This document shows positions 1-64,000 of a stretch of DNA of 64,000 nucleotides, in pieces (the first letter of the stretch is position 1; every line of letters starts with the position of its first letter). The translations under genes were made by a program, and so were the position numbers. The notes under the pieces were generated by a model. That model saw only the letters and a list, made by a program, of their open reading frames with translations, was not told where the DNA came from and ran no database searches. The DNA is from Geothrix oryzisoli. Its GTDB lineage: Bacteria; Acidobacteriota; Holophagae; Holophagales; Holophagaceae. The stretch is from NCBI RefSeq assembly GCF_022808865.1, contig NZ_JAKZLB010000004.1, positions 1 through 64,000 on the forward strand. Reading direction: 5' to 3'.

Positions 1-282
1 GCTCCATGGAACCCTCAAAGGCTTCCTATCTTCTATCCGGTTTTCAAAGACGCCCACCGCGCTTCCGCACAGTCCGAAGTCGCCTCTCGGCCCCTTCCAG
101 CACCCCGCAGCCTCAACTGCGCAGGACAATCAGATTACCATCGCGCAGCCTGCATGCAAGAGAAAATTTCAAGCGACGTCCTGAAAGGGAAAGCCCCACG
201 CCCCCCGAAGCCCGGCGGAGGGCCCCGGAAATCCTGAATCCAGAAGGCCTCTGCCGTAGAATCAACTCCCTGGGGAGGATGC
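1..282. other. Left-edge stretch without a recognisable gene
   Basis: No reading frame here has a plausible start, ribosome binding site and family resemblance. The stretch is less GC-rich near its left end and ends in a purine-rich GGGGAGG ribosome binding site for trmFO. It may hold the trmFO promoter, but I cannot point to a convincing -35/-10 pair. Confidence 0.5.
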
Positions 283-1629
283 GTGATCCACATCATTGGG
301 GCGGGCCTGGCCGGCTCGGAAGCCGCCTGGCAGTTGGCCTCGCGAGGACATGAGGTGCGCCTCTCCGAGATGCGGCCGACCTGGACGACGCCAGCCCACA
401 CCACCGAGCGGGCCGCGGAGATGGTCTGTTCGAACTCTTTCAAGAGTGATGACCCGGATTCCGCAACGGGCATTCTCAAGGCCGAGCTCCAGAGGATGGA
501 CTCGCTGATCCTGCGATGCGCCAAGGCCACCCGGGTGCCGGCGGGAAACAGCCTCGCCGTGGACCGGGACGCCTTCGCCGAGGCCGTCACCGCTTCGCTG
601 AAGGGACATCCCCGCATCCATTGGGAGGTGGCGCGCATCGAGGCGCCGCAGCCCGGGATGCCGACCATCCTGGCCACCGGGCCGCTCACCGCCGAGCCCC
701 TGGCGGACTGGCTGGCGGAGGCCACCGGCAGCGACCGCCTGCACTTCTACGACGCCATCGCCCCGATCGTGGAGCGTGACAGCATCGACATGGGCATCGC
801 CTGGATGGCCGCACGCTACGACAAGGGTGGAGCGGACTTCATCAACTGCCCCATGGACAAGGCCCAGTACGAGCGGTTCCTGGACGCCCTCCTCGCCGGG
901 GAACGAGTCCCCCTGCATGATCTGGACACCCCCTATTTCGAGGCCTGCCTGCCCATCGAGGTCATGGCGGATCGCGGCCGCGAGACCCTCCGCCACGGAC
1001 CCATGAAACCCATGGGACTGGATGACCCGCGCACGGGACGCTGGCCCCACGCGGTCGTGCAGCTCCGCCAGGACACCCTGGCTGGCGACCTCTTCAACCT
1101 GGTGGGCTTCCAGACCCGCCTGAAGTGGGGAGCCCAGAAGGAGGTCTTCCGGTTGATCCCGGGCCTCGAGAACGCTGAGTTTGCCCGGTTCGGAAGCATC
1201 CACCGGAACACCTACATCCAGGCTCCGAAAGTGATCGATGCGACACTCGCTGTCAAATCCATCCCCGACCTCTGGATCGCAGGGCAGGTATCGGGTGTGG
1301 AAGGCTATCTTGAATCCGCCGCAGGCGGGCTCGCTGCGGGCTTTGCCGTGGATCGGGCCGTGCGCGGGCTCGAACCGATGCCCTTCCCAGCCGACACCAT
1401 GCTCGGAAGCCTGCTCCACTACTTGGCTCACGCCTCAAGCGTGGATTTCGGCCCCACCAACGCCATGCTCGGCCTGCTGCCGCCCCTTCCCGAAGGTCTC
1501 CTGGACCTGCGTGGCCTCAAGCGCACGGGAGGGACCCGCGCCGTGAAGTCCGCCAAGGGGAGGGCCCACCGGGAGCGGGCCCTTCTATCGCTGGAACGGC
1601 ATCTCGGACTCGCAGGAGGCCAGCCATGA
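283..1629 (+). CDS. trmFO: Methylenetetrahydrofolate--tRNA-(uracil-5-)-methyltransferase TrmFO
   Basis: This flavoprotein makes 5-methyluridine at position 54 of tRNA, using methylenetetrahydrofolate as carbon donor and FAD as cofactor. At 448 aa it has the normal family length. The N-terminus carries the dinucleotide-binding motif GAGLAGSEAA (residues 6-15). MVCSNSFKSDD (47-57) contains one conserved cysteine, and a second lies in the ACLPIEVMADRG segment. The start is GTG at 283, six bases after a GGGGAGG ribosome binding site; it places the FAD motif at the extreme N-terminus, as is usual in the family. The stop overlaps the start of the next gene (ATGA), so the two are probably translated together. 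Confidence 0.96.
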   Translation: MIHIIGAGLAGSEAAWQLASRGHEVRLSEMRPTWTTPAHTTERAAEMVCSNSFKSDDPDSATGILKAELQRMDSLILRCAKATRVPAGNSLAVDRDAFAEAVTASLKGHPRIHWEVARIEAPQPGMPTILATGPLTAEPLADWLAEATGSDRLHFYDAIAPIVERDSIDMGIAWMAARYDKGGADFINCPMDKAQYERFLDALLAGERVPLHDLDTPYFEACLPIEVMADRGRETLRHGPMKPMGLDDPRTGRWPHAVVQLRQDTLAGDLFNLVGFQTRLKWGAQKEVFRLIPGLENAEFARFGSIHRNTYIQAPKVIDATLAVKSIPDLWIAGQVSGVEGYLESAAGGLAAGFAVDRAVRGLEPMPFPADTMLGSLLHYLAHASSVDFGPTNAMLGLLPPLPEGLLDLRGLKRTGGTRAVKSAKGRAHRERALLSLERHLGLAGGQP

Positions 1630-2942
1630 CCCGCCCCACCCTTGTCCTGGGCGCTGTCGCCCTGGCCGTCACCCTCGGCACCGGGGCGCTGTGGATGAGT
1701 CGCCGCACGCCCGGCTCCCCCCCCCAGGAAGAAAACCAGGAGCCCTTCCGCGCCTCCGTCATGGGCGCCGGCCGGCTCATCGAGCTCCAACCGCCATCCA
1801 CCCCCTTGAGAACCGTCCGATGGACCCTCCCGCTCCCCGGTGGTGCGGCGGTGGCCCAGGTCCTGACCCAGACCGGGCGGCAGCAGGCGGTCCTCTTCGT
1901 CCAGGGCGCGCCGGGCCCGACCTTCACCGTGCCCGAGCCTGCGGGCACCCCTGACTCCTTCTTCCAGTTCGCGGACCTGACGGACGCGGCCCTGGTGCCT
2001 GACGAAACCCTGGCGCTGCTCTACCGGAGTTCGGGGAACGCCGCCTCGCCGGCCCTCCTGGTCGTCCTCGATCTGCGCACCCAGCAGGTCCGCTGGTCCC
2101 AGCGCGCACCGGGGGAGCACCTGGCTCTGGCGCCGGATCGGCGCAGCCTGTTCCTCTATGGTGCAGGGGTTCCCGTCAGCATCTACGATCTGGCGAACCG
2201 GAGCGCCAGCCATCCCCCGGCCGCCACCACCGTCGAACCTCCCCCCGAAGTGAAGGGGATCTCCAGTCTGCTCCCCCTCGGCCCCCAGGCCTTCCTGGTG
2301 GCCCATGAGGGAGGACTCTCCACCTGGCGCCAGGGGGGCTGGACCCATCTGCAGGCACCACCCCCATCGCCGCTCGGGTTTCCCCAAGGGCTCGGCCAGA
2401 TCGCGGGCGGTCCCAAAGCCGGCTGGTGGCAGCCTGAACCAGGCGTTCTGATCCCGCTCGGCCCGAACGGGAAGCCGGGGACCCCCCGCGACCTGAAGCC
2501 CCTCCTTGCGGAGGCGGCCAGCCTGGATGCGAGCCTGCTCCACCTGCTTGGCGAGGAAGCCGACGGACGGCTCTGGTTCGACCTGGCGCGCCCCAGCCTT
2601 CCTGCTCCAGTGCCGGTACCGGTGATGGCCCCGGTTCCAGCCGCTTCGGATCCCGCCACGCCGGAGGTGACCGTGCCCCCACCGGCACCGCCCGCGGCTT
2701 CGCCCTCACGGGAGGATTGGGAAGCCCACCTCAATCAAGGCCTGGGTCGCCTCTACGTCTGGAAGCCCGGCGAGGACCACATGAAGCTGGTCCCTGTCGC
2801 GGAGGCCTGGAAACGCCTGGCGCCACCTCCAGGGATTCCCGGCCCACCGGAACCGGGCAGCCTGCGGCCCGAGAGCGGGACCCTTCTCTGCGGCGGCCCC
2901 GACCGGATGTGGTGGCTGCCCCTGAAAGCCCTTCAGCCCTGA
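1626..2942 (+). CDS. Membrane-anchored proline-rich protein of unknown function
   Basis: I do not recognise this 438-aa protein. It opens with one hydrophobic segment (about residues 6-24) fitting a signal anchor, followed by a Pro/Glu-rich linker. Residues 50-300 are beta-rich with repeats of the 'LVVLDLRTQQVRWSQRAPG' kind, suggesting a beta-propeller-like periplasmic domain. A long Pro/Val/Ala linker (about 325-355) joins this to a short C-terminal domain. ATG overlaps the trmFO stop, so it is cotranscribed with trmFO, although no functional link is obvious. The propeller assignment is inference from repeat texture only. Confidence 0.75.
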   Translation: MTRPTLVLGAVALAVTLGTGALWMSRRTPGSPPQEENQEPFRASVMGAGRLIELQPPSTPLRTVRWTLPLPGGAAVAQVLTQTGRQQAVLFVQGAPGPTFTVPEPAGTPDSFFQFADLTDAALVPDETLALLYRSSGNAASPALLVVLDLRTQQVRWSQRAPGEHLALAPDRRSLFLYGAGVPVSIYDLANRSASHPPAATTVEPPPEVKGISSLLPLGPQAFLVAHEGGLSTWRQGGWTHLQAPPPSPLGFPQGLGQIAGGPKAGWWQPEPGVLIPLGPNGKPGTPRDLKPLLAEAASLDASLLHLLGEEADGRLWFDLARPSLPAPVPVPVMAPVPAASDPATPEVTVPPPAPPAASPSREDWEAHLNQGLGRLYVWKPGEDHMKLVPVAEAWKRLAPPPGIPGPPEPGSLRPESGTLLCGGPDRMWWLPLKALQP

Positions 2943-3193
2943 TCGTCCTGCCGATCGGTCTTCGACAGATACTCGCGGATCACGCCTTCGGCAACCGCCC
3001 CTTCGTCGGGGTGATAGGTCCCGGCCTCCAGCTGGCGCTTGAGGGCCCTGAGTTTCTCGGTCCGGACGTCGGGCGTTTCGGCCAGCACCTCATGCGCCAC
3101 AGCCACGAGATGGTCGGCCGCGGACTCTTTGGCCTCCTCGGCTTTCCGGGGGCCGCCGCCCCTGTGTGATTTGCCGCTCCCGCTCATCTCCAC
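2933..3193 (-). CDS. FlgM-like anti-sigma-28 domain protein
   Basis: This 86-aa protein has a polar, probably disordered N-terminus. Its C-terminal stretch (about residues 42-77) reads VRTEKLRALKRQLEAGTYHP followed by DEGAVAEGVIREYL. That fits the FlgM pattern 'R-x-EK-x-x-x-LK-x-x-I-x-x-G-x-Y-x-(V/P)D...VA-x-x-(I/L)I'. FlgM binds the flagellar sigma factor FliA. No flagellar gene lies nearby, so a role in motility cannot be read from context. Its last codons overlap the end of the convergent upstream gene by 10 bp. The assignment rests on a short motif and could be wrong. Confidence 0.5.
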   Translation of the reverse strand: MEMSGSGKSHRGGGPRKAEEAKESAADHLVAVAHEVLAETPDVRTEKLRALKRQLEAGTYHPDEGAVAEGVIREYLSKTDRQDDQG

Positions 3194-3299
3194 CTCGACG
3201 AGACCCTATCGGCATTCCGCCAGGAACTCTCAAGCCCTCCGGAGACCTCATTTTCGTCGGGCTTGGGGGCAGCCGACCCGGTCGGGCCATGCCGATGCG

Positions 3300-4130
3300 T
3301 CAGGCCAGCGCCACCAGGATCCGATCGTGGCCCGCAAAATCTTGATGCACCATGGCCTTACCCCACCCCGCCCCGAGGGCCCTGCGGCACAGCTCACCCC
3401 CTTGGCCGGCTCCGATCTCCAACAGGCAGGCCGGCGCCCGGCGCGCTATGGCGGACCTCAGCAGGTCCGCGGAGAGGGCCAATCCCCGGTCCGGAGCGAA
3501 GAGAGCCGAAGCTGGCTCGAAGGCCAGCTCCCTCTGGAGGCCCGGCTCGTCCGCCGGATCGACATAGGGCAGGTTCGCCACCACCAGACCCAGGGGATCG
3601 GGGATGGAATCCAGCAGGCTCCCCTCGAAGAAGGCCACCTTCGCACCCAAGGCCGCACCGTTTTCCCGGGCCACGGCGAGGGCGCCGGGGCTCAGATCCG
3701 TCGCCGAAACCCGCCAATCCGTCTCCAGGGCCAGGCTCACCGCGATGATGCCGCTGCCCGTCCCCACGTCCACACAGTCCGCCACGCCCAGCCGGTTTCC
3801 CACATCGAGGGCGGCCTCCACTAGCAGTTCGGTCTCAGGGCGCGGGATCAGCGTGTCCCGGTTCACCCGGAAGCGCCGGCCCCGGAAGAGGCACCACCCC
3901 AGGATGTAGGCCCAGGGTTCGCCGGTCCGGCGGCGACGCACCCAGGCGCTTGCCTGCGCGCGCACCTCGTCGGGCACGAGGTCGCCACCATGGGCGACCA
4001 TCCAGGACCGGGAGAGGCCCAGCCCCTCCTCGAACCAGCGGAGACTCTCGGCATGGGCCTCGGCGTGGTCCAGGAACTCGGCCAAGGCGGCGCCCAGATC
4101 GAGGCGGAGCTGTCGGTAAGTCTGGACCAT
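3300..4130 (-). CDS. prmC: Peptide chain release factor N5-glutamine methyltransferase PrmC
   Basis: PrmC methylates the glutamine of the GGQ motif in release factors RF1 and RF2, using S-adenosylmethionine. The 276-aa protein has the family layout: a helical N-terminal domain (1-90), the linker motif RPETE (97-101), the SAM loop DVGTGSG (121-127), and the substrate motif at 186-189. That motif reads NLPY instead of the common NPPY. NLPY keeps the catalytic Asn and the Pro-Tyr pair, so activity is still expected. No prfA lies beside it. It stands alone between the FlgM-like gene and the fumarase terminator. Confidence 0.92.
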   Translation of the reverse strand: MVQTYRQLRLDLGAALAEFLDHAEAHAESLRWFEEGLGLSRSWMVAHGGDLVPDEVRAQASAWVRRRRTGEPWAYILGWCLFRGRRFRVNRDTLIPRPETELLVEAALDVGNRLGVADCVDVGTGSGIIAVSLALETDWRVSATDLSPGALAVARENGAALGAKVAFFEGSLLDSIPDPLGLVVANLPYVDPADEPGLQRELAFEPASALFAPDRGLALSADLLRSAIARRAPACLLEIGAGQGGELCRRALGAGWGKAMVHQDFAGHDRILVALA

Positions 4131-4200
4131 CCCTCCAGCCTAGCCGCCTTCATCCAACGATACCTTCCCCCCATGCGCAGGGGCGGCATAGGGGGCCAGA

Positions 4201-4233
4201 GCGGGATGGCCGAGAATGCACCGGCCATCCCGC
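4201..4233 (-). terminator. Hairpin downstream of the fumarase operon
   Basis: GCGGGATGGCCG (4201-4212) and CGGCCATCCCGC (4222-4233) form a perfect 12-bp stem with a 9-base loop. It lies 46 bases beyond the fumarase beta-subunit stop. There is no T-tract, so strictly it is a stable stem-loop that could end transcription or protect the 3' end. Confidence 0.6.
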
Positions 4234-4279
4234 ACCGGCCCCTAGGCGCGGGAGGGATCGCTCCAGAATGCTCGATGGC

Positions 4280-4858
4280 TCAGGCGGTCAGGGCCTTGGC
4301 GCGTTCCTGGCTCTGCTGGGCGACGATCTCGTGGAGGCTGCCGCCATGGCTGTCCATGGTGACCACCAGGGGGAAGTCCTCCACCTCGATGATCCAGAAG
4401 GCTTCGGGGCTGCCGAACTCCTCCAGCATCTTGACGTCCACCACGCGCTTGCAGCGCTCGGCCAGCAGGCTGCCGGCGCCGCCCGTGGCATGGAGGTAGA
4501 CGGCCCCGGTCTTCTGGAGGCCCTCACTGGTCTTCTTGCCCATCCCACCCTTGCCGATGACGCCCCGGACCTTGTAGGTCTCAATGACGTCAGCCTGGTA
4601 GGGCTCCTCGCGGATGGAGGTGGTGGGGCCCGCGGCCACGAAGCTGTAGTGGCCGTCCTCGTGCTTCTTCACGACCGGCCCGCAGTGGTAGATGACCATG
4701 TTCTCGAGGATGGGCTTCAGCCACTCGGGCTTCTGCTCCTTCATGTACTTGTGGCCCATGTCGCGGCTGAGGACGACGCGGCCGTTGAGCAGCACCTCGT
4801 CGCCGACCTTGAGCTGGCGGATCTGGTCTTCGGTGATGGGGGTGGTGAGACGGATCAT
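4280..4858 (-). CDS. Class I fumarate hydratase, beta subunit
   Basis: This 192-aa protein matches the C-terminal half of class I (iron-sulphur) fumarases and the beta subunit of two-subunit fumarases/tartrate dehydratases. Recognisable segments are LKVGDEVLLNGRVVLSRD, the AGPTTSIREEPYQADVIE region and GVIGKGGMG. It acts with the alpha subunit encoded 21 bp upstream to interconvert fumarate and malate in the cytoplasmic TCA cycle. L-tartrate dehydratase shares both folds, so the substrate is inferred from the commoner role. Confidence 0.9.
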   Translation of the reverse strand: MIRLTTPITEDQIRQLKVGDEVLLNGRVVLSRDMGHKYMKEQKPEWLKPILENMVIYHCGPVVKKHEDGHYSFVAAGPTTSIREEPYQADVIETYKVRGVIGKGGMGKKTSEGLQKTGAVYLHATGGAGSLLAERCKRVVDVKMLEEFGSPEAFWIIEVEDFPLVVTMDSHGGSLHEIVAQQSQERAKALTA

Positions 4859-4879
4859 GTTGAGCCTCGTCGTCGCGGA

Positions 4880-5860
4880 TCAGTCGAAGGACACTTCGCC
4901 GTTGGTCTTGAGCGTGATCGAGCCCCGGCGGCTGCTCCAGCACATGTAGCTGATGGACACGTAGAAGCTGGCCGGGTGGCGGTACATTTCTTCGGCCAGG
5001 ACGCCGAGCACGGTGGTGTTGCCGCCGTAGCCCATGGGCCCGATGCCCAGGGTGTTGAGATCGTTCGTGATCTCCTTCTCGAAGGCATCCATCTTCGGAT
5101 CGGGGTTGGGGGTTCCCAGCTTGCGGAGGATCAGCTCCTTGCTCTTCTCGTAGCTGCTGACGCGGTCGCCGCCGATGGCCACGCCGAGGATCCCCGGGCT
5201 GCAGCCCTGGCCCTGGGCCTTCACCACGGCATCGATGATGCACTTGCGTACGCCCTTGATGTCGCGGCCCGCGCCGATGGCGGCGTCCGGCAGACGGTAC
5301 TGGGCGCCCACGTTCTCGCAACCTCCGCCTTTCTGCATGACGGCGATCTCGACTTCCGGCTTGTCCCACTCCTCGAAGTGGACGGCCGGGTGGCCCTCAT
5401 GGAAGGGGTCCATGTTGGTGCCGGTGTTCTTGCCGCTGAGGGCCTCCACGCAGTTGGGGCGCAGCCAGGAGCGCTTGGTGGCTTCGGCCACGGCGGCCCG
5501 GATCTGCTGCTTGGCGGCGCGCTGGCTCAGGCCGAAGGGGTGGCGGACCCAGACGATGATGGTGCCCGTGTCCTGGCAGAGGGGCGTCACCTGGCCATCC
5601 GCGAGGATGATGTTGCGCACCATGTCGTTCAGGGTGTTGAAGGCCCGGCTGCCTTCCTCCTCGGCATCGCGGCCCTTCACCAGGGCGTCGATCACATCCT
5701 GGGGCAGGCGGCTGGTGGAGCGGCGCAGCAGCTCCAGCATGGGCAGGGTGAGATCCAGGCCCTTCAGATTGGACAGGTCCGCCTTCCATCCCGTCGGGAG
5801 CACGGACTTGGACGCCACCACCTCGTTGGAGGTCAGGGTGGGAATGACGCATTCAGACAT
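4880..5860 (-). CDS. Class I fumarate hydratase, alpha subunit
   Basis: The 326-aa alpha subunit carries the [4Fe-4S] cluster of the oxygen-sensitive class I fumarase. The candidate cluster cysteines lie in TPLCQDTGTIIVW, in GQGCSPGILGVAIGGD and in SISYMCWSSRRG, matching the three ligands of this family. The split into alpha and beta genes is common in anaerobes and thermophiles, whereas E. coli FumA is a single chain. It is the first gene of a two-gene operon on the minus strand, starting opposite the DsrE-like gene across a 131-bp gap that must hold both promoters. Confidence 0.93.
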   Translation of the reverse strand: MSECVIPTLTSNEVVASKSVLPTGWKADLSNLKGLDLTLPMLELLRRSTSRLPQDVIDALVKGRDAEEEGSRAFNTLNDMVRNIILADGQVTPLCQDTGTIIVWVRHPFGLSQRAAKQQIRAAVAEATKRSWLRPNCVEALSGKNTGTNMDPFHEGHPAVHFEEWDKPEVEIAVMQKGGGCENVGAQYRLPDAAIGAGRDIKGVRKCIIDAVVKAQGQGCSPGILGVAIGGDRVSSYEKSKELILRKLGTPNPDPKMDAFEKEITNDLNTLGIGPMGYGGNTTVLGVLAEEMYRHPASFYVSISYMCWSSRRGSITLKTNGEVSFD

Positions 5861-5991
5861 GGGCCCTCCGGAATCCAGACCCCATCATCCGCCCGCCGAA
5901 GCTCACGCTCAAGTGATCAATGCCCGGTTATGCTGCCATCGGCCTGGAATCCGCAGCAAGCTAGGCTGGAGGTTCTTCGGCGGGGGCTTCC

Positions 5992-6345
5992 GTGAGCCAC
6001 ATCCTCTTCATCCTCAACGATCCACCCTACGGCACCGAGCGCAGCTACAACGGGCTGCGCCTCGCGGGGGCCACGGCCAAGCGGGAGGGCACCGAGGTGC
6101 GCGTCTTCCTGATGGGCGACGCGGCGGCCTGCGCCAAGCGGAGTCAGAAGACTCCCGACGGCTACTACAACCTGGAACGCATGCTCAAGGGTGTCACCGC
6201 CCGCCACGGCCTGGTGGGCGTCTGCGGCACCTGCATGGATGCGCGGGGCCTGACCGAAGCCGACCTGGCCGAAGGCTGCCGGCGCAGCACCCTGGAAGAG
6301 CTCACGGACTGGACTCTGTGGGCGGACCAGGTGCTGGTGTTCTAG
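5992..6345 (+). CDS. DsrE-family sulfur-relay-like protein
   Basis: This 117-aa protein has the single-domain DsrE/DsrF fold signature: an N-terminal beta strand HILFILNDPPYGTERSYNGL, a middle VRVFLMGDA strand, and a conserved cysteine near the C-terminus in GVCGTCMDARG (Cys78 and Cys81). Family members carry persulfides in sulfur relay or act as small redox or binding proteins. The start is GTG at 5992. It runs directly into a [2Fe-2S]-type protein 9 bp downstream, suggesting a joint redox or sulfur function. The specific partner is unknown. Confidence 0.82.
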   Translation: MSHILFILNDPPYGTERSYNGLRLAGATAKREGTEVRVFLMGDAAACAKRSQKTPDGYYNLERMLKGVTARHGLVGVCGTCMDARGLTEADLAEGCRRSTLEELTDWTLWADQVLVF

Positions 6346-6354
6346 AGCGGCGCC

Positions 6355-6663
6355 GTGACCGCCACGGGTGAACCACGCCCCTGCCCCTGCTGCGAGGGCT
6401 CCAAGCCCCCGGCCCCGCGGGAGCCGGGGCCGGCCCACCTCCTGTGCTACTGCTTCGGCCATAGCCTGGAGAGCCTACGCGCCGAGTGGGAAGCCACCGG
6501 CCGCCTGGACTCGGTGGAAGTGATCCGGGCCGCCGTCAAGGAAGGCCGCTGCCGATGCGACCAGATGAATCCCTCGGGCTCCTGCTGCCTGGGGGAGGTG
6601 GTGAAGGCCGCGCAGATGATCAGGGAAGCTACCGTCCCCAGGCCCGGCAGAGGGCAAGGGTGA
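6355..6663 (+). CDS. BFD/CopZ-like [2Fe-2S]-binding protein
   Basis: The 102-aa protein has a CPCC near the N-terminus, then a CYCFGHSLESLRAEW segment and RCRCDQMNPSGSCCLGEV. This C-x-C...C-x-C...CC pattern is that of the BFD-like [2Fe-2S] domain in the C-terminal part of CopZ-type metallochaperones and related ferredoxins. The C-terminal helix (VVKAAQMI) also fits. It begins with GTG and follows the DsrE-like gene closely. The N-terminal zinc-binding domain of full CopZ proteins is missing or reduced to the CPCC. Its 3' end overlaps holA, on the other strand, by 35 bp. Confidence 0.75.
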   Translation: MTATGEPRPCPCCEGSKPPAPREPGPAHLLCYCFGHSLESLRAEWEATGRLDSVEVIRAAVKEGRCRCDQMNPSGSCCLGEVVKAAQMIREATVPRPGRGQG

Positions 6664-7651
6664 GGTCTAGCAGGGGCGCCTCGCTGCGGGAGAGGGCCAG
6701 GCCCTTGAGATCCCGTTCGCACTGGTTCAGGCGTCCCAGGAGACCCTTCACGCCCTTCGGCTTCAGCTTCTCGTAGGCGCCACGATAGCCGTCCAGCAGG
6801 AAAGCCTGCCTGGGGGACAGGCCCAGGGCGGACGTCAACTCAGGCCCTTTCAGCCCGGCGGCCTGGGCTTCGGCATACCGCAGCAGGCGGTCCACTTCGC
6901 GCCGCGCCTGGCCCAGCATCATTAAAGGCTCGTCACCATCTTCCAGGGCCACGCGAAGGGCTTTGAGGGCGCCTGCGGCATCCCCCTTCTGCCACGCCCC
7001 AGACCAGGCGAAGGCCTTCTGCCCCGCCAGCCGGAAGGTCACCTGGTCCACCATGTCCTCCGTGACACGGCGATCCTCCGCGAGCAGGTCCAGCACCTCC
7101 AGGGCCCGCTTGAGCAGCCCGGGATTCCCGCCCTGCCGCTGGGCCAGCAGGGTGGCTGCGGCGCCCTGGAGCGACAGCCCGAGCCGCCTGGCTTCAGCCT
7201 CGATGAAATCGGGGACCTCGAGGGCCTCCAGGGCCCCCACCTTGAGGATCCGGCCGGCCTTCGTCCAGTCCGTCCATGGCTTGGCGCCCAGGGCCTTCCC
7301 GGGCGCAGCCGGGAGTGTCGTCCAGGCCACCAGCAGCAGGTTCACGCCCTGGGGCGGCTTCTCCAGGAGCGCCTTCACGGCGCCCGGCAGTTCCTTGGCG
7401 CGGGTGAACAGATTGTCCGCGGCCGGCACGATCACGGTCCGGGCCTCGGCCCCCAGGGGCGCCGACTCCTGGAGGGCCGCCATCACCTCGGGCCAGGGGC
7501 AGCCCTCGCCGCACACCGTCAGGGCGAAATCAGCCCACTCCGCATCCACGTGTCGCGCGGTCCATTCCGCCACGGCCTTCCGGCGGCCATCGCCGTCTTC
7601 GCCGTGGACCAGTGCGAAGGTGTGGTCCAGCCAGACCTGGGCCGCAGCCAT
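6629..7651 (-). CDS. holA: DNA polymerase III delta subunit HolA
   Basis: This 340-aa protein matches the delta subunit of the clamp loader, which opens the beta sliding clamp. An N-terminal RecD-like domain is followed by the LEALEVPDFIEAEARRLG region, a helical lid and the C-terminal collar domain (DRLLRYAEAQAAGLKGPELT...YRGAYEKLK). Sequence is diverged, as is normal for delta. Its ATG overlaps the stop of lptE in a TGATG junction. The lptE-holA order is the same as in many bacteria including E. coli, which strongly supports the call. Confidence 0.9.
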   Translation of the reverse strand: MAAAQVWLDHTFALVHGEDGDGRRKAVAEWTARHVDAEWADFALTVCGEGCPWPEVMAALQESAPLGAEARTVIVPAADNLFTRAKELPGAVKALLEKPPQGVNLLLVAWTTLPAAPGKALGAKPWTDWTKAGRILKVGALEALEVPDFIEAEARRLGLSLQGAAATLLAQRQGGNPGLLKRALEVLDLLAEDRRVTEDMVDQVTFRLAGQKAFAWSGAWQKGDAAGALKALRVALEDGDEPLMMLGQARREVDRLLRYAEAQAAGLKGPELTSALGLSPRQAFLLDGYRGAYEKLKPKGVKGLLGRLNQCERDLKGLALSRSEAPLLDLTLALCRAWGR

Positions 7652-8208
7652 CAGTCCGTACCCTCCAGCAGCTGGGTGAGGAAGCTTTCCGCGAAATCAT
7701 CCGCGAGGCTCTCCAGCACCTGAAGCTCCCGGCTGTCGAAGCTGGCGAAGTTCTGGTCCACCCGGTACTGGTTCGAGAAGGTCAGGCCGCGCCGGGACAG
7801 CACCACCGCACCGGTCTGCCCATCCAGCAGCTCCACGCTGGCCACCACGGCCACCTCGACCCGGGAGGCGGACCCGGCGCTGGCTTTCAGCCGGTCGTTG
7901 CCCAGGGACAGGCCCAGCGGACGGGAGGTGTAGCCCTCCAGCGTGCCCTGGAGCACCCAGCGGGAGGGCTCACCCGTCCCCACCAGGCGCCAGGGACTGG
8001 CCGCGACAATGCGGTTCTCCAGGGCTTTGGTGAAGCGGTCCTCCAGCCCCAGCCGAGGGGTCAGGTTGCGGAACCGCGCCAACCGGATCGTTTCGCCCTG
8101 CTTCGCCCACGCCGCCGACCGGGGCTGACGGTCCAGGCGGTGGTACCCGCAGCCGGCACTGACCCCAACCATGATGGCGACAAGGAAAAAGCGCGAGGAA
8201 GCAGGCAC
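7651..8208 (-). CDS. lptE: LPS-assembly lipoprotein LptE
   Basis: LptE plugs the LptD barrel that delivers lipopolysaccharide to the outer leaflet. I chose the GTG at 8208, five to seven bases after an AGGAT ribosome binding site. It gives a 185-aa precursor with a short lipoprotein signal ending in the lipobox VSAGC. A longer in-frame start lies upstream but would overlap hpt and bury the signal peptide. The mature part shows CGYHRL, the family's RFRNLTPRLGLEDRFTKALENRI segment and a central beta sandwich. The gene sits in hpt-lptE-holA, 7 bp after hpt. It implies an LPS-bearing outer membrane. Confidence 0.88.
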   Translation of the reverse strand: MPASSRFFLVAIMVGVSAGCGYHRLDRQPRSAAWAKQGETIRLARFRNLTPRLGLEDRFTKALENRIVAASPWRLVGTGEPSRWVLQGTLEGYTSRPLGLSLGNDRLKASAGSASRVEVAVVASVELLDGQTGAVVLSRRGLTFSNQYRVDQNFASFDSRELQVLESLADDFAESFLTQLLEGTD

Positions 8209-8215
8209 GAAGATC

Positions 8216-8737
8216 CTAGGGGTGGTAAACACCCACGTAAGGCAGGTTGCGGAGTTTGCCGTCGAAGTCGAGGCCATAGCCCACCACGAAGTGGTCCTCG
8301 ATGGTGAAGCCGATGTAGTCCACGGGCACTTCGACCTTGCGGCGGCTGGGCTTGGAGAGCAGGGTGCAGATCTTCAGGCTCAGGGGTTCCCGGTCCCGGA
8401 GCAGGTTGCGGACCTTGAACAGGGTGAGGCCGGTGTCCACGATGTCCTCGACCACCAGGGCGTGGCGCCCCTGGATCGACCGGTCCAGATCCTTGAGGAT
8501 GTGGACCTCGCCCGTGCTCTCGGTGCCTGCGCCGTAGCTGGAAACCTGCATGAAGCTCACGTCGATGTCCAGGTCCATGGCCCGGACCAGGTCCGCGAAG
8601 AACGGGAACACCCCGTTCAGGAGTCCGATCACCACCAGGTCCTGTCCCGCGTAGTCCCGGGCCAGCTGGGCGCCCAGTTCCTGGACCCGGGTCCGGATCT
8701 GCGCTTCCGTGAGCAGCGGGGTGATGCGGTCGCGCAT
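8216..8737 (-). CDS. hpt: Hypoxanthine phosphoribosyltransferase
   Basis: This 173-aa enzyme salvages hypoxanthine and guanine to IMP and GMP with PRPP. The PRPP loop VVEDIVDTGLTL, the VIGLLNGVFPFFADLVRAM strand-helix and the C-terminal VDYIGFTIEDHFVVGYGLD are all typical. The ATG at 8737 has an AGGAGT ribosome binding site; the open frame extends far upstream antisense to the sigma-factor gene, but only this start gives the family length. It is the first gene of the hpt-lptE-holA operon, divergent from the ECF sigma gene. Confidence 0.95.
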   Translation of the reverse strand: MRDRITPLLTEAQIRTRVQELGAQLARDYAGQDLVVIGLLNGVFPFFADLVRAMDLDIDVSFMQVSSYGAGTESTGEVHILKDLDRSIQGRHALVVEDIVDTGLTLFKVRNLLRDREPLSLKICTLLSKPSRRKVEVPVDYIGFTIEDHFVVGYGLDFDGKLRNLPYVGVYHP

Positions 8738-8851
8738 GGAGACTCCTGGAGATTGAAGACTTGTACCCTTTCCATTCAACCCCAGAAGGGCTTCCCGGGT
8801 CCATCCAGTGACGGCGTTTCTCCTCCACTGTCCCTGGCGCCGGAGCCTAAC

Positions 8852-9499
8852 ATGATGGCGGAAGCCACCTTGAACGAGCCCCTGATACCCCAGACGGCCC
8901 ACCGGGTCGCCGATCGGCTCCCCGATCCGGCCTCGCCCTATCACACGCCGGAGGTGCTGGCCTGGGTCGAAGCGGCCCAGGGCGGGGACCAGACCGCGTT
9001 CGCCAACCTGGTGCGGCTGTTCTCCCGGGACATCTACGGAAAGGCCTTCTCCATCGTCAAGAACCACCAGGACGCCGACGACGTGGTCCAGGAGACCTTC
9101 ATCCGCGTGTTCCGCGCCCTGCCCGGTTTCCGCTTCGAGTCCTCCTTCCGCACGTGGCTCATCACCATCGCCACCCGCCAGGCCCTGAATTTCCGGGAGC
9201 GCATGGCCCGGGACCACGAGAGTCTCGAAGGACCGGATGGCACCCTGGAGCACCCGGCCCTGCGGGTGGAGGAGACCCAGGTGTCGGCCCTGCTGGACCA
9301 AGAGGCCAGACGGCTCCTGCACGAGGCCCTCCCGAAACTGCCCCGCCGCCAGAAGGAAGCCCTCACCCTGAAGCTGCAGCACGACTGGAAATACGAACAG
9401 ATCGCCCAGGAGATGGGCACCTCCGTGGGCAGCGTGAAGGCCCACATCTTCCACGCCATCCAGAACCTCACCCGCCACATCAAAGGAGGCCGAGCATGA
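8852..9499 (+). CDS. ECF-type RNA polymerase sigma factor
   Basis: The 215-aa protein has sigma region 2 (FANLVRLFSRDIYGKAFSIV, then DADDVVQETFIRVFRAL) and region 4 with its helix-turn-helix (LPRRQKEALTLKL, then YEQIAQEMGTSVGSVKAHIF). There is no region 3, so it is an extracytoplasmic-function sigma factor. Two ATGs stand together at 8852 and 8855. Its stop overlaps the start of a zinc-motif anti-sigma gene (ATGA), the classic arrangement for translationally coupled sigma/anti-sigma pairs. The signal sensed is probably envelope stress, given the third gene. Confidence 0.94.
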   Translation: MMAEATLNEPLIPQTAHRVADRLPDPASPYHTPEVLAWVEAAQGGDQTAFANLVRLFSRDIYGKAFSIVKNHQDADDVVQETFIRVFRALPGFRFESSFRTWLITIATRQALNFRERMARDHESLEGPDGTLEHPALRVEETQVSALLDQEARRLLHEALPKLPRRQKEALTLKLQHDWKYEQIAQEMGTSVGSVKAHIFHAIQNLTRHIKGGRA

Positions 9500-10002
9500 A
9501 CCCAGGGCCCCTTCCCGTTCCAGAAACCTGTGTCGCGGCCTTGTCCGCCATCGAAGCCGATCCCATGGACCCCGGCCCTGCGGCGGAGGCGCACATGAAG
9601 GCCTGCACGGCCTGCTCCGAGGCCCGGGTGTTCTTCCTGGCCCAGGAGGCCAGCCCGGAGGTCCTGGCGCCGGCCGGCTATTTCGACCGCCTCCCTGGCC
9701 GGATCCTCCGCAAGCTTCCTGCCCGCCCGGCCCTGCACCACCGCATGGGACTGCTGGGCTGGACCGCGGCGGCGGCCGTGCTCATGGCCGTGGGCACCGG
9801 CGCTTTCCTGGCCGGACGGGCGAACCGGACGCCCTATGTGGAGGCCACGCTGCCCCGCCAGCCCGACATTCTCGAGGTATCCACCTCCGACACCCCCTTC
9901 CACAACCATGAGGAGGAGGCGGCCCAGATCCAGGCCCTCAGCCCCGAGGAAATGAAGGCACTCTTGAAGCGCCTGGACTCGGCCCCGGCCCCGACGAGGT
10001 GA
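9496..10002 (+). CDS. Zinc-motif transmembrane anti-sigma factor
   Basis: The 168-aa protein starts inside the sigma-factor stop. Its cytoplasmic N-terminus contains AHMKACTAC, which fits the H-x3-C-x2-C zinc motif of anti-sigma domains, preceded by the expected helix. A single transmembrane helix (LGWTAAAAVLMAVGTGAFL, about residues 92-112) is followed by a short periplasmic tail ending in an acidic/coiled stretch. The layout predicts that it tethers the ECF sigma factor at the membrane. The overall sequence is not close to a named family such as RsrA. Confidence 0.8.
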   Translation: MNPGPLPVPETCVAALSAIEADPMDPGPAAEAHMKACTACSEARVFFLAQEASPEVLAPAGYFDRLPGRILRKLPARPALHHRMGLLGWTAAAAVLMAVGTGAFLAGRANRTPYVEATLPRQPDILEVSTSDTPFHNHEEEAAQIQALSPEEMKALLKRLDSAPAPTR

Positions 10003-10007
10003 TCCCC

Positions 10008-10514
10008 ATGTTCCGCCCCTCCCTGTTGATGTCCCTCCTCCTGCTGCTCGCCGGCCTGCCGGTCCGCGCCCAGGCGGAAGATGAACGCCCTCTGATGCGC
10101 TTCCGCATGGAGCAGCTCCAGCAGACGGTGGGCCTTCCCGAGGACCAGGCCCGCACGGTGGTGGAGCGATGGTCGCGCTACGATCGGGAACAGTTCCAAA
10201 AGACCCAGCAGATCCAGCAGATCCGGCGCCGATTCAACGAGATCCTGATGGGCCCGGGTTCCGAGGAAGAAAAGAACGCCAAGGTCCGGCCCCTGGTGGA
10301 GCAGTTCGTTGACCTGCGCCGCCAGCAGGCGGAGCTGAAGTTCAAGTTCGAGGAGGACATCCGCGCCCGGCTGAGCCCCGCCCAGCAGGTCCGCCTCATC
10401 ACCCATGTCGAGGAGATGCAGCGGCGCATGGTGGAGGCCATCCGCCAGGGCCTCGGCAACCGGGCCGAGCCGGGCCTCCGCCCCGGAGCGGCCATCCGTC
10501 GCGGCCGTCGATGA
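10008..10514 (+). CDS. Periplasmic Spy/CpxP-like helical protein
   Basis: This 168-aa protein has a signal peptide (FRPSLLMSLLLLLAGLPVRAQA) and a mature part that is almost all amphipathic helix, rich in Gln, Arg and Glu. LSPAQQVRLITHVEEMQRRM resembles the LTxxQ-type motifs of Spy/CpxP and periplasmic heavy-metal-resistance proteins. I chose ATG 10008, with AGGTGAT upstream, over the in-frame GTG 9999. As third gene of the sigma/anti-sigma operon it could be the periplasmic sensor or chaperone of the response. Function is inferred from fold texture and position. Confidence 0.72.
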   Translation: MFRPSLLMSLLLLLAGLPVRAQAEDERPLMRFRMEQLQQTVGLPEDQARTVVERWSRYDREQFQKTQQIQQIRRRFNEILMGPGSEEEKNAKVRPLVEQFVDLRRQQAELKFKFEEDIRARLSPAQQVRLITHVEEMQRRMVEAIRQGLGNRAEPGLRPGAAIRRGRR

Positions 10515-10518
10515 GCCG

Positions 10519-12234
10519 CTAGGACGGGGGCGCCTCCAGGACCACCGGGATCACCAGGGGGCGCGTCTGGGTGGTCTTGCGGATGACCCGCCGCAGGGCC
10601 AGGCGCAAGGTGTCCCGCAGCGCCTCTCCATCCTTGCGGACCTGGGGCGGCGCCTCCTCGTAGGTCTTGCGAGCGACGCCCGCCAAGAGATCTGCATAGG
10701 CCTCGTCATCGGACAACATCACGAAACCGCGGCTGAGGATGGTGGGATCCGCCGCCAAGTCGCCGGTCTGCGGGTCCACCAGCAGCGTGGCGAACACCAC
10801 GCCATCCTCCTGCAGGATGAGCCGGTCCTTGATCACGCGGGCGTCCACCATGTGGTCCACCCCCTCGCTCACGAAGCACTTGCCCACGGGCACGGCACCT
10901 GGCATGTCCACCCGGCCATCCACAAACAACCGCAGGCAGAGCCCGCCATCCAGCAGGGAGATGCGCTCCGGTGCCCAGCCCAGGGAGGCGGCCAGCTTGC
11001 CGTGGGCCCGCAGGTTCCGGTAGGTGCCGTGCACCGGCACCATCTGGGCGGGACGCACCGCCCGGATGAGATCCGCCAGCTCGTCGCGGCTGCCGTGCCC
11101 GGAGGCATGAACGGGTCCAAGACCCTCCAGCGAGGTCTCCGCTCCAAGGCGTTCGGCCTCGTCGAGCATCCGCGAGATGGCGACCTCGTTGCCGGGGATG
11201 GAGCGGGCACTCACCACCAGCCGATCGCCGGGCTGGATGGGGAGCCCCTTCACCTCCCGGCGGAGGAGGCGCGCCAGCCCGCTCATGGGCTCACCCTGGC
11301 TGCCGGTGCACAGGACGAGCAGATCCTCGGGATCGAAGAGCTGGGCATCCTTCACATCGATGAGGATGTCGTCAGGCAGGGACAGCCGCTTCAGGGAGCG
11401 GGCCAGCGTGAGGTTGCGGTCGAGGCTGCGCCCCAGGAGCACCACGCGGCGGCGGAATTCGTACGCCAGATCGATCAGCGTCTGGAGGCGGTGGATGTTG
11501 GAGCTGAAGGTGGTGACGAAGAGCCGCCCCTTCGTCTGCTCGAAGGCCGCCTCCAGTCCCTCGCGGCAGGCCGATTCCGAAGGTGAACGGCCCGGGCGGC
11601 CCACGTTGGTGGAATCCGCCATGAGCAGCCGGACGCCGGCATCCCCCAGGGCCGTCAGCCGCTCCATGCCCGTGGTCCGGCCGTCCAGAGGCTCAGGATC
11701 GATCTTGAAATCACCGGAGTGCACCAGCACGCCCTGGGGTGTGTGGAGCGCCAGCGCACAGGCGTCCGGAAGGCTGTGGGTGACCGGAATCCACTCGGCC
11801 TCGATCTCCCCAGCCCCCACCCTCACGCGGCCGTAGTCCGGCACGGTGTGGAGCAGGCCCACGTCCAGGCCATGTTCGCGCAGCTTGCCCTCCACCAGGC
11901 CCAAGGTGAAAGCGGTGCCGTACACCGGTACCGGCCACCGGCGCAGGAAGTAGGGCAGCGCCCCGATGTGATCCTCGTGGCCGTGGGTGAGCAGCACCGC
12001 CTGGAGCTGGTCCGCGAAGGGCTCCAGGTAGGCGAAGTCCGGCACGATGGAGTCGATGCCCGGTTGGTCGTCCGAAGGGAACAGCTGGCCGCAGTCCACC
12101 AGGAAGAGGCTGCGGGCGCTGTGCACCACCAGCGCGTTCATCCCGAACTCACCGAGCCCGCCGATGGGGATCAGCCGGAGTTCGCCGGCGGCGGGGGCCT
12201 CCGTCCAGGTTGCAAATTCAGGTGCGACGGGCAT
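10519..12234 (-). CDS. rnj: Ribonuclease J
   Basis: RNase J is a metallo-beta-lactamase/beta-CASP exo- and endoribonuclease used in mRNA decay and rRNA maturation. The zinc motif THGHEDHIGALPY is present, along with the upstream IGGLGEFGMNALVV strand and VLLGRSLDRNLTLA and TGSQGEPMSGLARLLR in the beta-CASP domain. The histidine motif HASGHGSRDELADLI and the C-terminal domain complete it. I chose ATG 12234, which overlaps the rsmA stop as TGATG and gives 571 aa; an in-frame ATG at 12291 would intrude 57 bp into rsmA. Confidence 0.93.
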   Translation of the reverse strand: MPVAPEFATWTEAPAAGELRLIPIGGLGEFGMNALVVHSARSLFLVDCGQLFPSDDQPGIDSIVPDFAYLEPFADQLQAVLLTHGHEDHIGALPYFLRRWPVPVYGTAFTLGLVEGKLREHGLDVGLLHTVPDYGRVRVGAGEIEAEWIPVTHSLPDACALALHTPQGVLVHSGDFKIDPEPLDGRTTGMERLTALGDAGVRLLMADSTNVGRPGRSPSESACREGLEAAFEQTKGRLFVTTFSSNIHRLQTLIDLAYEFRRRVVLLGRSLDRNLTLARSLKRLSLPDDILIDVKDAQLFDPEDLLVLCTGSQGEPMSGLARLLRREVKGLPIQPGDRLVVSARSIPGNEVAISRMLDEAERLGAETSLEGLGPVHASGHGSRDELADLIRAVRPAQMVPVHGTYRNLRAHGKLAASLGWAPERISLLDGGLCLRLFVDGRVDMPGAVPVGKCFVSEGVDHMVDARVIKDRLILQEDGVVFATLLVDPQTGDLAADPTILSRGFVMLSDDEAYADLLAGVARKTYEEAPPQVRKDGEALRDTLRLALRRVIRKTTQTRPLVIPVVLEAPPS

Positions 12235-13058
12235 CACGATGGGAACACCTCCGGGTGTTGATTCAACAGGGTACGAGTTGCGGACAGCCATGCCGCAGGC
12301 GCGATCACTTCGGCGCGCAGCGCCGAGGCCAGGCCCGCCGCTGTCAGGGCCTCGGCGGTCAGAGTTCCCTGCCAGTTGTTCGCCAGGGTCTTGCGGCGAT
12401 GGCCGAAGGAGCGGTGCAGGACTGCGAGCAGGGCCCGGCGTTCAGCCAAGCTGGGGGCGTCCAGGCGGGGGTCGAACTGGACCACCGCGGAATCCACCTT
12501 GGGAGCGGGTCGGAAGGAGCCGGGCCCGAGCTTCACCAGACGGGTCAGGCGGGCGCAGAGCTGGGCCAGCACCGACAGCGGCCCGTAGGCCTTGGTGCCG
12601 GGCTCACCCATGAGTTTCTGGGCCACTTCCAGCTGGAACATGAGGGCCATGCGGTCCCAGGGAATGCCCTCCGTGAGCAGCCTCGCCAGGATCGGTGTCG
12701 CCGCGTTGTAGGGCAGGTTGCCCACCACCGACCAGGGCCCGCCCTCGGGCAGGGGAATCCGCACTGCATCACCCTCCAGCAAGTGGAACTGAGGCTGGGC
12801 GGCGAAGCGCTCCCGCAGCAGCGCGCACGCCTCGGGATCCAGGTCCACCGCCCACAGGGGGCGCCCGTCCGCCAGGAGGCGCTCCGTCAGCACCCCAGGC
12901 CCCGGGCCGATTTCCAGCAGCCGGGGTGCCGCAGAAGCCAAGGCCGAGCCCACGATGGTGGCGATGGCCCCCTCGTTCACCAGGAAGTTCTGGCCGAGCC
13001 GCTTTTTTGCCCGGAGTCTGAGAAGTGGGGCGGATTCGGACACAGCCCAGGCTACCAC
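12234..13058 (-). CDS. rsmA: 16S rRNA dimethyladenosine transferase RsmA (KsgA)
   Basis: RsmA dimethylates the two adjacent adenines in the 3' hairpin of 16S rRNA late in small-subunit assembly. The 274-aa protein shows KKRLGQNFLVNEGAI at the N-terminus, the SAM motif EIGPGPGVLTERLL, the acidic DLDPEACALL and the catalytic NLPY in VVGNLPYNAATPILARL, plus FRPAPKVDSAVV near the C-terminus. The start is a GTG at 13058 behind an AAGG ribosome binding site; a GTG at 13043 is an alternative. It is coupled to RNase J, so two rRNA-maturation functions share an operon. Confidence 0.95.
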   Translation of the reverse strand: MVAWAVSESAPLLRLRAKKRLGQNFLVNEGAIATIVGSALASAAPRLLEIGPGPGVLTERLLADGRPLWAVDLDPEACALLRERFAAQPQFHLLEGDAVRIPLPEGGPWSVVGNLPYNAATPILARLLTEGIPWDRMALMFQLEVAQKLMGEPGTKAYGPLSVLAQLCARLTRLVKLGPGSFRPAPKVDSAVVQFDPRLDAPSLAERRALLAVLHRSFGHRRKTLANNWQGTLTAEALTAAGLASALRAEVIAPAAWLSATRTLLNQHPEVFPS

Positions 13059-13093
13059 GCACCTTATCCAGAGGTCATTTTGCCTGAAAGGGG

Positions 13094-13112
13094 TGTGTAT
13101 TTTTTATACACA
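13094..13112. promoter_or_regulatory. Palindrome upstream of the pilus operon
   Basis: TGTGTAT (13094-13100), a five-base T loop and ATACACA (13106-13112) form a perfect 7-bp inverted repeat in an AT-rich island of an otherwise GC-rich region. It lies 118 bp before the first pilin gene and 36 bp upstream of rsmA on the other strand, so it could be an operator for either unit. On the plus strand TTGAC at 13116 follows it, but I found no good -10 partner. Confidence 0.4.
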
Positions 13113-13229
13113 TTATTGACCAATCATGCTTTTTCACCATGCGTCTTATCTCTACCAATTCATTCAATTCGACTTAAAATTTTTATCAACACAGCCCTTC
13201 CCCCCCTACCATTTTCCATCGAGGCGCCT

Positions 13230-13907
13230 ATGGAACCCATGCCGCACGACGGTTCTCCCAATCAGGGGTACTCCCTGATTGAACTGCTAGTGGTGCTCGC
13301 GATCCTTTCGATCCTTGCCATCGTTGGAACCCTCAGCCTTGGCAGCCGGGCACCCCGGGCCGTCAAATCGACCACATTGCAGGTGCGCGGGGCCCTCCAG
13401 GAGGCTCGAGAGCTTGCGATTTCTACGGGCCGGAATATCACCATTAGAGCCACCTGGGACTCCGCAGCAAAAACGGCCAGCATCGTCACGGTAGATGATT
13501 CGCCTGTCCCCGCGATGAAATCCCAGGTTGCCCTTGATGCTTCTTCCCTTCGCTACTGCCGGGTCACCGGCTCTGGCGGCGCGTCCCTGCCCACGACCAG
13601 TCCAGACGTGAAAAGCCTCACGGCCGCCACCACCTATGGGTTCTCTTCGGGCAGCAATGGATGGAAGACCGACCTCTTCAACTCTTCCACCTATACCTTC
13701 GCCCCCAACGGGTACCTCATCGACAACACCAGTGGCGCAGCCCTCCTCGGAGGGTTCTTCGTCGGTGTCGTGGGCAATACCGTCAATCACACCGGTGTGC
13801 CCGTCGGCGTCGTCCTGGTCAATGACCAGGGCAAGATCATCGCCTTCTACAAAGCGGACTCCGCTGCCGGCACAGATCCCGATTATCAATGGCAGCGATT
13901 GGAGTAG
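13230..13907 (+). CDS. Type IV pilus minor pilin, FimT/GspH-like
   Basis: This 225-aa prepilin has a 13-residue leader ending in the prepilin peptidase site NQG^YSLIELLVVLAILSI, with glutamate at +5 of the mature protein and a following hydrophobic helix. The FimT/GspH character comes from the helix LQVRGALQEARELAISTGRN, then a beta-rich C-terminus. The ATG at 13230 has GAGG upstream. It heads a five-gene operon with PilV-, PilW-, PilX- and PilY1-like proteins, the usual set of minor pilins that prime pilus assembly. Confidence 0.87.
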   Translation: MEPMPHDGSPNQGYSLIELLVVLAILSILAIVGTLSLGSRAPRAVKSTTLQVRGALQEARELAISTGRNITIRATWDSAAKTASIVTVDDSPVPAMKSQVALDASSLRYCRVTGSGGASLPTTSPDVKSLTAATTYGFSSGSNGWKTDLFNSSTYTFAPNGYLIDNTSGAALLGGFFVGVVGNTVNHTGVPVGVVLVNDQGKIIAFYKADSAAGTDPDYQWQRLE

Positions 13908-13909
13908 CC

Positions 13910-14470
13910 ATGTCGACCATCAGACAGCCACACCCCTCGCAGGGCTTCTCCATGGTGGAACTCCTGATCACCATGTTCATTCTGGCCATCGGGCTGCTCG
14001 GCCTTGCCACCCTCCAATTTTCTGCCCAGGCCCAGGGACTCGGGGCCCGCCAGCGGGGCACGGCAAGCTTCGTGGCACACAACCTGCTCGACCGCATCCA
14101 AGCCGAGGGCGCATTGAGTTCCGGAGAGCGGGCCATCTCCATTGATGGGACCGTCACGCCGAATGGCCGATTCAAGTATATCGATCCCGCGGGAGCCGCA
14201 GCCACGACCGCGCTTGCCAACGATGACGGCTACACCATCCTGGGGCTCCTGCCCGATGATCCCTATTACGACCCCAAGGGACCTCATGCCACGGCCGACA
14301 AGACTCTGGTCTACAACACTTCGTGGATTCGGGGCAGAGGGGTGATCAATGCCTACGCCAAAAGCGGCCTCCAGGAATTCGTCGTCAACGTCACCTGGAC
14401 AGAGATCAATCCGCAAACGAAGGCCACCATCACCAAGTCTATTTCTGTGAGCCGCTATGTGCGAATTTAA
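13910..14470 (+). CDS. pilV: Type IV pilus minor pilin PilV-like
   Basis: The 186-aa protein begins MSTIRQPHPSQG^FSMVELLITMFILA, a prepilin leader with the cleavage glycine and Glu at +5. The segment IGLLGLATLQFSAQAQGLGA is typical of PilV, where the helix continues to 'QRGTASFVAHNLLDRI'. I chose ATG 13910, two bases after the stop of the first pilin. The gene end overlaps the next gene by 14 bp. Assembled as a minor pilin in the inner membrane and pilus tip complex. Confidence 0.87.
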   Translation: MSTIRQPHPSQGFSMVELLITMFILAIGLLGLATLQFSAQAQGLGARQRGTASFVAHNLLDRIQAEGALSSGERAISIDGTVTPNGRFKYIDPAGAAATTALANDDGYTILGLLPDDPYYDPKGPHATADKTLVYNTSWIRGRGVINAYAKSGLQEFVVNVTWTEINPQTKATITKSISVSRYVRI

Positions 14471-15647
14471 ACTCCACTCACGCCGGAACCATCGCGGTTT
14501 TTCATTGGTTGAGCTCCTGGTGGCGCTCGTATTCACCGGAATCCTGATGGCCGGGATGAGCAAAATTTTTACCGCCAGCATCAGCAATTTCACCGCCGGC
14601 ACCGAGACCATCGGAATCCAGCGGACCGCGCGGTTCGCCCTGCTCCAACTCCAGGAAGACATCCTGCAGGCTGGCTACCTGCTCCCCCCCCGCATCGTGA
14701 CGGAGTTGCTCGGAAACGCCCAGCCCCCGCTCAAGATCGAAACCCTCCAGACCAAATTCACCTATAAATCCACGGACGGCACCGACGTCACCCTGGTGAC
14801 GCCGGATGAACTTCAGATGGTGATGGATCTTCCGCTGAGCCTTCATGGGATCCTCGACGCCACCGTCGATCCTGCTGCGGGTGCCACGGACACCTTAAAG
14901 GTCCTCATCCCCAGTGGTGGTGCGGCGTTGAAGGTTGGCGATCTGGCCTTTATCGAGGACTCGGCCTGGGAAATCTTCAAGATCAATGGCATCGCCTCTA
15001 TCGGAAATACGTACACCCTCACCCTGGCGGACAACACCACTCTGCTCGACCAGTTTGGCAACGACACCAATGCCAGCCTCGTGTCCCCTTTCATCAACAA
15101 GAAGCACATCGGAACCGATGGCGGGACCGCTCCAGGCGCACAAGTGGCCTTCGTGCGCCCCCTGCAGGTGGTCAGTTACACCATCCAAGCCATGAATCTG
15201 GATCCCGGCAACAACACCGCCACCGTCCCCTGCCTCATCCGGAGGACCAAAGCCCTGGCCGATGCAAGCTTTGGCCCTTCCGAGATCATCGTGGAGGGCG
15301 TCACTGGATTCCAGTTGGATTGGAGCCTCGACGGTGGAAAGAGCTGGGTCCGGAAGGATAATGGCCTGACAACGGCCCAGTGGGGTGCCATCAAGACGGC
15401 CACCAGCAGCCAACTGACCACGATCGCCACCACCAGTCCATTGACCAAACTCCTGGTCGGAGGCATGGACAGCACCGTGGACCCGTTCTGGTTCAACTAT
15501 GCACCCGTGGTGATCCGCCTCGACATCGAGACGCGCTCGAAACTCCAGCGGACTGAGTACAGCAACGCTGCGAATGCAGCGGACTACCGCACCCGGCGCG
15601 AGACGCTGCTGATTTCATCCCGCAACTTCGCCCTCGGCAAGATCTGA
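14457..15647 (+). CDS. pilW: Type IV pilus minor pilin PilW-like
   Basis: At 396 aa this is the long minor pilin typical of PilW. The N-terminus MCEFKLHSRRNHRG^FSLVELLVALVFTGIL has the prepilin site and Glu at +5. The helix continues into TETIGIQRTARFALLQLQEDILQAGY, a PilW hallmark. The long C-terminal domain is rich in Thr, Asp and Gly beta structure. Its start lies inside the end of pilV, so translation is probably coupled. Confidence 0.88.
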   Translation: MCEFKLHSRRNHRGFSLVELLVALVFTGILMAGMSKIFTASISNFTAGTETIGIQRTARFALLQLQEDILQAGYLLPPRIVTELLGNAQPPLKIETLQTKFTYKSTDGTDVTLVTPDELQMVMDLPLSLHGILDATVDPAAGATDTLKVLIPSGGAALKVGDLAFIEDSAWEIFKINGIASIGNTYTLTLADNTTLLDQFGNDTNASLVSPFINKKHIGTDGGTAPGAQVAFVRPLQVVSYTIQAMNLDPGNNTATVPCLIRRTKALADASFGPSEIIVEGVTGFQLDWSLDGGKSWVRKDNGLTTAQWGAIKTATSSQLTTIATTSPLTKLLVGGMDSTVDPFWFNYAPVVIRLDIETRSKLQRTEYSNAANAADYRTRRETLLISSRNFALGKI

Positions 15648-15658
15648 AGGAACGGACC

Positions 15659-16402
15659 ATGCGATCGAGCTTCTCGTCCACAACCTCAAGGCAGTCCGAA
15701 CAGGGTGGCATCACCATCCTGGTAGCCCTGATCCTCCTCTCGGTCATGACTGTCGCGGCCCTGGGAATGAGCCAGACCACCCTCCGCGAACTCGCCATTA
15801 CGGGCAACGAAAGCACGGGCCGTAAGGCCGCCGAGGCCGCGGATTCCGCCCTCGACTGGGTGCTGATCTGGAGCAATCCGAACGCAGCCACCAGCATCAG
15901 TGCCTCCACAGATCCGATCACGGGCGCGAACACTTCGACCATCACCACCTCCACTCTGACTGGCGCACCAGGCATCGTTCAGGTCCAGATGAACAAGCTC
16001 TTGGCCGCCATCGGCGATTCGAGCCTGCGGGTGACCAAGCTGGACCCGCTACCCAACACGGCCCCAGGCAGTGGCCCGGACACCTACGGCAACCAGAGTG
16101 GCAACAGCGGTTCCCTCCGATTCTTCCTCCGGAGCGTGGACTTCAATAAGACCACGGCTCCTGAGCTCTTCCAGACCGCCGCAGGCAGCACAGGCTTTGT
16201 TCAGAAAGACTCCGTGGTGGCTCAGGCCTTCGACGTGGAAGTCCGCTACCTGGGCGAATCTCTCGCCAATCGCGCGAGCGGATTCAGGGCCAAGAAGCAG
16301 GGAGGCCTGTTCCTCATCCGCTCCGTAGGCCGGGCCAACATCGGCGCCACAGGCCAGTCTTTCATCGCTCAGCGCGAAGCCCTTGTGGATTACGCCCCCT
16401 GA
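15659..16402 (+). CDS. pilX: Type IV pilus assembly protein PilX-like
   Basis: The 247-aa protein starts with a basic leader and SEQGGITILVALILLSVMTVAALGM, a hydrophobic helix lacking the strict G^F-x4-E prepilin motif, followed by SQTTLRELAITGNESTGRKAAEAADSALDW. That A-x-x-x-E-A-A-x-x-AL/LDW pattern is the PilX N-terminal family. It follows pilW by 11 bp and precedes pilY1 by 53 bp. PilX-like proteins help seat PilY1 at the pilus tip in other bacteria. Confidence 0.85.
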   Translation: MRSSFSSTTSRQSEQGGITILVALILLSVMTVAALGMSQTTLRELAITGNESTGRKAAEAADSALDWVLIWSNPNAATSISASTDPITGANTSTITTSTLTGAPGIVQVQMNKLLAAIGDSSLRVTKLDPLPNTAPGSGPDTYGNQSGNSGSLRFFLRSVDFNKTTAPELFQTAAGSTGFVQKDSVVAQAFDVEVRYLGESLANRASGFRAKKQGGLFLIRSVGRANIGATGQSFIAQREALVDYAP

Positions 16403-16455
16403 TCGGCCCATCGCTCCAGGAACGTCCGGAATACCCCATCTGCTCGGAGCCTCCC

Positions 16456-19400
16456 ATGCGAGTCCAGCGTCTTTTCGCCCCCTTCCTCATCCTCGCCACG
16501 AGCTTGGCTCTGCATGCACAGGTCGAGCCGAACCTGCAGACCGCCACGGATCTGAGCGACGTCTATCAGTCCAGATCGGGGTCCTCCACCCTGGTGCTGA
16601 TTCTGGATAGCACTACCGCTAGCCGGGGCGTGTTCGAATCCTTCGATTACCTGACCAACAAAGCGCGAAGGGCCTTCCTCGGGGCGAACAACGGCATGGG
16701 GGGGAATCCTTCGCCGGGGGACGTCGGCTCCGATACGGTCTTTTCCAAACCAGGCCCGGCAGGTACGGCCCTCAACAGGACGACCCCCATTCTCGGCTAT
16801 GTGTTCGGTATCAAGAGATCGGGGACCAGGGCTGAAGTGCGCATGTACACATGGCCCAGCGGCGCTCCCCTCACCGTTCGAACGGCCATCGGAGGCAATA
16901 CCGAAGTCGTGGGCTACCCGCAGGCCTATTCAGGGTCCGGTACCGCGATGACTGAGGTCGCCTGGAACACCGATGCGCTCACCACCTTGCGGAACAATGG
17001 GAGCCCCGTCACCCACATCCGCTTCACGATCAACAGCCGCACCATCGACCTGCCCTGTCCCTGGAGAATCCACGACAGCACCAGTGCCGTGGCCCAGCCG
17101 CCAGCCCCGACCAAGGAAGTCCCCTTCCCCCCGATCCAGGCCTACCAGCGGAACTTCCAGAGGAATCAGACTTATCAATCGGGTCACACGGGCATTCCGT
17201 ACGATGTGTATTCGGACCAAAGCGCCAACGCCACCCGCACCATCCTGGGTTATGCGGACACGATCATCGGGCAGTTCTACTACTCTCCGGACTACCTCGC
17301 CTGGATTTTCTACGGGAAGTCGATCCGGGGAGCCTATGCATTGACGGGCAACAAAGCCGGCACCGTGGACTGGACGGCCAATTCATACGGGTACGCCGGA
17401 GGCTACGCGGTCCCCACCGTTACGGACACCGTGACCATCTCTGACGGATCCACCGGAACGACAACGGCCAAAGGCGAAGGTTTCGCCAACCACCTGCCGA
17501 ACATGACCCGCCTGCAGGCGGAGAAGGCCGCCGTCATCAACGCCTTCATCGACAAGCTGGACAAGGCCACCTGGTACTACCGGTTCCTGGCGCCCGCCTA
17601 CGGCGACCCAAATAACGATGAGGAGCTGACCTCTTCCCTCACGGCCTACGCCACGCCTTCCAGCTATCAGGCGGACCGCTCGGGGGCCGAGACGAACCCA
17701 AACTACCTGTCTGACTTGAGGCAGCTGACGCTATCACTCCTCACAAGCCAAACTTCGGCGCTCCAGACCATCGGGGCCAAGGACATGGTGGGAACCCAGG
17801 CCGTGGCCAACTCGAGTTTTGGGTCCAACCTTGATTCCCTGGACGCCTATACGCCGGAACCCCTGGCGGTGGCCCTTGCGAACACCTACCGCAAGATCGT
17901 GCGTGACACCACCAAGTTCGCCACCGGTGATTGCAGCGGGAAGATATTCGTGGCCCCGATCTCCGCGAACGGCATGAACGACTCCTTGACCTTGAGCGGC
18001 GACCAAAAAGCCGCCTACAACGGAAACAGCGCCGGCTACTACTCCTATACCCATGGCAATACCGGACTGAGCAAGGGCGGCATCAATTATCCCGACGCCA
18101 ATGTCACCAGCGCCATGCAGAACAACAGCTTCGCGCCTGGAAGCGACTATTTCCACCCGGCTACCATGTCGGCCTCAGCGGCCTTCGGACTGCCCGGTGT
18201 AACCAACAACACGTCCGCCTACGACGCCCCCTGGAACGACCCCGTCACCAAGAAGACCCGGGGTATCCAGACCATGTGCATCAGCTTGGCGGTTCCAGGA
18301 ACCTACGTGCTGGCCAGCGACAACAACGGCCGCAACCCCCACGAAGAGTTCTTTGACGTGGCCCAGTGGGGCAATCCCAGCAACAAACGATGGAGCCCGT
18401 CCAATCCGGCCCCTTCCTCTGACCTGATCTATTTCTACCAGCCAGCCAACGCCAACAACGTCCGGTATTTCCCCTCCGCCGACCCGGCCTCACTGGAACA
18501 GGCGCTTTTCAACATCGGCAATTTCATCGTCTACGGCAAGGCGGCCCTCTCGGCCCCGGCGACTCCCGCGACCGGCATCCAGAATGCCAACCAGGCCTAC
18601 TTCGGCACGTTCCAGACCACCGCCAGCACCTCCGCCTCTGACCGGGTGCCCTTGTGGGCCGGGAACCTCTACGCCATCGGCCTCCAGCGTACCGTCATCC
18701 CCGGAGTGACTGCGGGATCGGTCCAGAGTGTGTTCAAGTTCTACGGGATCAATGACGGTACCAAGAAATACGAGACGGTCAATAACGTCGGCACCAATAC
18801 GGCCGATTTCGATGTGCTCAACCTCTGGAGCGCCTACATCGTTTTCGGGAAGTACCAGAACACGACCGTCAACACGGAAAAGATCCTGGGTGGCGCCGCC
18901 CTTTCGTGGAAGAACCGCAGCGCCTACATCATGGGCTCTCCAGACAGCAGCACAGGCGGAAGGGACATCGAGCTCTACGTCCACTCCGACAATGGGACGA
19001 CCGACAACGCAGCTCAACTCAGCCGGATCATCTCCTGGATCACGGTCAAGGATCCCACGAACCGGTACTACCTCTCCTCCATGATCAGGGGAGGTGGGGC
19101 CAGTCCGACCAACGACGACGCCCGCAATCTCATGCGCTTCCTGCTGGGGGCCTTTGAACCTACCGACAATGCCAACCTGCTCAACCGTGACAAGTTCGAC
19201 ACCGATAATTCGAAGACGACCAAACCCCTCCTCGGCCACCTCAACATCATGGGCGACATCGTGAACTCCGCCCCGCAGGCCGTGGAGCTCTCCAAAGACC
19301 TGGCGGATACGCTGCCCGATGCCCTAAAAAAAGATGACTTCTATACCAACGCCTACGACTCCACTCAATACACAGATCCCCACACCCGGCTCATCCTGGT

Positions 19401-21219
19401 CGGGACTAATACCGGGCACCTGCACTGCTTCGTCGAAGTGGCCGCGAAATCCATCAACACCCTGACCAATCCCGACGGGTTCTACACCGCGAAAGCCTAT
19501 GAGCTCTGGACCTTCATCCCCCCGAACCTCTTCCCCATGCTCTGGGATCTCTACAACCAGAAGACCCAGACCGATGCCACCATCTTCAAGCATCACTACG
19601 GCGTGGATGGCGACCCGGTGCTCTTCCACGTCGACAAGGCGCCTTCGGGAGCCATCATCGGGGACACCCGGGTCAGCGTGGGTGAGGATGCGGCCATCAT
19701 CTTCAGCTTCCGGAAGGGCGCCCGCGATTACTTCACCATCAAGATCTCCGATAGTTCCAACAGCGCCACCACACCCTCCTCACCGCACCTGGCCTGGTGG
19801 ATCCGTCCGATCACCGGGGATCTCATCACATCAAAACTCAAGTCCTCCTCCCAGGCATCGCTCCTCCGCACCATGGGCATGAGCACTTCGGTGCCATCCT
19901 TCGGCTACGTCAAGGACAAGAACGGAGCACTCACTCGCGTGGTCTTCATCACGGGTGGCTACACCAATACCGAGATCAACACTCGGTACAAGAACGATGA
20001 TGCCATTCAGGGCACCTCCTATTTTGGGGACGGCCTGGGTCGGCTCGTCATGGCCCTCAACCCTATGACTGGCGAGCATGTCCGAGAGAATCCATGGGAC
20101 TTCCGCGCCACCGCCGTGGGCGCCATCGCCGGCGGTGTCGTGCCAGTGGAGGTCCTGAATCTGGGGACCGGCCTGACCCATCGCATCTATTTTGGTGATT
20201 TCACAGGCAGTGTCTGGGCCCTCAATGCGGACAAGTCCGCTACGGCCTCGGGCTACCGAGCCGACCTCCCCGACATCAACGCATGGTATTCCAATGACAA
20301 GGTCAGGCTGATCTATTCGGACCCCAAGGTTCGGTTCACCACTGCCCCCGACGCCTTCCGCCTGCCCGGTGATTTCCCCGTGCTGATGGCGGCAGGAACC
20401 TCCTCAACTCGGCCATTGACGGTGATGGTGTCCATCGGGTCTGGAGATCGCAATAACCCCATCGATGCGCCCGAAGACTTCACCTATGTCGACAAGAACG
20501 GGGTCACCCAGTCGGTCTCTCCGACCATCGCCGAATACAACAGGTTCTATACCTTTGCCGATCTCCAGAACTCCAGCGGGGCGCTGGACATCGCCACCCT
20601 CCAGAAGATCGACAGTTCGTGGGCGACCAGCTACAGCGACCCGAAAGTGACCCCGGGCAGCAGCAGCTATCTCTGGGGGTCGTTCAGCACTGCGACCAAC
20701 ACAGGCTCCAATTACCACTACGGGTACTACTTGGATCTGCCCCACAACGACAGCACCAACGCCCTGCTGGCGCCGGCTGGAAACAGTCCAAACCGGACCC
20801 GCGACAAGGTGCTTGTCAGCCCCCTCATCAAGCAGGGGTCCCTCTTCTACTCTCTTTACAACGTCTACGGTTCGAGTGGGTTCGGCTGCTCGCCCTTCTC
20901 CACCACCCGAACCTTCCGACAGTGCGACATCACCCGCCCTCTCTACTTCGATCCCGAGATCGATGTGACCTCATCCAAGGTAGGTGACACCAACGGCGGC
21001 GGCCTCAACAAGAGCACCGACGGATGCAGCGGCTTGGCCTTCACGTTCAACTCTCTGTCCAGCCAACTCGTGGATGCCGGCGACTACGTGATGCAGGGCG
21101 GGGCCAAGGCCTCGACCGAGACGAACCTGGCCGGTTCCAACACACCTGATATCCAGGCTGTGAAAGACACTGAGAGCAATCCCGGCTTCCGCCTTCGCTC
21201 CTGGCGCGTCGTCCGGTAG
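16456..21219 (+). CDS. pilY1: PilY1-like type IV pilus tip-associated protein
   Basis: This 1587-aa exported protein has a signal peptide (RLFAPFLILATSLALHAQ). The last third has the PilY1 beta-propeller features: LLGHLNIMGDIVNSAPQAVE, LILVGTNTGHLHCFVE, FIPPNLFPMLWDLY, HHYGVDGDPVLFHVD and IYFGDFTGSVWALNADKS. PilY1 proteins sit at the pilus tip and govern adhesion and retraction. The calcium loop that in Pseudomonas PilY1 precedes the (V/I)Y-x-GD-x-x-G motif is not recognisable here; the corresponding stretch reads EVLNLGTGLTHR (about residues 1232-1243). The long N-terminal half may be an adhesin domain, unassigned by me. Confidence 0.9.
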   Translation: MRVQRLFAPFLILATSLALHAQVEPNLQTATDLSDVYQSRSGSSTLVLILDSTTASRGVFESFDYLTNKARRAFLGANNGMGGNPSPGDVGSDTVFSKPGPAGTALNRTTPILGYVFGIKRSGTRAEVRMYTWPSGAPLTVRTAIGGNTEVVGYPQAYSGSGTAMTEVAWNTDALTTLRNNGSPVTHIRFTINSRTIDLPCPWRIHDSTSAVAQPPAPTKEVPFPPIQAYQRNFQRNQTYQSGHTGIPYDVYSDQSANATRTILGYADTIIGQFYYSPDYLAWIFYGKSIRGAYALTGNKAGTVDWTANSYGYAGGYAVPTVTDTVTISDGSTGTTTAKGEGFANHLPNMTRLQAEKAAVINAFIDKLDKATWYYRFLAPAYGDPNNDEELTSSLTAYATPSSYQADRSGAETNPNYLSDLRQLTLSLLTSQTSALQTIGAKDMVGTQAVANSSFGSNLDSLDAYTPEPLAVALANTYRKIVRDTTKFATGDCSGKIFVAPISANGMNDSLTLSGDQKAAYNGNSAGYYSYTHGNTGLSKGGINYPDANVTSAMQNNSFAPGSDYFHPATMSASAAFGLPGVTNNTSAYDAPWNDPVTKKTRGIQTMCISLAVPGTYVLASDNNGRNPHEEFFDVAQWGNPSNKRWSPSNPAPSSDLIYFYQPANANNVRYFPSADPASLEQALFNIGNFIVYGKAALSAPATPATGIQNANQAYFGTFQTTASTSASDRVPLWAGNLYAIGLQRTVIPGVTAGSVQSVFKFYGINDGTKKYETVNNVGTNTADFDVLNLWSAYIVFGKYQNTTVNTEKILGGAALSWKNRSAYIMGSPDSSTGGRDIELYVHSDNGTTDNAAQLSRIISWITVKDPTNRYYLSSMIRGGGASPTNDDARNLMRFLLGAFEPTDNANLLNRDKFDTDNSKTTKPLLGHLNIMGDIVNSAPQAVELSKDLADTLPDALKKDDFYTNAYDSTQYTDPHTRLILVGTNTGHLHCFVEVAAKSINTLTNPDGFYTAKAYELWTFIPPNLFPMLWDLYNQKTQTDATIFKHHYGVDGDPVLFHVDKAPSGAIIGDTRVSVGEDAAIIFSFRKGARDYFTIKISDSSNSATTPSSPHLAWWIRPITGDLITSKLKSSSQASLLRTMGMSTSVPSFGYVKDKNGALTRVVFITGGYTNTEINTRYKNDDAIQGTSYFGDGLGRLVMALNPMTGEHVRENPWDFRATAVGAIAGGVVPVEVLNLGTGLTHRIYFGDFTGSVWALNADKSATASGYRADLPDINAWYSNDKVRLIYSDPKVRFTTAPDAFRLPGDFPVLMAAGTSSTRPLTVMVSIGSGDRNNPIDAPEDFTYVDKNGVTQSVSPTIAEYNRFYTFADLQNSSGALDIATLQKIDSSWATSYSDPKVTPGSSSYLWGSFSTATNTGSNYHYGYYLDLPHNDSTNALLAPAGNSPNRTRDKVLVSPLIKQGSLFYSLYNVYGSSGFGCSPFSTTRTFRQCDITRPLYFDPEIDVTSSKVGDTNGGGLNKSTDGCSGLAFTFNSLSSQLVDAGDYVMQGGAKASTETNLAGSNTPDIQAVKDTESNPGFRLRSWRVVR

Positions 21220-21240
21220 GTTCGAGCAGTTCCAAACCAT

Positions 21241-21263
21241 GGGCCCCTTCGGGGGCCCTTTTT
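21241..21263 (+). terminator. Rho-independent terminator of the pilus operon
   Basis: GGGCCCC (21241-21247), the stable loop TTCG and GGGGCCC (21252-21258) are followed by TTTTT. It lies 22 bp after the pilY1 stop and its T-run touches the priA stop region, so it closes the five-gene pilus transcript. Confidence 0.85.
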
Positions 21264-23533
21264 CATCCGAACTGGATGGGATCCCGGTCGAGGCTGATGG
21301 GACCGGCGGGCGGCAGAGGGTGGCGGGCGAGGACTTCGCCGAGGGCGCCGCGAGTACCCTTGAGCAGGAGGTGCATGCGCCAGCGGTCGCGCACGCGGGG
21401 CACGGGCGCCTCCAGGGGGCCGAGCACGCGCAGGCCGGGAACGGAGAGCCGCTGCCGGAACCCATCCAGGGCCTCCTGGGCCTCCCGCAGGGTGTCGGCC
21501 TCGGCGCGGTAGAGGGAGAGGGCCGTGAAGGGCGGGTAGCCCAGGCCCTCACGAAAGGGCAGTTCCGAGGCCGCGAAGCCTTCGAAGTCCTGGGCCAGGG
21601 CGAAGGTGATGGCGGGATGCTCCGGCGAGTAGGTCTGGAGGATCACGCGGCCGGCCAGCTCGGCGCGGCCCGCGCGGCCCGCCACCTGGGTAAGCAGCTG
21701 GAACGTGCGCTCGGAGGCCCGGAAATCAGGCACCTTCAGGCCCTGGTCCGCGTTGAGCACCCCCACGAGGGTGAGCTTCGGAAAGGTGTGGCCCTTGGCC
21801 AGCATCTGGGTGCCCACCAGGATGTCCACTTCCCCGGCCTCGGCCGCCAGCAGGCCCGCCTCGAAGGAGCCCCGGCGCCGGGTGGTGTCGCGATCCAGCC
21901 GCAGGATGCGGGCGGCGGGGAAGAGCTGGTTCAGATGCTCTTCCACCTGCTCCGTGCCTTCGCCCACGCCCCGCAGGTGATCCGCGCCGCAGTCGGGGCA
22001 GGCCTCCGGCGGCACGGTCTCATGGTCGCAGAGGTGGCAGCGCAACCGGAAATCACCTCGGTGGTAGGTGAGGGAAATGGCACAGTGCGGGCAGCCCAGG
22101 GTCTTGCCACAGGCCCGGCACATCCAGAAGTTCTCGTAGCCGCGCCGGTTCAGCAGCAGGAGGGCCTGCTCGCCCCGGGCCACGGTCTCGGTGAGGGCCT
22201 GCATCAGCGGTGGCGCAAGGATAACCTTCCGGCGCATCTGCCGGTAGGCGTCCCGAAGGTCGACAACCTCCACGCTGGGCAGCGTGATGCCTGCGGGCCG
22301 CTGCTTCAGCTGCAGGAGCCGGTAGCGGCCCACCTGCGCGGCCTGCCAGCTCTCCAGGCTGGGCGTGGCGCTGCCCAGGAGGATGGGGCAGCCTTCCAGC
22401 TGGGCCCGCTTGATGGCCAGGTCCCGGGCATGGATGCGGGGATGCTCCTCGGACTTGTACGAGCCCTCGTGCTCCTCGTCCACGACGATGAGGCCGATGT
22501 CACGCAGGGGGGCCAGCACGGCGTTCCGAACCCCCACGAAGAGGTCGGCCCCGTTGAAGAGCAGGCGCACCACGTCGCCGTGCTTCTCCCCGGCGTTCAG
22601 TCCCGCGTGGCCCACGGCGATGCGGCCGGGGAAGCGGGCCTCCAGGCGATCCAGAAGCCGGGAGGTGAGACCGATCTCCGGGACCAGCCAGAGCACCCGC
22701 CGGCCGGCGGCCAGCACGCGCTCGGCCAGGGCCAAGTACACCTCGGTCTTGCCGGAGCCCGTCACACCCTGGAGCAGGTGGACGCCGAAGGCCCCAAGGA
22801 CCACGGACTCCAGGGCAACCCGCTGCTCCTCGTTCAGCGCCACCGTGCGGTCCACCCCGGCCTCGCGCCGCTGGCCCAGCAGATCCACCCGCTTCATCCG
22901 CTCGATGAGCCCCCGCTTTTCCAGGGTGCCCAGCACTGAAGGGCCGACCCCGGCGGATTCCAGCAGCTCGGTCTCCATCAGCGCGCCCCCCGCGTCCTCC
23001 AGGGCCAGCAGCACCTTGGCCTGGGACGGGGTCACCCGGGGCGGATGGGGCGCCCCCGTGAGGCGGACTTCCGTGAACCCGGCACCCCGCAGCAGGGGGC
23101 GGTGCAGCAGCGTCGGCAGGATGGACGGATCGCGGTGCCAGGCTTCACCCAGGTCGGCGAGCACCTTCCAGGCGTCCCGATCTCGGTGAAAGGACAGGCG
23201 CTGCCCATCCTCATCCGCCTCCCAGTGGGGCAGCAGGGCCTGGGGCAGGCTCAGAGGCAGCAGGTGGGCCTCCAGGCAGCCGTAGTAGCGGGCGGCGAAG
23301 GCCTGCAGCTCGCGCAGCTTCGAGGGCAACAGGGGGAAGGGGTCGATGACCGCGTCCACGGGGCGCAGCTTCGCGGCGGGCGGCGCGGGATCGGGCCCCA
23401 TAGCCAAGCCCACCGCCAGGCTGTTCCGGACCCGGACCTGCACCCGCACGCCTGCGGGAAGGTCCTCCGGCGCCAGGTAGGTGAGTGGAGGCAGGGGGCG
23501 GTTCAGCTGGATGCGGGTGGGAACGAGGACCAT
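21263..23533 (-). CDS. priA: Primosomal replication restart helicase PriA
   Basis: The 756-aa protein has the PriA order: an N-terminal DNA-binding domain (TRIQLNRPLPPLTY...VRVQVRV), Walker A GVTGSGKT (256-263), the DEEH Walker B (VVDEEHEGSYK), GSATPSLESW, and the eight-cysteine zinc region (CRACGKTLGCPHC ... RCHLCDHETVPPEACPDCGADHL) before helicase motifs VGTQMLAKGHTFP and QVAGRAGRAE. PriA reloads the replicative helicase at stalled forks. It is divergent from tsaD with 23 bp between starts. Confidence 0.96.
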   Translation of the reverse strand: MVLVPTRIQLNRPLPPLTYLAPEDLPAGVRVQVRVRNSLAVGLAMGPDPAPPAAKLRPVDAVIDPFPLLPSKLRELQAFAARYYGCLEAHLLPLSLPQALLPHWEADEDGQRLSFHRDRDAWKVLADLGEAWHRDPSILPTLLHRPLLRGAGFTEVRLTGAPHPPRVTPSQAKVLLALEDAGGALMETELLESAGVGPSVLGTLEKRGLIERMKRVDLLGQRREAGVDRTVALNEEQRVALESVVLGAFGVHLLQGVTGSGKTEVYLALAERVLAAGRRVLWLVPEIGLTSRLLDRLEARFPGRIAVGHAGLNAGEKHGDVVRLLFNGADLFVGVRNAVLAPLRDIGLIVVDEEHEGSYKSEEHPRIHARDLAIKRAQLEGCPILLGSATPSLESWQAAQVGRYRLLQLKQRPAGITLPSVEVVDLRDAYRQMRRKVILAPPLMQALTETVARGEQALLLLNRRGYENFWMCRACGKTLGCPHCAISLTYHRGDFRLRCHLCDHETVPPEACPDCGADHLRGVGEGTEQVEEHLNQLFPAARILRLDRDTTRRRGSFEAGLLAAEAGEVDILVGTQMLAKGHTFPKLTLVGVLNADQGLKVPDFRASERTFQLLTQVAGRAGRAELAGRVILQTYSPEHPAITFALAQDFEGFAASELPFREGLGYPPFTALSLYRAEADTLREAQEALDGFRQRLSVPGLRVLGPLEAPVPRVRDRWRMHLLLKGTRGALGEVLARHPLPPAGPISLDRDPIQFG

Positions 23534-23556
23534 TGGGGCCAGGATACACTTGGCAG

Positions 23557-24579
23557 ATGCTGGTCCTCGGTCTGGAATCCTCCTGCGACGACTGCTCCGC
23601 CGCTGTCGTGGAGGAGACGCCCTCCGGCCCGAGGCTCCGCTCCCTGGTGCGCGAGAGCCAGGACGCCATCCACGGCCCCTTCGGCGGGGTGGTGCCGGAG
23701 CTGGCGGCGCGCGAGCACCTGCTGCAGGTGCGCGCGGTCATGGCCGAAGCCCTGGCGCAGGCCGGGATCCGCCTCCAGGGGCTCGACCGCCTGGCCGTCA
23801 CACGCGGTCCCGGGCTGGTCGGCAGCCTGCTGGCCACCTTCAGCGCCAGCAAGGCCGTGGCCTGGCGAACCGGGCTGCCCTGGGTGGGCGTCCACCACCT
23901 GCTGGGACACCTGAACGCCGCACGCTTCGCCGCGCCGGACCTGCCCTTCCCCGCCCTGGTGCTGCTGGTGTCCGGCGGCCACACGCACTTGTACCTGGCA
24001 CAGGACTGGACCTCGCTTCAGCTGCTCCAGAAAACCCGGGATGACGCCGCCGGCGAAGCCTTTGACAAGACCGCCCGCATGCTGAACCTGGGCTACCCCG
24101 GCGGCCCAGTAGTGGATGCCTGCGCCCGGGCGGCGGGGCGCGCCGCGGACCCCTTCACACCGCCCAAGTTCCGCGATGGCAAGGCCTCCTGGAGCTTCTC
24201 CGGCCTGAAGACGGCCGTGAAGCTGCGGGTGGAGCGGACTCCCCGCCTGGCCGAGGCGGGTGCTTCCGATCCCGAGGTGCAGGGCCTGTGCCGGAGCCTG
24301 CAGGAAGCCATCTCCTCGTGGCTGCTGAAGCCCGTTCCGGCGCTGGCCCGGGAGCAGGGCGCGCGCAGCCTGGTGATCAGCGGAGGCGTGGCCTGCAACT
24401 CCCAGCTGCGCGTCGATGCCGCGATCCTGGCGGCCCGGGAGGGCTTGGCGCTGGCCATCCCCGAACCGCGCCTCTGCACCGACAATGGCGCCATGATCGC
24501 CGCGGCCGGCGCCCTGCTGCCCCCGGACCCGGCCCCCTGGATCCAGAACGCCGACGCGGACCTCAAGCTGGGAGCCTGA
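23557..24579 (+). CDS. tsaD: tRNA N6-threonylcarbamoyltransferase TsaD
   Basis: TsaD transfers the threonylcarbamoyl group to adenine 37 of ANN-decoding tRNAs. The 340-aa protein has GLESSCDDCSAAVV at the N-terminus, the metal-binding WVGVHHLLGHLNAARF (H-x4-H), LLVSGGHTHLY, KTARMLNLGYPGGP and VISGGVACNSQLR, with DNGAMIAAAG at the end. ATG 23557 gives the family start; the frame is open further upstream, antisense to priA. It is followed 1 bp later by gatC. Confidence 0.96.
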   Translation: MLVLGLESSCDDCSAAVVEETPSGPRLRSLVRESQDAIHGPFGGVVPELAAREHLLQVRAVMAEALAQAGIRLQGLDRLAVTRGPGLVGSLLATFSASKAVAWRTGLPWVGVHHLLGHLNAARFAAPDLPFPALVLLVSGGHTHLYLAQDWTSLQLLQKTRDDAAGEAFDKTARMLNLGYPGGPVVDACARAAGRAADPFTPPKFRDGKASWSFSGLKTAVKLRVERTPRLAEAGASDPEVQGLCRSLQEAISSWLLKPVPALAREQGARSLVISGGVACNSQLRVDAAILAAREGLALAIPEPRLCTDNGAMIAAAGALLPPDPAPWIQNADADLKLGA

Positions 24580-24580
24580 C

Positions 24581-24865
24581 ATGGACGTGACCCGCGAGGA
24601 TGTGCTGCGCTGCGCCACCCTGGCCCACCTGAGCCTGTGCGAGGACGAGGTCGAACCCATGCGCCTGGCCATGGCGCAGATGCTCACCCATGCCGCCAGC
24701 CTGGACGAGCTGCTCCTGGACGGTGTGGAACCCATGCCGGCCGGTCTGGGGCGCCCCCTGCCCCGGCGGGAGGACGAACCGCGCGATGCGTTCACCCAGG
24801 CCCAGGCCCTGGCCAATGCACCCGACCAGGACCGGGGCCTGTTCGTGGTGCCGAAGGTCCTCTAG
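24581..24865 (+). CDS. gatC: Aspartyl/glutamyl-tRNA amidotransferase subunit C
   Basis: GatC stabilises the GatA/GatB core that amidates Glu-tRNA(Gln) or Asp-tRNA(Asn). The 94-aa protein shows VTREDVLRCATLAHLSLCEDEV, the loop GVEPMP, RREDEPRDAFTQAQALANAPD and the C-terminal GLFVVPKVL, all family features at the usual length. It is cotranscribed with tsaD. A strong hairpin follows at once, so gatA and gatB are not in this operon and lie outside the window. Confidence 0.92.
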   Translation: MDVTREDVLRCATLAHLSLCEDEVEPMRLAMAQMLTHAASLDELLLDGVEPMPAGLGRPLPRREDEPRDAFTQAQALANAPDQDRGLFVVPKVL

Positions 24866-24903
24866 ACCAGGCAGCGACCACGAACCGTGGCCGCTGCCTG
24901 GTC
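24865..24903. terminator. Bidirectional hairpin between gatC and the TonB-dependent receptor
   Basis: An 18-bp stem with one mismatch (24865-24882 paired with 24886-24903) and an AAC loop starts at the gatC stop and ends just before the convergent receptor gene. It has no long T-tract. Its position between two convergent genes suggests it serves both. Confidence 0.7.
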
Positions 24904-24911
24904 GGTGCGGA

Positions 24912-27737
24912 TCAGAAGCTGTAGCGGATGCCGAGCCGGATGGAACGCGGCGCCTGGAAGTAGAAGGCTCCCTTGTAGTTCGGGTTGGCTGGCCCACCCT
25001 GGGAGAAGTCGTACCTCTGGTCGACCACGGTCGTCGTCTGGGAATCCAGAAGGTTGGTGACCTCAAGTACGAAGCGGAGCCGCTGCTTGTTGGCCAGCTT
25101 CAGGGCATAGGCCAGGTTCACATCCAGACGGGTGGTGTCGGGGGTACGCCCCTCCGTGCCCCGGGGCAGCAGGAACAGCTCATACCGCCCGTAGCCGCTG
25201 TGGTAGCCCAGCCGACTGATGGGCGTGCCGGTTTGGTAGACCAGGTTGGCTCCCAGGCTCAGGCCGAAATCCCACTCGTAAGCCCCATTGGCCTTGAACT
25301 GATGCTTCCGGTCACCGCTCAGGAGACCGTAGCTGTTCACGATGAACTCGGGAAGGTCGAAGGCTGAATTGATGTTGGGGTCCAGCTGGCCTGTTCCATC
25401 CGCCCCGCCGATCCCCTGGAAGGCGCCTTCATAGTTGCCCTTCAGTTCGCTCCAGAGGTAGCTGACCTGCCAGGTGTAGTGATCCGACAACCGGCGCTGG
25501 GCCGTGAGTTCCAGGCCCTTGTAGTCCCGGATGGCCTGGGGATAGGTGACGCCTGCCGGAGAGCTCTGCCCCGGGTTCATGATGAAGTAGTCGCCCAGGG
25601 GGGAGTTCACATCCAGGCCATCCTCGATGGCCCGTCCCAGGTAGCGGCGGATGTACTTGCCGCCGAAGACGTAGAGGTTGTCGAAGGTCGTCTCAGCGCC
25701 GACGAGAATCTCATCCGAGTACGACCCCTTCAGGTTCTTGTCCACCGGTTCGACATAGGAACCAACGATGGAAGACTGAATGGGGGGGGTCGGGTTTCCT
25801 GCCAGGGTGTTGAGGGTGGCTTCAGCAGCCGCGTTAGGAGCGTAGCCCGTAGCGCTGTAGTTGTAGGTCGTCGGATTACGCTCGACACTGAAGGAGCGGA
25901 TCACGAGGTCGAGCGGAACCTGCTCGTAGTAGCGGGAGAAGCTGCCGTAGATCTTGTCCTGACCCTTGCCCAGGAAGTCGTAGATGAATCCGAGACGGGG
26001 GGCGTACTCGTTCTTGAGGGAGAATGCCGTGACGCCGAACTGATCCTTCACGTCCGTGTTGTCCACACGGACACCCAGGTTGATGTTCAATCGGGCGGTC
26101 GGGCTCCATTTGTCCTGGAGGAAGTAGGACGTGCTCTCATGCTTGGGCTTGGAAGCGAAGACGATGCTGGGGGCGTTGAAGACCGAGGTGGGATCGGGGT
26201 CGTAGGGGAATCCAAGGGTCCCGGCAGCGTTGGTCCACCAATAGTGGGAATAGATTTTCGAGTTCGCATTGCCCAGGCCGTCGTTATTCAGAAGGGTGAC
26301 CTGCTGCCCACCCGTGTAACTGCGATGGATGTCAGCCTTGTCGCTCTGAAGGTCGAAACCAGCCTTGAGTTCGTGGGAGCCGAAGAAATCCAGGAACGCG
26401 GTGATGGAGCCCGTGATGTTGCTGCGGGTGAACTTCTTGTCATCCCAGCGGCCGAAGCCCCCGCTCTGGGTTCCGCCCAGGGTATTGTCCACCAGCTGGA
26501 TGCTGCTGCCTCCGGCACCGGGAAGGGTCGAGTTCGTTTCGGCGTGCTGGCTGTACTGCAGCTGTCCGAACCACTTGTCTCCCGAGACCTCATAACGGAG
26601 GCTATAGTCCGTGCCGCCGATCTTCCTTTCGCCATCCCAGGTGCCCTCAGTGCCCTTGGGAGTGACCACGGCGCCGGTGATCTTCTCGGGATCGCCCACC
26701 ACCGAGGCGATGAAGCTCTGGCCCTCCGTGGGACGCCACGTCAGCTTCATGGCAAACAGATCACGGGTCGAGTCCGTGGGCGCCTTCAGGCCATTGACGG
26801 TGGGATCCACTGACCGGATGAGATTGGTCTGGTTATTGGTCCGGCGGTCGAATGCCACGAAGTACCAGAGCTTGTCCTTGATGATGGGACCGCCGACATC
26901 GAACCCCAATTCCAGTGTCTTGTTCTCGAGGAGAAGGGGCTGCGAGAGGTTGCCTTCATTCTGATGCTTGTTCCCGGTCTTGAGAAAAGCCCCTTCGGAG
27001 TAGGCGAACACATCCCCCGTGAAGTCGTTGCCGCCGGACTTGGTGATCACGTTGATGATGCCGCCCAGGGCCTTGCCGTATTCGGCCTCGTAGCCCCCGG
27101 TCTTCACCTGGAATTCCTGGATGAACTCCATGGGGATCTTCTTCCCCTGGGTTCCAAACTCCACGTTCGTGGAGTTCATGCCGTCGACGACATAGTTGTT
27201 CTCGGCACCGGAAGCCCCGTAGATCTTCACGCCCTGGTTGCCGTTGGGCATGCTGCCCTCAGTGGTGACACCGGGCGCCAGCAGGGCGATGTTGGCGAAA
27301 TCGCGAGACACGTTCAGCTTCGCGAGAGATTCCGCGGTGTAGTTGCCACCGGAGGTGGTGGCCTTCGTGTCCACCACGGTGCTCGTGCCCAGCACTTCGA
27401 CTGTGGCGGCGGCCACGGACGCCATCTTCAGTTCTACCGTGGCGGTCTTGTCGAGCCCCACCTGGACCTGGGCCTTGGCAGTATTGAGGCCCTCTTTCGT
27501 GACGGTGACCGTGACCAGGCCAGGAGGCAGCAGGCCGATCCGGTAGGCGCCAGAGGCGTCCGTGAGGGCCGCGCGCTCGCCCTGGACACCGACGCCGGTC
27601 ACGGCCACCCGGGCGCCGGCCACCGCGTTCCCCTTCGAATCCAGCACACGGCCTTGAAGCGCCCCGGTCGTCTGCGCCGACAGGATCGTTCCCGAGGCAA
27701 GCAGCAGGGTCAGATAGCGCATGCGATGGCGGGACAT
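24912..27737 (-). CDS. TonB-dependent receptor with N-terminal carboxypeptidase-regulatory-like domain (Oar-like)
   Basis: This 941-aa outer-membrane protein has a signal peptide (MRYLTLLLASGTILSAQ), then a CarboxypepD_reg-like domain (about 22-105: GRVLDSKGNAVAGARVAV, YRIGLLPPGLVTVTV). A plug domain follows (GVKIYGASGAENNYVVDG; YGKALGGIINVITKSGGN), then a 22-strand-type barrel ending ...SIRLGIRYSF with the C-terminal aromatic. This architecture is the Oar/OmpA-like TonB-dependent family expanded in Acidobacteriota and Myxococcota. The substrate is unknown; no TonB-ExbBD genes adjoin. Start ATG 27737 has GGAG six bases upstream. Confidence 0.9.
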   Translation of the reverse strand: MSRHRMRYLTLLLASGTILSAQTTGALQGRVLDSKGNAVAGARVAVTGVGVQGERAALTDASGAYRIGLLPPGLVTVTVTKEGLNTAKAQVQVGLDKTATVELKMASVAAATVEVLGTSTVVDTKATTSGGNYTAESLAKLNVSRDFANIALLAPGVTTEGSMPNGNQGVKIYGASGAENNYVVDGMNSTNVEFGTQGKKIPMEFIQEFQVKTGGYEAEYGKALGGIINVITKSGGNDFTGDVFAYSEGAFLKTGNKHQNEGNLSQPLLLENKTLELGFDVGGPIIKDKLWYFVAFDRRTNNQTNLIRSVDPTVNGLKAPTDSTRDLFAMKLTWRPTEGQSFIASVVGDPEKITGAVVTPKGTEGTWDGERKIGGTDYSLRYEVSGDKWFGQLQYSQHAETNSTLPGAGGSSIQLVDNTLGGTQSGGFGRWDDKKFTRSNITGSITAFLDFFGSHELKAGFDLQSDKADIHRSYTGGQQVTLLNNDGLGNANSKIYSHYWWTNAAGTLGFPYDPDPTSVFNAPSIVFASKPKHESTSYFLQDKWSPTARLNINLGVRVDNTDVKDQFGVTAFSLKNEYAPRLGFIYDFLGKGQDKIYGSFSRYYEQVPLDLVIRSFSVERNPTTYNYSATGYAPNAAAEATLNTLAGNPTPPIQSSIVGSYVEPVDKNLKGSYSDEILVGAETTFDNLYVFGGKYIRRYLGRAIEDGLDVNSPLGDYFIMNPGQSSPAGVTYPQAIRDYKGLELTAQRRLSDHYTWQVSYLWSELKGNYEGAFQGIGGADGTGQLDPNINSAFDLPEFIVNSYGLLSGDRKHQFKANGAYEWDFGLSLGANLVYQTGTPISRLGYHSGYGRYELFLLPRGTEGRTPDTTRLDVNLAYALKLANKQRLRFVLEVTNLLDSQTTTVVDQRYDFSQGGPANPNYKGAFYFQAPRSIRLGIRYSF

Positions 27738-27943
27738 GGCCGCTCCAAAAAGGAATGGCCACCATCGGATGGCCAGGATCGAAAAGAAAGTGGCTTCATG
27801 ATGCGGATTAAAATGTCCACATCAAGGAAAATCTCCAATGCATTTATTCGCGATACAAGCATCGCCATTCATGCATATGAAGCCAAATCCCTACCCTGGC
27901 TGAGGTTGCGCCGGGACGCCGTTCCCTTGCGGCCTTCGGGGAT

Positions 27944-28534
27944 CTACCAGTCCCCGCCGGAGTCCCCGCCACCGGAATCGCCGCCGCCCCAATCGCCGCC
28001 ACCGGAATCACCCCAGTCGCTGGAACCGGAACTGTTTTCCCCCCAGTCGCTGGAGGAACCTTCAGAGGAACCGCCGCCCCACCCGTCGCCGTGGTCCTGC
28101 CCATCGTGGTGATGGCCGCCACCCCCCATCATGCTGCCGATCATCATGCCGGTGAGCAGTCCGCCCATGCCACCGCCCGGCTGGCCATAGCCACCCTGCT
28201 GCATGGGGGCCGCCCCCGGCATCGGGGCATCCAGACCCAGCCGCCGCCGGGCCGAGGGCGGGAGTTCCTCGTCCTTGAGCGTCTGCACGCCCGCCAGGGC
28301 GCCGCAGTAGCCGCAGGTCCACTTCACGGCGCGCAGGCCATCCCACTCCTGGGCCATCTTGTCGCCCGTGGCACCGCAGGCCGGGCACTTGGGGAAGGGA
28401 CAGGGGAAGGTGTGGGGTTCCAGCGGCGCCGTGGGCAGGGCGCGGCGCGAAGCGCCCAGCTGTTCGGGGCGGTCCTTCTTCCCGCGCAGGACGAAGAAGA
28501 GCACGATGCCGGCGATGAGGATGATCCAGAACAT
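27944..28534 (-). CDS. Membrane zinc-ribbon protein with Gly/Ser/Asp/Trp-rich tail
   Basis: The 196-aa protein begins with a transmembrane helix (FWIILIAGIVLFFVL). A cysteine cluster follows (C45, C50, C53, then C74 and C77 in WTCGYCGAL), which looks like a zinc ribbon. From about residue 105 the chain is Gly/Met-rich, then His/Asp-rich (GGGGHHHDGQDHGDG), then repeats of SSDWG, GGGDWG and GGGDSG to the C-terminus. I do not recognise a named family; the tail resembles the low-complexity GGG-S/D tails of TPM-domain proteins, without the TPM domain. Confidence 0.75.
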   Translation of the reverse strand: MFWIILIAGIVLFFVLRGKKDRPEQLGASRRALPTAPLEPHTFPCPFPKCPACGATGDKMAQEWDGLRAVKWTCGYCGALAGVQTLKDEELPPSARRRLGLDAPMPGAAPMQQGGYGQPGGGMGGLLTGMMIGSMMGGGGHHHDGQDHGDGWGGGSSEGSSSDWGENSSGSSDWGDSGGGDWGGGDSGGGDSGGDW

Positions 28535-28591
28535 GACGGGCCCCCGAGACCTTTAAGGGTACCCCGAAACCCCAAGGCGGTACTTGCTGGC

Positions 28592-29725
28592 ATGATCAGC
28601 AGCATGCGTTCCCGCATCCCGCTCCCGGAGGACCGCCCCTGGCGCGTGCTGGGCCTCATGTCCGGCACCAGCGCCGATGGTGTGGATGTCGTGGCCGTGG
28701 CGGTGGATCCCGCCGCCTTTCCGGATGGCCGGCCCTTCCGGAGCCTCCTCGGGCACCATGCCTCGCCCTATCCCGAAGCCCTCAAGGCGGAGGTGCTCGC
28801 GGCCGCCTCGAACCACCTGGATCCGGCCGGCCTCTGCATCCTCCAACGGCGATTGGGAGACCACCACGCCCGCGCCGCGGCGGACCTGTGCACGGCGCTT
28901 GGGCTGAAGCCCGACCTGGCCTCCCTCCATGGACAGACCGTCCAGCATCATCCCGCCGAGGGAGCCAGCCTCCAGCTGGCGGATCCCTATGTGCTGGCGG
29001 AGGCCCTGGGCTGCCCGGTGGTGTGGGATCTCCGGCGTCGCGACCTGGCCCTGGGCGGGCAGGGCGCCCCCCTGGTGCCTCTGCCCGAGCGGTGGCTGCG
29101 CGGCACGGAGCCCTGGCTGGCCCTGAATCTCGGCGGCATCGCGAACCTGGCCTACTGGGACGGGGCCCGCCTCCACGCCTGGGACACGGGTCCAGGCATG
29201 TCGCTCCTGGACCTGGCCGCCCGCCGCTGGCTGGGGCAGGCCTTCGATCCCGGTGGAGCCGCGGCCTCAGGTGGCGTCCACGACGGCCTGCTGGCGCGCT
29301 GGATGCGGCACCCCTACTTCCAGCAGGCGCCGCCCAAATCGACGGGCCGCGAGGTCTTCGGCGGAGCCTGGCTGGAGGAGGAAGCCGCCGCCCTGGAGGC
29401 CCTGCCTCTGCCGGATCGCCTGGCCACCCTGGCGGCCTTCAGCGCCGAGGCTGTGGCCCACGAGGCGGCCCGCCTCGCCCCCCTGGCCCTGGGCACGCGC
29501 GGCCTGGTGAGCGGCGGCGGCGCCCTGCACGGACGGCTGCGGTCGGAACTGGCCTCCCGCCTGGCACTCCCGCTAGCGGACGACACCACCTTCCCCTCCG
29601 GAGCGCGGGAGGCCGTGAGCTGGGCCCTGCTCGGGGCGGCCAGCGCCCTGGGCGTGGCGGGCAACCTCCCCGAGGTGACCGGCGCGACGCGTCCAGTGGC
29701 CCTCGGGAGCTGGGTCTGGCCGTGA
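28592..29725 (+). CDS. anmK: 1,6-anhydro-N-acetylmuramic acid kinase AnmK
   Basis: AnmK hydrolyses and phosphorylates anhydro-MurNAc released from peptidoglycan, feeding cell-wall recycling. The 377-aa protein shows GLMSGTSADGVDVV (ATP loop), SLHGQTVQHHP, DLRRRDLALGGQGAPLVP, LNLGGIANL, DTGPGMSLLD and VSGGGALHGRL, all family blocks in order. ATG 28592 is chosen; ATG 28604 is an alternative, neither with a clear ribosome binding site. The stop overlaps the next gene's start (GTGA). Confidence 0.95.
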   Translation: MISSMRSRIPLPEDRPWRVLGLMSGTSADGVDVVAVAVDPAAFPDGRPFRSLLGHHASPYPEALKAEVLAAASNHLDPAGLCILQRRLGDHHARAAADLCTALGLKPDLASLHGQTVQHHPAEGASLQLADPYVLAEALGCPVVWDLRRRDLALGGQGAPLVPLPERWLRGTEPWLALNLGGIANLAYWDGARLHAWDTGPGMSLLDLAARRWLGQAFDPGGAAASGGVHDGLLARWMRHPYFQQAPPKSTGREVFGGAWLEEEAAALEALPLPDRLATLAAFSAEAVAHEAARLAPLALGTRGLVSGGGALHGRLRSELASRLALPLADDTTFPSGAREAVSWALLGAASALGVAGNLPEVTGATRPVALGSWVWP

Positions 29726-31668
29726 GGTGGGCGCGCTGGATCGACCACCTGCCCCTCTGGGTGGCCCTCGGAGCGACCGTCGCCACGGACATCTACGAAC
29801 CGGGCGAGCTGGTGGTCATGGCCCTGCCCCTGGGGGTGGCCGCAGCCGTGGAGATCCTGCGCTGGGATCTCGGTCGGCACCACCGCTGGCTGGAGGTGGG
29901 CGCGCTCATCTTCTTCCTGGCGGATCTCGCCCGGGGGCGCGGCGTGTTTCCCGTGGCCATCCACACCCTCTTCCTGCTGGCGGGTGTCCGGCTGGCCCTG
30001 CCCCGGGAACTCCCCCAGCGCCGCCAGCTGGTGCTGATGGGGTTCCTGCTCTTCCTCGCCACGGCTGCGAGCACCACTGACCTGGTCTTCCTGCTCTGGT
30101 CCCTGCTCTGGCTCGGCTCGGCGGCGGCGGCCCTGCTCCAGCAGGCCTGGGAGACCTCCGCCAGCCTCCGCCGGGGGGTGCTGTTCAGCCCGCCCTACGC
30201 GCGCGTGCCCGCCTGGATGGGGGCCGCGCTGGTCCTGGGCGCGGGCTTCTTCCTGATCCTGCCGCGCCTCAACGCCGGCCTCCGGCCGAGGGCCTTCCTG
30301 GGAACCGCCGCCATGGCCGCCCGGGCCGGCTTCGGGGACCAGATGGACCTCGGCGGCGGGGGGCCCATCGCTCCCAACCCGGAAGTCGTCCTGCGCATCG
30401 TCCCGCCCCCGGGCACGGACACGGCCTCGCTGGCGGGATCGGACCTGCTGCGCGGGGTGGCCCTGGAGACAGTCCAGGGGATGCACTGGAGCACCTCCGA
30501 TCTGACCCCACCGGGTCTCCGGGGGGAACGCGGCGCCAGCAGGACCCAGCAGGCGGAGTTCCTGTTCTCCCCCAGCGCCCAGGGCATCCTAACCCTGCCC
30601 TACGGGACCGTCCGCCTCAGGCCCGACCTCTCCCTTCGCCTGGGCGGCGGAGGCAGCATCCGGTGGCGATTTCCCCAGAGCCGCCCCATCCCGCTGGACG
30701 TGGTCTGGAGCCTGGGCCGCCCGGAGGTCTCCGAGCCCTGGCTAGCGCCCCGCCGGCTGGAGCACCTGACGGAGCTAGGGTCCGAACACGAAGCGGCGCG
30801 CCGCTGGAGCCTCCGCTTCGCGCCGGGGATCCTGTCCACGCCGGAGCTGGCCAAGGTGCTTGAGCAGGACCTGCGCGGATTCCGCTACACCCTGGACAAC
30901 CCTTCCGGACGGGCGGCGAATCCCCTGGAAGACTTCCTGGACCGCACCCAGGCCGGCCACTGCGAGTACTTCGCCTCGGCCATGGCCCTGATGCTCCGTG
31001 CCCGGGGGGTGCCCGCCCGGGTGGTGAACGGCTTCCGCCTGGGCCCCTGGATCCCCGAGGGCGGCTACTTCCGCGTGAGCCAGGACCAGGCCCACAGCTG
31101 GGTGGAGTACTGGGACCAGGGCCGCTGGCACGTGGCGGACCCCACGCCCGCGACCGCGGGCCAGGATACCCGGGGCGCCACCTCGGGCCTCGGCCTTCTC
31201 GTGCGCTGGCTGGACAACCTGCGCTACCAGTGGGACCGGCATGTGGTGCGGTTCTCGGACCAGGATCAGATGGCCGGGCTCTCCTGGATGCAGGCTCGGC
31301 TCCAGGGCTGGGAGTGGCGCTGGAAGGCGCCTCCGGCGGGCCTGTCCTGGGGTCTCGCCCTGGTGGCCGCGGGCTGGGTCGCCTGGCGCACCCGGCGGCA
31401 CTGGCGGCCTGTGCCGCCTGGCCCCGGAAGCATCCGCGCGCTGCGCCCCCTGCTGGACCGGACGCGCCGCGGCGCGACTCCCCTGACCGGCGAGACGGCC
31501 CGGGCCTGGCTCCTGCGGCTTGGGGCCCTGCGGCCGGAGCGGGCCGAGAGCCTGCGGAGACTCGCGGACGCGGTGGAGACCGAGGCCTACGGCGGCCGGA
31601 ACGGCACAGCCTCCGCCTTGGCGAAGGCAGAGGCTGTGGCCTGGCGGGGCTGGAAAGCCCCTATCTGA
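29722..31668 (+). CDS. TgpA-like membrane transglutaminase (DUF3488/DUF4129 type)
   Basis: The 648-aa protein has about five or six N-terminal transmembrane helices (residues 5-190). A periplasmic domain follows with the transglutaminase-like triad: Cys in AGHCEYFASAMALMLRARG, His in QDQAHSWVEYWDQG and Asp in WHVADPTPA. A further helix (LSWGLALVAAGWVAW) precedes a C-terminal cytoplasmic DUF4129-like helical domain. Start GTG 29722 overlaps the anmK stop. TgpA homologues often sit in MoxR-DUF58 operons; here the DUF58 and BatA/BatB genes are 20 kb away, so this pairing with anmK is unusual. Confidence 0.88.
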   Translation: MRWARWIDHLPLWVALGATVATDIYEPGELVVMALPLGVAAAVEILRWDLGRHHRWLEVGALIFFLADLARGRGVFPVAIHTLFLLAGVRLALPRELPQRRQLVLMGFLLFLATAASTTDLVFLLWSLLWLGSAAAALLQQAWETSASLRRGVLFSPPYARVPAWMGAALVLGAGFFLILPRLNAGLRPRAFLGTAAMAARAGFGDQMDLGGGGPIAPNPEVVLRIVPPPGTDTASLAGSDLLRGVALETVQGMHWSTSDLTPPGLRGERGASRTQQAEFLFSPSAQGILTLPYGTVRLRPDLSLRLGGGGSIRWRFPQSRPIPLDVVWSLGRPEVSEPWLAPRRLEHLTELGSEHEAARRWSLRFAPGILSTPELAKVLEQDLRGFRYTLDNPSGRAANPLEDFLDRTQAGHCEYFASAMALMLRARGVPARVVNGFRLGPWIPEGGYFRVSQDQAHSWVEYWDQGRWHVADPTPATAGQDTRGATSGLGLLVRWLDNLRYQWDRHVVRFSDQDQMAGLSWMQARLQGWEWRWKAPPAGLSWGLALVAAGWVAWRTRRHWRPVPPGPGSIRALRPLLDRTRRGATPLTGETARAWLLRLGALRPERAESLRRLADAVETEAYGGRNGTASALAKAEAVAWRGWKAPI

Positions 31669-32431
31669 CGAACTTCTCGAAGGCCTTCATGAATTCCATG
31701 GGCAGGGGGAAGACGATGGTGCTGTTCTTCTCCACGGCGATCTCCGTGAGGGTCTGCAGGTAGCGCATCTGGATGGCCGTGGGGTTCTGGCTGATCTTGT
31801 TGGCGGCCTCCAGCAGCTGCTGGCTGGCCATGAGCTCGCCTTCGGCGGCGATGATCTTCGCCCGCTTCTCGCGCTCGGCTTCGGCCTGCTTGCCCATGGC
31901 GCGCTGGATCTGCTCGGGCAGGTCCACGCTCTTCAGCTCGACGCTGTTCACTTCCACGCCCCAGGGCTCGGTGGAGCGGTCGATGATCTCCCGCAGGCGG
32001 GCGCTGAGTTTTTCACGGTCGGCCAGCAACTCGTCCAGGCTCACTTCGCCCAGGATGGAGCGCAGCGTGGTCTGGGCGATCTGGCTGGTGGCGTAGTAGT
32101 AGTTCTCCACGCCGATGATGGCCTGCTTGGGATCGAGCACCCGGGAGTAGACGACCGCGCTCACCTTCAGGCTCACGTTGTCGCGGGTGATCACGTCCTG
32201 GCTCGGAACCTCCAGCACCGTGGTGCGGAGGCTGACGGTGATGGCGGTCTGGAAGGGACGCCACACGAAGCAGAGGCCGGGCCCCTTGGGCTTGTCCTCC
32301 ACCTTCCCGAGGGTGAAGACCACCAGCCGCTCGTACTCGTTCACGACCTTGAGGCAGGCGAAGAGGTAGATGACCAGGATGGCCGCGACCGGGCCGAAGC
32401 AGCCGAACGATGAAGCGAGCAGGTCAGGCAT
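31661..32431 (-). CDS. SPFH/band-7 membrane protein (slipin)
   Basis: The 256-aa protein has an N-terminal hydrophobic anchor (CFGPVAAILVIYLFACLK) and the stomatin/slipin core: VVNEYERLVVFTLGKVE, GPGLCFVWRPF, DVITRDNVSLKVSAVVYSRV, EVSLDELLADREKLSARL and WGVEVNSVELKSVDLP, ending in a helical QAEAEREKRAKIIAAEGE segment. Slipins organise membrane microdomains. NfeD partners are common but none is adjacent. Start ATG 32431 has CGGAGG upstream. Its end overlaps the transglutaminase gene, on the other strand, by 8 bp. Confidence 0.92.
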   Translation of the reverse strand: MPDLLASSFGCFGPVAAILVIYLFACLKVVNEYERLVVFTLGKVEDKPKGPGLCFVWRPFQTAITVSLRTTVLEVPSQDVITRDNVSLKVSAVVYSRVLDPKQAIIGVENYYYATSQIAQTTLRSILGEVSLDELLADREKLSARLREIIDRSTEPWGVEVNSVELKSVDLPEQIQRAMGKQAEAEREKRAKIIAAEGELMASQQLLEAANKISQNPTAIQMRYLQTLTEIAVEKNSTIVFPLPMEFMKAFEKFVR

Positions 32432-32539
32432 GGAGAGCCTCCGGAGGGATGCCCCATCATGCCAGCAGAACCCCGGGGCTCCAGCGAAAACCAACCCCAA
32501 TATCTGCTATTCTCTCGTCGCTTTCTTCCCGGAGATGCC

Positions 32540-33142
32540 ATGAGAGTCCCAGCGCTTATCCTCCCCCTTCTCCTGGGCACGGGTCTCGCCGCCCAGACGA
32601 CCACCTTCAACGGGGGCCTGCAGACCGGCCTCAACCTTCCCGTCGGAGACTTCGCGGACAAGAAGGGAACCCTCGGCGAGTACGTGGGCGCCAATGGCGG
32701 CGTGGGTCTCCACTTCGGCGGCCACTTCGACTTCAATTTCACGCAGCACCACCAGCTCCGCCTGATGCTCAACGCGAACGGCTTCGCGAGCAAGGAGCAG
32801 ACGATCTTCGGCAACACCCAGCAGAACACCTTCAGCGTGGCGCAGGCCGGGGCGGACTACGTGTTCAACGCCACCTCGCCGGTCCATGGCGGCTACTTCC
32901 TGGTGGGCCTGAACGTCAACCGGATCAAGGCTACCTACGAGCTCGCGGGCTATCCCGACCTGGAGTCGAATCAGTCCGGACGCCTGGGCCTGCGCATCGG
33001 CGGCGGCTACACCTTCAACCGCCTCTTCAGCCTGGAAGGCCACTTCAACAGCGTCTCGGTGGAGAAGACCGGGATCGACGGCCTGGGCATGGACTCCCTC
33101 ACCTGGTTGTCGATCAGCGCCGTGTTCCGGTTCGGCCGCTGA
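32540..33142 (+). CDS. Outer-membrane beta-barrel protein
   Basis: The 200-aa protein has a clear signal peptide (MRVPALILPLLLGTGLAAQ) and a mature part of alternating strands with Gly/aromatic residues, for example NGGVGLHFGGHFDFNF, LRLGLRIGGGYTFNRLF and a final WLSISAVFRFGR with the C-terminal aromatic-containing strand. This is the pattern of a small (about 8-strand) OmpA/OmpX-like barrel. ATG 32540 follows a GGAG ribosome binding site; the frame is open further upstream but only this start precedes the signal peptide. Function is unknown. Confidence 0.8.
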   Translation: MRVPALILPLLLGTGLAAQTTTFNGGLQTGLNLPVGDFADKKGTLGEYVGANGGVGLHFGGHFDFNFTQHHQLRLMLNANGFASKEQTIFGNTQQNTFSVAQAGADYVFNATSPVHGGYFLVGLNVNRIKATYELAGYPDLESNQSGRLGLRIGGGYTFNRLFSLEGHFNSVSVEKTGIDGLGMDSLTWLSISAVFRFGR

Positions 33143-33143
33143 C

Positions 33144-33767
33144 CTATTTCCGCACGAACGGGTTCGTCTCCGCCTCCACCCCGAGGGTGGTGGCGGGGCC
33201 ATGCCCGGGGATGACCAGCGTGGCGCCATCCAGCACGTAGAGCTCCCGGCGGATGCTCTGCTCCAGCGCCTCCCGGCTGCCGCCCCAGAGATCCGTCCGG
33301 CCCACGCCACCGCGGAAGAGGGTGTCTCCCGCCAGCAGGATCCGGCCCTGATCGAATTCACCGTGGAAACAGCAGGAGCCCGGCGTATGGCCCGGGGTGT
33401 GGAGGGTGGCAAGGTCCAGGTGGCGATCGCCGGCATGCAGATCCGTCATGTCGGGCTGCGGGATGGTGGGCATCCCGAACATTCCGGTCTGTTGCGGCAG
33501 CGCCTCGATGAGGAAGGTGTCGTCCCCGTGGAGGTGGGCCGGACACTGCCAGAGGTCCTGCAGTTCTTTCGTGGCCCCGACGTGATCGAAGTGGGCATGG
33601 GTGTGGAGCAGGGCCGTCACCTTGAAGCCCAGAACCTCCACGCGTTTCCGGATCTTCGCGCCGTCGCCGCCCGGATCCACCACCACCCCCAGGCCGGTGG
33701 CCGGCTCCCACAGCAGGGAGCAGTTGCAGCCCAGGGGGCCCACGGGGAAGGACTCGAGGTTCAGCAT
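33144..33767 (-). CDS. MBL-fold hydrolase, glyoxalase II-like
   Basis: The 207-aa protein carries the metal motif THAHFDH (H57-x-H59-x-D61-H62), then HTPGHTPGSCCF, LLAGDTLFRGGVGR and VIPGHGPATT. These are the ligands of single-domain metallo-beta-lactamase hydrolases such as YcbL/GloB-like thioesterases. The opening FPVGPLGCNCSLLWE is typical of the family. Substrate cannot be told. It is convergent with the beta-barrel gene, one base apart. Confidence 0.9.
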   Translation of the reverse strand: MLNLESFPVGPLGCNCSLLWEPATGLGVVVDPGGDGAKIRKRVEVLGFKVTALLHTHAHFDHVGATKELQDLWQCPAHLHGDDTFLIEALPQQTGMFGMPTIPQPDMTDLHAGDRHLDLATLHTPGHTPGSCCFHGEFDQGRILLAGDTLFRGGVGRTDLWGGSREALEQSIRRELYVLDGATLVIPGHGPATTLGVEAETNPFVRK

Positions 33768-33808
33768 CCCCCGAGTGTACGGCCTTCCCCGGCGGCGATC
33801 CGGCGTTC

Positions 33809-34444
33809 CTAGTCCTTCACCACCATCTCAGGCTTGAGGATCTTCTCGGTGTAGGTGAGCTTGGGCTTCCAGGCCTCGAACTCCTTGGCGCCCGCCTCCT
33901 CGGACACGGGTTCGACCTTCCCGTGCCCCTTGAAGAGCCCGGCCCGGATTCCCACGCGGAAGTAGTAGGTCTTGCCCGCCTCGACCGGGAACATGAGCTG
34001 GTCGTCCTTCTTGTCCGCGTAGATCCCATGATCCCCCGGGGCCACGGCCACCTTCAGATACGAGCCGCTGCTGAGGTAGGCCACCTCGACCCCGTCCACG
34101 TAGATGGAGGGCCGGAGGGCCCCGCCGACGAAGCGGCTCTCCCGGTAGAAAAGGAGGATGGCCTTGCCGGCGCTCTCAGGCGCCTTCACCGTCTCCACAG
34201 GCTTGGCGGCCTCGGCGGGGGCAGGCGCCTCGGCCGGTTTGGCCGCTTCCATGGGCTTGGTCTCTGGCGCCGCCGGCGTCGGGGTTTCCTGGGGCTTGGG
34301 CATCGGGGCGGGAGCCGGTTCCGGAGAGGGTTTGGCCGGAGGTTCGGTCTTCGGCGCCTCGGGAGGCGGCGGAGTCGACGGCGGGGTCTGAGCTCCCAGG
34401 GCGAGGGACAACAGGGCGGATAGCAGAACGGGGGTGGAGCGCAT
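33809..34444 (-). CDS. Secreted DUF2846-like protein with Pro/Ala/Glu-rich linker
   Basis: The 211-aa protein has a signal peptide (RSTPVLLSALLSLALGAQ), a long Pro/Ala/Glu/Lys-rich linker (about 20-95) and a C-terminal domain: AILLFYRESRFVGGALRPSI, VDGVEVAYLSSGSYLKV, VAPGDHGIYAD and FPVEAGKTYYFRVG. This succession fits the DUF2846 family, beta-sandwich domains in periplasmic or lipoproteins. There is no lipobox cysteine. ATG 34444 has AGGAGG. It is divergent from the next gene across 132 bp. Confidence 0.75.
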   Translation of the reverse strand: MRSTPVLLSALLSLALGAQTPPSTPPPPEAPKTEPPAKPSPEPAPAPMPKPQETPTPAAPETKPMEAAKPAEAPAPAEAAKPVETVKAPESAGKAILLFYRESRFVGGALRPSIYVDGVEVAYLSSGSYLKVAVAPGDHGIYADKKDDQLMFPVEAGKTYYFRVGIRAGLFKGHGKVEPVSEEAGAKEFEAWKPKLTYTEKILKPEMVVKD

Positions 34445-34518
34445 GGCCGGCCTCCTGGGGCGGAAAGAGCGGGAAAGGGAAGAAGAGACGGTTGATTCTA
34501 GATCTGTCCCGGGCTCGT

Positions 34519-34557
34519 AAAATAAAGAAAGACAATCCATGAATGGGTCTTTTATTT
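34519..34557 (+). promoter_or_regulatory. Leader hairpin of the DUF4410-like gene
   Basis: AAATAAAGAAAGAC with CCAT (34520-34540) is mirrored by ATGGGTCTTTTATTT (34543-34557), giving an imperfect AT-rich stem that ends just before the AGGAGG ribosome binding site of the gene at 34577. It could affect translation or mark a binding site. No experimental meaning can be assigned. Confidence 0.4.
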
Positions 34558-34576
34558 CTTGCCAGGAGGCTCTCCC

Positions 34577-35260
34577 ATGACGACGTCCCCGCGTTTCGCA
34601 CTCATCCTCATCCAGGCCCTCGCCTCGGCAGCGGCCCAGGAGCCTGCGCCCCAGCCTCCGCCCGCGCCTCCCGCCCCTCCCGCTGCGGTCGCGCCTGAGC
34701 CTGCGGTCCCAAAACCACCGGCGTTCAGAGTCCTCGATGACGGCCTCCTCCAGGAGTCCTGGTTCGGCGTGCCGGTGGATTTCAGGAGCGAGAAGGAGAT
34801 CGATTTCCTGTGGGTGAAGCCCGGGTTCAACCTCACCGGCCGGCAGCTCCGCCTGCGGAGCTGGGAACCCGCGGTCATGCTCCAGAAGCAGCGCGACGAG
34901 AAGGACCTCAAGAAGGCGGCCGAGTTGACCTACCTGTTCCCGCTCGTGCTGCGCAACACCCTCGGGCCCACCTTCGGGACCCGGGTCAAGCTCTCCAGCA
35001 CGGAAGGCGACCTCACCCTCATCGGTCGGTTCGTGGACGTCAACGCCGGCTCCCAGAACGCCAAGCTGTTCATCTGGATGGGGGCGGGCAGCGGCACGGC
35101 CACCTGGGACCTCAAGATCGTCGACACGCGGACGAACGAGCTGCTGCTGGCCGTCCATCACCGCTGCGTCAGCGGGTCGGCCTTCACGGAGGTGCAGGAC
35201 AAGCTGGAGAAGTGGAGCCGGATGTTCGCCAGATACCTGAGCGACACGGCCCTCCACTGA
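34577..35260 (+). CDS. Secreted protein, DUF4410-like
   Basis: The 227-aa protein starts with a signal peptide (FALILIQALASAAAQ) and a Pro/Ala-rich linker. The remainder has VLRNTLGPTF, LSSTEGDLTLIGRFVDVNAG, FIWMGAGSGTATWDLKIVDT and TNELLLAVHHRC. The sequence 'L-x-L-x-G-(R/x)-F-x-(D/E)...GS...G-x-G-x-G...(I/V)-x-D-x-x-T' resembles DUF4410 proteins of unknown role. ATG 34577 follows AGGAGG. It faces a linker-rich secreted gene of similar build across a shared 132-bp region. Confidence 0.62.
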   Translation: MTTSPRFALILIQALASAAAQEPAPQPPPAPPAPPAAVAPEPAVPKPPAFRVLDDGLLQESWFGVPVDFRSEKEIDFLWVKPGFNLTGRQLRLRSWEPAVMLQKQRDEKDLKKAAELTYLFPLVLRNTLGPTFGTRVKLSSTEGDLTLIGRFVDVNAGSQNAKLFIWMGAGSGTATWDLKIVDTRTNELLLAVHHRCVSGSAFTEVQDKLEKWSRMFARYLSDTALH

Positions 35261-35338
35261 GGCGGGACGGCGCCTGCGGCCCCAAGGCCGGGAACCGGTA
35301 GAGTGGAGGACTGAAAGCTGTCGTTTCATGGGAAGGCC

Positions 35339-37186
35339 ATGCCCGTCCGCACCAACATCGACCGATCGGAAAGCCTGCGACGCAAGCTGGCGGACCTCCC
35401 GCAGCGGCCCGGCTGCTACCTCTACCGCGACCAGAAGGGGAACCTGCTCTACATCGGCAAGGCGAAGGTGCTGCGGAACCGGGTGAAGTCCTACTTCCAG
35501 AACAAGCACCAGGATGCCAAGACCCGCCGCCTGGTGGCCCGCATCTGGGACCTGGAGTTCATCGTCTGCGAGACGGAGCTCGAGGCCCTGGTGCTGGAGA
35601 ACAACCTCATCAACGAGCACCTGCCGCCCTTCAACATCCTGCTCCGCGACGACAAGAGCTACCCCTACGTGAAGCTCACCTGGAAGGAGGCCTATCCCAA
35701 GGTCTTCGTCACACGGAAGGTGCGGAAGGACGGCGGCCTCTACTACGGCCCCTTCTTCCCCGCCAGCACCGCCTACCGCACGGCGGAGTTGGTGTACCGG
35801 TTCTTCCAGATCCGCGACTGCGACATCGACATCGACGGCAAGCGCGGCCGGGCCTGCCTGAAATACCAGCTGCATCGATGCACGGCGCCGTGCATCGCCG
35901 CCGTGAGCCAGGAAGCCTACCGGGAGCAGGCCAAGGAGGCCCGGCTGTTCCTGGAAGGCAAGCGCGACGAGCTGAAGGCCCGCCTGGAGGCCGCCATGTG
36001 GAAGGCCGCCGAGGCTGCGGCCTTCGAGCAGGCCGCCCAGCACCGGGACGCGCTCCAGCAGGTGGACGCCTGGTTCACGCGGCAGAAGGCCGCCGGCCCG
36101 AACCTGGAGGACATGGACGTGTACGGCAGCGCCGTGCTGGATGGCCGCGCCTGCGTCCACCGCCTCATGCTGCGGGACGGCCGCATGATGGGCCGCCAGG
36201 AGTATGTGCTGAATGAGGTCGAGACCTTCGACGGCGCCGTGCTGGCCGAAGTCCTGCAGCGGGTGTACAGCGCCGATCCCGTGCCCGGCCGCATCCTGGC
36301 GGAGATCGAGCCGGACGATGCGGAACTGCTGCGGGACTGGCTGGGCGGCATGCGCGGCTCCCGTCCTCAGATCCAGGTGCCCAGGAAGGGCGAGAAGGTG
36401 GACCTGCTCGCCATGGCCCAGGAGAATGCCCGGCTGGCCCTGGAGCGCAAGTTCGAGCCGGCGCGGCTCAATGAGGCGGTGCTGGAGGGCCTGCAGGCAT
36501 TTCTCGGCCTGAGCCACCTGCCCAGGCGCCTCGAGTGCTTCGACATCAGCCATGGCCAGGGCCGGGAGGTCGTGGCCAGCTGCGTGGTGTTCAGCGACGG
36601 CGTGCCGGACAAGGCCCGCTACCGCCGCTTCAAGATGACCAACGAGCAGAACGACGACTTCGCCAACATGCACGAAGCCGTCACGCGCCGTTACAAGCGC
36701 ATGCGGGACGAGGGGCAGGAATTCCCGGACCTGGTGCTGATCGACGGCGGGCTGGGGCAACTGCACGCGGCGGAGGCGGCCCTGAAGGACCTCGGCATCG
36801 ATCAGCTGGAGCTGGGCAGCCTGGCCAAGAAGGAGGAACTGGTCTTCCGGCCAGGCTCCAGCGAGCCCCTGCGCATCCCCAAGTCCTCACCCGTGCTGCA
36901 GCTGCTCCAGCGCATCCGCGATGAGGCCCATCGCTTCGCCATCACCTACCACCGGGCCCTGCGGGCCAAGCGCACCCTCCAGACGGAGTTGACCCAGATT
37001 CCCGGGATCGGCCCCGCCACGGCGAAGAAGCTGCTCCAGGCCTTCGGCAGCGCCACCCAGGTGCGCGCCGCCGAGGAGGAGCCCCTGATTGCAGCCATCG
37101 GCAAGGCCGGAGCCGCCAAGGTGCTGGCCTGGCGGAGCGTCCCGGAGCCCTCCGGGGCTACTTCCCCGCCCCCTCCAGCCGACTGA
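35339..37186 (+). CDS. uvrC: Excinuclease ABC subunit C
   Basis: UvrC makes both incisions in nucleotide excision repair. The 615-aa protein has the GIY-YIG domain (RPGCYLYRDQKGNLLYIGKAKVLRNRVKSYF, about 16-47), a UVR domain, the RNase H-like nuclease (LECFDISHGQGREVVASCVVF; LVLIDGGLGQL) and a tandem helix-hairpin-helix end (LTQIPGIGPATAKKLLQAFGS). Length matches the family. Its last 29 bp overlap the convergent Sel1-repeat gene. Confidence 0.97.
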   Translation: MPVRTNIDRSESLRRKLADLPQRPGCYLYRDQKGNLLYIGKAKVLRNRVKSYFQNKHQDAKTRRLVARIWDLEFIVCETELEALVLENNLINEHLPPFNILLRDDKSYPYVKLTWKEAYPKVFVTRKVRKDGGLYYGPFFPASTAYRTAELVYRFFQIRDCDIDIDGKRGRACLKYQLHRCTAPCIAAVSQEAYREQAKEARLFLEGKRDELKARLEAAMWKAAEAAAFEQAAQHRDALQQVDAWFTRQKAAGPNLEDMDVYGSAVLDGRACVHRLMLRDGRMMGRQEYVLNEVETFDGAVLAEVLQRVYSADPVPGRILAEIEPDDAELLRDWLGGMRGSRPQIQVPRKGEKVDLLAMAQENARLALERKFEPARLNEAVLEGLQAFLGLSHLPRRLECFDISHGQGREVVASCVVFSDGVPDKARYRRFKMTNEQNDDFANMHEAVTRRYKRMRDEGQEFPDLVLIDGGLGQLHAAEAALKDLGIDQLELGSLAKKEELVFRPGSSEPLRIPKSSPVLQLLQRIRDEAHRFAITYHRALRAKRTLQTELTQIPGIGPATAKKLLQAFGSATQVRAAEEEPLIAAIGKAGAAKVLAWRSVPEPSGATSPPPPAD

Positions 37187-37658
37187 GTTCGGCCCGGGCC
37201 ACCTCGCTTCCGGCTTGAGCCGCCTTGCGGTACCAGGAGAGACCCTTCTCGCGATCCGGTGGGACATCCAGGCCGTAGTAGTACATGGCCCCCAGCATAC
37301 GCATGGCATTGGCATCGCCCGCCTTGGCCTGATCCAGATAACCCCTGGCTGCGCCGGGAACCTCCGCCTCGGGTGCCGCCACCCGGACCCTGGCGGGCTG
37401 GGCCACGGAGCCCCGCGACGACAGGAGGAACACCGCCCCGCCCAGCACAAGGACCGCCCCGAGGACCAGGGACACCTTCCAGCCCCGGCCCCGGGAAGTC
37501 CCGGGTGCGGGACGGGGCGGCTGGGTCTGCCCGGCGGTCCCCGCCGGGAGGGAGATCTTCTGGGTCCGCTGGGGCGCCTCGGAGGTGAGGGGGAGAACCA
37601 GCTTCTGCGTCTGGTCCGGGGAGCCTTCCTGGCCTGGCCGGGTCTCGTGGTTAGGCAT
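37158..37658 (-). CDS. Sel1-repeat membrane protein
   Basis: The 166-aa protein has a polar Pro/Gln-rich N-terminus, a transmembrane helix (WKVSLVLGAVLVLGGAVFLL, about 59-79) and about two Sel1-like repeats at the C-terminus: AARGYLDQAKAGDANAMRML, GAMYYYGLDVPPDREKGLSW and YRKAAQAGSEVARAEL. Sel1 repeats mediate protein-protein contacts. The predicted topology puts the repeats outside the cytoplasm. Partners are unknown. Confidence 0.8.
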   Translation of the reverse strand: MPNHETRPGQEGSPDQTQKLVLPLTSEAPQRTQKISLPAGTAGQTQPPRPAPGTSRGRGWKVSLVLGAVLVLGGAVFLLSSRGSVAQPARVRVAAPEAEVPGAARGYLDQAKAGDANAMRMLGAMYYYGLDVPPDREKGLSWYRKAAQAGSEVARAELSRLEGAGK

Positions 37659-37709
37659 GGGCCCCCCCTGGAATCTCGAACCGCACCACCCAGGATAAGG
37701 CCAGAGGGT

Positions 37710-38183
37710 TCACGGGGCCTCTCCCGGGCCCAGCTCCAGAGCCTTCACCCAGTGCCCGAGGCGGGGCGTGAGGGCCAGGAAGAGGAGCGGCGCGAGGATG
37801 ATGAAGCCGAACACATGGCGCACCGCGTGCTTCCCCACCAGGAGCCAGTAGATCAGGCCATAGAGGCTGCTCAGCTCGAACAGCGCCGCATAGAGCAGGG
37901 TCTCCCGCCGCACCAGCCCTGGCCGGCTGGGTTCGGGGATCTGCCGGAAGGTCCTCAGCATCACCCCCCGGCGCCAGAGCACCCAGGCGGCGGAAAGGAA
38001 GACCAGCCCCGTGAAGACATAGCCGATCTGGAGGAGGTCGCCTTCGGGGAGGTGTTCACCGGCGGGGACCCCTCCGGACAGGATCAGACCCCCGATCAGG
38101 GTCGGGGTGCCCAGGCAGAGCACGAGCCCCACCAGGCGGGCCTGCAGATAGGCCACACGCAGCGGTCCCGGTGCCTCGCTCAC
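37710..38183 (-). CDS. Small integral membrane protein of unknown function
   Basis: The 157-aa protein has four predicted transmembrane helices (LQARLVGLVLCLGTPTLIGG; IGYVFTGLVFLSAAWVLW; TLLYAALFELSSLYGLIYWL; HVFGFIILAPLLFLAL). Its GTG start overlaps the scpA stop (GTGA), so it is coupled to scpA. I recognise no family. An upstream frame extension is possible but antisense to nothing sensible and would overlap scpA heavily. Confidence 0.72.
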   Translation of the reverse strand: MSEAPGPLRVAYLQARLVGLVLCLGTPTLIGGLILSGGVPAGEHLPEGDLLQIGYVFTGLVFLSAAWVLWRRGVMLRTFRQIPEPSRPGLVRRETLLYAALFELSSLYGLIYWLLVGKHAVRHVFGFIILAPLLFLALTPRLGHWVKALELGPGEAP

Positions 38184-39001
38184 GCGGCCTCGGCCGCCTT
38201 GACGCGGATCTCCCCGAAGGTCTCGCCCTGGACCAGCGAGATCCGGCCCGTACGGACCAGTTCGAGCAGGGCCAGGAAGGTCAGCACCAGCTCCTCGCGG
38301 GAGCGGGCCTGGCCCAGCAGGCCCTGGAAGGGCTTCCACAGGCCATCCTGGAGGTCGCGGAGGACTTCCACCACCCGCTGCTCCAGCGTCTTGGGCTGGG
38401 TCCGGACCTCCACCGGCGGCGGCGGCAGCAGCCGCTTCAGCGCCTCGCGGTAGGCCCCCAGAAGGTCGAAGAGGGTGGCGCGGATGGGCTCATCCTCCAC
38501 GCGCCGGTGGTCCTCCAGATCGAGGCCGGGAGCGAAGGCGATCTTCTGCCAGTCGGACTCCCGCTCCGAGAGTTCCCGCGCCGCGGCCTTCACCTGCTGG
38601 TAGTCCAGCAGCCGCTGCACCAGCTCCTCCCGGGGATCCTCCTCGCCCGTCTCCTGGGGCGGACGCGGGAGCATGAGCCTGGACTTGATCTGCAGCAGCT
38701 GGGCCGCCATGGCCACGAACTCCGCCGCGATCTCCAGGTTCAGTTCCTCCATCAGCTTCAGATAGTCCATGTACTGCCGCGTCACCTCGGCCATGGGCAG
38801 GTTCAGGAGGTCCAGCTTCTGCTCGTGGATGAGGTGCAGGAGCAGGTCCAGAGGCCCATCGAAGGAGGACAGGTGCAGGGCCAGCCCCCGGAACTTCGTT
38901 TCGAAGCCCTTGGGCGGCTCGAAGGTCCGCGATGCCTGAACCGACGCCTCCGGCACCGGCTCGGCCACGGATTCGGGGATTTCCTGGGGGGTGTCGGACA
39001 T
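38180..39001 (-). CDS. scpA: Segregation and condensation protein ScpA
   Basis: ScpA is the kleisin subunit of the SMC condensin complex. The 273-aa protein has the signature FDGPLDLLLHLIHEQKLDLLNLPMAEVTRQYMDYL, MAAQLLQIKSRLMLP, and a C-terminal winged helix (VLTFLALLELVRTGRISLVQ). The first 30 residues are a variable extension. Usually scpB follows; here a small membrane gene follows instead and scpB is not in the window. Divergent from lipA by 50 bp. Confidence 0.93.
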   Translation of the reverse strand: MSDTPQEIPESVAEPVPEASVQASRTFEPPKGFETKFRGLALHLSSFDGPLDLLLHLIHEQKLDLLNLPMAEVTRQYMDYLKLMEELNLEIAAEFVAMAAQLLQIKSRLMLPRPPQETGEEDPREELVQRLLDYQQVKAAARELSERESDWQKIAFAPGLDLEDHRRVEDEPIRATLFDLLGAYREALKRLLPPPPVEVRTQPKTLEQRVVEVLRDLQDGLWKPFQGLLGQARSREELVLTFLALLELVRTGRISLVQGETFGEIRVKAAEAA

Positions 39002-39051
39002 GGGGTCATTCTACCTCGCCATCAGCCGCCCTTGAGCGACAATGGAAGGCC

Positions 39052-39936
39052 ATGGCACGCCCCCCCGTCCTCCCCGGCCCCCGACCCGACTGGCTGAAGA
39101 TCCGTGTGCCGGCGCCGGAGGTGGTGGCCGAGGTCGAGGGCCTCATCCGCGAGCAGCGCCTGGTCACGGTCTGCGAGGAGGCGCGCTGCCCCAACCTGCA
39201 TGAGTGCTGGGGCGTGCACCGGACGGCCACCTTCATGCTCATGGGCGACGTCTGCACCCGCCACTGCGGGTTCTGCAATGTGGGCAAGGGCCGCCCGGGG
39301 GAGCTGGATCCGGAGGAACCCCAGCGCGTGGCGGAAGCCGTGGCCCGCCTGGGTCTGAAGTTCGCCGTGGTGACCTCCGTGAACCGGGATGACCTTCCGG
39401 ACGGCGGCTCCGCCCACTTTGCCGCCACCATCCAGTGGATCCGGACCCTGTCGCCCCACTGCGGCGTCGAAGTGCTCATCCCCGATTTCCGCGGCAGCGA
39501 GTCCGCCCTGCTCACGGTGCTGGAGGCCCGGCCCGACGTGCTGAACCACAACGTGGAGACGGTGCCTCATCTTTACCGGCGCGTGCGGCCGGACGCCGAC
39601 TACCTCCAGAGCCTCACGGTACTGCGCCGAACGGCTGAGTGGCGCGATGCCCATGCCCCGGCCATGCGCGTGAAGAGCGGCATCATGGTGGGCCTGGGCG
39701 AGACGCCGGAGCAGGTCCTGACGCTCATGGCGGACTGGCGCGCCTCCCGCGTGGACATCGCCACCATCGGACAGTACCTCCCGCCCTCCGGGCTGCACCT
39801 GCCCCTGGACCGGTTCGTGGAACCGGCCGAGTTCGACCTGTACCGCCAGAAGGGCCTTGAGATGGGCTTCCAGCGGGTGGAATCCGCGCCCCTGGTGCGC
39901 TCCAGCTATCACGCGAAGGAGAGCTTCGAGGGCTGA
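39052..39936 (+). CDS. lipA: Lipoyl synthase
   Basis: This radical-SAM enzyme inserts two sulfurs into octanoyl-domains to make lipoate. The 294-aa protein has both clusters: CEEARCPNLHEC (Cys41, 46, 52) for the auxiliary cluster and CTRHCGFC (Cys68, 72, 75) for the SAM cluster. LNHNVETVPHLY, the GLGETPEQVLTLMAD segment and RSSYHAKE at the C-terminus complete it. lipB is not adjacent. Its end forms a hairpin with the convergent response-regulator gene. Confidence 0.96.
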   Translation: MARPPVLPGPRPDWLKIRVPAPEVVAEVEGLIREQRLVTVCEEARCPNLHECWGVHRTATFMLMGDVCTRHCGFCNVGKGRPGELDPEEPQRVAEAVARLGLKFAVVTSVNRDDLPDGGSAHFAATIQWIRTLSPHCGVEVLIPDFRGSESALLTVLEARPDVLNHNVETVPHLYRRVRPDADYLQSLTVLRRTAEWRDAHAPAMRVKSGIMVGLGETPEQVLTLMADWRASRVDIATIGQYLPPSGLHLPLDRFVEPAEFDLYRQKGLEMGFQRVESAPLVRSSYHAKESFEG

Positions 39937-39953
39937 TCGCCCCCGAAGCTCTC
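39919..39953. terminator. Bidirectional hairpin between lipA and the response-regulator operon
   Basis: GAGAGCTTCG (39919-39928) pairs with CGAAGCTCTC (39944-39953), and the inner GGGC/GCCC extends the stem. It spans the last lipA codons and lies 19 bp beyond the convergent operon. No T-tract is present beyond short CTCTTG. Confidence 0.6.
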
Positions 39954-39971
39954 TTGTCGACCGCCCTGCCC

Positions 39972-41093
39972 TCAGGCCTTGGCGTGATCGCTCAGGCCCA
40001 GGAACTGTTTCTCGAAGGAGGACCAGTCCACGGCCCCCGTGGCCTGGGGTGCGTCCGCCGTCCGGAGGCGGGTGATCTCGTCCTGGTACCAGTCGATGAC
40101 GGGCTGCCCGATCTTGAGGGCCGGCAGTTCCCCGGCCAGGTCACTCGGGGTCATCAGGCAGACCCAGCCGCGGTCATAGGGGCTGTGGATCAGCTCGCCG
40201 GGATCCGTGAGCAGGCCCGCATTGTCGTGCTCGATGCGGCCGCTCAGCGGCGCGGCCACATGCACTTCGCCGGTGGCACCCTTCAGCGTGAACAGGGTCT
40301 CCCCCTGACGGAAGGTCTTGCCGCGCTCCGGGAGCACCACGCTCTTCACGGGGCCCAGCGCCTTGCGCACGAAATCGTCGATGCCCACGCGGATCTGGCC
40401 TTCCGGTTCGATGCGCACCCAGGCATGGCCCGTGGACAGGAAGGCGCCACCCGGCACGCAGAACTCGCTGGCGGACACCACCTCGGCCATCTCCGGCGCC
40501 ACCACCCGCACATTGGGCCGCCGCTGGGCCTCGATGCGGGCCTCCCGCTTGATGAGGAGCTTCTTCGCGAAGTCCGCCAGCTCGTCGGCGGTGAAGGGCT
40601 TCTGGACGTACTCGCAGGCGCCGTGCTGGAGGGTCTGCACGGCGGTATCGATGCTGCCATAGCCCGTGATCACCACCACATCGATGTCGGGCCGCAGGTG
40701 CTTGGCGGCCTTCACGACTTCGACGCCATCCATGTCCGGCATCTTGAGGTCCGTGAAGAGGAAGTCGTAGTCGTGCCGCTGGATCAGGCCCAGGGCCTCG
40801 GGACCGTGCTCGACCGTGTCCACGCTGAAGCCCTCCAGCACCAGGATCCGACGGAAGGAATCGAGCACCACGGCCTCGTCGTCCACCGCCAGGATGCGGG
40901 CTCTCGGATTCGGCACCTCCACCCGTTTGAGGCTCTTGGCCTCATGGGTGAAATCGAGGTGGATGGCCGTGTTCAGCACAGCTTCCCGGGCCTGCCGCTC
41001 GCGGGTCTCGCGGATGCGGCGGAGGCTGGTGCGCACCAGGAAGTCGATGCCCACGAAGGCGACGAACATGAAAAGGATCAACAGGGCGGTCAT
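39972..41093 (-). CDS. Membrane-anchored response regulator fused to a degenerate GcvH-like domain
   Basis: The 373-aa protein has an N-terminal transmembrane helix (about 2-20), a receiver domain (about 66-180) with acidic pair D71/D72, phosphoacceptor D115 in FTDLKMPD, T143 and K165, and a C-terminal GcvH-like domain (about 209-325: GHAWVRIEPEG, GPVKSVVLPERGKTFRQGE, APLSGRIE, SPYDRGWVCLMTPSD). Ungapped alignment with E. coli GcvH puts Thr274 where the lipoylated lysine should be, so it cannot carry lipoate there. It is 9 bp after the histidine kinase and is clearly its partner. No DNA-binding domain is visible, so the output is likely protein-protein or membrane-associated. Confidence 0.87.
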   Translation of the reverse strand: MTALLILFMFVAFVGIDFLVRTSLRRIRETRERQAREAVLNTAIHLDFTHEAKSLKRVEVPNPRARILAVDDEAVVLDSFRRILVLEGFSVDTVEHGPEALGLIQRHDYDFLFTDLKMPDMDGVEVVKAAKHLRPDIDVVVITGYGSIDTAVQTLQHGACEYVQKPFTADELADFAKKLLIKREARIEAQRRPNVRVVAPEMAEVVSASEFCVPGGAFLSTGHAWVRIEPEGQIRVGIDDFVRKALGPVKSVVLPERGKTFRQGETLFTLKGATGEVHVAAPLSGRIEHDNAGLLTDPGELIHSPYDRGWVCLMTPSDLAGELPALKIGQPVIDWYQDEITRLRTADAPQATGAVDWSSFEKQFLGLSDHAKA

Positions 41094-41102
41094 CGAAACC
41101 TC

Positions 41103-42641
41103 CTAGGTGGTGGTGGGAATGGGGGGCTGGCCGCTGCCGGCGCCCTCGCCGGATTCAGTGGACGTGGGAATGCGCAGGGTGAAGCAGGTGCCCTGTCCGG
41201 GCTCGCTGTGGACTTCCAGGGCGCCACCGTGGGCTTCCACGATGCCCCAGCTGACCGCGAGGCCCAGCCCGGTGCCATGGCTGCCCTTGGTGGTGTAGAA
41301 CGGCTCGAAGATGCGCGGCAGGTCTTCCGGCGGGATGCCCCGCCCGTTGTCCCGGACCAGCAGTTCCACCGAGCCTTCCGCGCCGGTCTGCGTGGTGACG
41401 CGGATGGTGCCGCCGCCGTCGCCGATGGCGTCCCCCGCGTTGAGCAGCAGGTTCACGGCCACCTGCTGGATCTGGTTGGCGTCCGCCTGCACGACGGGCA
41501 GCTCGGTGGCCAGGTCCAGTGAGAGATCCACCTGGTTGAGGGAGAGCTGGGTCATCACGACGGACACGGCCCGGCGCACCACCTCGTTCAGGTCCATGGG
41601 TTTCCGCGCGGGCGGTGTGGGCCGGGCGAAGTCCAGCAGGCCCCGGATAATCCCGCGGCACCGCACCGTCTCCCGCACGATCACATCCAGATCCTCCGCG
41701 GCCTCCGCATCGTCGGCGAGCCGCTTCCGCAGCAGGGAGGCGTAGCTCAGCACGCCGGTCAGCGGGTTGTTGATCTCATGGGCGACTCCGGCCGCCAGGC
41801 GACCGACCGAGGCGAGCTTGTCCGCCTGGGCCAGCTGGCGCTGGGTCTCGGCCAGCCGCTGGGTCATGGTGTTGAAGGCTCCGGCCAGTTCACTCAGCTC
41901 ATGGTTGCCGCTTACGGGGATGGTGGTACCGAGGTCCCCCTCGCCCACCCGCCGGGTGCCGGCCACCAGGGCCGCCACGGGCCGGACCACCAGCCGCCGG
42001 TTGAGCCACCACAGCATCAGGCTCCCCGCCAGGATGGCGGCGGCGGCGGAGAGCGTGATCAGCATCCGGCTGCGGCCGATCTCGCGATCCACTTCGGCGA
42101 GGGAGATGTTCACGTCCAGGACGCCCAGGAGGCTCTGTTTCGCGGCATGGGCGTGGCAGTCCGCCGTGGAGCAGGAAGGCTCGTTGGGGATGGGATTGAT
42201 GAGGCCCAGGACGCGGGTTCCGTCGGGGGCCCGGAAGGTCCGGGCCCGGGCCTGGATGCCCAGCCGTTCCAGGGGCCGGCCCTCCGCGTGGCAGGCGTAG
42301 CAGGCCTCGCCCCGGATATCGAGGCTGGAACCGATCTCCTCCTCCGCGGAGGAGAACATGACGCGCCCCTCCTTGTTGAAGACCCGGACCTTCCGGATGC
42401 CTTCGCCCTGGAGGCCGCCCACGGCGCGGATCTGCCGGTGCAGGTTCTCCCGGCGGTTCTCGAGCATGTCGAAGTGGGTGGCGCTCTTGATCGTCTCACT
42501 CAACTGGTCCGCACTGCGGGTCCGCTCCGCCAGGAGCTGGGCGGTGTGCGACCGGAGCAGGGCGAAGGCCATGCCCCCGATCACCACCGCCGTGGCGAAG
42601 CCGGCGCCGAGGATCAGACGAGTGCCGATGCGGGTCCGCAT
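41103..42641 (-). CDS. Sensor histidine kinase with periplasmic CXXCH motifs
   Basis: The 512-aa protein has TM1 (9-29), a periplasmic sensor domain (about 31-192), TM2 (193-213), HAMP, a HisKA domain with H288 in GVAHEINNPLTGVLSYA, and an HATPase domain (NAGDAIGDGG; DNGRGIPPEDL; GTGLGLAVSWGIVEAHGG). The sensor holds CYACH (Cys114, Cys117, His118), a standard c-type heme motif, and CSTADCH (157-163), a CX4CH variant. It should therefore bind heme covalently and sense redox state or a ligand, like the heme-bearing sensors of Geobacter. Heme binding is inferred from motif only. Paired with the GcvH-fused regulator. Confidence 0.9.
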   Translation of the reverse strand: MRTRIGTRLILGAGFATAVVIGGMAFALLRSHTAQLLAERTRSADQLSETIKSATHFDMLENRRENLHRQIRAVGGLQGEGIRKVRVFNKEGRVMFSSAEEEIGSSLDIRGEACYACHAEGRPLERLGIQARARTFRAPDGTRVLGLINPIPNEPSCSTADCHAHAAKQSLLGVLDVNISLAEVDREIGRSRMLITLSAAAAILAGSLMLWWLNRRLVVRPVAALVAGTRRVGEGDLGTTIPVSGNHELSELAGAFNTMTQRLAETQRQLAQADKLASVGRLAAGVAHEINNPLTGVLSYASLLRKRLADDAEAAEDLDVIVRETVRCRGIIRGLLDFARPTPPARKPMDLNEVVRRAVSVVMTQLSLNQVDLSLDLATELPVVQADANQIQQVAVNLLLNAGDAIGDGGGTIRVTTQTGAEGSVELLVRDNGRGIPPEDLPRIFEPFYTTKGSHGTGLGLAVSWGIVEAHGGALEVHSEPGQGTCFTLRIPTSTESGEGAGSGQPPIPTTT

Positions 42642-42643
42642 GG

Positions 42644-42677
42644 CTAGGGCCTGCCTTCAGAACGGATGTGGGCCGCG
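42644..42677. repeat. Left arm of a 34-bp inverted repeat
   Basis: Begins CTAGGGCCTGCCTTCAGAAC and runs to position 42677. It matches the reverse complement of 42885-42918, with 22 of the first 23 positions identical and a small offset later. It lies immediately before the kinase start and holds the stop codon of the small ORF between the arms. Confidence 0.8.
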
Positions 42678-42847
42678 ACGCCGGCCAGCCGCACTCCTGG
42701 CAAGGCGCCGGCCGCCGGGCGATGCGAGACATCGTTCAAGGCCGGCAACGCAACCAGGGGGGCGGCTGGCCCCGTCCCGGAGGGCAAGGGGCGGCGCCCG
42801 GCGCGATACTGCGTCGAACTCCTCGCCAATAGTGCCGCAATTGCCAT
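42644..42847 (-). CDS. Small ORF between hybB-like gene and kinase
   Basis: A 67-aa frame starts at ATG 42847 behind an AAGGAG ribosome binding site seven bases upstream, and ends in TAG three bases before the kinase ATG. The product opens MAIAALLARSSTQYRAG, is rich in Pro, Ala, Gly and Arg, and has no recognised domain or clear membrane helix. The good ribosome binding site and tight spacing favour translation; the repeat-bound, low-complexity composition argues against a conserved protein. It may act as a coupling leader for the kinase. Confidence 0.4.
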   Translation of the reverse strand: MAIAALLARSSTQYRAGRRPLPSGTGPAAPLVALPALNDVSHRPAAGALPGVRLAGVAAHIRSEGRP

Positions 42848-42884
42848 CGTCGTTCTCCTTGTCTCGCTTGGGCGGCGCCCCTTG

Positions 42885-42918
42885 CGCGGCCACACCCCGT
42901 TCTGAAGGCAGACCCTAG
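42885..42918. repeat. Right arm of a 34-bp inverted repeat
   Basis: Reverse-complement partner of 42644-42677, 207 bp apart. It contains the stop codon of the hybB-like gene. Together the arms would let the 275-bp segment fold into one long stem or mark the ends of an inserted or invertible element. Confidence 0.8.
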
Positions 42919-44084
42919 GCTCCTATGGCCGGTTCCTTGGGACGCTCCGCCACCGGGCCTTCGGGGAAGACCGAGAAAGTGCGGACGGCGAAGGCGAAGA
43001 CCGCCATGCCGATGGCCACCAGGCCCAGGGACACGGTGATCTCCATGGCCGAGGGCAGGTAGCGCGTGCCGGAGGCCGCCTCCATGCCCGTGATGCTCAC
43101 GTTCAGGCGGTTCATGACGAACCCGAGCACCGCCAGGAAGGCGCTGCCCACCAGCCAGTCGGGGTTCGTGCGAAGGCGTCGGAACGACATCAGCACCACC
43201 GGCAGCACCACGCCGAGCGTGAACTCGAGGAGGAACATGCGCCCTTCATAGCTGAGGTTGAAGATCGTCCCGAACGCGTGGTTGCGGGCGATCCCCTGCA
43301 GCCGCATGAGGCCGTAGATGCCCAGCGCCACCACCATGCCCCGGGCCAGGGGTTCCAGGAGGTCCATCTCCAGGTGGCGGTGGAAGGCCCGCTTGCTGAG
43401 GTACGACTCCAGGACGATCATGCCGATGCCCGCGCCGATGGCCGAGATGTAGAAGTGGAGCGGCAGCATCGGGGAGTACCAGAGCGGATGCAGCTTGCTG
43501 GGGACGATGAGGTAGAGCGAGCCCAGCGACGACTGGTGCAGGGTCGAGAGGAGCACGCCGAGGATGACCAGGGGTGTGATGAGCTGATGGATGAGCTTGG
43601 CCGGTGTGTGGAAGCCGAAGTACTCGAGCACCACCGGGGCGAACTCCACAGCCAGCACCGTGGTGTAGAGCATCACGCACCAGGCCACCTCGAACATGAC
43701 CGAGTGCGTGTTCCAGTAGATGATGGCGTGCCAGATGCGCCAGGGCTGGCCCAGATCGAGCAGGAGCGCCACGATCACGAAGGCGTAGCCGAGGAAGCCC
43801 GTGAGGATCGTGGGGCGAACGATGGGCTCGAAGCGATGGAGGTTGAAGAGGTGCACCACGGCGGTGAGGGTGAAGGCGCCGGCGGCCAGGCCCACGCCGC
43901 AGAGGAGGTCGAAGCCGATCCAGAGGCCCCAGGGGAACTGGTCGCTCAGGTTGGTGACCGCCCCGAGGCCCTTGGTGTAGCGGATCACGGTGACTGCGCA
44001 GAAGGCGAGGAACAGGACCACGAAGACCGCTGTCCAGAAACCCGGCCGGAACCGGCGCGGCGCGAGCGTAGCGAGGGTGTTCAT
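42915..44084 (-). CDS. HybB/NrfD-family quinone-interacting membrane subunit
   Basis: The 389-aa protein has about ten transmembrane helices and the NrfD/PsrC/HybB family texture: TNLSDQFPWGLWIGFDLLCGVGLAAGAF, LGYAFVIVALLLDLGQPWRIWHAIIYWN-type blocks, HQSSLGSLYLIVPSKLHPLWYSPMLPLHF, and a late VMNRLNVSITG. HybB anchors hydrogenase-2 in E. coli and passes electrons to quinone. Its start overlaps the HybA-like gene (ATGA). No hydrogenase or molybdoenzyme subunit is adjacent, so the partner is unknown. Near-HybB similarity is stronger than to NrfD, judged by the LDLGQPWRIWH and SSLGSL segments. Confidence 0.9.
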   Translation of the reverse strand: MNTLATLAPRRFRPGFWTAVFVVLFLAFCAVTVIRYTKGLGAVTNLSDQFPWGLWIGFDLLCGVGLAAGAFTLTAVVHLFNLHRFEPIVRPTILTGFLGYAFVIVALLLDLGQPWRIWHAIIYWNTHSVMFEVAWCVMLYTTVLAVEFAPVVLEYFGFHTPAKLIHQLITPLVILGVLLSTLHQSSLGSLYLIVPSKLHPLWYSPMLPLHFYISAIGAGIGMIVLESYLSKRAFHRHLEMDLLEPLARGMVVALGIYGLMRLQGIARNHAFGTIFNLSYEGRMFLLEFTLGVVLPVVLMSFRRLRTNPDWLVGSAFLAVLGFVMNRLNVSITGMEAASGTRYLPSAMEITVSLGLVAIGMAVFAFAVRTFSVFPEGPVAERPKEPAIGA

Positions 44085-44854
44085 GACCGGTCCTCCCGTT
44101 CATTGCCTTGTCCGTTGCGGCCATGGCCGTTGGCCGTGGCCTTGGCCACCTCCTCACGCCGGGCGGTGATCCAGTGCACCCCATACAGGAAGACGGCCCA
44201 CACCGCCACGAAGTCGGGGATGTTCGACAGCACCTGCCAGGTCTTCATGGCCGGAGGCTCGCCCGGCAGGTTGGACTTCAGCCCCAGCTTCTCGAAGGGC
44301 ACGTTGGAGATCATCAGGACCGAGGTTCCACCGGCTTCCGTGAGTCCGTAGATGTGGTCCACGTAGGCCCCGGGCTTCTGCCGGATGCGGGTGCGGGCCT
44401 CCCAGATCAGATCCTCCTTCTTGCCGAAGATCGTGGCCTCCGCCGGGCAGGCCGCGGCGCAGGCGGTGGGCTGCCCCTCCTTGATGCGGCCCGCGCACAT
44501 GATGCACTTGCCGACCACGGGCACCGGCCGGTCCCATTGGTATTTCGGGATCTCGAAGGGACAGGCCATCATGCAGTAGCGGCAGCCCATGCAGCGCTCG
44601 GCATCGTAGACCACCGGCCCTTCCGGCGTCTTCTTCAGCGCGCCCACGGGGCAGACGGAGGCGCAGGTGGGCACTTCGCAGTGCATGCACAGGCGCCGCA
44701 CGTTGAGGCCCTCCCGCTCCTGGACCGTGGTCCAGGTATAGGCCGTCAACACCTCCTCTACCTTGCCCGGTAGCTTGTTCTGCTCCTTGCACGCGGAGCT
44801 GCAGGCGCCGCAACCGATGCAGCGCGTAGCGTCGAAGAGAAGGCCCATGCCCAT
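44081..44854 (-). CDS. HybA-like four-cluster ferredoxin subunit
   Basis: The 257-aa protein has four cysteine groups, CIGCGACSSAC, CMHCEVPTCASVC, CMGCRYCMMAC and CIMCAGRIKEGQPTACAAAC, for four Fe-S clusters. A C-terminal transmembrane helix (FVAVWAVFLYGVHWI, about 217-232) anchors it, as in HybA. Unlike E. coli HybA, there is no twin-arginine signal: the protein starts MGMGLLFDATRC. It is thus cytoplasmic or exported with a partner. It heads the redox-subunit/regulator operon. Confidence 0.9.
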   Translation of the reverse strand: MGMGLLFDATRCIGCGACSSACKEQNKLPGKVEEVLTAYTWTTVQEREGLNVRRLCMHCEVPTCASVCPVGALKKTPEGPVVYDAERCMGCRYCMMACPFEIPKYQWDRPVPVVGKCIMCAGRIKEGQPTACAAACPAEATIFGKKEDLIWEARTRIRQKPGAYVDHIYGLTEAGGTSVLMISNVPFEKLGLKSNLPGEPPAMKTWQVLSNIPDFVAVWAVFLYGVHWITARREEVAKATANGHGRNGQGNEREDRS

Positions 44855-45166
44855 GGGTTCTCCTGCCTTTTCAAGTTTCCGGGAGGTATTCCCGGAGGTT
44901 CGAAAGAAGCATCCATTCGGGCGAAACCATAGTCAACCCCTTGGTATGAATTAAAAATGACGATGTTGTCTCATATAAGAAAAAAGCTTCGCTTTCGCGA
45001 GCCACTTCCCAGGAACTGCATGGGTTAGGCCATCCCGTTCTTCGCGCCATCCCCCGTTGCAGGGGCGGGTTTTCCGTTCCCCGGCTTCAGCCCCCCTACT
45101 GGTGGTTTTTTGTCACTTTGCAACACCCTCTAAGGACATTCAGGTCGCCTTACCCTCACGGCCATG

Positions 45167-45202
45167 CCGAGAAACGCCCTGCGACCGCGGGGCGTTTCTC
45201 GG
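45167..45202. repeat. Perfect 13-bp inverted repeat, terminator-like
   Basis: CCGAGAAACGCCC (45167-45179) pairs with GGGCGTTTCTCGG (45190-45202) around a 10-base loop. It resembles the groEL terminator 140 bp away in layout and is followed by a CGGCTGA...TTAATACATGTC string also found at the groEL 3' end. No T-tract. Confidence 0.6.
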
Positions 45203-45307
45203 ACAACTGCCGGCTGATGGCTCTTAATACATGTCGCGACGATGCGGGGCCCCCTGGGAGCGAATCACGCCCATCCGAGCCCCCCCAAACTCCTAGCCAG
45301 TGCATCC

Positions 45308-45337
45308 AAAAAAAGGCCCCGCAACCGCGGGGCCTTT
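45308..45337 (-). terminator. groEL rho-independent terminator
   Basis: AAAGGCCCCGC (45312-45322) and GCGGGGCCTTT (45327-45337) form a perfect 11-bp stem with an AACC loop. Read on the minus strand it is followed by a run of seven T, 24 bp after the groEL stop. Confidence 0.88.
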
Positions 45338-45360
45338 CCACGAACCGCAGTCGCGGCTGA

Positions 45361-47094
<1,734 letters not shown>

Positions 47095-47382
47095 TTAGCC
47101 GACGATCGCGAGAATCTCGTCTTCGCGCACGATCACGTGGTCGACGCCGTCGATCTTCACTTCCGTGCCGCTGTACTTCCCGATCAGCACCTTCTCGCCA
47201 GCCTTGACGGACATGGGGTTGCGGGTGCCGTTCTCGTTGATCTTGCCCTCGCCGACGGCCACCACTTCAGCCTCCATGGGCTTCTCCTTGGCGGTGTCGG
47301 GGATGATGATGCCGCCCTTGACGGTCTCGGCGGCGTCGACGCGCTTCAGCACCACGCGGTCGGAAAGAGGCTTGATAGCCAT
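47095..47382 (-). CDS. groES: Co-chaperonin GroES
   Basis: The 95-aa protein has the GroES hallmark DRVVLKRVDAAETVKGGIII (mobile loop), GEGKINENGTRNPM, VLIGKYSGTEVKIDG and VIVREDEILAIVG. It caps the GroEL ring. It is the first gene of the heat-shock operon, starting 43 bp from a CIRCE element. Confidence 0.98.
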   Translation of the reverse strand: MAIKPLSDRVVLKRVDAAETVKGGIIIPDTAKEKPMEAEVVAVGEGKINENGTRNPMSVKAGEKVLIGKYSGTEVKIDGVDHVIVREDEILAIVG

Positions 47383-47424
47383 GGGACCTCCTTGGAAAGA
47401 AGTGAAAGGGACGAAAGGGAGCTG

Positions 47425-47451
47425 TTAGCACTCGGCCACAGCGAGTGCCAA
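47425..47451. promoter_or_regulatory. CIRCE operator for HrcA
   Basis: TTAGCACTC-N9-GAGTGCCAA (47425-47433, spacer 47434-47442, 47443-47451) matches the CIRCE consensus TTAGCACTC-N9-GAGTGCTAA in 17 of 18 positions. It stands between the promoter and groES, the usual arrangement for HrcA repression of groESL. Confidence 0.92.
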
Positions 47452-47480
47452 GTCTGTCATCGATCCCAGGACCCGGTCAA
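47451..47480 (-). promoter_or_regulatory. Putative groESL promoter
   Basis: On the minus strand TTGACC (47480-47475) is followed after 18 bases by CAGACT (47456-47451), ending where the CIRCE begins. The -35 is good, the -10 weak. Position relative to CIRCE supports it. Confidence 0.5.
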
Positions 47481-47595
47481 GCAGGATTTTTCAAGGTTTC
47501 GAAATATTTTAGTCTCAATGATTAATATTTTCTTCATTACATTGTCATATTCCAAATCCGAACGGCGGGCTCTCAGCGGGTGTAGCCTCAATTCC

Positions 47596-48294
47596 ATGGA
47601 ACACCTTGCCATCCTGCGCGACCTGCAAGCCACCTTGGACTACCTTCGGACCATTGAGCGCGACCTGTCGGCCCTGCCCCCGGATCTGGCGGCCCTGGAC
47701 ACCCGGCTCAAAGCCATCGAGAAGCAGATGGCGGAAAAGACCAAGTCGCTGGACTCGGCCCGGACGCATATCCAGGTGAAATCCAAGGAGCTGGTCCTGG
47801 CGCAGAAGGACGAGGAGCGCGCCCGGGCTGCCGTCAAGACCACCAGCCAGAAAGTGCATTACACCGCGGCCATCCGCGAGCTGGACGAGAAGGAGCGCCT
47901 GCGTGCCTCCGTCTCCCGCCCCCTGAAGGCCTACGAAACTGAAGCGGACGCCCTCACGCAGGCGCTGGCGGCACTCGAATCCGAGCGCGCCACGCTCAAG
48001 GCCCAGTTCGACGAACTCCACGCCATCTTCCTGGCCGAGCATGCCAACCAGGTCGAGGGGCGCAAGCAGCTCAAGGCCAAGCAGGCCGCGCTGGAGGCCA
48101 AGCTGGCCACGCCTGAGGTCACCCGGTTCCACCGGCTCGCCAGCGCCCGCCAGGGCCGCGTCGTGGTGCCCGTGGAGAACGGCGCCTGCTCGGGCTGCCA
48201 CGTGAAGCTCCGCGGCCCCTTCCTCTTCCAGCTGAAAGAGGCCAAGGACGCCGTGGCCTGCGAATCCTGCCAGCGGATCCTCTTCCTGCCGTGA
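47596..48294 (+). CDS. CdsZ-like coiled-coil protein with C4-type zinc ribbon
   Basis: The 232-aa protein is a long N-terminal coiled coil (about 1-170, heptad-rich in Leu, Lys, Glu) followed by a C4 zinc ribbon: CSGCHVKL and CESCQRIL. This is the zf-RING_7/CT398-like family (CdsZ/FliH-associated in Chlamydia and others), cytoplasmic proteins of unclear role. Start ATG 47596. Its stop overlaps the next gene's start in GTGA, a pairing common in other bacteria. Confidence 0.85.
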   Translation: MEHLAILRDLQATLDYLRTIERDLSALPPDLAALDTRLKAIEKQMAEKTKSLDSARTHIQVKSKELVLAQKDEERARAAVKTTSQKVHYTAAIRELDEKERLRASVSRPLKAYETEADALTQALAALESERATLKAQFDELHAIFLAEHANQVEGRKQLKAKQAALEAKLATPEVTRFHRLASARQGRVVVPVENGACSGCHVKLRGPFLFQLKEAKDAVACESCQRILFLP

Positions 48295-48956
48295 ACCTGG
48301 CAGATCGCCTCGAGGGCCTGCGCGCCCGCATCATCCAGGCCTGCGAGGCCGCGGACCGCGACCCGCAGAGCGTCGAGCTGCTGCCGGTTTCTAAGAAGCA
48401 GCCCCTGGCGTTGATCCAGGAGGCGGCGGCCCTCGGCTTCACGCGCTTCGGCGAGAACTATGTGCAGGAGGGCGCCGACAAGGCCGCCGCCGCGCCCGAC
48501 CTGGCCTTCGTGCTCCTCGGCCCCCTCCAGCGCAACAAAGCCAAGCCCGCCCTTCAGCATTTCCGGGAGATCCAGAGCCTGGATCGCCCCGAGCTGGCCG
48601 AGCGCCTGCGCCGCCTGGCCGGAGAACTGGGCGTGGTTCGCCCCGTCTGGATCCAGGTGGACCTCTGGGACGAAGCGACCAAACTCGGCGGCTGCGCCGA
48701 GGCGGATCTGCCCGCCCTGATGGGGGCCCTCGGTGATGACCCCCACCTGCCGCTCCGGGGTCTCATGGCCATTCCTCCGCCCGAAGACCCGGGCGCCTTC
48801 GTCCAGCTGCAAGCCCTGCGCGAGCGCCTCCAGCAGGACCTGGGACGGCCCCTGCGCCTCAGCATGGGGATGAGCGCCGACCTGGAAGCCGCCGTGAAGG
48901 CTGGCAGCGACCAGGTCCGCATCGGCACAGCCTTCTTCGGCGAGCGGCAGTACTGA
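48291..48956 (+). CDS. PLP homeostasis protein, YggS/PROSC family
   Basis: The 221-aa TIM-barrel-type PLP-binding protein has LLPVSKKQP (PLP lysine Lys35), GFTRFGENYVQEGADK, LLGPLQRNK, SLDRPELAERL and the C-terminal LSMGMSADLEAAVKAGSDQVRIGTAFFG. YggS proteins balance free PLP and amino-acid pools; no catalytic activity is firmly known. GTG start overlaps the upstream stop. Confidence 0.94.
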   Translation: MNLADRLEGLRARIIQACEAADRDPQSVELLPVSKKQPLALIQEAAALGFTRFGENYVQEGADKAAAAPDLAFVLLGPLQRNKAKPALQHFREIQSLDRPELAERLRRLAGELGVVRPVWIQVDLWDEATKLGGCAEADLPALMGALGDDPHLPLRGLMAIPPPEDPGAFVQLQALRERLQQDLGRPLRLSMGMSADLEAAVKAGSDQVRIGTAFFGERQY

Positions 48957-49039
48957 GGCCGGAGCACCCTTCCCGGAGGTAGGGCCTCGCGATCCCTTCC
49001 GCTTCATGGTTCGATGGCTCTTCCACCCCTGGAGCCTCC

Positions 49040-49465
49040 ATGACCACGATCAAGACCGCCACGGCCACCCTGCCCGTCTCCGCCGACGCGCTGTACGCCT
49101 TCCTCTCGGACCTCTCGAAGCACCGCGCCTTCCTCGAGCCGGCCGCCATGGCCTTCCAGGGCGACGCCGACAGGCACAGCTATGTCATCGAGGTCATGGG
49201 CATGAAGATGCCCCAGGAGCTGGTGGTGAAGGAGCGCGTGCCCGGCCAGCGGGTGGTGTTGGTCCCCGGCGCGAAAAAGATGTTCGATCACGAGCTGCGC
49301 TTCGAGATTGCCGCCGCCGGCGAGGGTTCCACCCTGCGCCTCGTGGACGAGGCCGACATCCCCATGATGATGGCCATGATGGGCGCCGAGAAGCTGCTCC
49401 AGGGCCAGCTGGACAGCGGCCTGGCGCGGATCCAGGAACTGGCGGGAGCGGGCCAGCTGGTCTGA
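49040..49465 (+). CDS. SRPBCC (START-like) protein
   Basis: The 141-aa protein shows the SRPBCC pattern: TATLPVSADALYAFLSDLSKHRAFLEPA, then a beta sheet (YVIEVMGMKMPQEL), ending in a long C-terminal helix (LDSGLARIQELAG). Such proteins bind hydrophobic ligands. It is close to the coenzyme Q-binding/DUF3211-like subgroup by texture only. Function is unknown. Confidence 0.78.
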   Translation: MTTIKTATATLPVSADALYAFLSDLSKHRAFLEPAAMAFQGDADRHSYVIEVMGMKMPQELVVKERVPGQRVVLVPGAKKMFDHELRFEIAAAGEGSTLRLVDEADIPMMMAMMGAEKLLQGQLDSGLARIQELAGAGQLV

Positions 49466-49497
49466 ACGATTAAGGATCCGGGTCCACCGGGAAGACC

Positions 49498-49586
49498 GGA
49501 ACCGGGGATGCACGGGGATGAACGGTGAGGGGGAAGGCAGGCTCCTGCTTTTCATCCCCGTCCATCGCCGTTCATCACCGGTTTCC
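49498..49586. repeat. Intergenic inverted repeat built of ACGG-GATG units
   Basis: Left arm ACCGGGGATGCACGGGGATG (49501-49520) continuing AACGG, and right arm TTCATCCCCGTCCATCGCCG (49551-49570) continuing TTCATCACCGGT, are complementary copies of a 10-base unit ACGGnGATGn repeated about three times. Such GATGAACACGGATG-like strings are dispersed in many bacterial genomes. The arms could fold into a hairpin in the 209-bp gap after the SRPBCC gene. Confidence 0.55.
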
Positions 49587-49674
49587 TTTCTGGCGTTTCC
49601 CTGAAAGGATTCCCTTCATCGCGACATGACCTGGTACCGGGCCCATCCCGCCCGCACCCATCCCCGGAGGTTCC

Positions 49675-51105
49675 ATGCGCCCCGCCCTGCTGCTCGCCGC
49701 CCTGCCCTCGCTCCTGATCTCCCAGGAAGCGGTCACCACGCTGAAGGACCAGAAGGCCCTGGCGGTCACGATCTACAACGACAACCTGGCCCTGGTGAAG
49801 GACACCCGAGAGGTGCGGCTGCCGAAGGGCGAATCCCGCCTGGCCTTCCAGGAGGTGTCCGCCCAGATCCGGCCGGAAACAGCCCTGCTGCGGAACCTGA
49901 CGCACCCGAAGGACTTCTGGGTGGCGGAACAGAACTTCGACTTCGACCTGCTCACGCCCCAGAAGCTGTTGGAGAAGTATGTGGGCGAGAAGGTGACGGT
50001 GATCTCCGCCCGGCCGAAAGCGGCCGGCCCGGGCACCGATGAGATCCGCGAGGAGGCCACGGTGCTGGCCACCAACAACGGCACCGTGCTCCAATTCGCT
50101 GATCGCATCGAGACCAGCGCTCCCGGCCGGATCGCCTTCCCGAAGGTGCCCGGCAACCTGCGGGCCCGGCCCACCCTGGTGATCAGCCTCAACAGCGGCG
50201 CCGACCGCGAGCAGAAGCTGGAGCTGAGCTACCTCACGGGCGGGCTCTCCTGGCGGGCCGACTACGTGGCCAACCTGGCGCCGGACGAGAAGACCCTCGA
50301 CCTCAGCGGCTGGGTGACCCTCACCAATCAGAGCGGCGCCGCCTATCCCAACGCCACCCTGCAGCTGGTGGCGGGGGATGTGAACCGGGCGCAGCAGCGT
50401 CCCGAGCGCGTCTACGAAATGGCGGGAATGGCCGCCAAGGCCGCCCCGGCGGCACCCCGCATGGCCGAAGAGAGCCTCTTCGAGTACCACCTCTACACCT
50501 TGGACCGCCCCACCACCCTGGCCGTGAACCAGACCAAGCAGGTGGCCCTGCTCAGCGCCAGCGCCGTGCCCGTCCGCAAGGAGTACCTGCTTCAGGGCCA
50601 GCCCTACTACTACTCCGGCAGCTATGGCGACCTGGGCGACAAGCAGAAGGTGGCGGTCTTCGTGGCCTTCGACAACAAGGAATCCAGCCGCCTGGGCATG
50701 CCCCTGCCCAAGGGCATCATCCGCGTCTACAAGCGCGACAGCGCCGGCCGCGCCCAGTTCGTGGGCGAGGACAATGTCGACCACACACCCAAGAACGAGC
50801 TGGTCCGCCTGAAGCTGGGCGAGGCCTTCGATGTCACCGCCCGGCGCAAGCAGACCGACTACAAGAGCCTCGGCCGGCAGGGGAAGTTCGGCTTCGTCCA
50901 TGAGTCCGCGTACGAGATCGAGCTGAAGAACGCCAAGAAGGAGGCCATCACCGTCAGCGTGCTCGAGCCCCTGCCCGGCGACTGGGAGATGCTGCAGAAC
51001 AGCCAGCCCTTCGCCAAGGAGAGCGCGGGCACTGCCCGCTTCAGCGTCACCGTCCCCGCCGAGGGCAGCGCCAAGCTGACCTATCGCGTGCGGGTGAAGT
51101 GGTAG
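49675..51105 (+). CDS. DUF4139-domain secreted protein
   Basis: The 476-aa protein has a short signal (RPALLLAALPSLLISQ), an N-terminal domain with VTIYNDNLALVKDTREVRLP, TALLRNLTHPKDFWVAEQNF and ELSYLTGGLSWRADYVANL, and the long C-terminal beta sandwich characteristic of DUF4139 (TLDRPTTLAVNQTKQVALL; FGFVHESAYEIELKNAKKEA; LPGDWEML). Members are widespread secreted proteins of unknown role, possibly surface structure. It directly precedes the DUF58/Bat operon, 50 bp away. Confidence 0.85.
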   Translation: MRPALLLAALPSLLISQEAVTTLKDQKALAVTIYNDNLALVKDTREVRLPKGESRLAFQEVSAQIRPETALLRNLTHPKDFWVAEQNFDFDLLTPQKLLEKYVGEKVTVISARPKAAGPGTDEIREEATVLATNNGTVLQFADRIETSAPGRIAFPKVPGNLRARPTLVISLNSGADREQKLELSYLTGGLSWRADYVANLAPDEKTLDLSGWVTLTNQSGAAYPNATLQLVAGDVNRAQQRPERVYEMAGMAAKAAPAAPRMAEESLFEYHLYTLDRPTTLAVNQTKQVALLSASAVPVRKEYLLQGQPYYYSGSYGDLGDKQKVAVFVAFDNKESSRLGMPLPKGIIRVYKRDSAGRAQFVGEDNVDHTPKNELVRLKLGEAFDVTARRKQTDYKSLGRQGKFGFVHESAYEIELKNAKKEAITVSVLEPLPGDWEMLQNSQPFAKESAGTARFSVTVPAEGSAKLTYRVRVKW

Positions 51106-51155
51106 GACAGACTCTCGCCTCCCGCGGGGCCCGCCCTGCGCCATACTGAACCCCC

Positions 51156-51920
51156 ATGCCCCTTCCCGCCCGCTTCCTCGCCCGCCTGCGACGCCTGCCT
51201 CTGCGCCTGCGCGGCCGCCTGAGCGGCGGCACCGAGGGCCAGCATCCCTCCAAGCTCAAGGGCGCCGGCCTCACCTTCGTGGAAAACCGGCCCTACGTGC
51301 CGGGGGATGATCCCCGCTTCATCAATTGGCCCCTCACGGCACGCACCGGCGAGCCGATCATGAAACGGTTCGAAAGCAGCCGCGACCTGGTGCTGTGGCT
51401 GGTGGTGGATCCCTCGCCCTCCATGTTCCTGGGCGATCCCGTGTCGCCCCTGCGCTGGACCATGGAGCTCTGCGGGGCCGCCTTCGCCACCCTCCAGGCC
51501 ACGGGGGACCGCCTGGGCCTCATCGTCCCCGGCGACGGGCGCACGCCCGCCCTGCGCATCGCTCCCAAGCGCGGCCGCATCCATGGCCTGCGCATCCTGG
51601 AGACGCTGGCCGAGCGGGGGCCGTCCCTTCCCACGGAGGCCGCCTGGCGCGAGGCCTTGGGCCACTGGGGCGAGCACGGGAAGGGCCATCGCCTCTGGCT
51701 CTTCAGCAACGGCGCGGGGCTGCAGGGTCTGGCCCCGCTCCTGAAGCCCCTGGCCACCCGCCACCGGCTGGTCTGGTTCCAGCCGGAGACCCCCGAGAAC
51801 CCCAAGGCCCCGGCCTGGCCCGACCCGGGTTTCTCCGCCGCCATCGAGCGGCAGCGCTGGGACCTCCTGGAGGACCCCATCGTGAAGCTGAACGCCTGGC
51901 TGCGGGTGGGGGGGGCATGA
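51156..51920 (+). CDS. DUF58 protein
   Basis: The 254-aa protein has the DUF58 core: FVENRPYVPGDDPRFINWPLTARTG and FESSRDLVLWLVVDPSPSMFL (with a vWA-like DxSxS, here DPSPS), ending in RLVWFQPETP. DUF58 proteins accompany MoxR ATPases and vWA proteins. It is the first of four coupled genes; the MoxR gene itself is not in the window. Its stop overlaps the next start (ATGA). Confidence 0.88.
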   Translation: MPLPARFLARLRRLPLRLRGRLSGGTEGQHPSKLKGAGLTFVENRPYVPGDDPRFINWPLTARTGEPIMKRFESSRDLVLWLVVDPSPSMFLGDPVSPLRWTMELCGAAFATLQATGDRLGLIVPGDGRTPALRIAPKRGRIHGLRILETLAERGPSLPTEAAWREALGHWGEHGKGHRLWLFSNGAGLQGLAPLLKPLATRHRLVWFQPETPENPKAPAWPDPGFSAAIERQRWDLLEDPIVKLNAWLRVGGA

Positions 51921-52759
51921 TGCTGGCGCTGGGTTCCTCCAATCGCCCTTTCATGCCCGGAGTCCGCAGGCGCATTCCGAGCTATCAAAAGACTGGGGTT
52001 CTGGTGCTGGCGGGGTGCCTGTCCGTCCTGGCCAGCCCCACCTGGAAGGCGCCGGGTCGGCTCAAGCTGGGTGAACTGCAGGTGCTCGAGCTGCGGGAGG
52101 AGGATCCGGCGGCGCCAGCGCCGCCTCGACCCACCGTGGAGGACCGCCTCGGGCCGCTCCGCCTCCGCTCCATGGAGCCCCTGGCCGATGGGCGTGGCTG
52201 GCGGTTCCAGGTGCAGGCCCTGGAGCCGGGCGCCGCCGTGATTCCCGCCCTGGATCTGGGCAATGGCCAGCGCAGCCCCGAACTGCGCATCGAGGTACCC
52301 CGCACCATCCCCTTCGGCGGACCCTGGGTGGGCTTCGGGGGCGGGAACGAGGATCTCCTGCCAGCCATCCCCTTCCCCTGGGCCTGGGCCAGCCTGCTGC
52401 TGCTGCCGCCCCTGGGCCTCGCCGCCTGGGCCACCCGGCGCTGGCGGAGGGGTTCCGCCAAGCGCCATCTGCACCACGCGGCCCACGCCTTCCGCCGGCA
52501 CTGGCCCCCGGCCAACCGGGATCGGGCCGCCCTCGACGCCGCCCATGCCCTGGGCCGCGACCTGCTGGCTGCCCGCTTCGGGGAGGCCGCCCGGGCCTGG
52601 GGGCCCACCGAATTCCAGGCCCGCAACCTCGACCCCTGGGACCAGTGGGTGAAGAGCCTCGATGCGGCCCGGTTCGGCCGCACGGAACCGCCCTTCCCCG
52701 CCCCGGAGCCGCTGGTGGCGGCGCTGGATGCCCGCGGCGGCCTGAAGGGGGACGCATGA
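51917..52759 (+). CDS. Membrane protein of the DUF58/Bat operon, DUF4381-like position
   Basis: The 280-aa protein has an N-terminal hydrophobic stretch (about 26-38, ending in an LAGC lipobox-like string), a beta-rich middle, a transmembrane helix (WAWASLLLLPPLGLAAW, about 156-173) and a helical C-terminal domain (RDRAALDAAHALGRDLLAAR; NLDPWDQWVKSLDAARF). Between DUF58 and a BatA-like gene, DUF4381 membrane proteins are usual, so that is the likely relation, but the long N-terminal half differs. Confidence 0.65.
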   Translation: MMLALGSSNRPFMPGVRRRIPSYQKTGVLVLAGCLSVLASPTWKAPGRLKLGELQVLELREEDPAAPAPPRPTVEDRLGPLRLRSMEPLADGRGWRFQVQALEPGAAVIPALDLGNGQRSPELRIEVPRTIPFGGPWVGFGGGNEDLLPAIPFPWAWASLLLLPPLGLAAWATRRWRRGSAKRHLHHAAHAFRRHWPPANRDRAALDAAHALGRDLLAARFGEAARAWGPTEFQARNLDPWDQWVKSLDAARFGRTEPPFPAPEPLVAALDARGGLKGDA

Positions 52760-53712
52760 TCGCCCTGCGCCATCCCCTGCTCCTGCTGGTGGCCGTCCCC
52801 CTGCTCATCTGGGCCTGGCGGGTGATCTACCGCTGGGGCATCCCCTCGTCGCGGCCTTCGAGCTCCCTGGCCCGCCTCAGCTCCCACTGGCTGCCGCCGC
52901 TGCTGGCCCTGGCCCTCGGCTTGGCCGCGGCCGGGCCGGAATGGCGCCGGCCCGTGCGGGGCGAGGCCCCAGTCGTGGATTTCGCCGTGGTCCTCGACGG
53001 CAGCAGCAGCATGCAGATCCTCGACCGGCCGGAGGAGGACCGCTGGCATGCGGCCCGCCGCACCCTCGCCCAGTTCGTCCAGCGGCGCCCCGATGACCGC
53101 TTCGCCCTCATCCTGTTCAGCGCCCATCCGGTCACCCTCAGCCCCCTGACCGCCGACCACACCCGCCTGCTCCGCATGCTGGCCCGCTTGAACCTGGACA
53201 GCCGCGACGACGGCACGGCCATCGGCTCGGCCCTCATGACCGCCGTCCGGCGCCTGGAGGACAGCCCGGCCCGCAGCCGCGTGATCCTGCTCATCACGGA
53301 TGGCGTGCAGAACCGGGGTCGCGTCACGCCCCAGGAGGCCGCCGAGGAGGCCCGCCACAACGGCATCCGCATCCACGCCGTGGCCCTCGGGACGGACGGC
53401 GAAAGCCTCGTGCCCCTCGAGGGTGGCGGCTTTGCCCGCCTCCGCGTGGAGGTGGACCATGCCACCCTTCAGCAGGTGGCCCACCTCACCGGCGGCGAGT
53501 CCTTCAGCGCCGAGGATCCCGGCGGCCTGGCCCGCAGCCTCGCCGCCGTGGACCAGCTGGAGAAGACCCTCCTGCCCGTGGATCAGCCCACCGAAGGCCA
53601 GCCCCTGGCCCGCTGGTGCCTGCTGGTGGCCGCCCTGCTGGCCCTGCCCCTGGCCGCCGATCTGGCCTTCAAGCGCGGCAAGCCAAGGCCCGCCTGGGTG
53701 GAGGGATCATGA
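52756..53712 (+). CDS. BatA-like vWA membrane protein
   Basis: The 318-aa protein has two N-terminal helices (residues about 6-21 and 45-61), a von Willebrand A domain with the MIDAS DGSSS in FAVVLDGSSSMQILD and the second acid in LLITDGVQNRG, and a C-terminal helix (LARWCLLVAALLALPLAADLAF). This is the BatA architecture (Bacteroides aerotolerance). Overlapping starts and stops bind it to both neighbours. Confidence 0.9.
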   Translation: MIALRHPLLLLVAVPLLIWAWRVIYRWGIPSSRPSSSLARLSSHWLPPLLALALGLAAAGPEWRRPVRGEAPVVDFAVVLDGSSSMQILDRPEEDRWHAARRTLAQFVQRRPDDRFALILFSAHPVTLSPLTADHTRLLRMLARLNLDSRDDGTAIGSALMTAVRRLEDSPARSRVILLITDGVQNRGRVTPQEAAEEARHNGIRIHAVALGTDGESLVPLEGGGFARLRVEVDHATLQQVAHLTGGESFSAEDPGGLARSLAAVDQLEKTLLPVDQPTEGQPLARWCLLVAALLALPLAADLAFKRGKPRPAWVEGS

Positions 53713-55220
53713 ACCTGCCCTTCACCCATCCCTGGCTCCTGGCGCCCTTCGGCGCGGCGGCGCTGACGGCCCTGGGCCTGGCCCTGCGCGCCCACCTGCG
53801 GCCGGGCCTGGGCGTGCAGGTGGTGGGCCAGCGCCCGCTCTGGCAAGGCCTGGGCATGGCCCTGATGTTAGCGGGCCTGGGCCTCGGCCTGGCGGAGCCC
53901 CGCTGGGGCCTGCCCGAATTCCCGCGGCTGACCGTGCATGTGGTGCTGGATGCCAGCCGGTCCATGACCGTACCCGATGCGGGTGGACGCTCCCGGTGGG
54001 ACGCGGCGGTGGGCGCCCTGGACCACCTCTGGTCCCAGCCCCAGGCCGGCCTGCGCTGGAGCCTGGACCTGGTGACCGGCGATGCCATCCCCGTCCAGCC
54101 CCCCGGCGAGGATCGGACCCTCCTGCGCGAGGCATTGCGGGCCGTGGTCCCCGGCGAAGTCGGCTCCCCCGGCACCAGCCTGGGGCGGGGCCTGCCCCAG
54201 GTGGCCGCCCAGGCCGACCGGGATGCCCCCGCGGTGATCCTGCTGCTCAGCGACGGTGAAGAGACCTGGGAGGCCCCCGAAGCCGCCCTGGACCGCGCCG
54301 CCAGCGCCCTCAAGCAGGCCAGGCTCCCCGTCTGCGTATTGGCTTTCGGGGACGGCCAGCCGCATGCCGTTCCGGCGAAGCCCGGCCCGGAGGGGGCACC
54401 TCCGGCGGCGGAACCCGCGGTGAGCACCGCCCACCCCGAATTCCTCGCGCGCCTGGCCGAGGCCACCGGAGGCCAGGTCTTCACCAGCGGCCAAACCGCC
54501 GCCACGGGCCTCCAGGCCCTGGCCGCCGGCAGGCTCCCCCTGCCCACCCGGCGCTCCCTTCAGCCGGCCCACCCCGAGGTGGGGGCCTGGCTGGCCTTGG
54601 TTGGCCTGGCCCTCTGGCTGTTCTTCGCCGGGAAGCCCATGGCCCGCTGGCGGCCCATCCTGCTCCTGCTGGCGGCTCTGGGCGCCCCCCTCCACGCTCA
54701 GACGCGCAAGGTCTGGGCTCCTCCCAGCGTGAAGGCCTGGCTCGCCCAGCGGGCCCTGGAAGAGGGCGACCTGCCCGGCGCCCAGCGGTGGCGCCCCGAT
54801 GACGCCAAGCCCTCCCACCTCCTCCTGGCGGCCCTGATCGACCTGCGGAGCGGCTCCCCCGAAGAGGCCCTCAAGGCCCTGTCCCCCCTGATGGGCCAGG
54901 GCGCCCCCCGGCCCCTGCCGCCCTGGCGCGCCCCCGCCCTGCTGCTGGCCGCCCGGGCCCAGCTGGACGCCCAGCGCCCCGCCGAAGCCCGGGCCCTGTT
55001 GGAGCGGCTGCTGCTCGAACAGCCGGGCCAACGGGACGCCATCCACGACCTCCAGACCCTCGTGAAAGATGCCGCTCCGCCGCCTCCGCCCAACCCCAAG
55101 AAGCCCCCGCCGCCGCCCCCACCCCGTCCCAGCATGGGCGCCCAGCAGGACGAGCTGGAGGGCCTCAAGCAGCGCCTGCCCAAACCACCGAAAACGGCCG
55201 GTGGGGTGAAGGATCTCTAG
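53709..55220 (+). CDS. BatB-like vWA protein fused to a TPR/poly-proline BatC-like part
   Basis: The 503-aa protein has a BatB half (about 1-310: two helices, vWA with DASRS in HVVLDASRSMTVPD, and VILLLSDGEETWE) followed by a further helix (VGAWLALVGLALWLFFAG) and a C-terminal periplasmic half with TPR-like repeats (EEGDLPGAQRWRP; LQAAL-type; AEARALLERLLLEQPGQRDA) and a poly-proline tract (PPPPPNPKKPPPPPPPRP). In Bacteroides BatB and BatC are separate; here the TPR part appears fused. ATG overlaps the batA stop. Last gene of the operon. Confidence 0.84.
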   Translation: MNLPFTHPWLLAPFGAAALTALGLALRAHLRPGLGVQVVGQRPLWQGLGMALMLAGLGLGLAEPRWGLPEFPRLTVHVVLDASRSMTVPDAGGRSRWDAAVGALDHLWSQPQAGLRWSLDLVTGDAIPVQPPGEDRTLLREALRAVVPGEVGSPGTSLGRGLPQVAAQADRDAPAVILLLSDGEETWEAPEAALDRAASALKQARLPVCVLAFGDGQPHAVPAKPGPEGAPPAAEPAVSTAHPEFLARLAEATGGQVFTSGQTAATGLQALAAGRLPLPTRRSLQPAHPEVGAWLALVGLALWLFFAGKPMARWRPILLLLAALGAPLHAQTRKVWAPPSVKAWLAQRALEEGDLPGAQRWRPDDAKPSHLLLAALIDLRSGSPEEALKALSPLMGQGAPRPLPPWRAPALLLAARAQLDAQRPAEARALLERLLLEQPGQRDAIHDLQTLVKDAAPPPPPNPKKPPPPPPPRPSMGAQQDELEGLKQRLPKPPKTAGGVKDL

Positions 55221-55224
55221 AAGC

Positions 55225-55326
55225 CGTCAGCCATCAGCTGTCAGCTTTCAGCGAAAGAAACGGCGGCCCTCAGGCCGCCGTGCTTTGTTGACTGACAGCC
55301 GATAGCTGACAGCTGATAGCCGAAAG
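55225..55326. repeat. Intergenic inverted repeat with embedded hairpin
   Basis: GTCAGCCATCAGCTGTCAGC (55226-55245) and GACAGCCGATAGCTGACAGC (55293-55312, then TGATAGCC) form an imperfect inverted repeat. Inside it CGGCGGCC-CTCA-GGCCGCCG (55261-55280) is a perfect 8-bp stem. It sits between convergent genes, so it can end both transcripts. The outer motif recurs in the groES-groEL spacer. Confidence 0.6.
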
Positions 55327-55734
55327 CTATTTCGCCCCCAGCCAGGCTGCGAACTCGGCGCCGGTGCGGAAGGCGCCCACCTGGCGGCGGACCTCCTTGC
55401 CGTTGGCATCGAGGATCACCATGGTCGGGAAGGCTTCCAGCCCGAACTGCTCGGCCAGCCGAGTCCCCTCCGGCAACGGAGTGCGGTCGCGCTTCTGCAC
55501 CAGGGCGGAGAAGGGCACGACCTTGGCTAGGGCAGCCTGGCCCTCGGCGCTGGGGAAGATGTTCTTCTGCAGGTACTGGCAGGGGGGGCACCATTCCGTC
55601 CAGAGGTCCATGAAGATGACCTTCTTCTCGGCCTTGGCGCGCTTGAGGGCGGTCTTGTAATCGTGCTCCCACTTCACGGGTCCCTGCGCCACCAGGGGCG
55701 CGGCGATGAGCAGGAGGGCGGCGAGGGACTTCAT
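55327..55734 (-). CDS. Secreted thioredoxin-like protein
   Basis: The 135-aa protein has a signal peptide (KSLAALLLIAAPLVAQ) and a thioredoxin fold with WCPPC (48-52) in DLWTEWCPPCQYLQ, and the cis-proline region AFPTMVILDANG. WCPPC is the motif of DsbD-gamma/TlpA-like periplasmic disulfide reductases. Role in cytochrome c maturation or oxidative protein repair is plausible but unproved. Confidence 0.88.
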   Translation of the reverse strand: MKSLAALLLIAAPLVAQGPVKWEHDYKTALKRAKAEKKVIFMDLWTEWCPPCQYLQKNIFPSAEGQAALAKVVPFSALVQKRDRTPLPEGTRLAEQFGLEAFPTMVILDANGKEVRRQVGAFRTGAEFAAWLGAK

Positions 55735-55912
55735 GCTGGGACTCCGGGGAGAGGGCGGGCGGACCGCACAGGGACTTGACAGGGACTTGGATGGAGGCAG
55801 GCGGCCTTCCGTTCCATCTTCCAGGATACCCGGGCTAATCTTCCGGTTCAGCGGCCCGTAATCTCAAGCGACCCGGCGAGTGCCGACCCCATTCCTTCCA
55901 AGGAGGCCGCTC

Positions 55913-56260
55913 ATGCGCGCCATCATGATCCCGCTGGCCCTGGCGGCCAGCCTCAGTCTTCCCCTGGCCGCGCAGAGCGCGCGGTTTCTCAAGGTGGACA
56001 TCGTCTCCAAATCCTTCCACCACCATGCCAGGCACAAGGGTGAGGATGGCCCCAACGAAGTGCACATCCGCATGCCCATCAGCCTGGCCAACGGCATTCT
56101 CGACATGGCCGGTGAGGGCGAGATCAAGATCAACGGTGAAACGAAGAAGGGCATGAAGCCCGAACAGCTCCAGAAGCTGCTTGCCGGCGCCAAGCCGGGC
56201 GACCTGCTCCTGGAAGTCACCACGGACAAGGGCGATCACATCCGCGTCACCATCGAGTAG
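55913..56260 (+). CDS. Small secreted protein of unknown function
   Basis: The 115-aa product begins with a signal peptide (RAIMIPLALAASLSLPLAAQ). The mature part has SKSFHHHARHKG, RMPISLANGILDM, EIKINGETKKGMKPEQLQKL and a final DHIRVTIE. I do not recognise it. The His-rich stretch might bind metal. ATG 55913 follows AGGAGG; an upstream in-frame ATG at 55880 lacks it. A perfect terminator follows. Confidence 0.72.
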   Translation: MRAIMIPLALAASLSLPLAAQSARFLKVDIVSKSFHHHARHKGEDGPNEVHIRMPISLANGILDMAGEGEIKINGETKKGMKPEQLQKLLAGAKPGDLLLEVTTDKGDHIRVTIE

Positions 56261-56285
56261 CCGGGAGCCCCTCCGCGTGCACCAC

Positions 56286-56308
56286 AAGCCCCGCTTCGGC
56301 GGGGCTTC
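56286..56308 (+). terminator. Rho-independent-like terminator
   Basis: AAGCCCCGC-TTCG-GCGGGGCTT is a perfect 9-bp stem with a stable TTCG loop, followed by CTCGTTG. It lies 26 bp after the stop of the small secreted gene. Confidence 0.75.
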
Positions 56309-56326
56309 TCGTTGTACGCTGGAGCC

Positions 56327-56719
56327 ATGGAATCGCTGACCGAACTTCGAGTGCGCTACGCCGAGACCGATGCCATGGGCATCGTCCACCACGCCACTTA
56401 TCCGGTCTGGATGGAGCTGGGCCGCAGCGACTTCCTGCGGGAGCTGGGCCAGAGCTACGCGGACTGGGAGGCCCGGGGCGTGCGCCTCGTGGTGAACGAG
56501 ATCCGGGTCCGCTTCCGCGCGCCGGCCCGCTACGACGAGCTGGTGCAGGTGCGGACCTTCCTGCAGGAGACCGGCCGCCGTCGCATGGTGTTCGGCTACC
56601 GCATCGAGCGGGATGGCGCGCTGCTGGCCGAGGGGGAGAGCGTCCACCTGGTGGCCGGCTCCGACAACCGCGCCCGCGTGCTGCCCGAAGATCTCCTGGC
56701 CCTGGTTCAGGGGCGCTGA
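56327..56719 (+). CDS. YbgC-like acyl-CoA thioesterase
   Basis: The 130-aa hotdog-fold protein has the family motif RVRYAETDAMGIVHHATYPVWMELGR with the catalytic Asp in ETDAMGIVHH, then RVRFRAPARYDELVQV and RIERDGALLAEGESVHL. YbgC-like thioesterases cleave acyl-CoA. Start ATG 56327, after GGAG. The gene ends 13 bp inside a convergent GAF gene. Confidence 0.92.
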   Translation: MESLTELRVRYAETDAMGIVHHATYPVWMELGRSDFLRELGQSYADWEARGVRLVVNEIRVRFRAPARYDELVQVRTFLQETGRRRMVFGYRIERDGALLAEGESVHLVAGSDNRARVLPEDLLALVQGR

Positions 56720-57351
56720 AGCGTCTCCTGGGGGCACAGGCAGGTGGACGTGAGGGCGGCCAGGGCGTCCATGACCCGCCGCCGGCTTTCGCTGAAGGCA
56801 TCCGTCTGGAAGCTCTGGAAACTCACCAGCCCGACCGGTCGGTCACCCCGGCCCAGGGGGACGCCGTACCAGGAATGGGGGATGAGTCCGGTGGCCTGTT
56901 CGGCGGCGGTCAGCAGGCTGCCGGAAGCCTGCCCCTCCTCCATGGTCCGGATGTAGATGGCCCGGCCGCTGGCGAGGACCCGCTCGGACAGACCGGCCCG
57001 CTCGGAGAGCCGCCGGGACGGGTGCTGCCGGACCCGGCCACCCTCGTGGTAGAGCACGAACTCAAGCTGATCGCGGTCCCAATCCGCCAGGGCCAGGTAG
57101 AAGCAGGCCAGGCCCAGGGGCTTGAAGCAGACCTCCATGAGGGCCTCGCCCAGCTCCCGGGGGGTGAGCCCCGGACGGAGCCGCTCCACGGTGCCCAGGA
57201 GGAGATCCCGGTCCTGGTCGAGATGGCGCACCAGCTCCTGGGTTTCCTCCAGGCGGCTCTTGAGGGCCCGGTTCTCCTCCTCCACCTGGCGCAGGCGCTC
57301 GTCTTGCCTGAGGGGGGCCTGTTCCCTGGATTTTCCGCCGAAGAGACCCAT
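56707..57351 (-). CDS. GAF-domain protein with N-terminal coiled coil
   Basis: The 214-aa protein has an N-terminal helix/coiled coil (RQVEEENRALKSRLEETQEL), then a GAF domain (LGEALMEVCFKPLGLACFYLAL, RVLASGRAIYIRTM, WYGVPLGRGDRPVGLVSFQS). GAF domains bind small ligands or nucleotides; no catalytic domain follows. Start is ATG 57351 (MGLFGGKSREQ); a TTG start at 57384 is possible. Divergent from cysS. Confidence 0.8.
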   Translation of the reverse strand: MGLFGGKSREQAPLRQDERLRQVEEENRALKSRLEETQELVRHLDQDRDLLLGTVERLRPGLTPRELGEALMEVCFKPLGLACFYLALADWDRDQLEFVLYHEGGRVRQHPSRRLSERAGLSERVLASGRAIYIRTMEEGQASGSLLTAAEQATGLIPHSWYGVPLGRGDRPVGLVSFQSFQTDAFSESRRRVMDALAALTSTCLCPQETLQRP

Positions 57352-57402
57352 GAGGACACACGAAGCCTTCAGAAGAACGGACAAAGATGGTTACCTAGTG
57401 CC

Positions 57403-58851
57403 ATGAAGATGCAGCGGCAGATCTCCCTTTTCAACACCCTGACCCGAAAGATCGAGCCCGTGGTGCCCGTGGTGCCAGGGAGTGTCTCCTTGTACACCTG
57501 TGGACCCACAGTCTACAACTACGCGCACATTGGAAATTTAAGAACCTTCCTCTTCCAGGACCTCCTCAAGCGCACCTTCCAGGCCGCTGGCCACGAGGTC
57601 CGCCACTGCATGAACATCACGGATGTCGAGGACAAGATCATCCGGGATTCCCAAGGGGCCCTGCCGGCGGACGCCAGCAACGAGGCCCGCCACGAGGCCA
57701 TGAAAGCCCTCACGGAGCGCTTCACCGCCGTCTTCCTGGAGGACCTGGCCACCCTGGGCGTGCAGCAGGCCGATTTCCTCCCCCGCGCCACGGCCTACAT
57801 TCCCCAGATGATCCACCTGGTGCAGGAGCTCGAGGCGAAGGGGCTGGCCTACGTCCGCGAGGGCAGCGTCTACTACCGCATCGCCGGCTTGCCCCAGTAC
57901 GGCTGCCTGGCCCACCTCGATCGCGAGGGCATGCAGGCGGGCGCCTCGGTGGACGCGGACGAGTACGAACGCGATTCCGTCACGGACTTCGTGCTGTGGA
58001 AGGCCGCCAAGCCCGGCGAGCCCTGGTGGGACAGCCCCTGGGGCCCCGGCCGGCCCGGCTGGCACATCGAGTGTTCCGCCATGGGCATGGAGCTGCTGGG
58101 CGAGCGCGTGGACATCCACAGCGGGGGCGTGGACCTCATCTTCCCCCACCACGAGAACGAGATCGCCCAGAGCGAGGGCTGCCTGGGCCACCGCTGGGTG
58201 AACCACTGGGTCCACGGCGAGTTCCTCATGGTCGAAGGCCAGAAGATGGCCAAGAGCCTGGGGAACTTCTTCACCCTGCGCGACCTCGTGGCCAAGGGTG
58301 TGGACGCCATCGCGCTCCGCTACGCCATCCAGAGCAACCACTACCGCAAGGTTCTGAACTTCAGCTTCGAGGGCCTGCGCGCCGCCGAGAACTCCCTCAA
58401 GCGCATCCGGGCCTTCCGCAAGCGCATGGAGGGGGAGGGGCAGGCGGGCGGTGGCCCCTGGGCCGAGGCCATCGATCCCGCGGCCCGGCTCGCGCAGGCA
58501 CGGGAGGCCTTCTGGGCGGCCATGGCGGACGACCTCAACACGCCGGAGGCCCTGGCGGCGATCTTCACCCTCATCAGCGACCTCAACGCCCAGGACGACC
58601 ATGTGGCCCTCACCCGCGAGGAGCGGGACGCCGCGCTGGCCTTCCTGGACGAGGCCGACGCCATCTTCGCCGCCTGGCCCCACGAGGAGGCCAGCCTCGA
58701 CGCCGAAGTCGAGGCCCTCATCGAGGCCCGGAAGGCCGCCAAGGCCGCGAAGAACTGGGCCGAAGCCGACCGCGTGCGCGACCAGCTCAAGGCCATGGGC
58801 ATCGTGCTGGAGGACCGCAAGGACGGCACCGTCGGCTGGCGCCGCGGGTAG
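57403..58851 (+). CDS. cysS: Cysteinyl-tRNA synthetase
   Basis: The class I synthetase (482 aa) has the signature HIGN in YNYAHIGNLRTFLFQDLL, the KMAKS loop in GQKMAKSLGNFF, the zinc ligands TCGPT, HIECSAMG and HHENEIAQSE, and the C-terminal DALR-like anticodon domain. ATG 57403 gives the start. A very stable hairpin follows the stop. Confidence 0.98.
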   Translation: MKMQRQISLFNTLTRKIEPVVPVVPGSVSLYTCGPTVYNYAHIGNLRTFLFQDLLKRTFQAAGHEVRHCMNITDVEDKIIRDSQGALPADASNEARHEAMKALTERFTAVFLEDLATLGVQQADFLPRATAYIPQMIHLVQELEAKGLAYVREGSVYYRIAGLPQYGCLAHLDREGMQAGASVDADEYERDSVTDFVLWKAAKPGEPWWDSPWGPGRPGWHIECSAMGMELLGERVDIHSGGVDLIFPHHENEIAQSEGCLGHRWVNHWVHGEFLMVEGQKMAKSLGNFFTLRDLVAKGVDAIALRYAIQSNHYRKVLNFSFEGLRAAENSLKRIRAFRKRMEGEGQAGGGPWAEAIDPAARLAQAREAFWAAMADDLNTPEALAAIFTLISDLNAQDDHVALTREERDAALAFLDEADAIFAAWPHEEASLDAEVEALIEARKAAKAAKNWAEADRVRDQLKAMGIVLEDRKDGTVGWRRG

Positions 58852-58854
58852 TCC

Positions 58855-58897
58855 CAGGAAGAGGGAAGCCCGGCCAAGCCGGGCTTCCCTCTTCCTG
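58855..58897. terminator. 20-bp perfect hairpin between cysS and the PstS-like gene
   Basis: CAGGAAGAGGGAAGCCCGGC (58855-58874) and its exact complement (58878-58897) flank a 3-base loop CAA. It lies 4 bp after the cysS stop and 13 bp before the convergent gene's stop. No T-tract, but the stem is exceptionally long and perfect; it can end both convergent transcripts. Confidence 0.75.
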
Positions 58898-58910
58898 GAT
58901 GGCCCCTGCC

Positions 58911-59909
58911 CTATCGGCTGAGGCGCTTGAGGGCGATCTGGATGAACTCCGGAGGGCCGGGGAGGAGGCCGGAATCCGCGACGGCGTTCTGGCCTTCCTG
59001 GGTCAGGAGGAAGTGGATGACTTCATCGACCGCGGGAGGCAGGGGCTGGCCCGGCGTCCGGTTCAGGTAGGCGTAGAACAGGCGGGGCATGGGGTACTTG
59101 CTGGTGGTGATGGCCTCCTGGTTCGGGAAGCGGGCATCCTCGATGTGGTAGGGCGTCACGGGAAGCACCTTGTTGGCGAAGTACCAGGACGCCATGGTGC
59201 CGAAGGCGATGCCGGCCCGGTCGGTCATGACCGCTTCCGCCAGGGCGGAGGAATCGCCGCGCTCCTGGATGCCCGGCCGGAACTCGCCCTTGAGCATGGC
59301 CTGGGTGGCGAAGGAGGTGCGGGTGTTCGTCCCCTCGGCCCGGGCGTAGGCGACGATGGGCATCTTGGCCCACTCGCCCTTGACCCCCAGGTCGCCCCAG
59401 ACCATCGCCGGAGCCTTGCTGCCGCCGAGGCGGGCCTTGGAATAGATGGCGTCCAGCTGCTCCATGGAGATGGAGGTGATGGGGTTGGCCTTGTTGACGA
59501 ACACGATGTTGGCGTCGAGGCAGACGGGAATGCGCATCGGCATGTAGCCGAACTTGGCCTGGAAGGCCTTGGTCTCCTCGGTCGTGAGTTCCCGGTCGGC
59601 CAGGATGAGCAGGGCGGTGCCGTCCTGGAAGTCCTTCACGGCCTCCTTCGTGAACTTCGAGCGGTAGATGAGATTGGCCTCGGGATGGAACTTCTTGAAC
59701 CCGCTGGACCATTCGTCGCCAAGGTCCATGAGTTCGTCCGCACCTGGCAGGTCGATGGGACCTTTCACGGCGGCCTTGGGCTGATAGTGGGGGATGACGG
59801 TGGGCACCTTCGCCCGCGTCTGGGCCGTCTGGCCCTGGAGCCCCGTGAAACAGCAGAGCCCCATCACCACGGCCAAGCCCGCGGCGAAGTGAGTACGGTT
59901 CCCTCTCAT
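58911..59909 (-). CDS. PstS-like periplasmic substrate-binding protein
   Basis: The 332-aa protein has a signal peptide (FAAGLAVVMGLCCFTGLQG) and a PBP-like type 2 fold: LPGADELMDLGDEWSSGFKK, VFVNKANPITSISMEQLDAIY, GDLGVKGEWAK, GTNTRTSFATQAML and IAFGTMASWYFANK, ending FLLTQEGQNAVADSGL. These match the PstS/phosphate-binding family. No pstCAB or phoU lies beside it, so it may bind another anion or act as an orphan sensor. Start ATG 59909 has AAGGGG. Confidence 0.82.
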   Translation of the reverse strand: MRGNRTHFAAGLAVVMGLCCFTGLQGQTAQTRAKVPTVIPHYQPKAAVKGPIDLPGADELMDLGDEWSSGFKKFHPEANLIYRSKFTKEAVKDFQDGTALLILADRELTTEETKAFQAKFGYMPMRIPVCLDANIVFVNKANPITSISMEQLDAIYSKARLGGSKAPAMVWGDLGVKGEWAKMPIVAYARAEGTNTRTSFATQAMLKGEFRPGIQERGDSSALAEAVMTDRAGIAFGTMASWYFANKVLPVTPYHIEDARFPNQEAITTSKYPMPRLFYAYLNRTPGQPLPPAVDEVIHFLLTQEGQNAVADSGLLPGPPEFIQIALKRLSR

Positions 59910-60073
59910 ATGGACCCCTTGTTGAATCAGGGGGGCGGTGGGTACAGCCCCCGCGTCGATCCCCTGAAAGTTCATCGGTTAACTAGCAATGATCTGGAAA
60001 GATGCCACCATAGATGCCTTCAGGGTCATGATCCTACACCTGAACCAGCCCCCCCCGTCCATCTGGCCCTAAA

Positions 60074-60089
60074 CGTGATTGAGGTCACG
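60074..60089 (+). promoter_or_regulatory. CRP/FNR-family-like operator
   Basis: CGTGA-TTGAGG-TCACG is a 5-6-5 palindrome with the spacing of CRP/FNR family sites (TGTGA-N6-TCACA). It is 147 bp upstream of the tetraheme cytochrome start at 60221, in the gap between it and the PstS-like gene. A single site seen by eye. Confidence 0.45.
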
Positions 60090-60220
60090 CGTCCGAGGAA
60101 AAATCGACCCAGGGTCTGGATCCTTGGCGCCGCCCAAGGCACGCTGCTCGGACAAGGCCAACGCCTCTTTGTAGACTGCACTGGAATCCGGCGGCCCACC
60201 GCCGGCTCATGGGAATCGTC

Positions 60221-60577
60221 ATGACACTCGCCCGACCTATCGCCCACCTGCTCTGCGCTCTGCTCCTGGCGGCTCCGGCCCTGGCCCAGGACGCGGGCGG
60301 GCGCAAGCTGCCCGACCATCACGTCAAGGCCGGCGTCCACTGCTTCGACTGCCACCACGAGGAGAAGCCCACCAAGAAGGCGGTGGCCTCCGATTCCTGC
60401 ATGACCTGCCACGGCGACTATCCCGCCATGAAGGCCCTGACGAAGGACGTGAAGCCCAATCCACACGACTCCCACCTGGGTGAGATCCCCTGCACGGAAT
60501 GCCACCGGCAGCACCAGGCGCTGAAGGTGAAGTGCCTGGAATGCCACGAGGGCAAGTTCAAGTTCAACATCCGGTAG
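60221..60577 (+). CDS. Small periplasmic tetraheme cytochrome c
   Basis: The 118-aa protein has a signal peptide (MTLARPIAHLLCALLLAAPALAQ) and four CXXCH sites in about 60 residues: CFDCH, CMTCH, CTECH and CLECH. Additional His residues (DHHVKAGVH, HHEE, HDSHLG, HRQH) fit distal ligands. This is the Shewanella STC-like/cytochrome c3 tetraheme type, which shuttles electrons across the periplasm in metal-reducing bacteria. ATG 60209 is an alternative start. Partner is not adjacent. Confidence 0.9.
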   Translation: MTLARPIAHLLCALLLAAPALAQDAGGRKLPDHHVKAGVHCFDCHHEEKPTKKAVASDSCMTCHGDYPAMKALTKDVKPNPHDSHLGEIPCTECHRQHQALKVKCLECHEGKFKFNIR

Positions 60578-60584
60578 CCGCCAT

Positions 60585-62486
60585 TCAGGCTTTGACCAGA
60601 GCCTCGCGCACCCTTCGCGCCAAGTCCCCGGCGCTGAATGGTTTCTGGATGAAGCCGGCCAGGTCCCCCTGGACGAACCGGTTGATGGCCTCCTGTTCGT
60701 TGTAGCCGCTGGTGAGGACCACCTGGACCTCCGGGTCGAGGGTCCTCAAGGCCTGGTAGGTCTCCACGCCGTCCATGCCCGGCATGGTCAGGTCCATGAG
60801 CACCAGGCGGAACCGCCCGGGATGGTTCCGAAGGGCCTCCAGGCAGCTGCCGCCATCCGGAGCCTCCATGACTTCGAACCCCTCCCGCTCCAGGACGCCG
60901 CGGGCGGTGGCCCGGACCAGGTCGTCGTCGTCCACGACCAGCACCCACCCGCCCACGGCCCCCGCGCCCTCCGGCACCGGCTCGGTTCCGGGGGCGGGGA
61001 GCACCCGGCTGGAGGCCGGCAGGAAGATCCGGAAGTTCGTCCCCCGGCCCTCCTCGCTGTAGACCTTCAGCACCCCGCCATGGCTCCGGATGATGCCGAG
61101 GATGGCGGAAAGCCCCAGGCCCCGTCCCTTCACCTTCGTCGTGAAAAAGGGATCGAAGATCCGCCCCAGCCGGTCAGGCGGGATGCCGCACCCGGTATCG
61201 GAGATCTGGAAGCAGACATAGGGCCCGGGGGTCACCTGATCCGAGGGCGCGAAGGTGCCCTGGATGTAGGCGGGGTCCAGCTTGGCGGACTGGGTGGTGA
61301 TCCGGATGGACCCCGGCTTCCCCTCCAGGGCCTCGGAGGCGTTGGTGACCAGGTTGAGGAGGACCTGCTGGATCTGGGCGGGGTCCCCGAGCACGGGCGG
61401 CAATCCCTCCTCGAGGTGGAGGTGGAGTTCGGTCCTGGAACCCAGGGAGGACCGGAGCATGTCCAGCACTTCCCGCGCAGCCTGGTTGAGATCCAGGGGC
61501 CGCACATGGAACCGCCCCTTGCCCGAATACCCCAGAAGCTGGGAGGTGAGCAGCGCCGACTTCTCGGCAGCGGCGGCGGCCAGGCGGAGGTGCCGATGGG
61601 CCGGGCTGTCCTCCGGGATCGTGGCGGCGGCCAGCTGGAAGTTCGCGAGCATCGCCGTGAGGAGGTTGTTGAAGTCGTGGACGATGCCTCCGGCCAGCAG
61701 GCCCAGGCTTTCCAGCTTCTGGCTCTGGAGGTCCGCCATCAGGCGGCGGCGGGCCTCGGTGACATCCTGGGCCACTCCCCAAAGGTGGGCGGGCCGGCCG
61801 TGGCCATCGCGAATGACTTCCGCAGACAGATGGAGAATCCGCTCCACCCCTGAATCCAGGAGCACCCGGTGCTCGAAGTCGAAATTCGCTTCGCCGCCCA
61901 GGGCCTTCTGGATCCATGCCTGGACCCAATCCCGATCCTCCGGGTGCACCAGGGCCATGTAGTCCCGCGCGCGCCTGACCGGCGCCTGCCCCTGGCATCC
62001 CAGGATCTCCATGGCCTCGTCGGGCCACTCGAGCCGCTTCGCCAGCAGATCGTAGTCCCAGGTCACCAGCCGGGCCAGCCTGCGGGCCTGGCCGAGCCGG
62101 ACGAGGCTCCGCTGGAGTTCCTGTTCCTCCGTCTGCCGATCCGTCACGTCCCGGGCCATCACCAGGGCCGCCTCCCGTCCCTCGAACGGCAGGGCGTGCG
62201 AGGTGATCTCCACCTGGAGGATCCGGCCGGTCCGGGTGATGTGGCGCCAAGTGCCGCTGCGCTGGAAAGGCGGCCGGCCCTGGGCGACATTGCCTTCCAA
62301 TAGGCGCACGTCTTCCGGGGGGCGGATGTCGCGCAGGGTGAGGGCGAGGAAGGCGCTGCGGTCGTACCCGTAGGTCTGGCAGGCCGCCTCGTTCACCTCC
62401 AGGAACTTGAGCGTCTCCAGATCGTAGATCCACATCGGCACCGGGTGGCGCCGGAACAGTTCCTGGAAGGCGTCAAAGGAAGACAT
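60585..62486 (-). CDS. PAS-domain hybrid sensor histidine kinase with receiver domain
   Basis: The 633-aa soluble kinase has two PAS domains (ELFRRHPVPMWIYDLETLKF; a second around WDYDLLAKRLEWPDEAMEIL), a HisKA domain with GGIVHDFNNLLTAML, an HATPase domain (NLVTNASEALEG; DTGCGIPPDRLGRIF; GRGLGLSAILGIIRSHGG) and a C-terminal receiver (VLVVDDDDLVRA; LVLMDLTMPGMDG; KPF). No membrane segment. It acts as a cytoplasmic redox or ligand sensor by PAS analogy. Start ATG 62486. Convergent with the cytochrome. Confidence 0.92.
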   Translation of the reverse strand: MSSFDAFQELFRRHPVPMWIYDLETLKFLEVNEAACQTYGYDRSAFLALTLRDIRPPEDVRLLEGNVAQGRPPFQRSGTWRHITRTGRILQVEITSHALPFEGREAALVMARDVTDRQTEEQELQRSLVRLGQARRLARLVTWDYDLLAKRLEWPDEAMEILGCQGQAPVRRARDYMALVHPEDRDWVQAWIQKALGGEANFDFEHRVLLDSGVERILHLSAEVIRDGHGRPAHLWGVAQDVTEARRRLMADLQSQKLESLGLLAGGIVHDFNNLLTAMLANFQLAAATIPEDSPAHRHLRLAAAAAEKSALLTSQLLGYSGKGRFHVRPLDLNQAAREVLDMLRSSLGSRTELHLHLEEGLPPVLGDPAQIQQVLLNLVTNASEALEGKPGSIRITTQSAKLDPAYIQGTFAPSDQVTPGPYVCFQISDTGCGIPPDRLGRIFDPFFTTKVKGRGLGLSAILGIIRSHGGVLKVYSEEGRGTNFRIFLPASSRVLPAPGTEPVPEGAGAVGGWVLVVDDDDLVRATARGVLEREGFEVMEAPDGGSCLEALRNHPGRFRLVLMDLTMPGMDGVETYQALRTLDPEVQVVLTSGYNEQEAINRFVQGDLAGFIQKPFSAGDLARRVREALVKA

Positions 62487-62588
62487 AGCGCATCCGATCC
62501 CGATCTGCCCATTCTTGCAAAAAACCACGCTGTAAGCAGGGCTTTCTTGGGAATGTCCTGAATTTCCGGAGACCGCCGGACCCGCGCG

Positions 62589-63563
62589 TCAGAGGTGGTC
62601 CAGCACCTGCCCAGGAAGCAGCTCCTCCAGGCATTGCCTCCGCTGGCAGGCCCGTTCGCGGCAGGGGGAGCAGCTGATGCCGGTCCGCAGGATGGTCCCG
62701 ACGCCGCCCGGCAGCCCCGCCACCACCGGGTCGCTGGATCCGTAGAGGCCCAGGACCGGCACGCCGAGGACCACCGCCAGGTGGAGGAGCCCAGTGTCCG
62801 GCGCCACCACGCGGTCCGCCTGCCGGAGCGCGGCGGCCAGCTGCCAGAAACCCAGCCGCGGCAGGGCCGGCACTCCCGTGGCTTCCGGCAGCCAGGCCCG
62901 CAGATCCTCCTCCTCGGGCCCCAGGGACCAGCGAAGCTCCCACCGGTCCTTCAGCAGCCGCGCCAGGGTGATCCAGTGGCGGAGCGGCCAGCGCTTGATG
63001 GCGCCGCGCCTGGAGGCGCCTGGCACCAGCACCGCCCGGGGCTTCGCGCCCTGCGGCCAGACGGCACCCGGATCGGGCAGTTCCACCGATTTCAGCACCG
63101 GCCTGAAGCGGTCCAGCCCCCCTGCGCCCCGGCTCAGCCCGAAGGCCTCGGACAGTCCCAGAGCCTGGTCGTAGCGGGTCTGATGGCGGAACGGCAGCGG
63201 TCGGGTCTGGAGGGATCCGGCGAACTCCTTCGTGACGCCGTCCCCCCAGCGCTCCGGGATGGCCGCCAGCCGCGGGATGAGAGCCGCCTTCAGGATCCCG
63301 TGGAAATCCAGGCTGACCTCCGCCTCCCGGACCAGACCCGCCACGCGCTTCAACTCGGACAGGGCCGTCAGCGGGTTCGAGAGGCGCTTCCGCCGCACGA
63401 TCACAGGTTCCAGCCAGGGCAGCGGTTCCAGCAGAAAGGCGTGGCGATCCTCCACCACAGCCCGGAAGCGCGCCCCGGGAAAGGCCTCCCACAGGTTTGC
63501 CCAGGCGGGGAGGACGCGGAGGATGTCGCCAAGGGCGGAGAGGCGGAGCAGGACCAGATCCAT
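62589..63563 (-). CDS. Glycosyltransferase family 9 (heptosyltransferase-like)
   Basis: The 324-aa protein opens LVLLRLSALGDILRVLPAWANL, the classical GT9 start, and has VSLDFHGILKAALIPRLAAI, a nucleotide-binding middle (VLVPGASRRGAIKRWPLRHWITLA), VVAPDTGLLHLAVVLGVPVLGLYGSSDP and GLPGGVG. GT9 enzymes add heptose to the LPS core. No other LPS gene is adjacent. Confidence 0.9.
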   Translation of the reverse strand: MDLVLLRLSALGDILRVLPAWANLWEAFPGARFRAVVEDRHAFLLEPLPWLEPVIVRRKRLSNPLTALSELKRVAGLVREAEVSLDFHGILKAALIPRLAAIPERWGDGVTKEFAGSLQTRPLPFRHQTRYDQALGLSEAFGLSRGAGGLDRFRPVLKSVELPDPGAVWPQGAKPRAVLVPGASRRGAIKRWPLRHWITLARLLKDRWELRWSLGPEEEDLRAWLPEATGVPALPRLGFWQLAAALRQADRVVAPDTGLLHLAVVLGVPVLGLYGSSDPVVAGLPGGVGTILRTGISCSPCRERACQRRQCLEELLPGQVLDHL

Positions 63564-63601
63564 GCCCCCATGCTACCTGCCGATGCCGCTAGGCTGGAGC
63601 C

Positions 63602-64000
63602 ATGAAGCCCTTCGCCCAGGATCAGTCCAAGAATCCCCCGCCGGCGAACTGGCTCGACCGGCTTCTGCGCCGGTTTTCCAGGTTCGCCTACGGTGTCGCC
63701 GTACTGCTGATGTACACCCTGGCCTCCACGGCCCTGGGCCTGGCCCTCGCCCCGGCCCTGTGGGCCTGGACGCAGGTGCGCCCCTGGCTCCGCGGGTTGC
63801 CGTCCCCCCTGCCCTGGGTGGCCTCCGGTTTCACCCTGTCCATCTGCTTCTTCGTCTTCGGGCTCACGCTGCTGCTGGTGATCCCCGCCTACAACTGGGT
63901 GCTCCCCACCCGTGTGAAGCCGTTCAAGGGCGGCTACTACACCATCCATGCCCTGCCCTGGTTCCTGCACAACGGACTCTTCTACCTGGTGCGGTTCACC
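63602..64000 (+). CDS. Integral membrane protein, truncated at the window edge
   Basis: An open frame from ATG 63602 runs to the end without a stop, so only about 133 residues are visible. It begins MKPFAQDQSKNPPPANW and has hydrophobic segments (FAYGVAVLLMYTLASTALGLAL, GFTLSICFFVFGLTLLLVIP) and then GGYYTIHALPWFLHNGLFYLV. The last part resembles the start of hexapeptide-repeat acyltransferases with N-terminal helices, but this is tentative. It lies 38 bp from the GT9 gene, divergent. Confidence 0.7.
   Translation, partial: MKPFAQDQSKNPPPANWLDRLLRRFSRFAYGVAVLLMYTLASTALGLALAPALWAWTQVRPWLRGLPSPLPWVASGFTLSICFFVFGLTLLLVIPAYNWVLPTRVKPFKGGYYTIHALPWFLHNGLFYLVRFT

Follow-up and report, generated by a model that had tools for sequence, protein, structure and literature searches.

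Genes and domains at the locus

The window analysed here is a stretch of 64,000 nt of Geothrix oryzisoli DNA (contig NZ_JAKZLB010000004.1), in which an ORF at 39972..41093 (minus strand, stop codon included) encodes a 373 aa protein composed of a membrane anchor, a receiver and a GcvH-like domain, as delineated from the ORF, Pfam and a structural model. Proteins that join a receiver to this H-domain are referred to below as RR-GcvH, or TM-RR-GcvH when anchored. Pfam gives only two domains, Response_reg at residues 67–174 (E 1.8e-27) and GCV_H at residues 222–320 (E 4.8e-15), and thus no DNA-binding output domain. The receiver (40572..40895, minus strand) was delimited by Pfam, by residue invariance and by its match to 3crn (Z 22.1). 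A reading made from the sequence only had described this receiver as intact, and D71, D72, D115, T143 and K165 are all encoded in the DNA; D72, D115, T143 and K165 are invariant among 55 homologues and D71 is at least 90 % conserved. With its DD, D, T and K residues the receiver is that of a response regulator, with the phospho-acceptor D115 codon at 40749–40751 (minus strand).

Residues 2–20 (41034..41090, minus strand) are the most hydrophobic part of the protein by hydropathy, are followed by a basic stretch, and are also delimited as an anchor by profile search; the AlphaFold2 model places a helix at residues 2–45. The prediction thus agrees with the earlier suggestion that an N-terminal helix holds the regulator at the membrane. 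Under the positive-inside rule a basic stretch after a membrane helix lies on the cytoplasmic side, so the receiver and the H-domain are both predicted to be cytoplasmic.

The gene is the last of four on one strand, in the order FeS protein, NrfD, kinase, RR-GcvH, an order kept across Holophagaceae. The FeS protein (44081..44854, minus strand) is closest to the NCBIfam model HmcB (E 2e-74; 250.8 bits, under the cut-off of 420), and no Tat signal was seen in it. The NrfD family protein (42915..44084, minus strand) is closest to HmcC (E 1e-102; 343.8 bits, under the cut-off of 550). By these profile scores the two are relatives of HmcB and HmcC and not members of those families. The kinase ORF (41103..42641, minus strand) adjoins that of the RR-GcvH with 9 bases between, and encodes a sensor histidine kinase with two TM helices and a HAMP-HisKA-HATPase arrangement. 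Its periplasmic part, between the TM helices, matches no Pfam model and carries two heme motifs, CYACH (42288–42302) and CSTADCH (42153–42173), both on the minus strand. The corresponding CxxCH and CX3-5CH motifs occur in 73/73 kinase homologues whose sensor part aligned, and the protein is predicted to be a c-type heme sensor kinase. The Geothrix operon contains no other regulator gene, and no multiheme cytochrome is encoded in the genes adjacent to it.

Several further features of this genome were recorded. Approximately 500 bases without a clear gene separate groEL from the FeS gene (44855–45360), with a terminator-like GC-rich hairpin and T run just past groEL; a search for riboswitches and other known RNAs ahead of the operon gave no Rfam match at gathering score in the window, and the weak matches in the upstream region are terminator-like. 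A 164-codon frame at 60083–60574 (plus strand) has four CxxCH motifs, the most in the window, and may encode a multiheme cytochrome. A second FeS-NrfD pair is located elsewhere in the genome (G000:C4:495399-496508; L179:7337-8782, FeS L179:8536-9342; 47 % identity), and no GcvH-like gene was recognised near it.

The H-domain and its lipoyl site

The AlphaFold2 model was built from 55 sequences and has a mean pLDDT of 82.9; its pTM is 0.54, so that the model does not fix the relative placement of the domains. Matches to the whole model are mostly receivers, with H-proteins among the top ones at similar Z. Superposition of the H-domain on H-proteins, the structural check that had been proposed, returned a complete H-protein fold at residues 211–345 (40059..40463, minus strand), with 131/131 residues aligned to 1htp (Z 19.8, rmsd 1.2) and 128/128 to 3a7l, the E. 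coli apo-H-protein (Z 19.8, rmsd 1.1). The gapless alignment to E. coli GcvH that had been reported was recovered, HAW...RGW spanning 88 residues in each protein, 29 of them identical. The NCBIfam model PRK01202 scores the H-domain at 56.7 bits, under its cut-off of 117.

The column of the lysine on which H-proteins normally carry lipoate for glycine breakdown is occupied by Thr274 (codon ACC, 40272..40274, minus strand), as the sequence-only reading had it, and alignments with H-protein chains of the PDB agree. In the model Thr274 lies in the hairpin turn between strands 266–272 and 275–280, the place of the lipoyl-lysine in H-proteins, and the ESxK lipoyl motif expected at this turn is absent from the 373 aa protein. 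Lys271, also pointed out before, is three residues before Thr274 and opposite the Glu of ESVK. Sequencing error was ruled out as the source of the missing lysine, as congeners at 65–94 % identity lack it as well. The same column was compared among homologues: 93 of the 97 non-canonical H-domains have no lysine there (one of the four that do is L070, with lysine at the canonical column), and ESxK is found in 0/97 of them and in 5/5 canonical GcvH compared. Loss of the lipoyl site is, judging from these alignments, old and common to the whole family of non-canonical H-proteins, and is not peculiar to this gene.

The close homologues are from Geothrix and other Holophagaceae, with further ones in Spirochaetia, Gammaproteobacteria and Nitrospirota. 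The family was seen mainly in Acidobacteriota and Nitrospirota; in the Proteobacteria and Spirochaetota samples clear members were found only in G322 and G684, and in G321. This genome encodes two proteins that match GcvH, the one under study and a separate canonical GcvH with ESVK. The gene lipA adjoins the RR-GcvH gene in the nearer Geothrix-type loci having enough flank, and is not adjacent at L070, L071, L073, L075 and L077 or in other phyla. Its proximity had been taken to make the loss notable; this is not supported, as the synteny fades and a canonical GcvH is present; the loss is, moreover, family-wide. As a functional partner, lipA is likewise unsupported, the synteny being lost in distant loci.

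Gene neighbourhoods and the origin of the receiver fusions

A search of 297 Acidobacteriota genomes for GcvH-like frames returned many of approximately 220–310 residues. In 52 Acidobacteriota genomes, chosen only for having a non-canonical GcvH match, an NrfD gene starts within 7 kb of 48 of the 71 non-canonical GcvH loci, where a rough estimate from about 1.6 NrfD per approximately 3.7 Mb genome gives a chance expectation of about 0.6 %. For the remaining 23 loci no NrfD gene lies within 7 kb; some of these are at contig ends, and in others, for example L148, L152 and L153, the GcvH-like gene stands only beside a kinase and a sigma-54 regulator. The NrfD-linked loci usually also encode an HmcB-like FeS protein, and a class III cytochrome c is frequent among them.

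Many members of the family have no receiver. Their genes directly adjoin FeS/NrfD genes, in up to three copies (L154, L156, L181, L182, L185), often with cytochromes of 3–5 hemes, of class III or c7 type, nearby; a heme kinase and a sigma-54 (NtrC-type) regulator are often beside them. In some of these proteins the anchor is replaced at the N-terminus by CxWM..GvVs.k.C....CxxC, possibly a metal site (L145, L148, L146:1433-2287, L160, L185:9234-10085). Soluble and TM forms of RR-GcvH occur together with cytochrome, FeS, NrfD and heme kinase genes in spirochaetial (L076), gammaproteobacterial (L177/L178) and acidobacterial (L144) loci. The FeS proteins are of two kinds: those of the first bear a Tat-like signal and usually have a cytochrome gene close by, those of the second have neither, and the FeS protein of the window belongs to the second. 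The pattern used to recognise Tat signals is a simple one, and its positives at L141, L146 and L186 are probably false. A FeS protein with a Tat-like signal should be periplasmic, so in the cytochrome-bearing variants NrfD alone would be within reach of the H-domain.

In Nitrospirota a gene for a receiver joined to a thioredoxin-like [2Fe-2S] NuoE/HndA domain lies close by in nearly all RR-GcvH loci examined, usually as the next gene (L084:6944-7891, L094:6798-7736 and other Nitrospirota loci). The complete fusions carry the CxxxxC and CxxxC ligand pairs; the alignment piece of L083 is uninformative and the gene at L106 is cut at the stretch end. At L084 and L094, NuoF-like and NuoG/formate-dehydrogenase-like genes follow. 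On the evidence of these sequences, the direct joining of a receiver to a subunit of an electron-transfer complex is an independent parallel to RR-GcvH.

Many of the receiver-less family members have the same membrane anchor. When a profile of the anchor from receiver-bearing proteins was run against 5,694 ORFs, its ten best other hits were receiver-less GcvH-like proteins, ranking above all unrelated ORFs; by this profile evidence the two anchors are homologous. In a tree of H-domains (131 columns, 84 rows, many forks weak) TM-RR-GcvH form one group (90/84), which includes a truncated copy (L078) and lies near the TM receiver-less proteins. Since proteins with this anchor but no receiver exist, the receiver probably joined an existing membrane H-like protein, being inserted later between anchor and H-domain, and not the reverse; the tree leaves this direction unproven. 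In the tree, soluble RR-GcvH (from Nitrospirota and from L076, L144 and L177/L178) stand apart and appear to be separate fusion events, such that receiver fusions would have arisen more than once.

Possible function and relation to known systems

We propose, at roughly even chances of being correct, that RR-GcvH is a membrane-anchored, lipoate-free H-fold that serves as a receiver-controlled regulatory accessory of a quinone-linked FeS-NrfD module. The di-heme sensor kinase would read the periplasmic redox state and phosphorylate D115; the receiver, placed between anchor and H-domain, would then alter docking of the H-domain, either to the NrfD/FeS pair at its cytoplasmic face or to the soluble electron partner of that pair, and the changed docking may adjust electron flow without a transcription step. 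This suggests that respiration could be switched directly by phosphorylation. The proposal draws support from the conserved Holophagaceae operon, from the excess of acidobacterial loci near NrfD over expectation, from the receiver-less genes directly adjoining FeS/NrfD, and from the loci shared by soluble and TM forms. Anchor homology together with the grouping of TM-RR-GcvH near TM receiver-less proteins, the receiver-NuoE genes of Nitrospirota, the heme motifs in every aligned kinase and the lack of a DNA-binding domain point the same way. The 23 loci distant from NrfD count against it, as do the cytochrome-bearing variants in which only NrfD would be reachable, and the apparently repeated origin of receiver fusions, with a tree of few columns. 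The sequence-only reading had the domain recruited as a binding or scaffold module; its premise stands, and such a role would be sensible for an H-protein domain that has no lipoyl site.

The strongest alternative is that RR-GcvH is a signalling adaptor, whose H-domain would pass the kinase signal to another regulator, such as a sigma-54 activator, and never touch the module. Response regulators that lack a DNA-binding domain can work in this way, and a heme kinase and NtrC-type regulator beside many GcvH-like genes, a few of them without NrfD nearby, would fit. Gene neighbourhood alone cannot choose between accessory and adaptor, as it does not tell a subunit of a complex from a signalling protein sharing its operon. 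However, receiver-less GcvH-like proteins are also encoded close beside genes for FeS proteins, NrfD and cytochromes, no other regulator gene is present in the Geothrix operon, and Nitrospirota fuse receivers to NuoE itself; we consider the adaptor somewhat unlikely.

The other rivals concern the H-domain itself. It might mimic GcvH and compete for lipoate enzymes or for the P-, T- or L-protein, giving the kinase control over glycine cleavage or lipoylation. The complete fold, the neighbouring lipA and the canonical GcvH encoded elsewhere would all suit such a mimic, yet distant homologues have no lipA adjacency and reading of the loci, as opposed to a profile search, recognised no glycine-cleavage genes next to family members, which makes it improbable. 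Continued lipoylation, on Lys271 or another lysine, is very improbable: despite the nearness of Lys271 and the column lysine of L070, the column lysine is rare and ESxK absent in the family, and Lys271, rejected as a site, lies in the model on strand 266–272 before the turn and shows no conservation beyond the Geothrix group. There is slighter chance still that the domain is a decaying remnant behind an anchored receiver that alone matters; the cofactor site is indeed lost, but W225, G237, P282, N291 and W310 are invariant in the 55 sequences compared, which come from four phyla, confidence in the predicted fold is high, and receiver-less versions have been retained.

If the accessory proposal is true, the H-protein fold has a second life without lipoate, response regulators have a new output domain, and a redox-sensing two-component system is linked directly and post-translationally to a respiratory module. 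Many genes of Acidobacteriota and Nitrospirota that are probably annotated as 'glycine cleavage system protein H' would then gain a function, and that annotation would call for caution. Geothrix strains are cultured, and the idea is therefore testable. More tentatively, and with the balance of probability somewhat against it, widespread FeS-NrfD(-cytochrome c) complexes may use cofactor-free H-folds as subunits, with receivers built into H-like and NuoE subunits in several lineages, through which a heme-sensing kinase would directly set electron flow by phosphorylating the complex.

Compared with known systems, RR-GcvH shares with GcvH (PF01597) the whole fold, a gapless alignment and the W and G/P/N framework residues, and differs in having no lipoyl lysine or ESxK, in being anchored and receiver-fused, and in its gene standing beside NrfD/FeS genes. 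The combination of Response_reg and GCV_H is, we presume, very likely already listed in public domain databases. No account of RR-GcvH, of GcvH-like proteins with NrfD or of receiver-NuoE was found in the open-access literature, to which the search was confined. LbpA of the Hdr-like sulfur pathway likewise resembles GcvH and has been recruited to serve a redox system instead of glycine cleavage, but LbpA proteins keep a strictly conserved lipoyl lysine (PMC6067878), which is absent in RR-GcvH. FeS-NrfD-multiheme modules are already known, and the parts of those accounts that were seen make no mention of a GcvH-like partner (PMC4215793, PMC9386147). The nearest complexes are of the Hmc/Nhc type (HmcB, HmcC; also Hyb), whose HmcB-/HmcC-like proteins recur here, in some loci with a class III cytochrome c, whereas the scores are under the NCBIfam cut-offs and the Geothrix version has neither a Tat signal nor an adjacent cytochrome; we know of no GcvH-like partner described for Hmc complexes. 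Like response regulators with protein-interaction outputs, RR-GcvH has an intact receiver and a non-DNA-binding output; the difference is that this output is an H-protein fold, a role for which the open-access literature searched gave no description. The receiver-NuoE/HndA [2Fe-2S] proteins of Nitrospirota similarly join a receiver to an electron-transfer protein, but their cluster ligands are kept, whereas in RR-GcvH the cofactor site of the H-domain has been lost.
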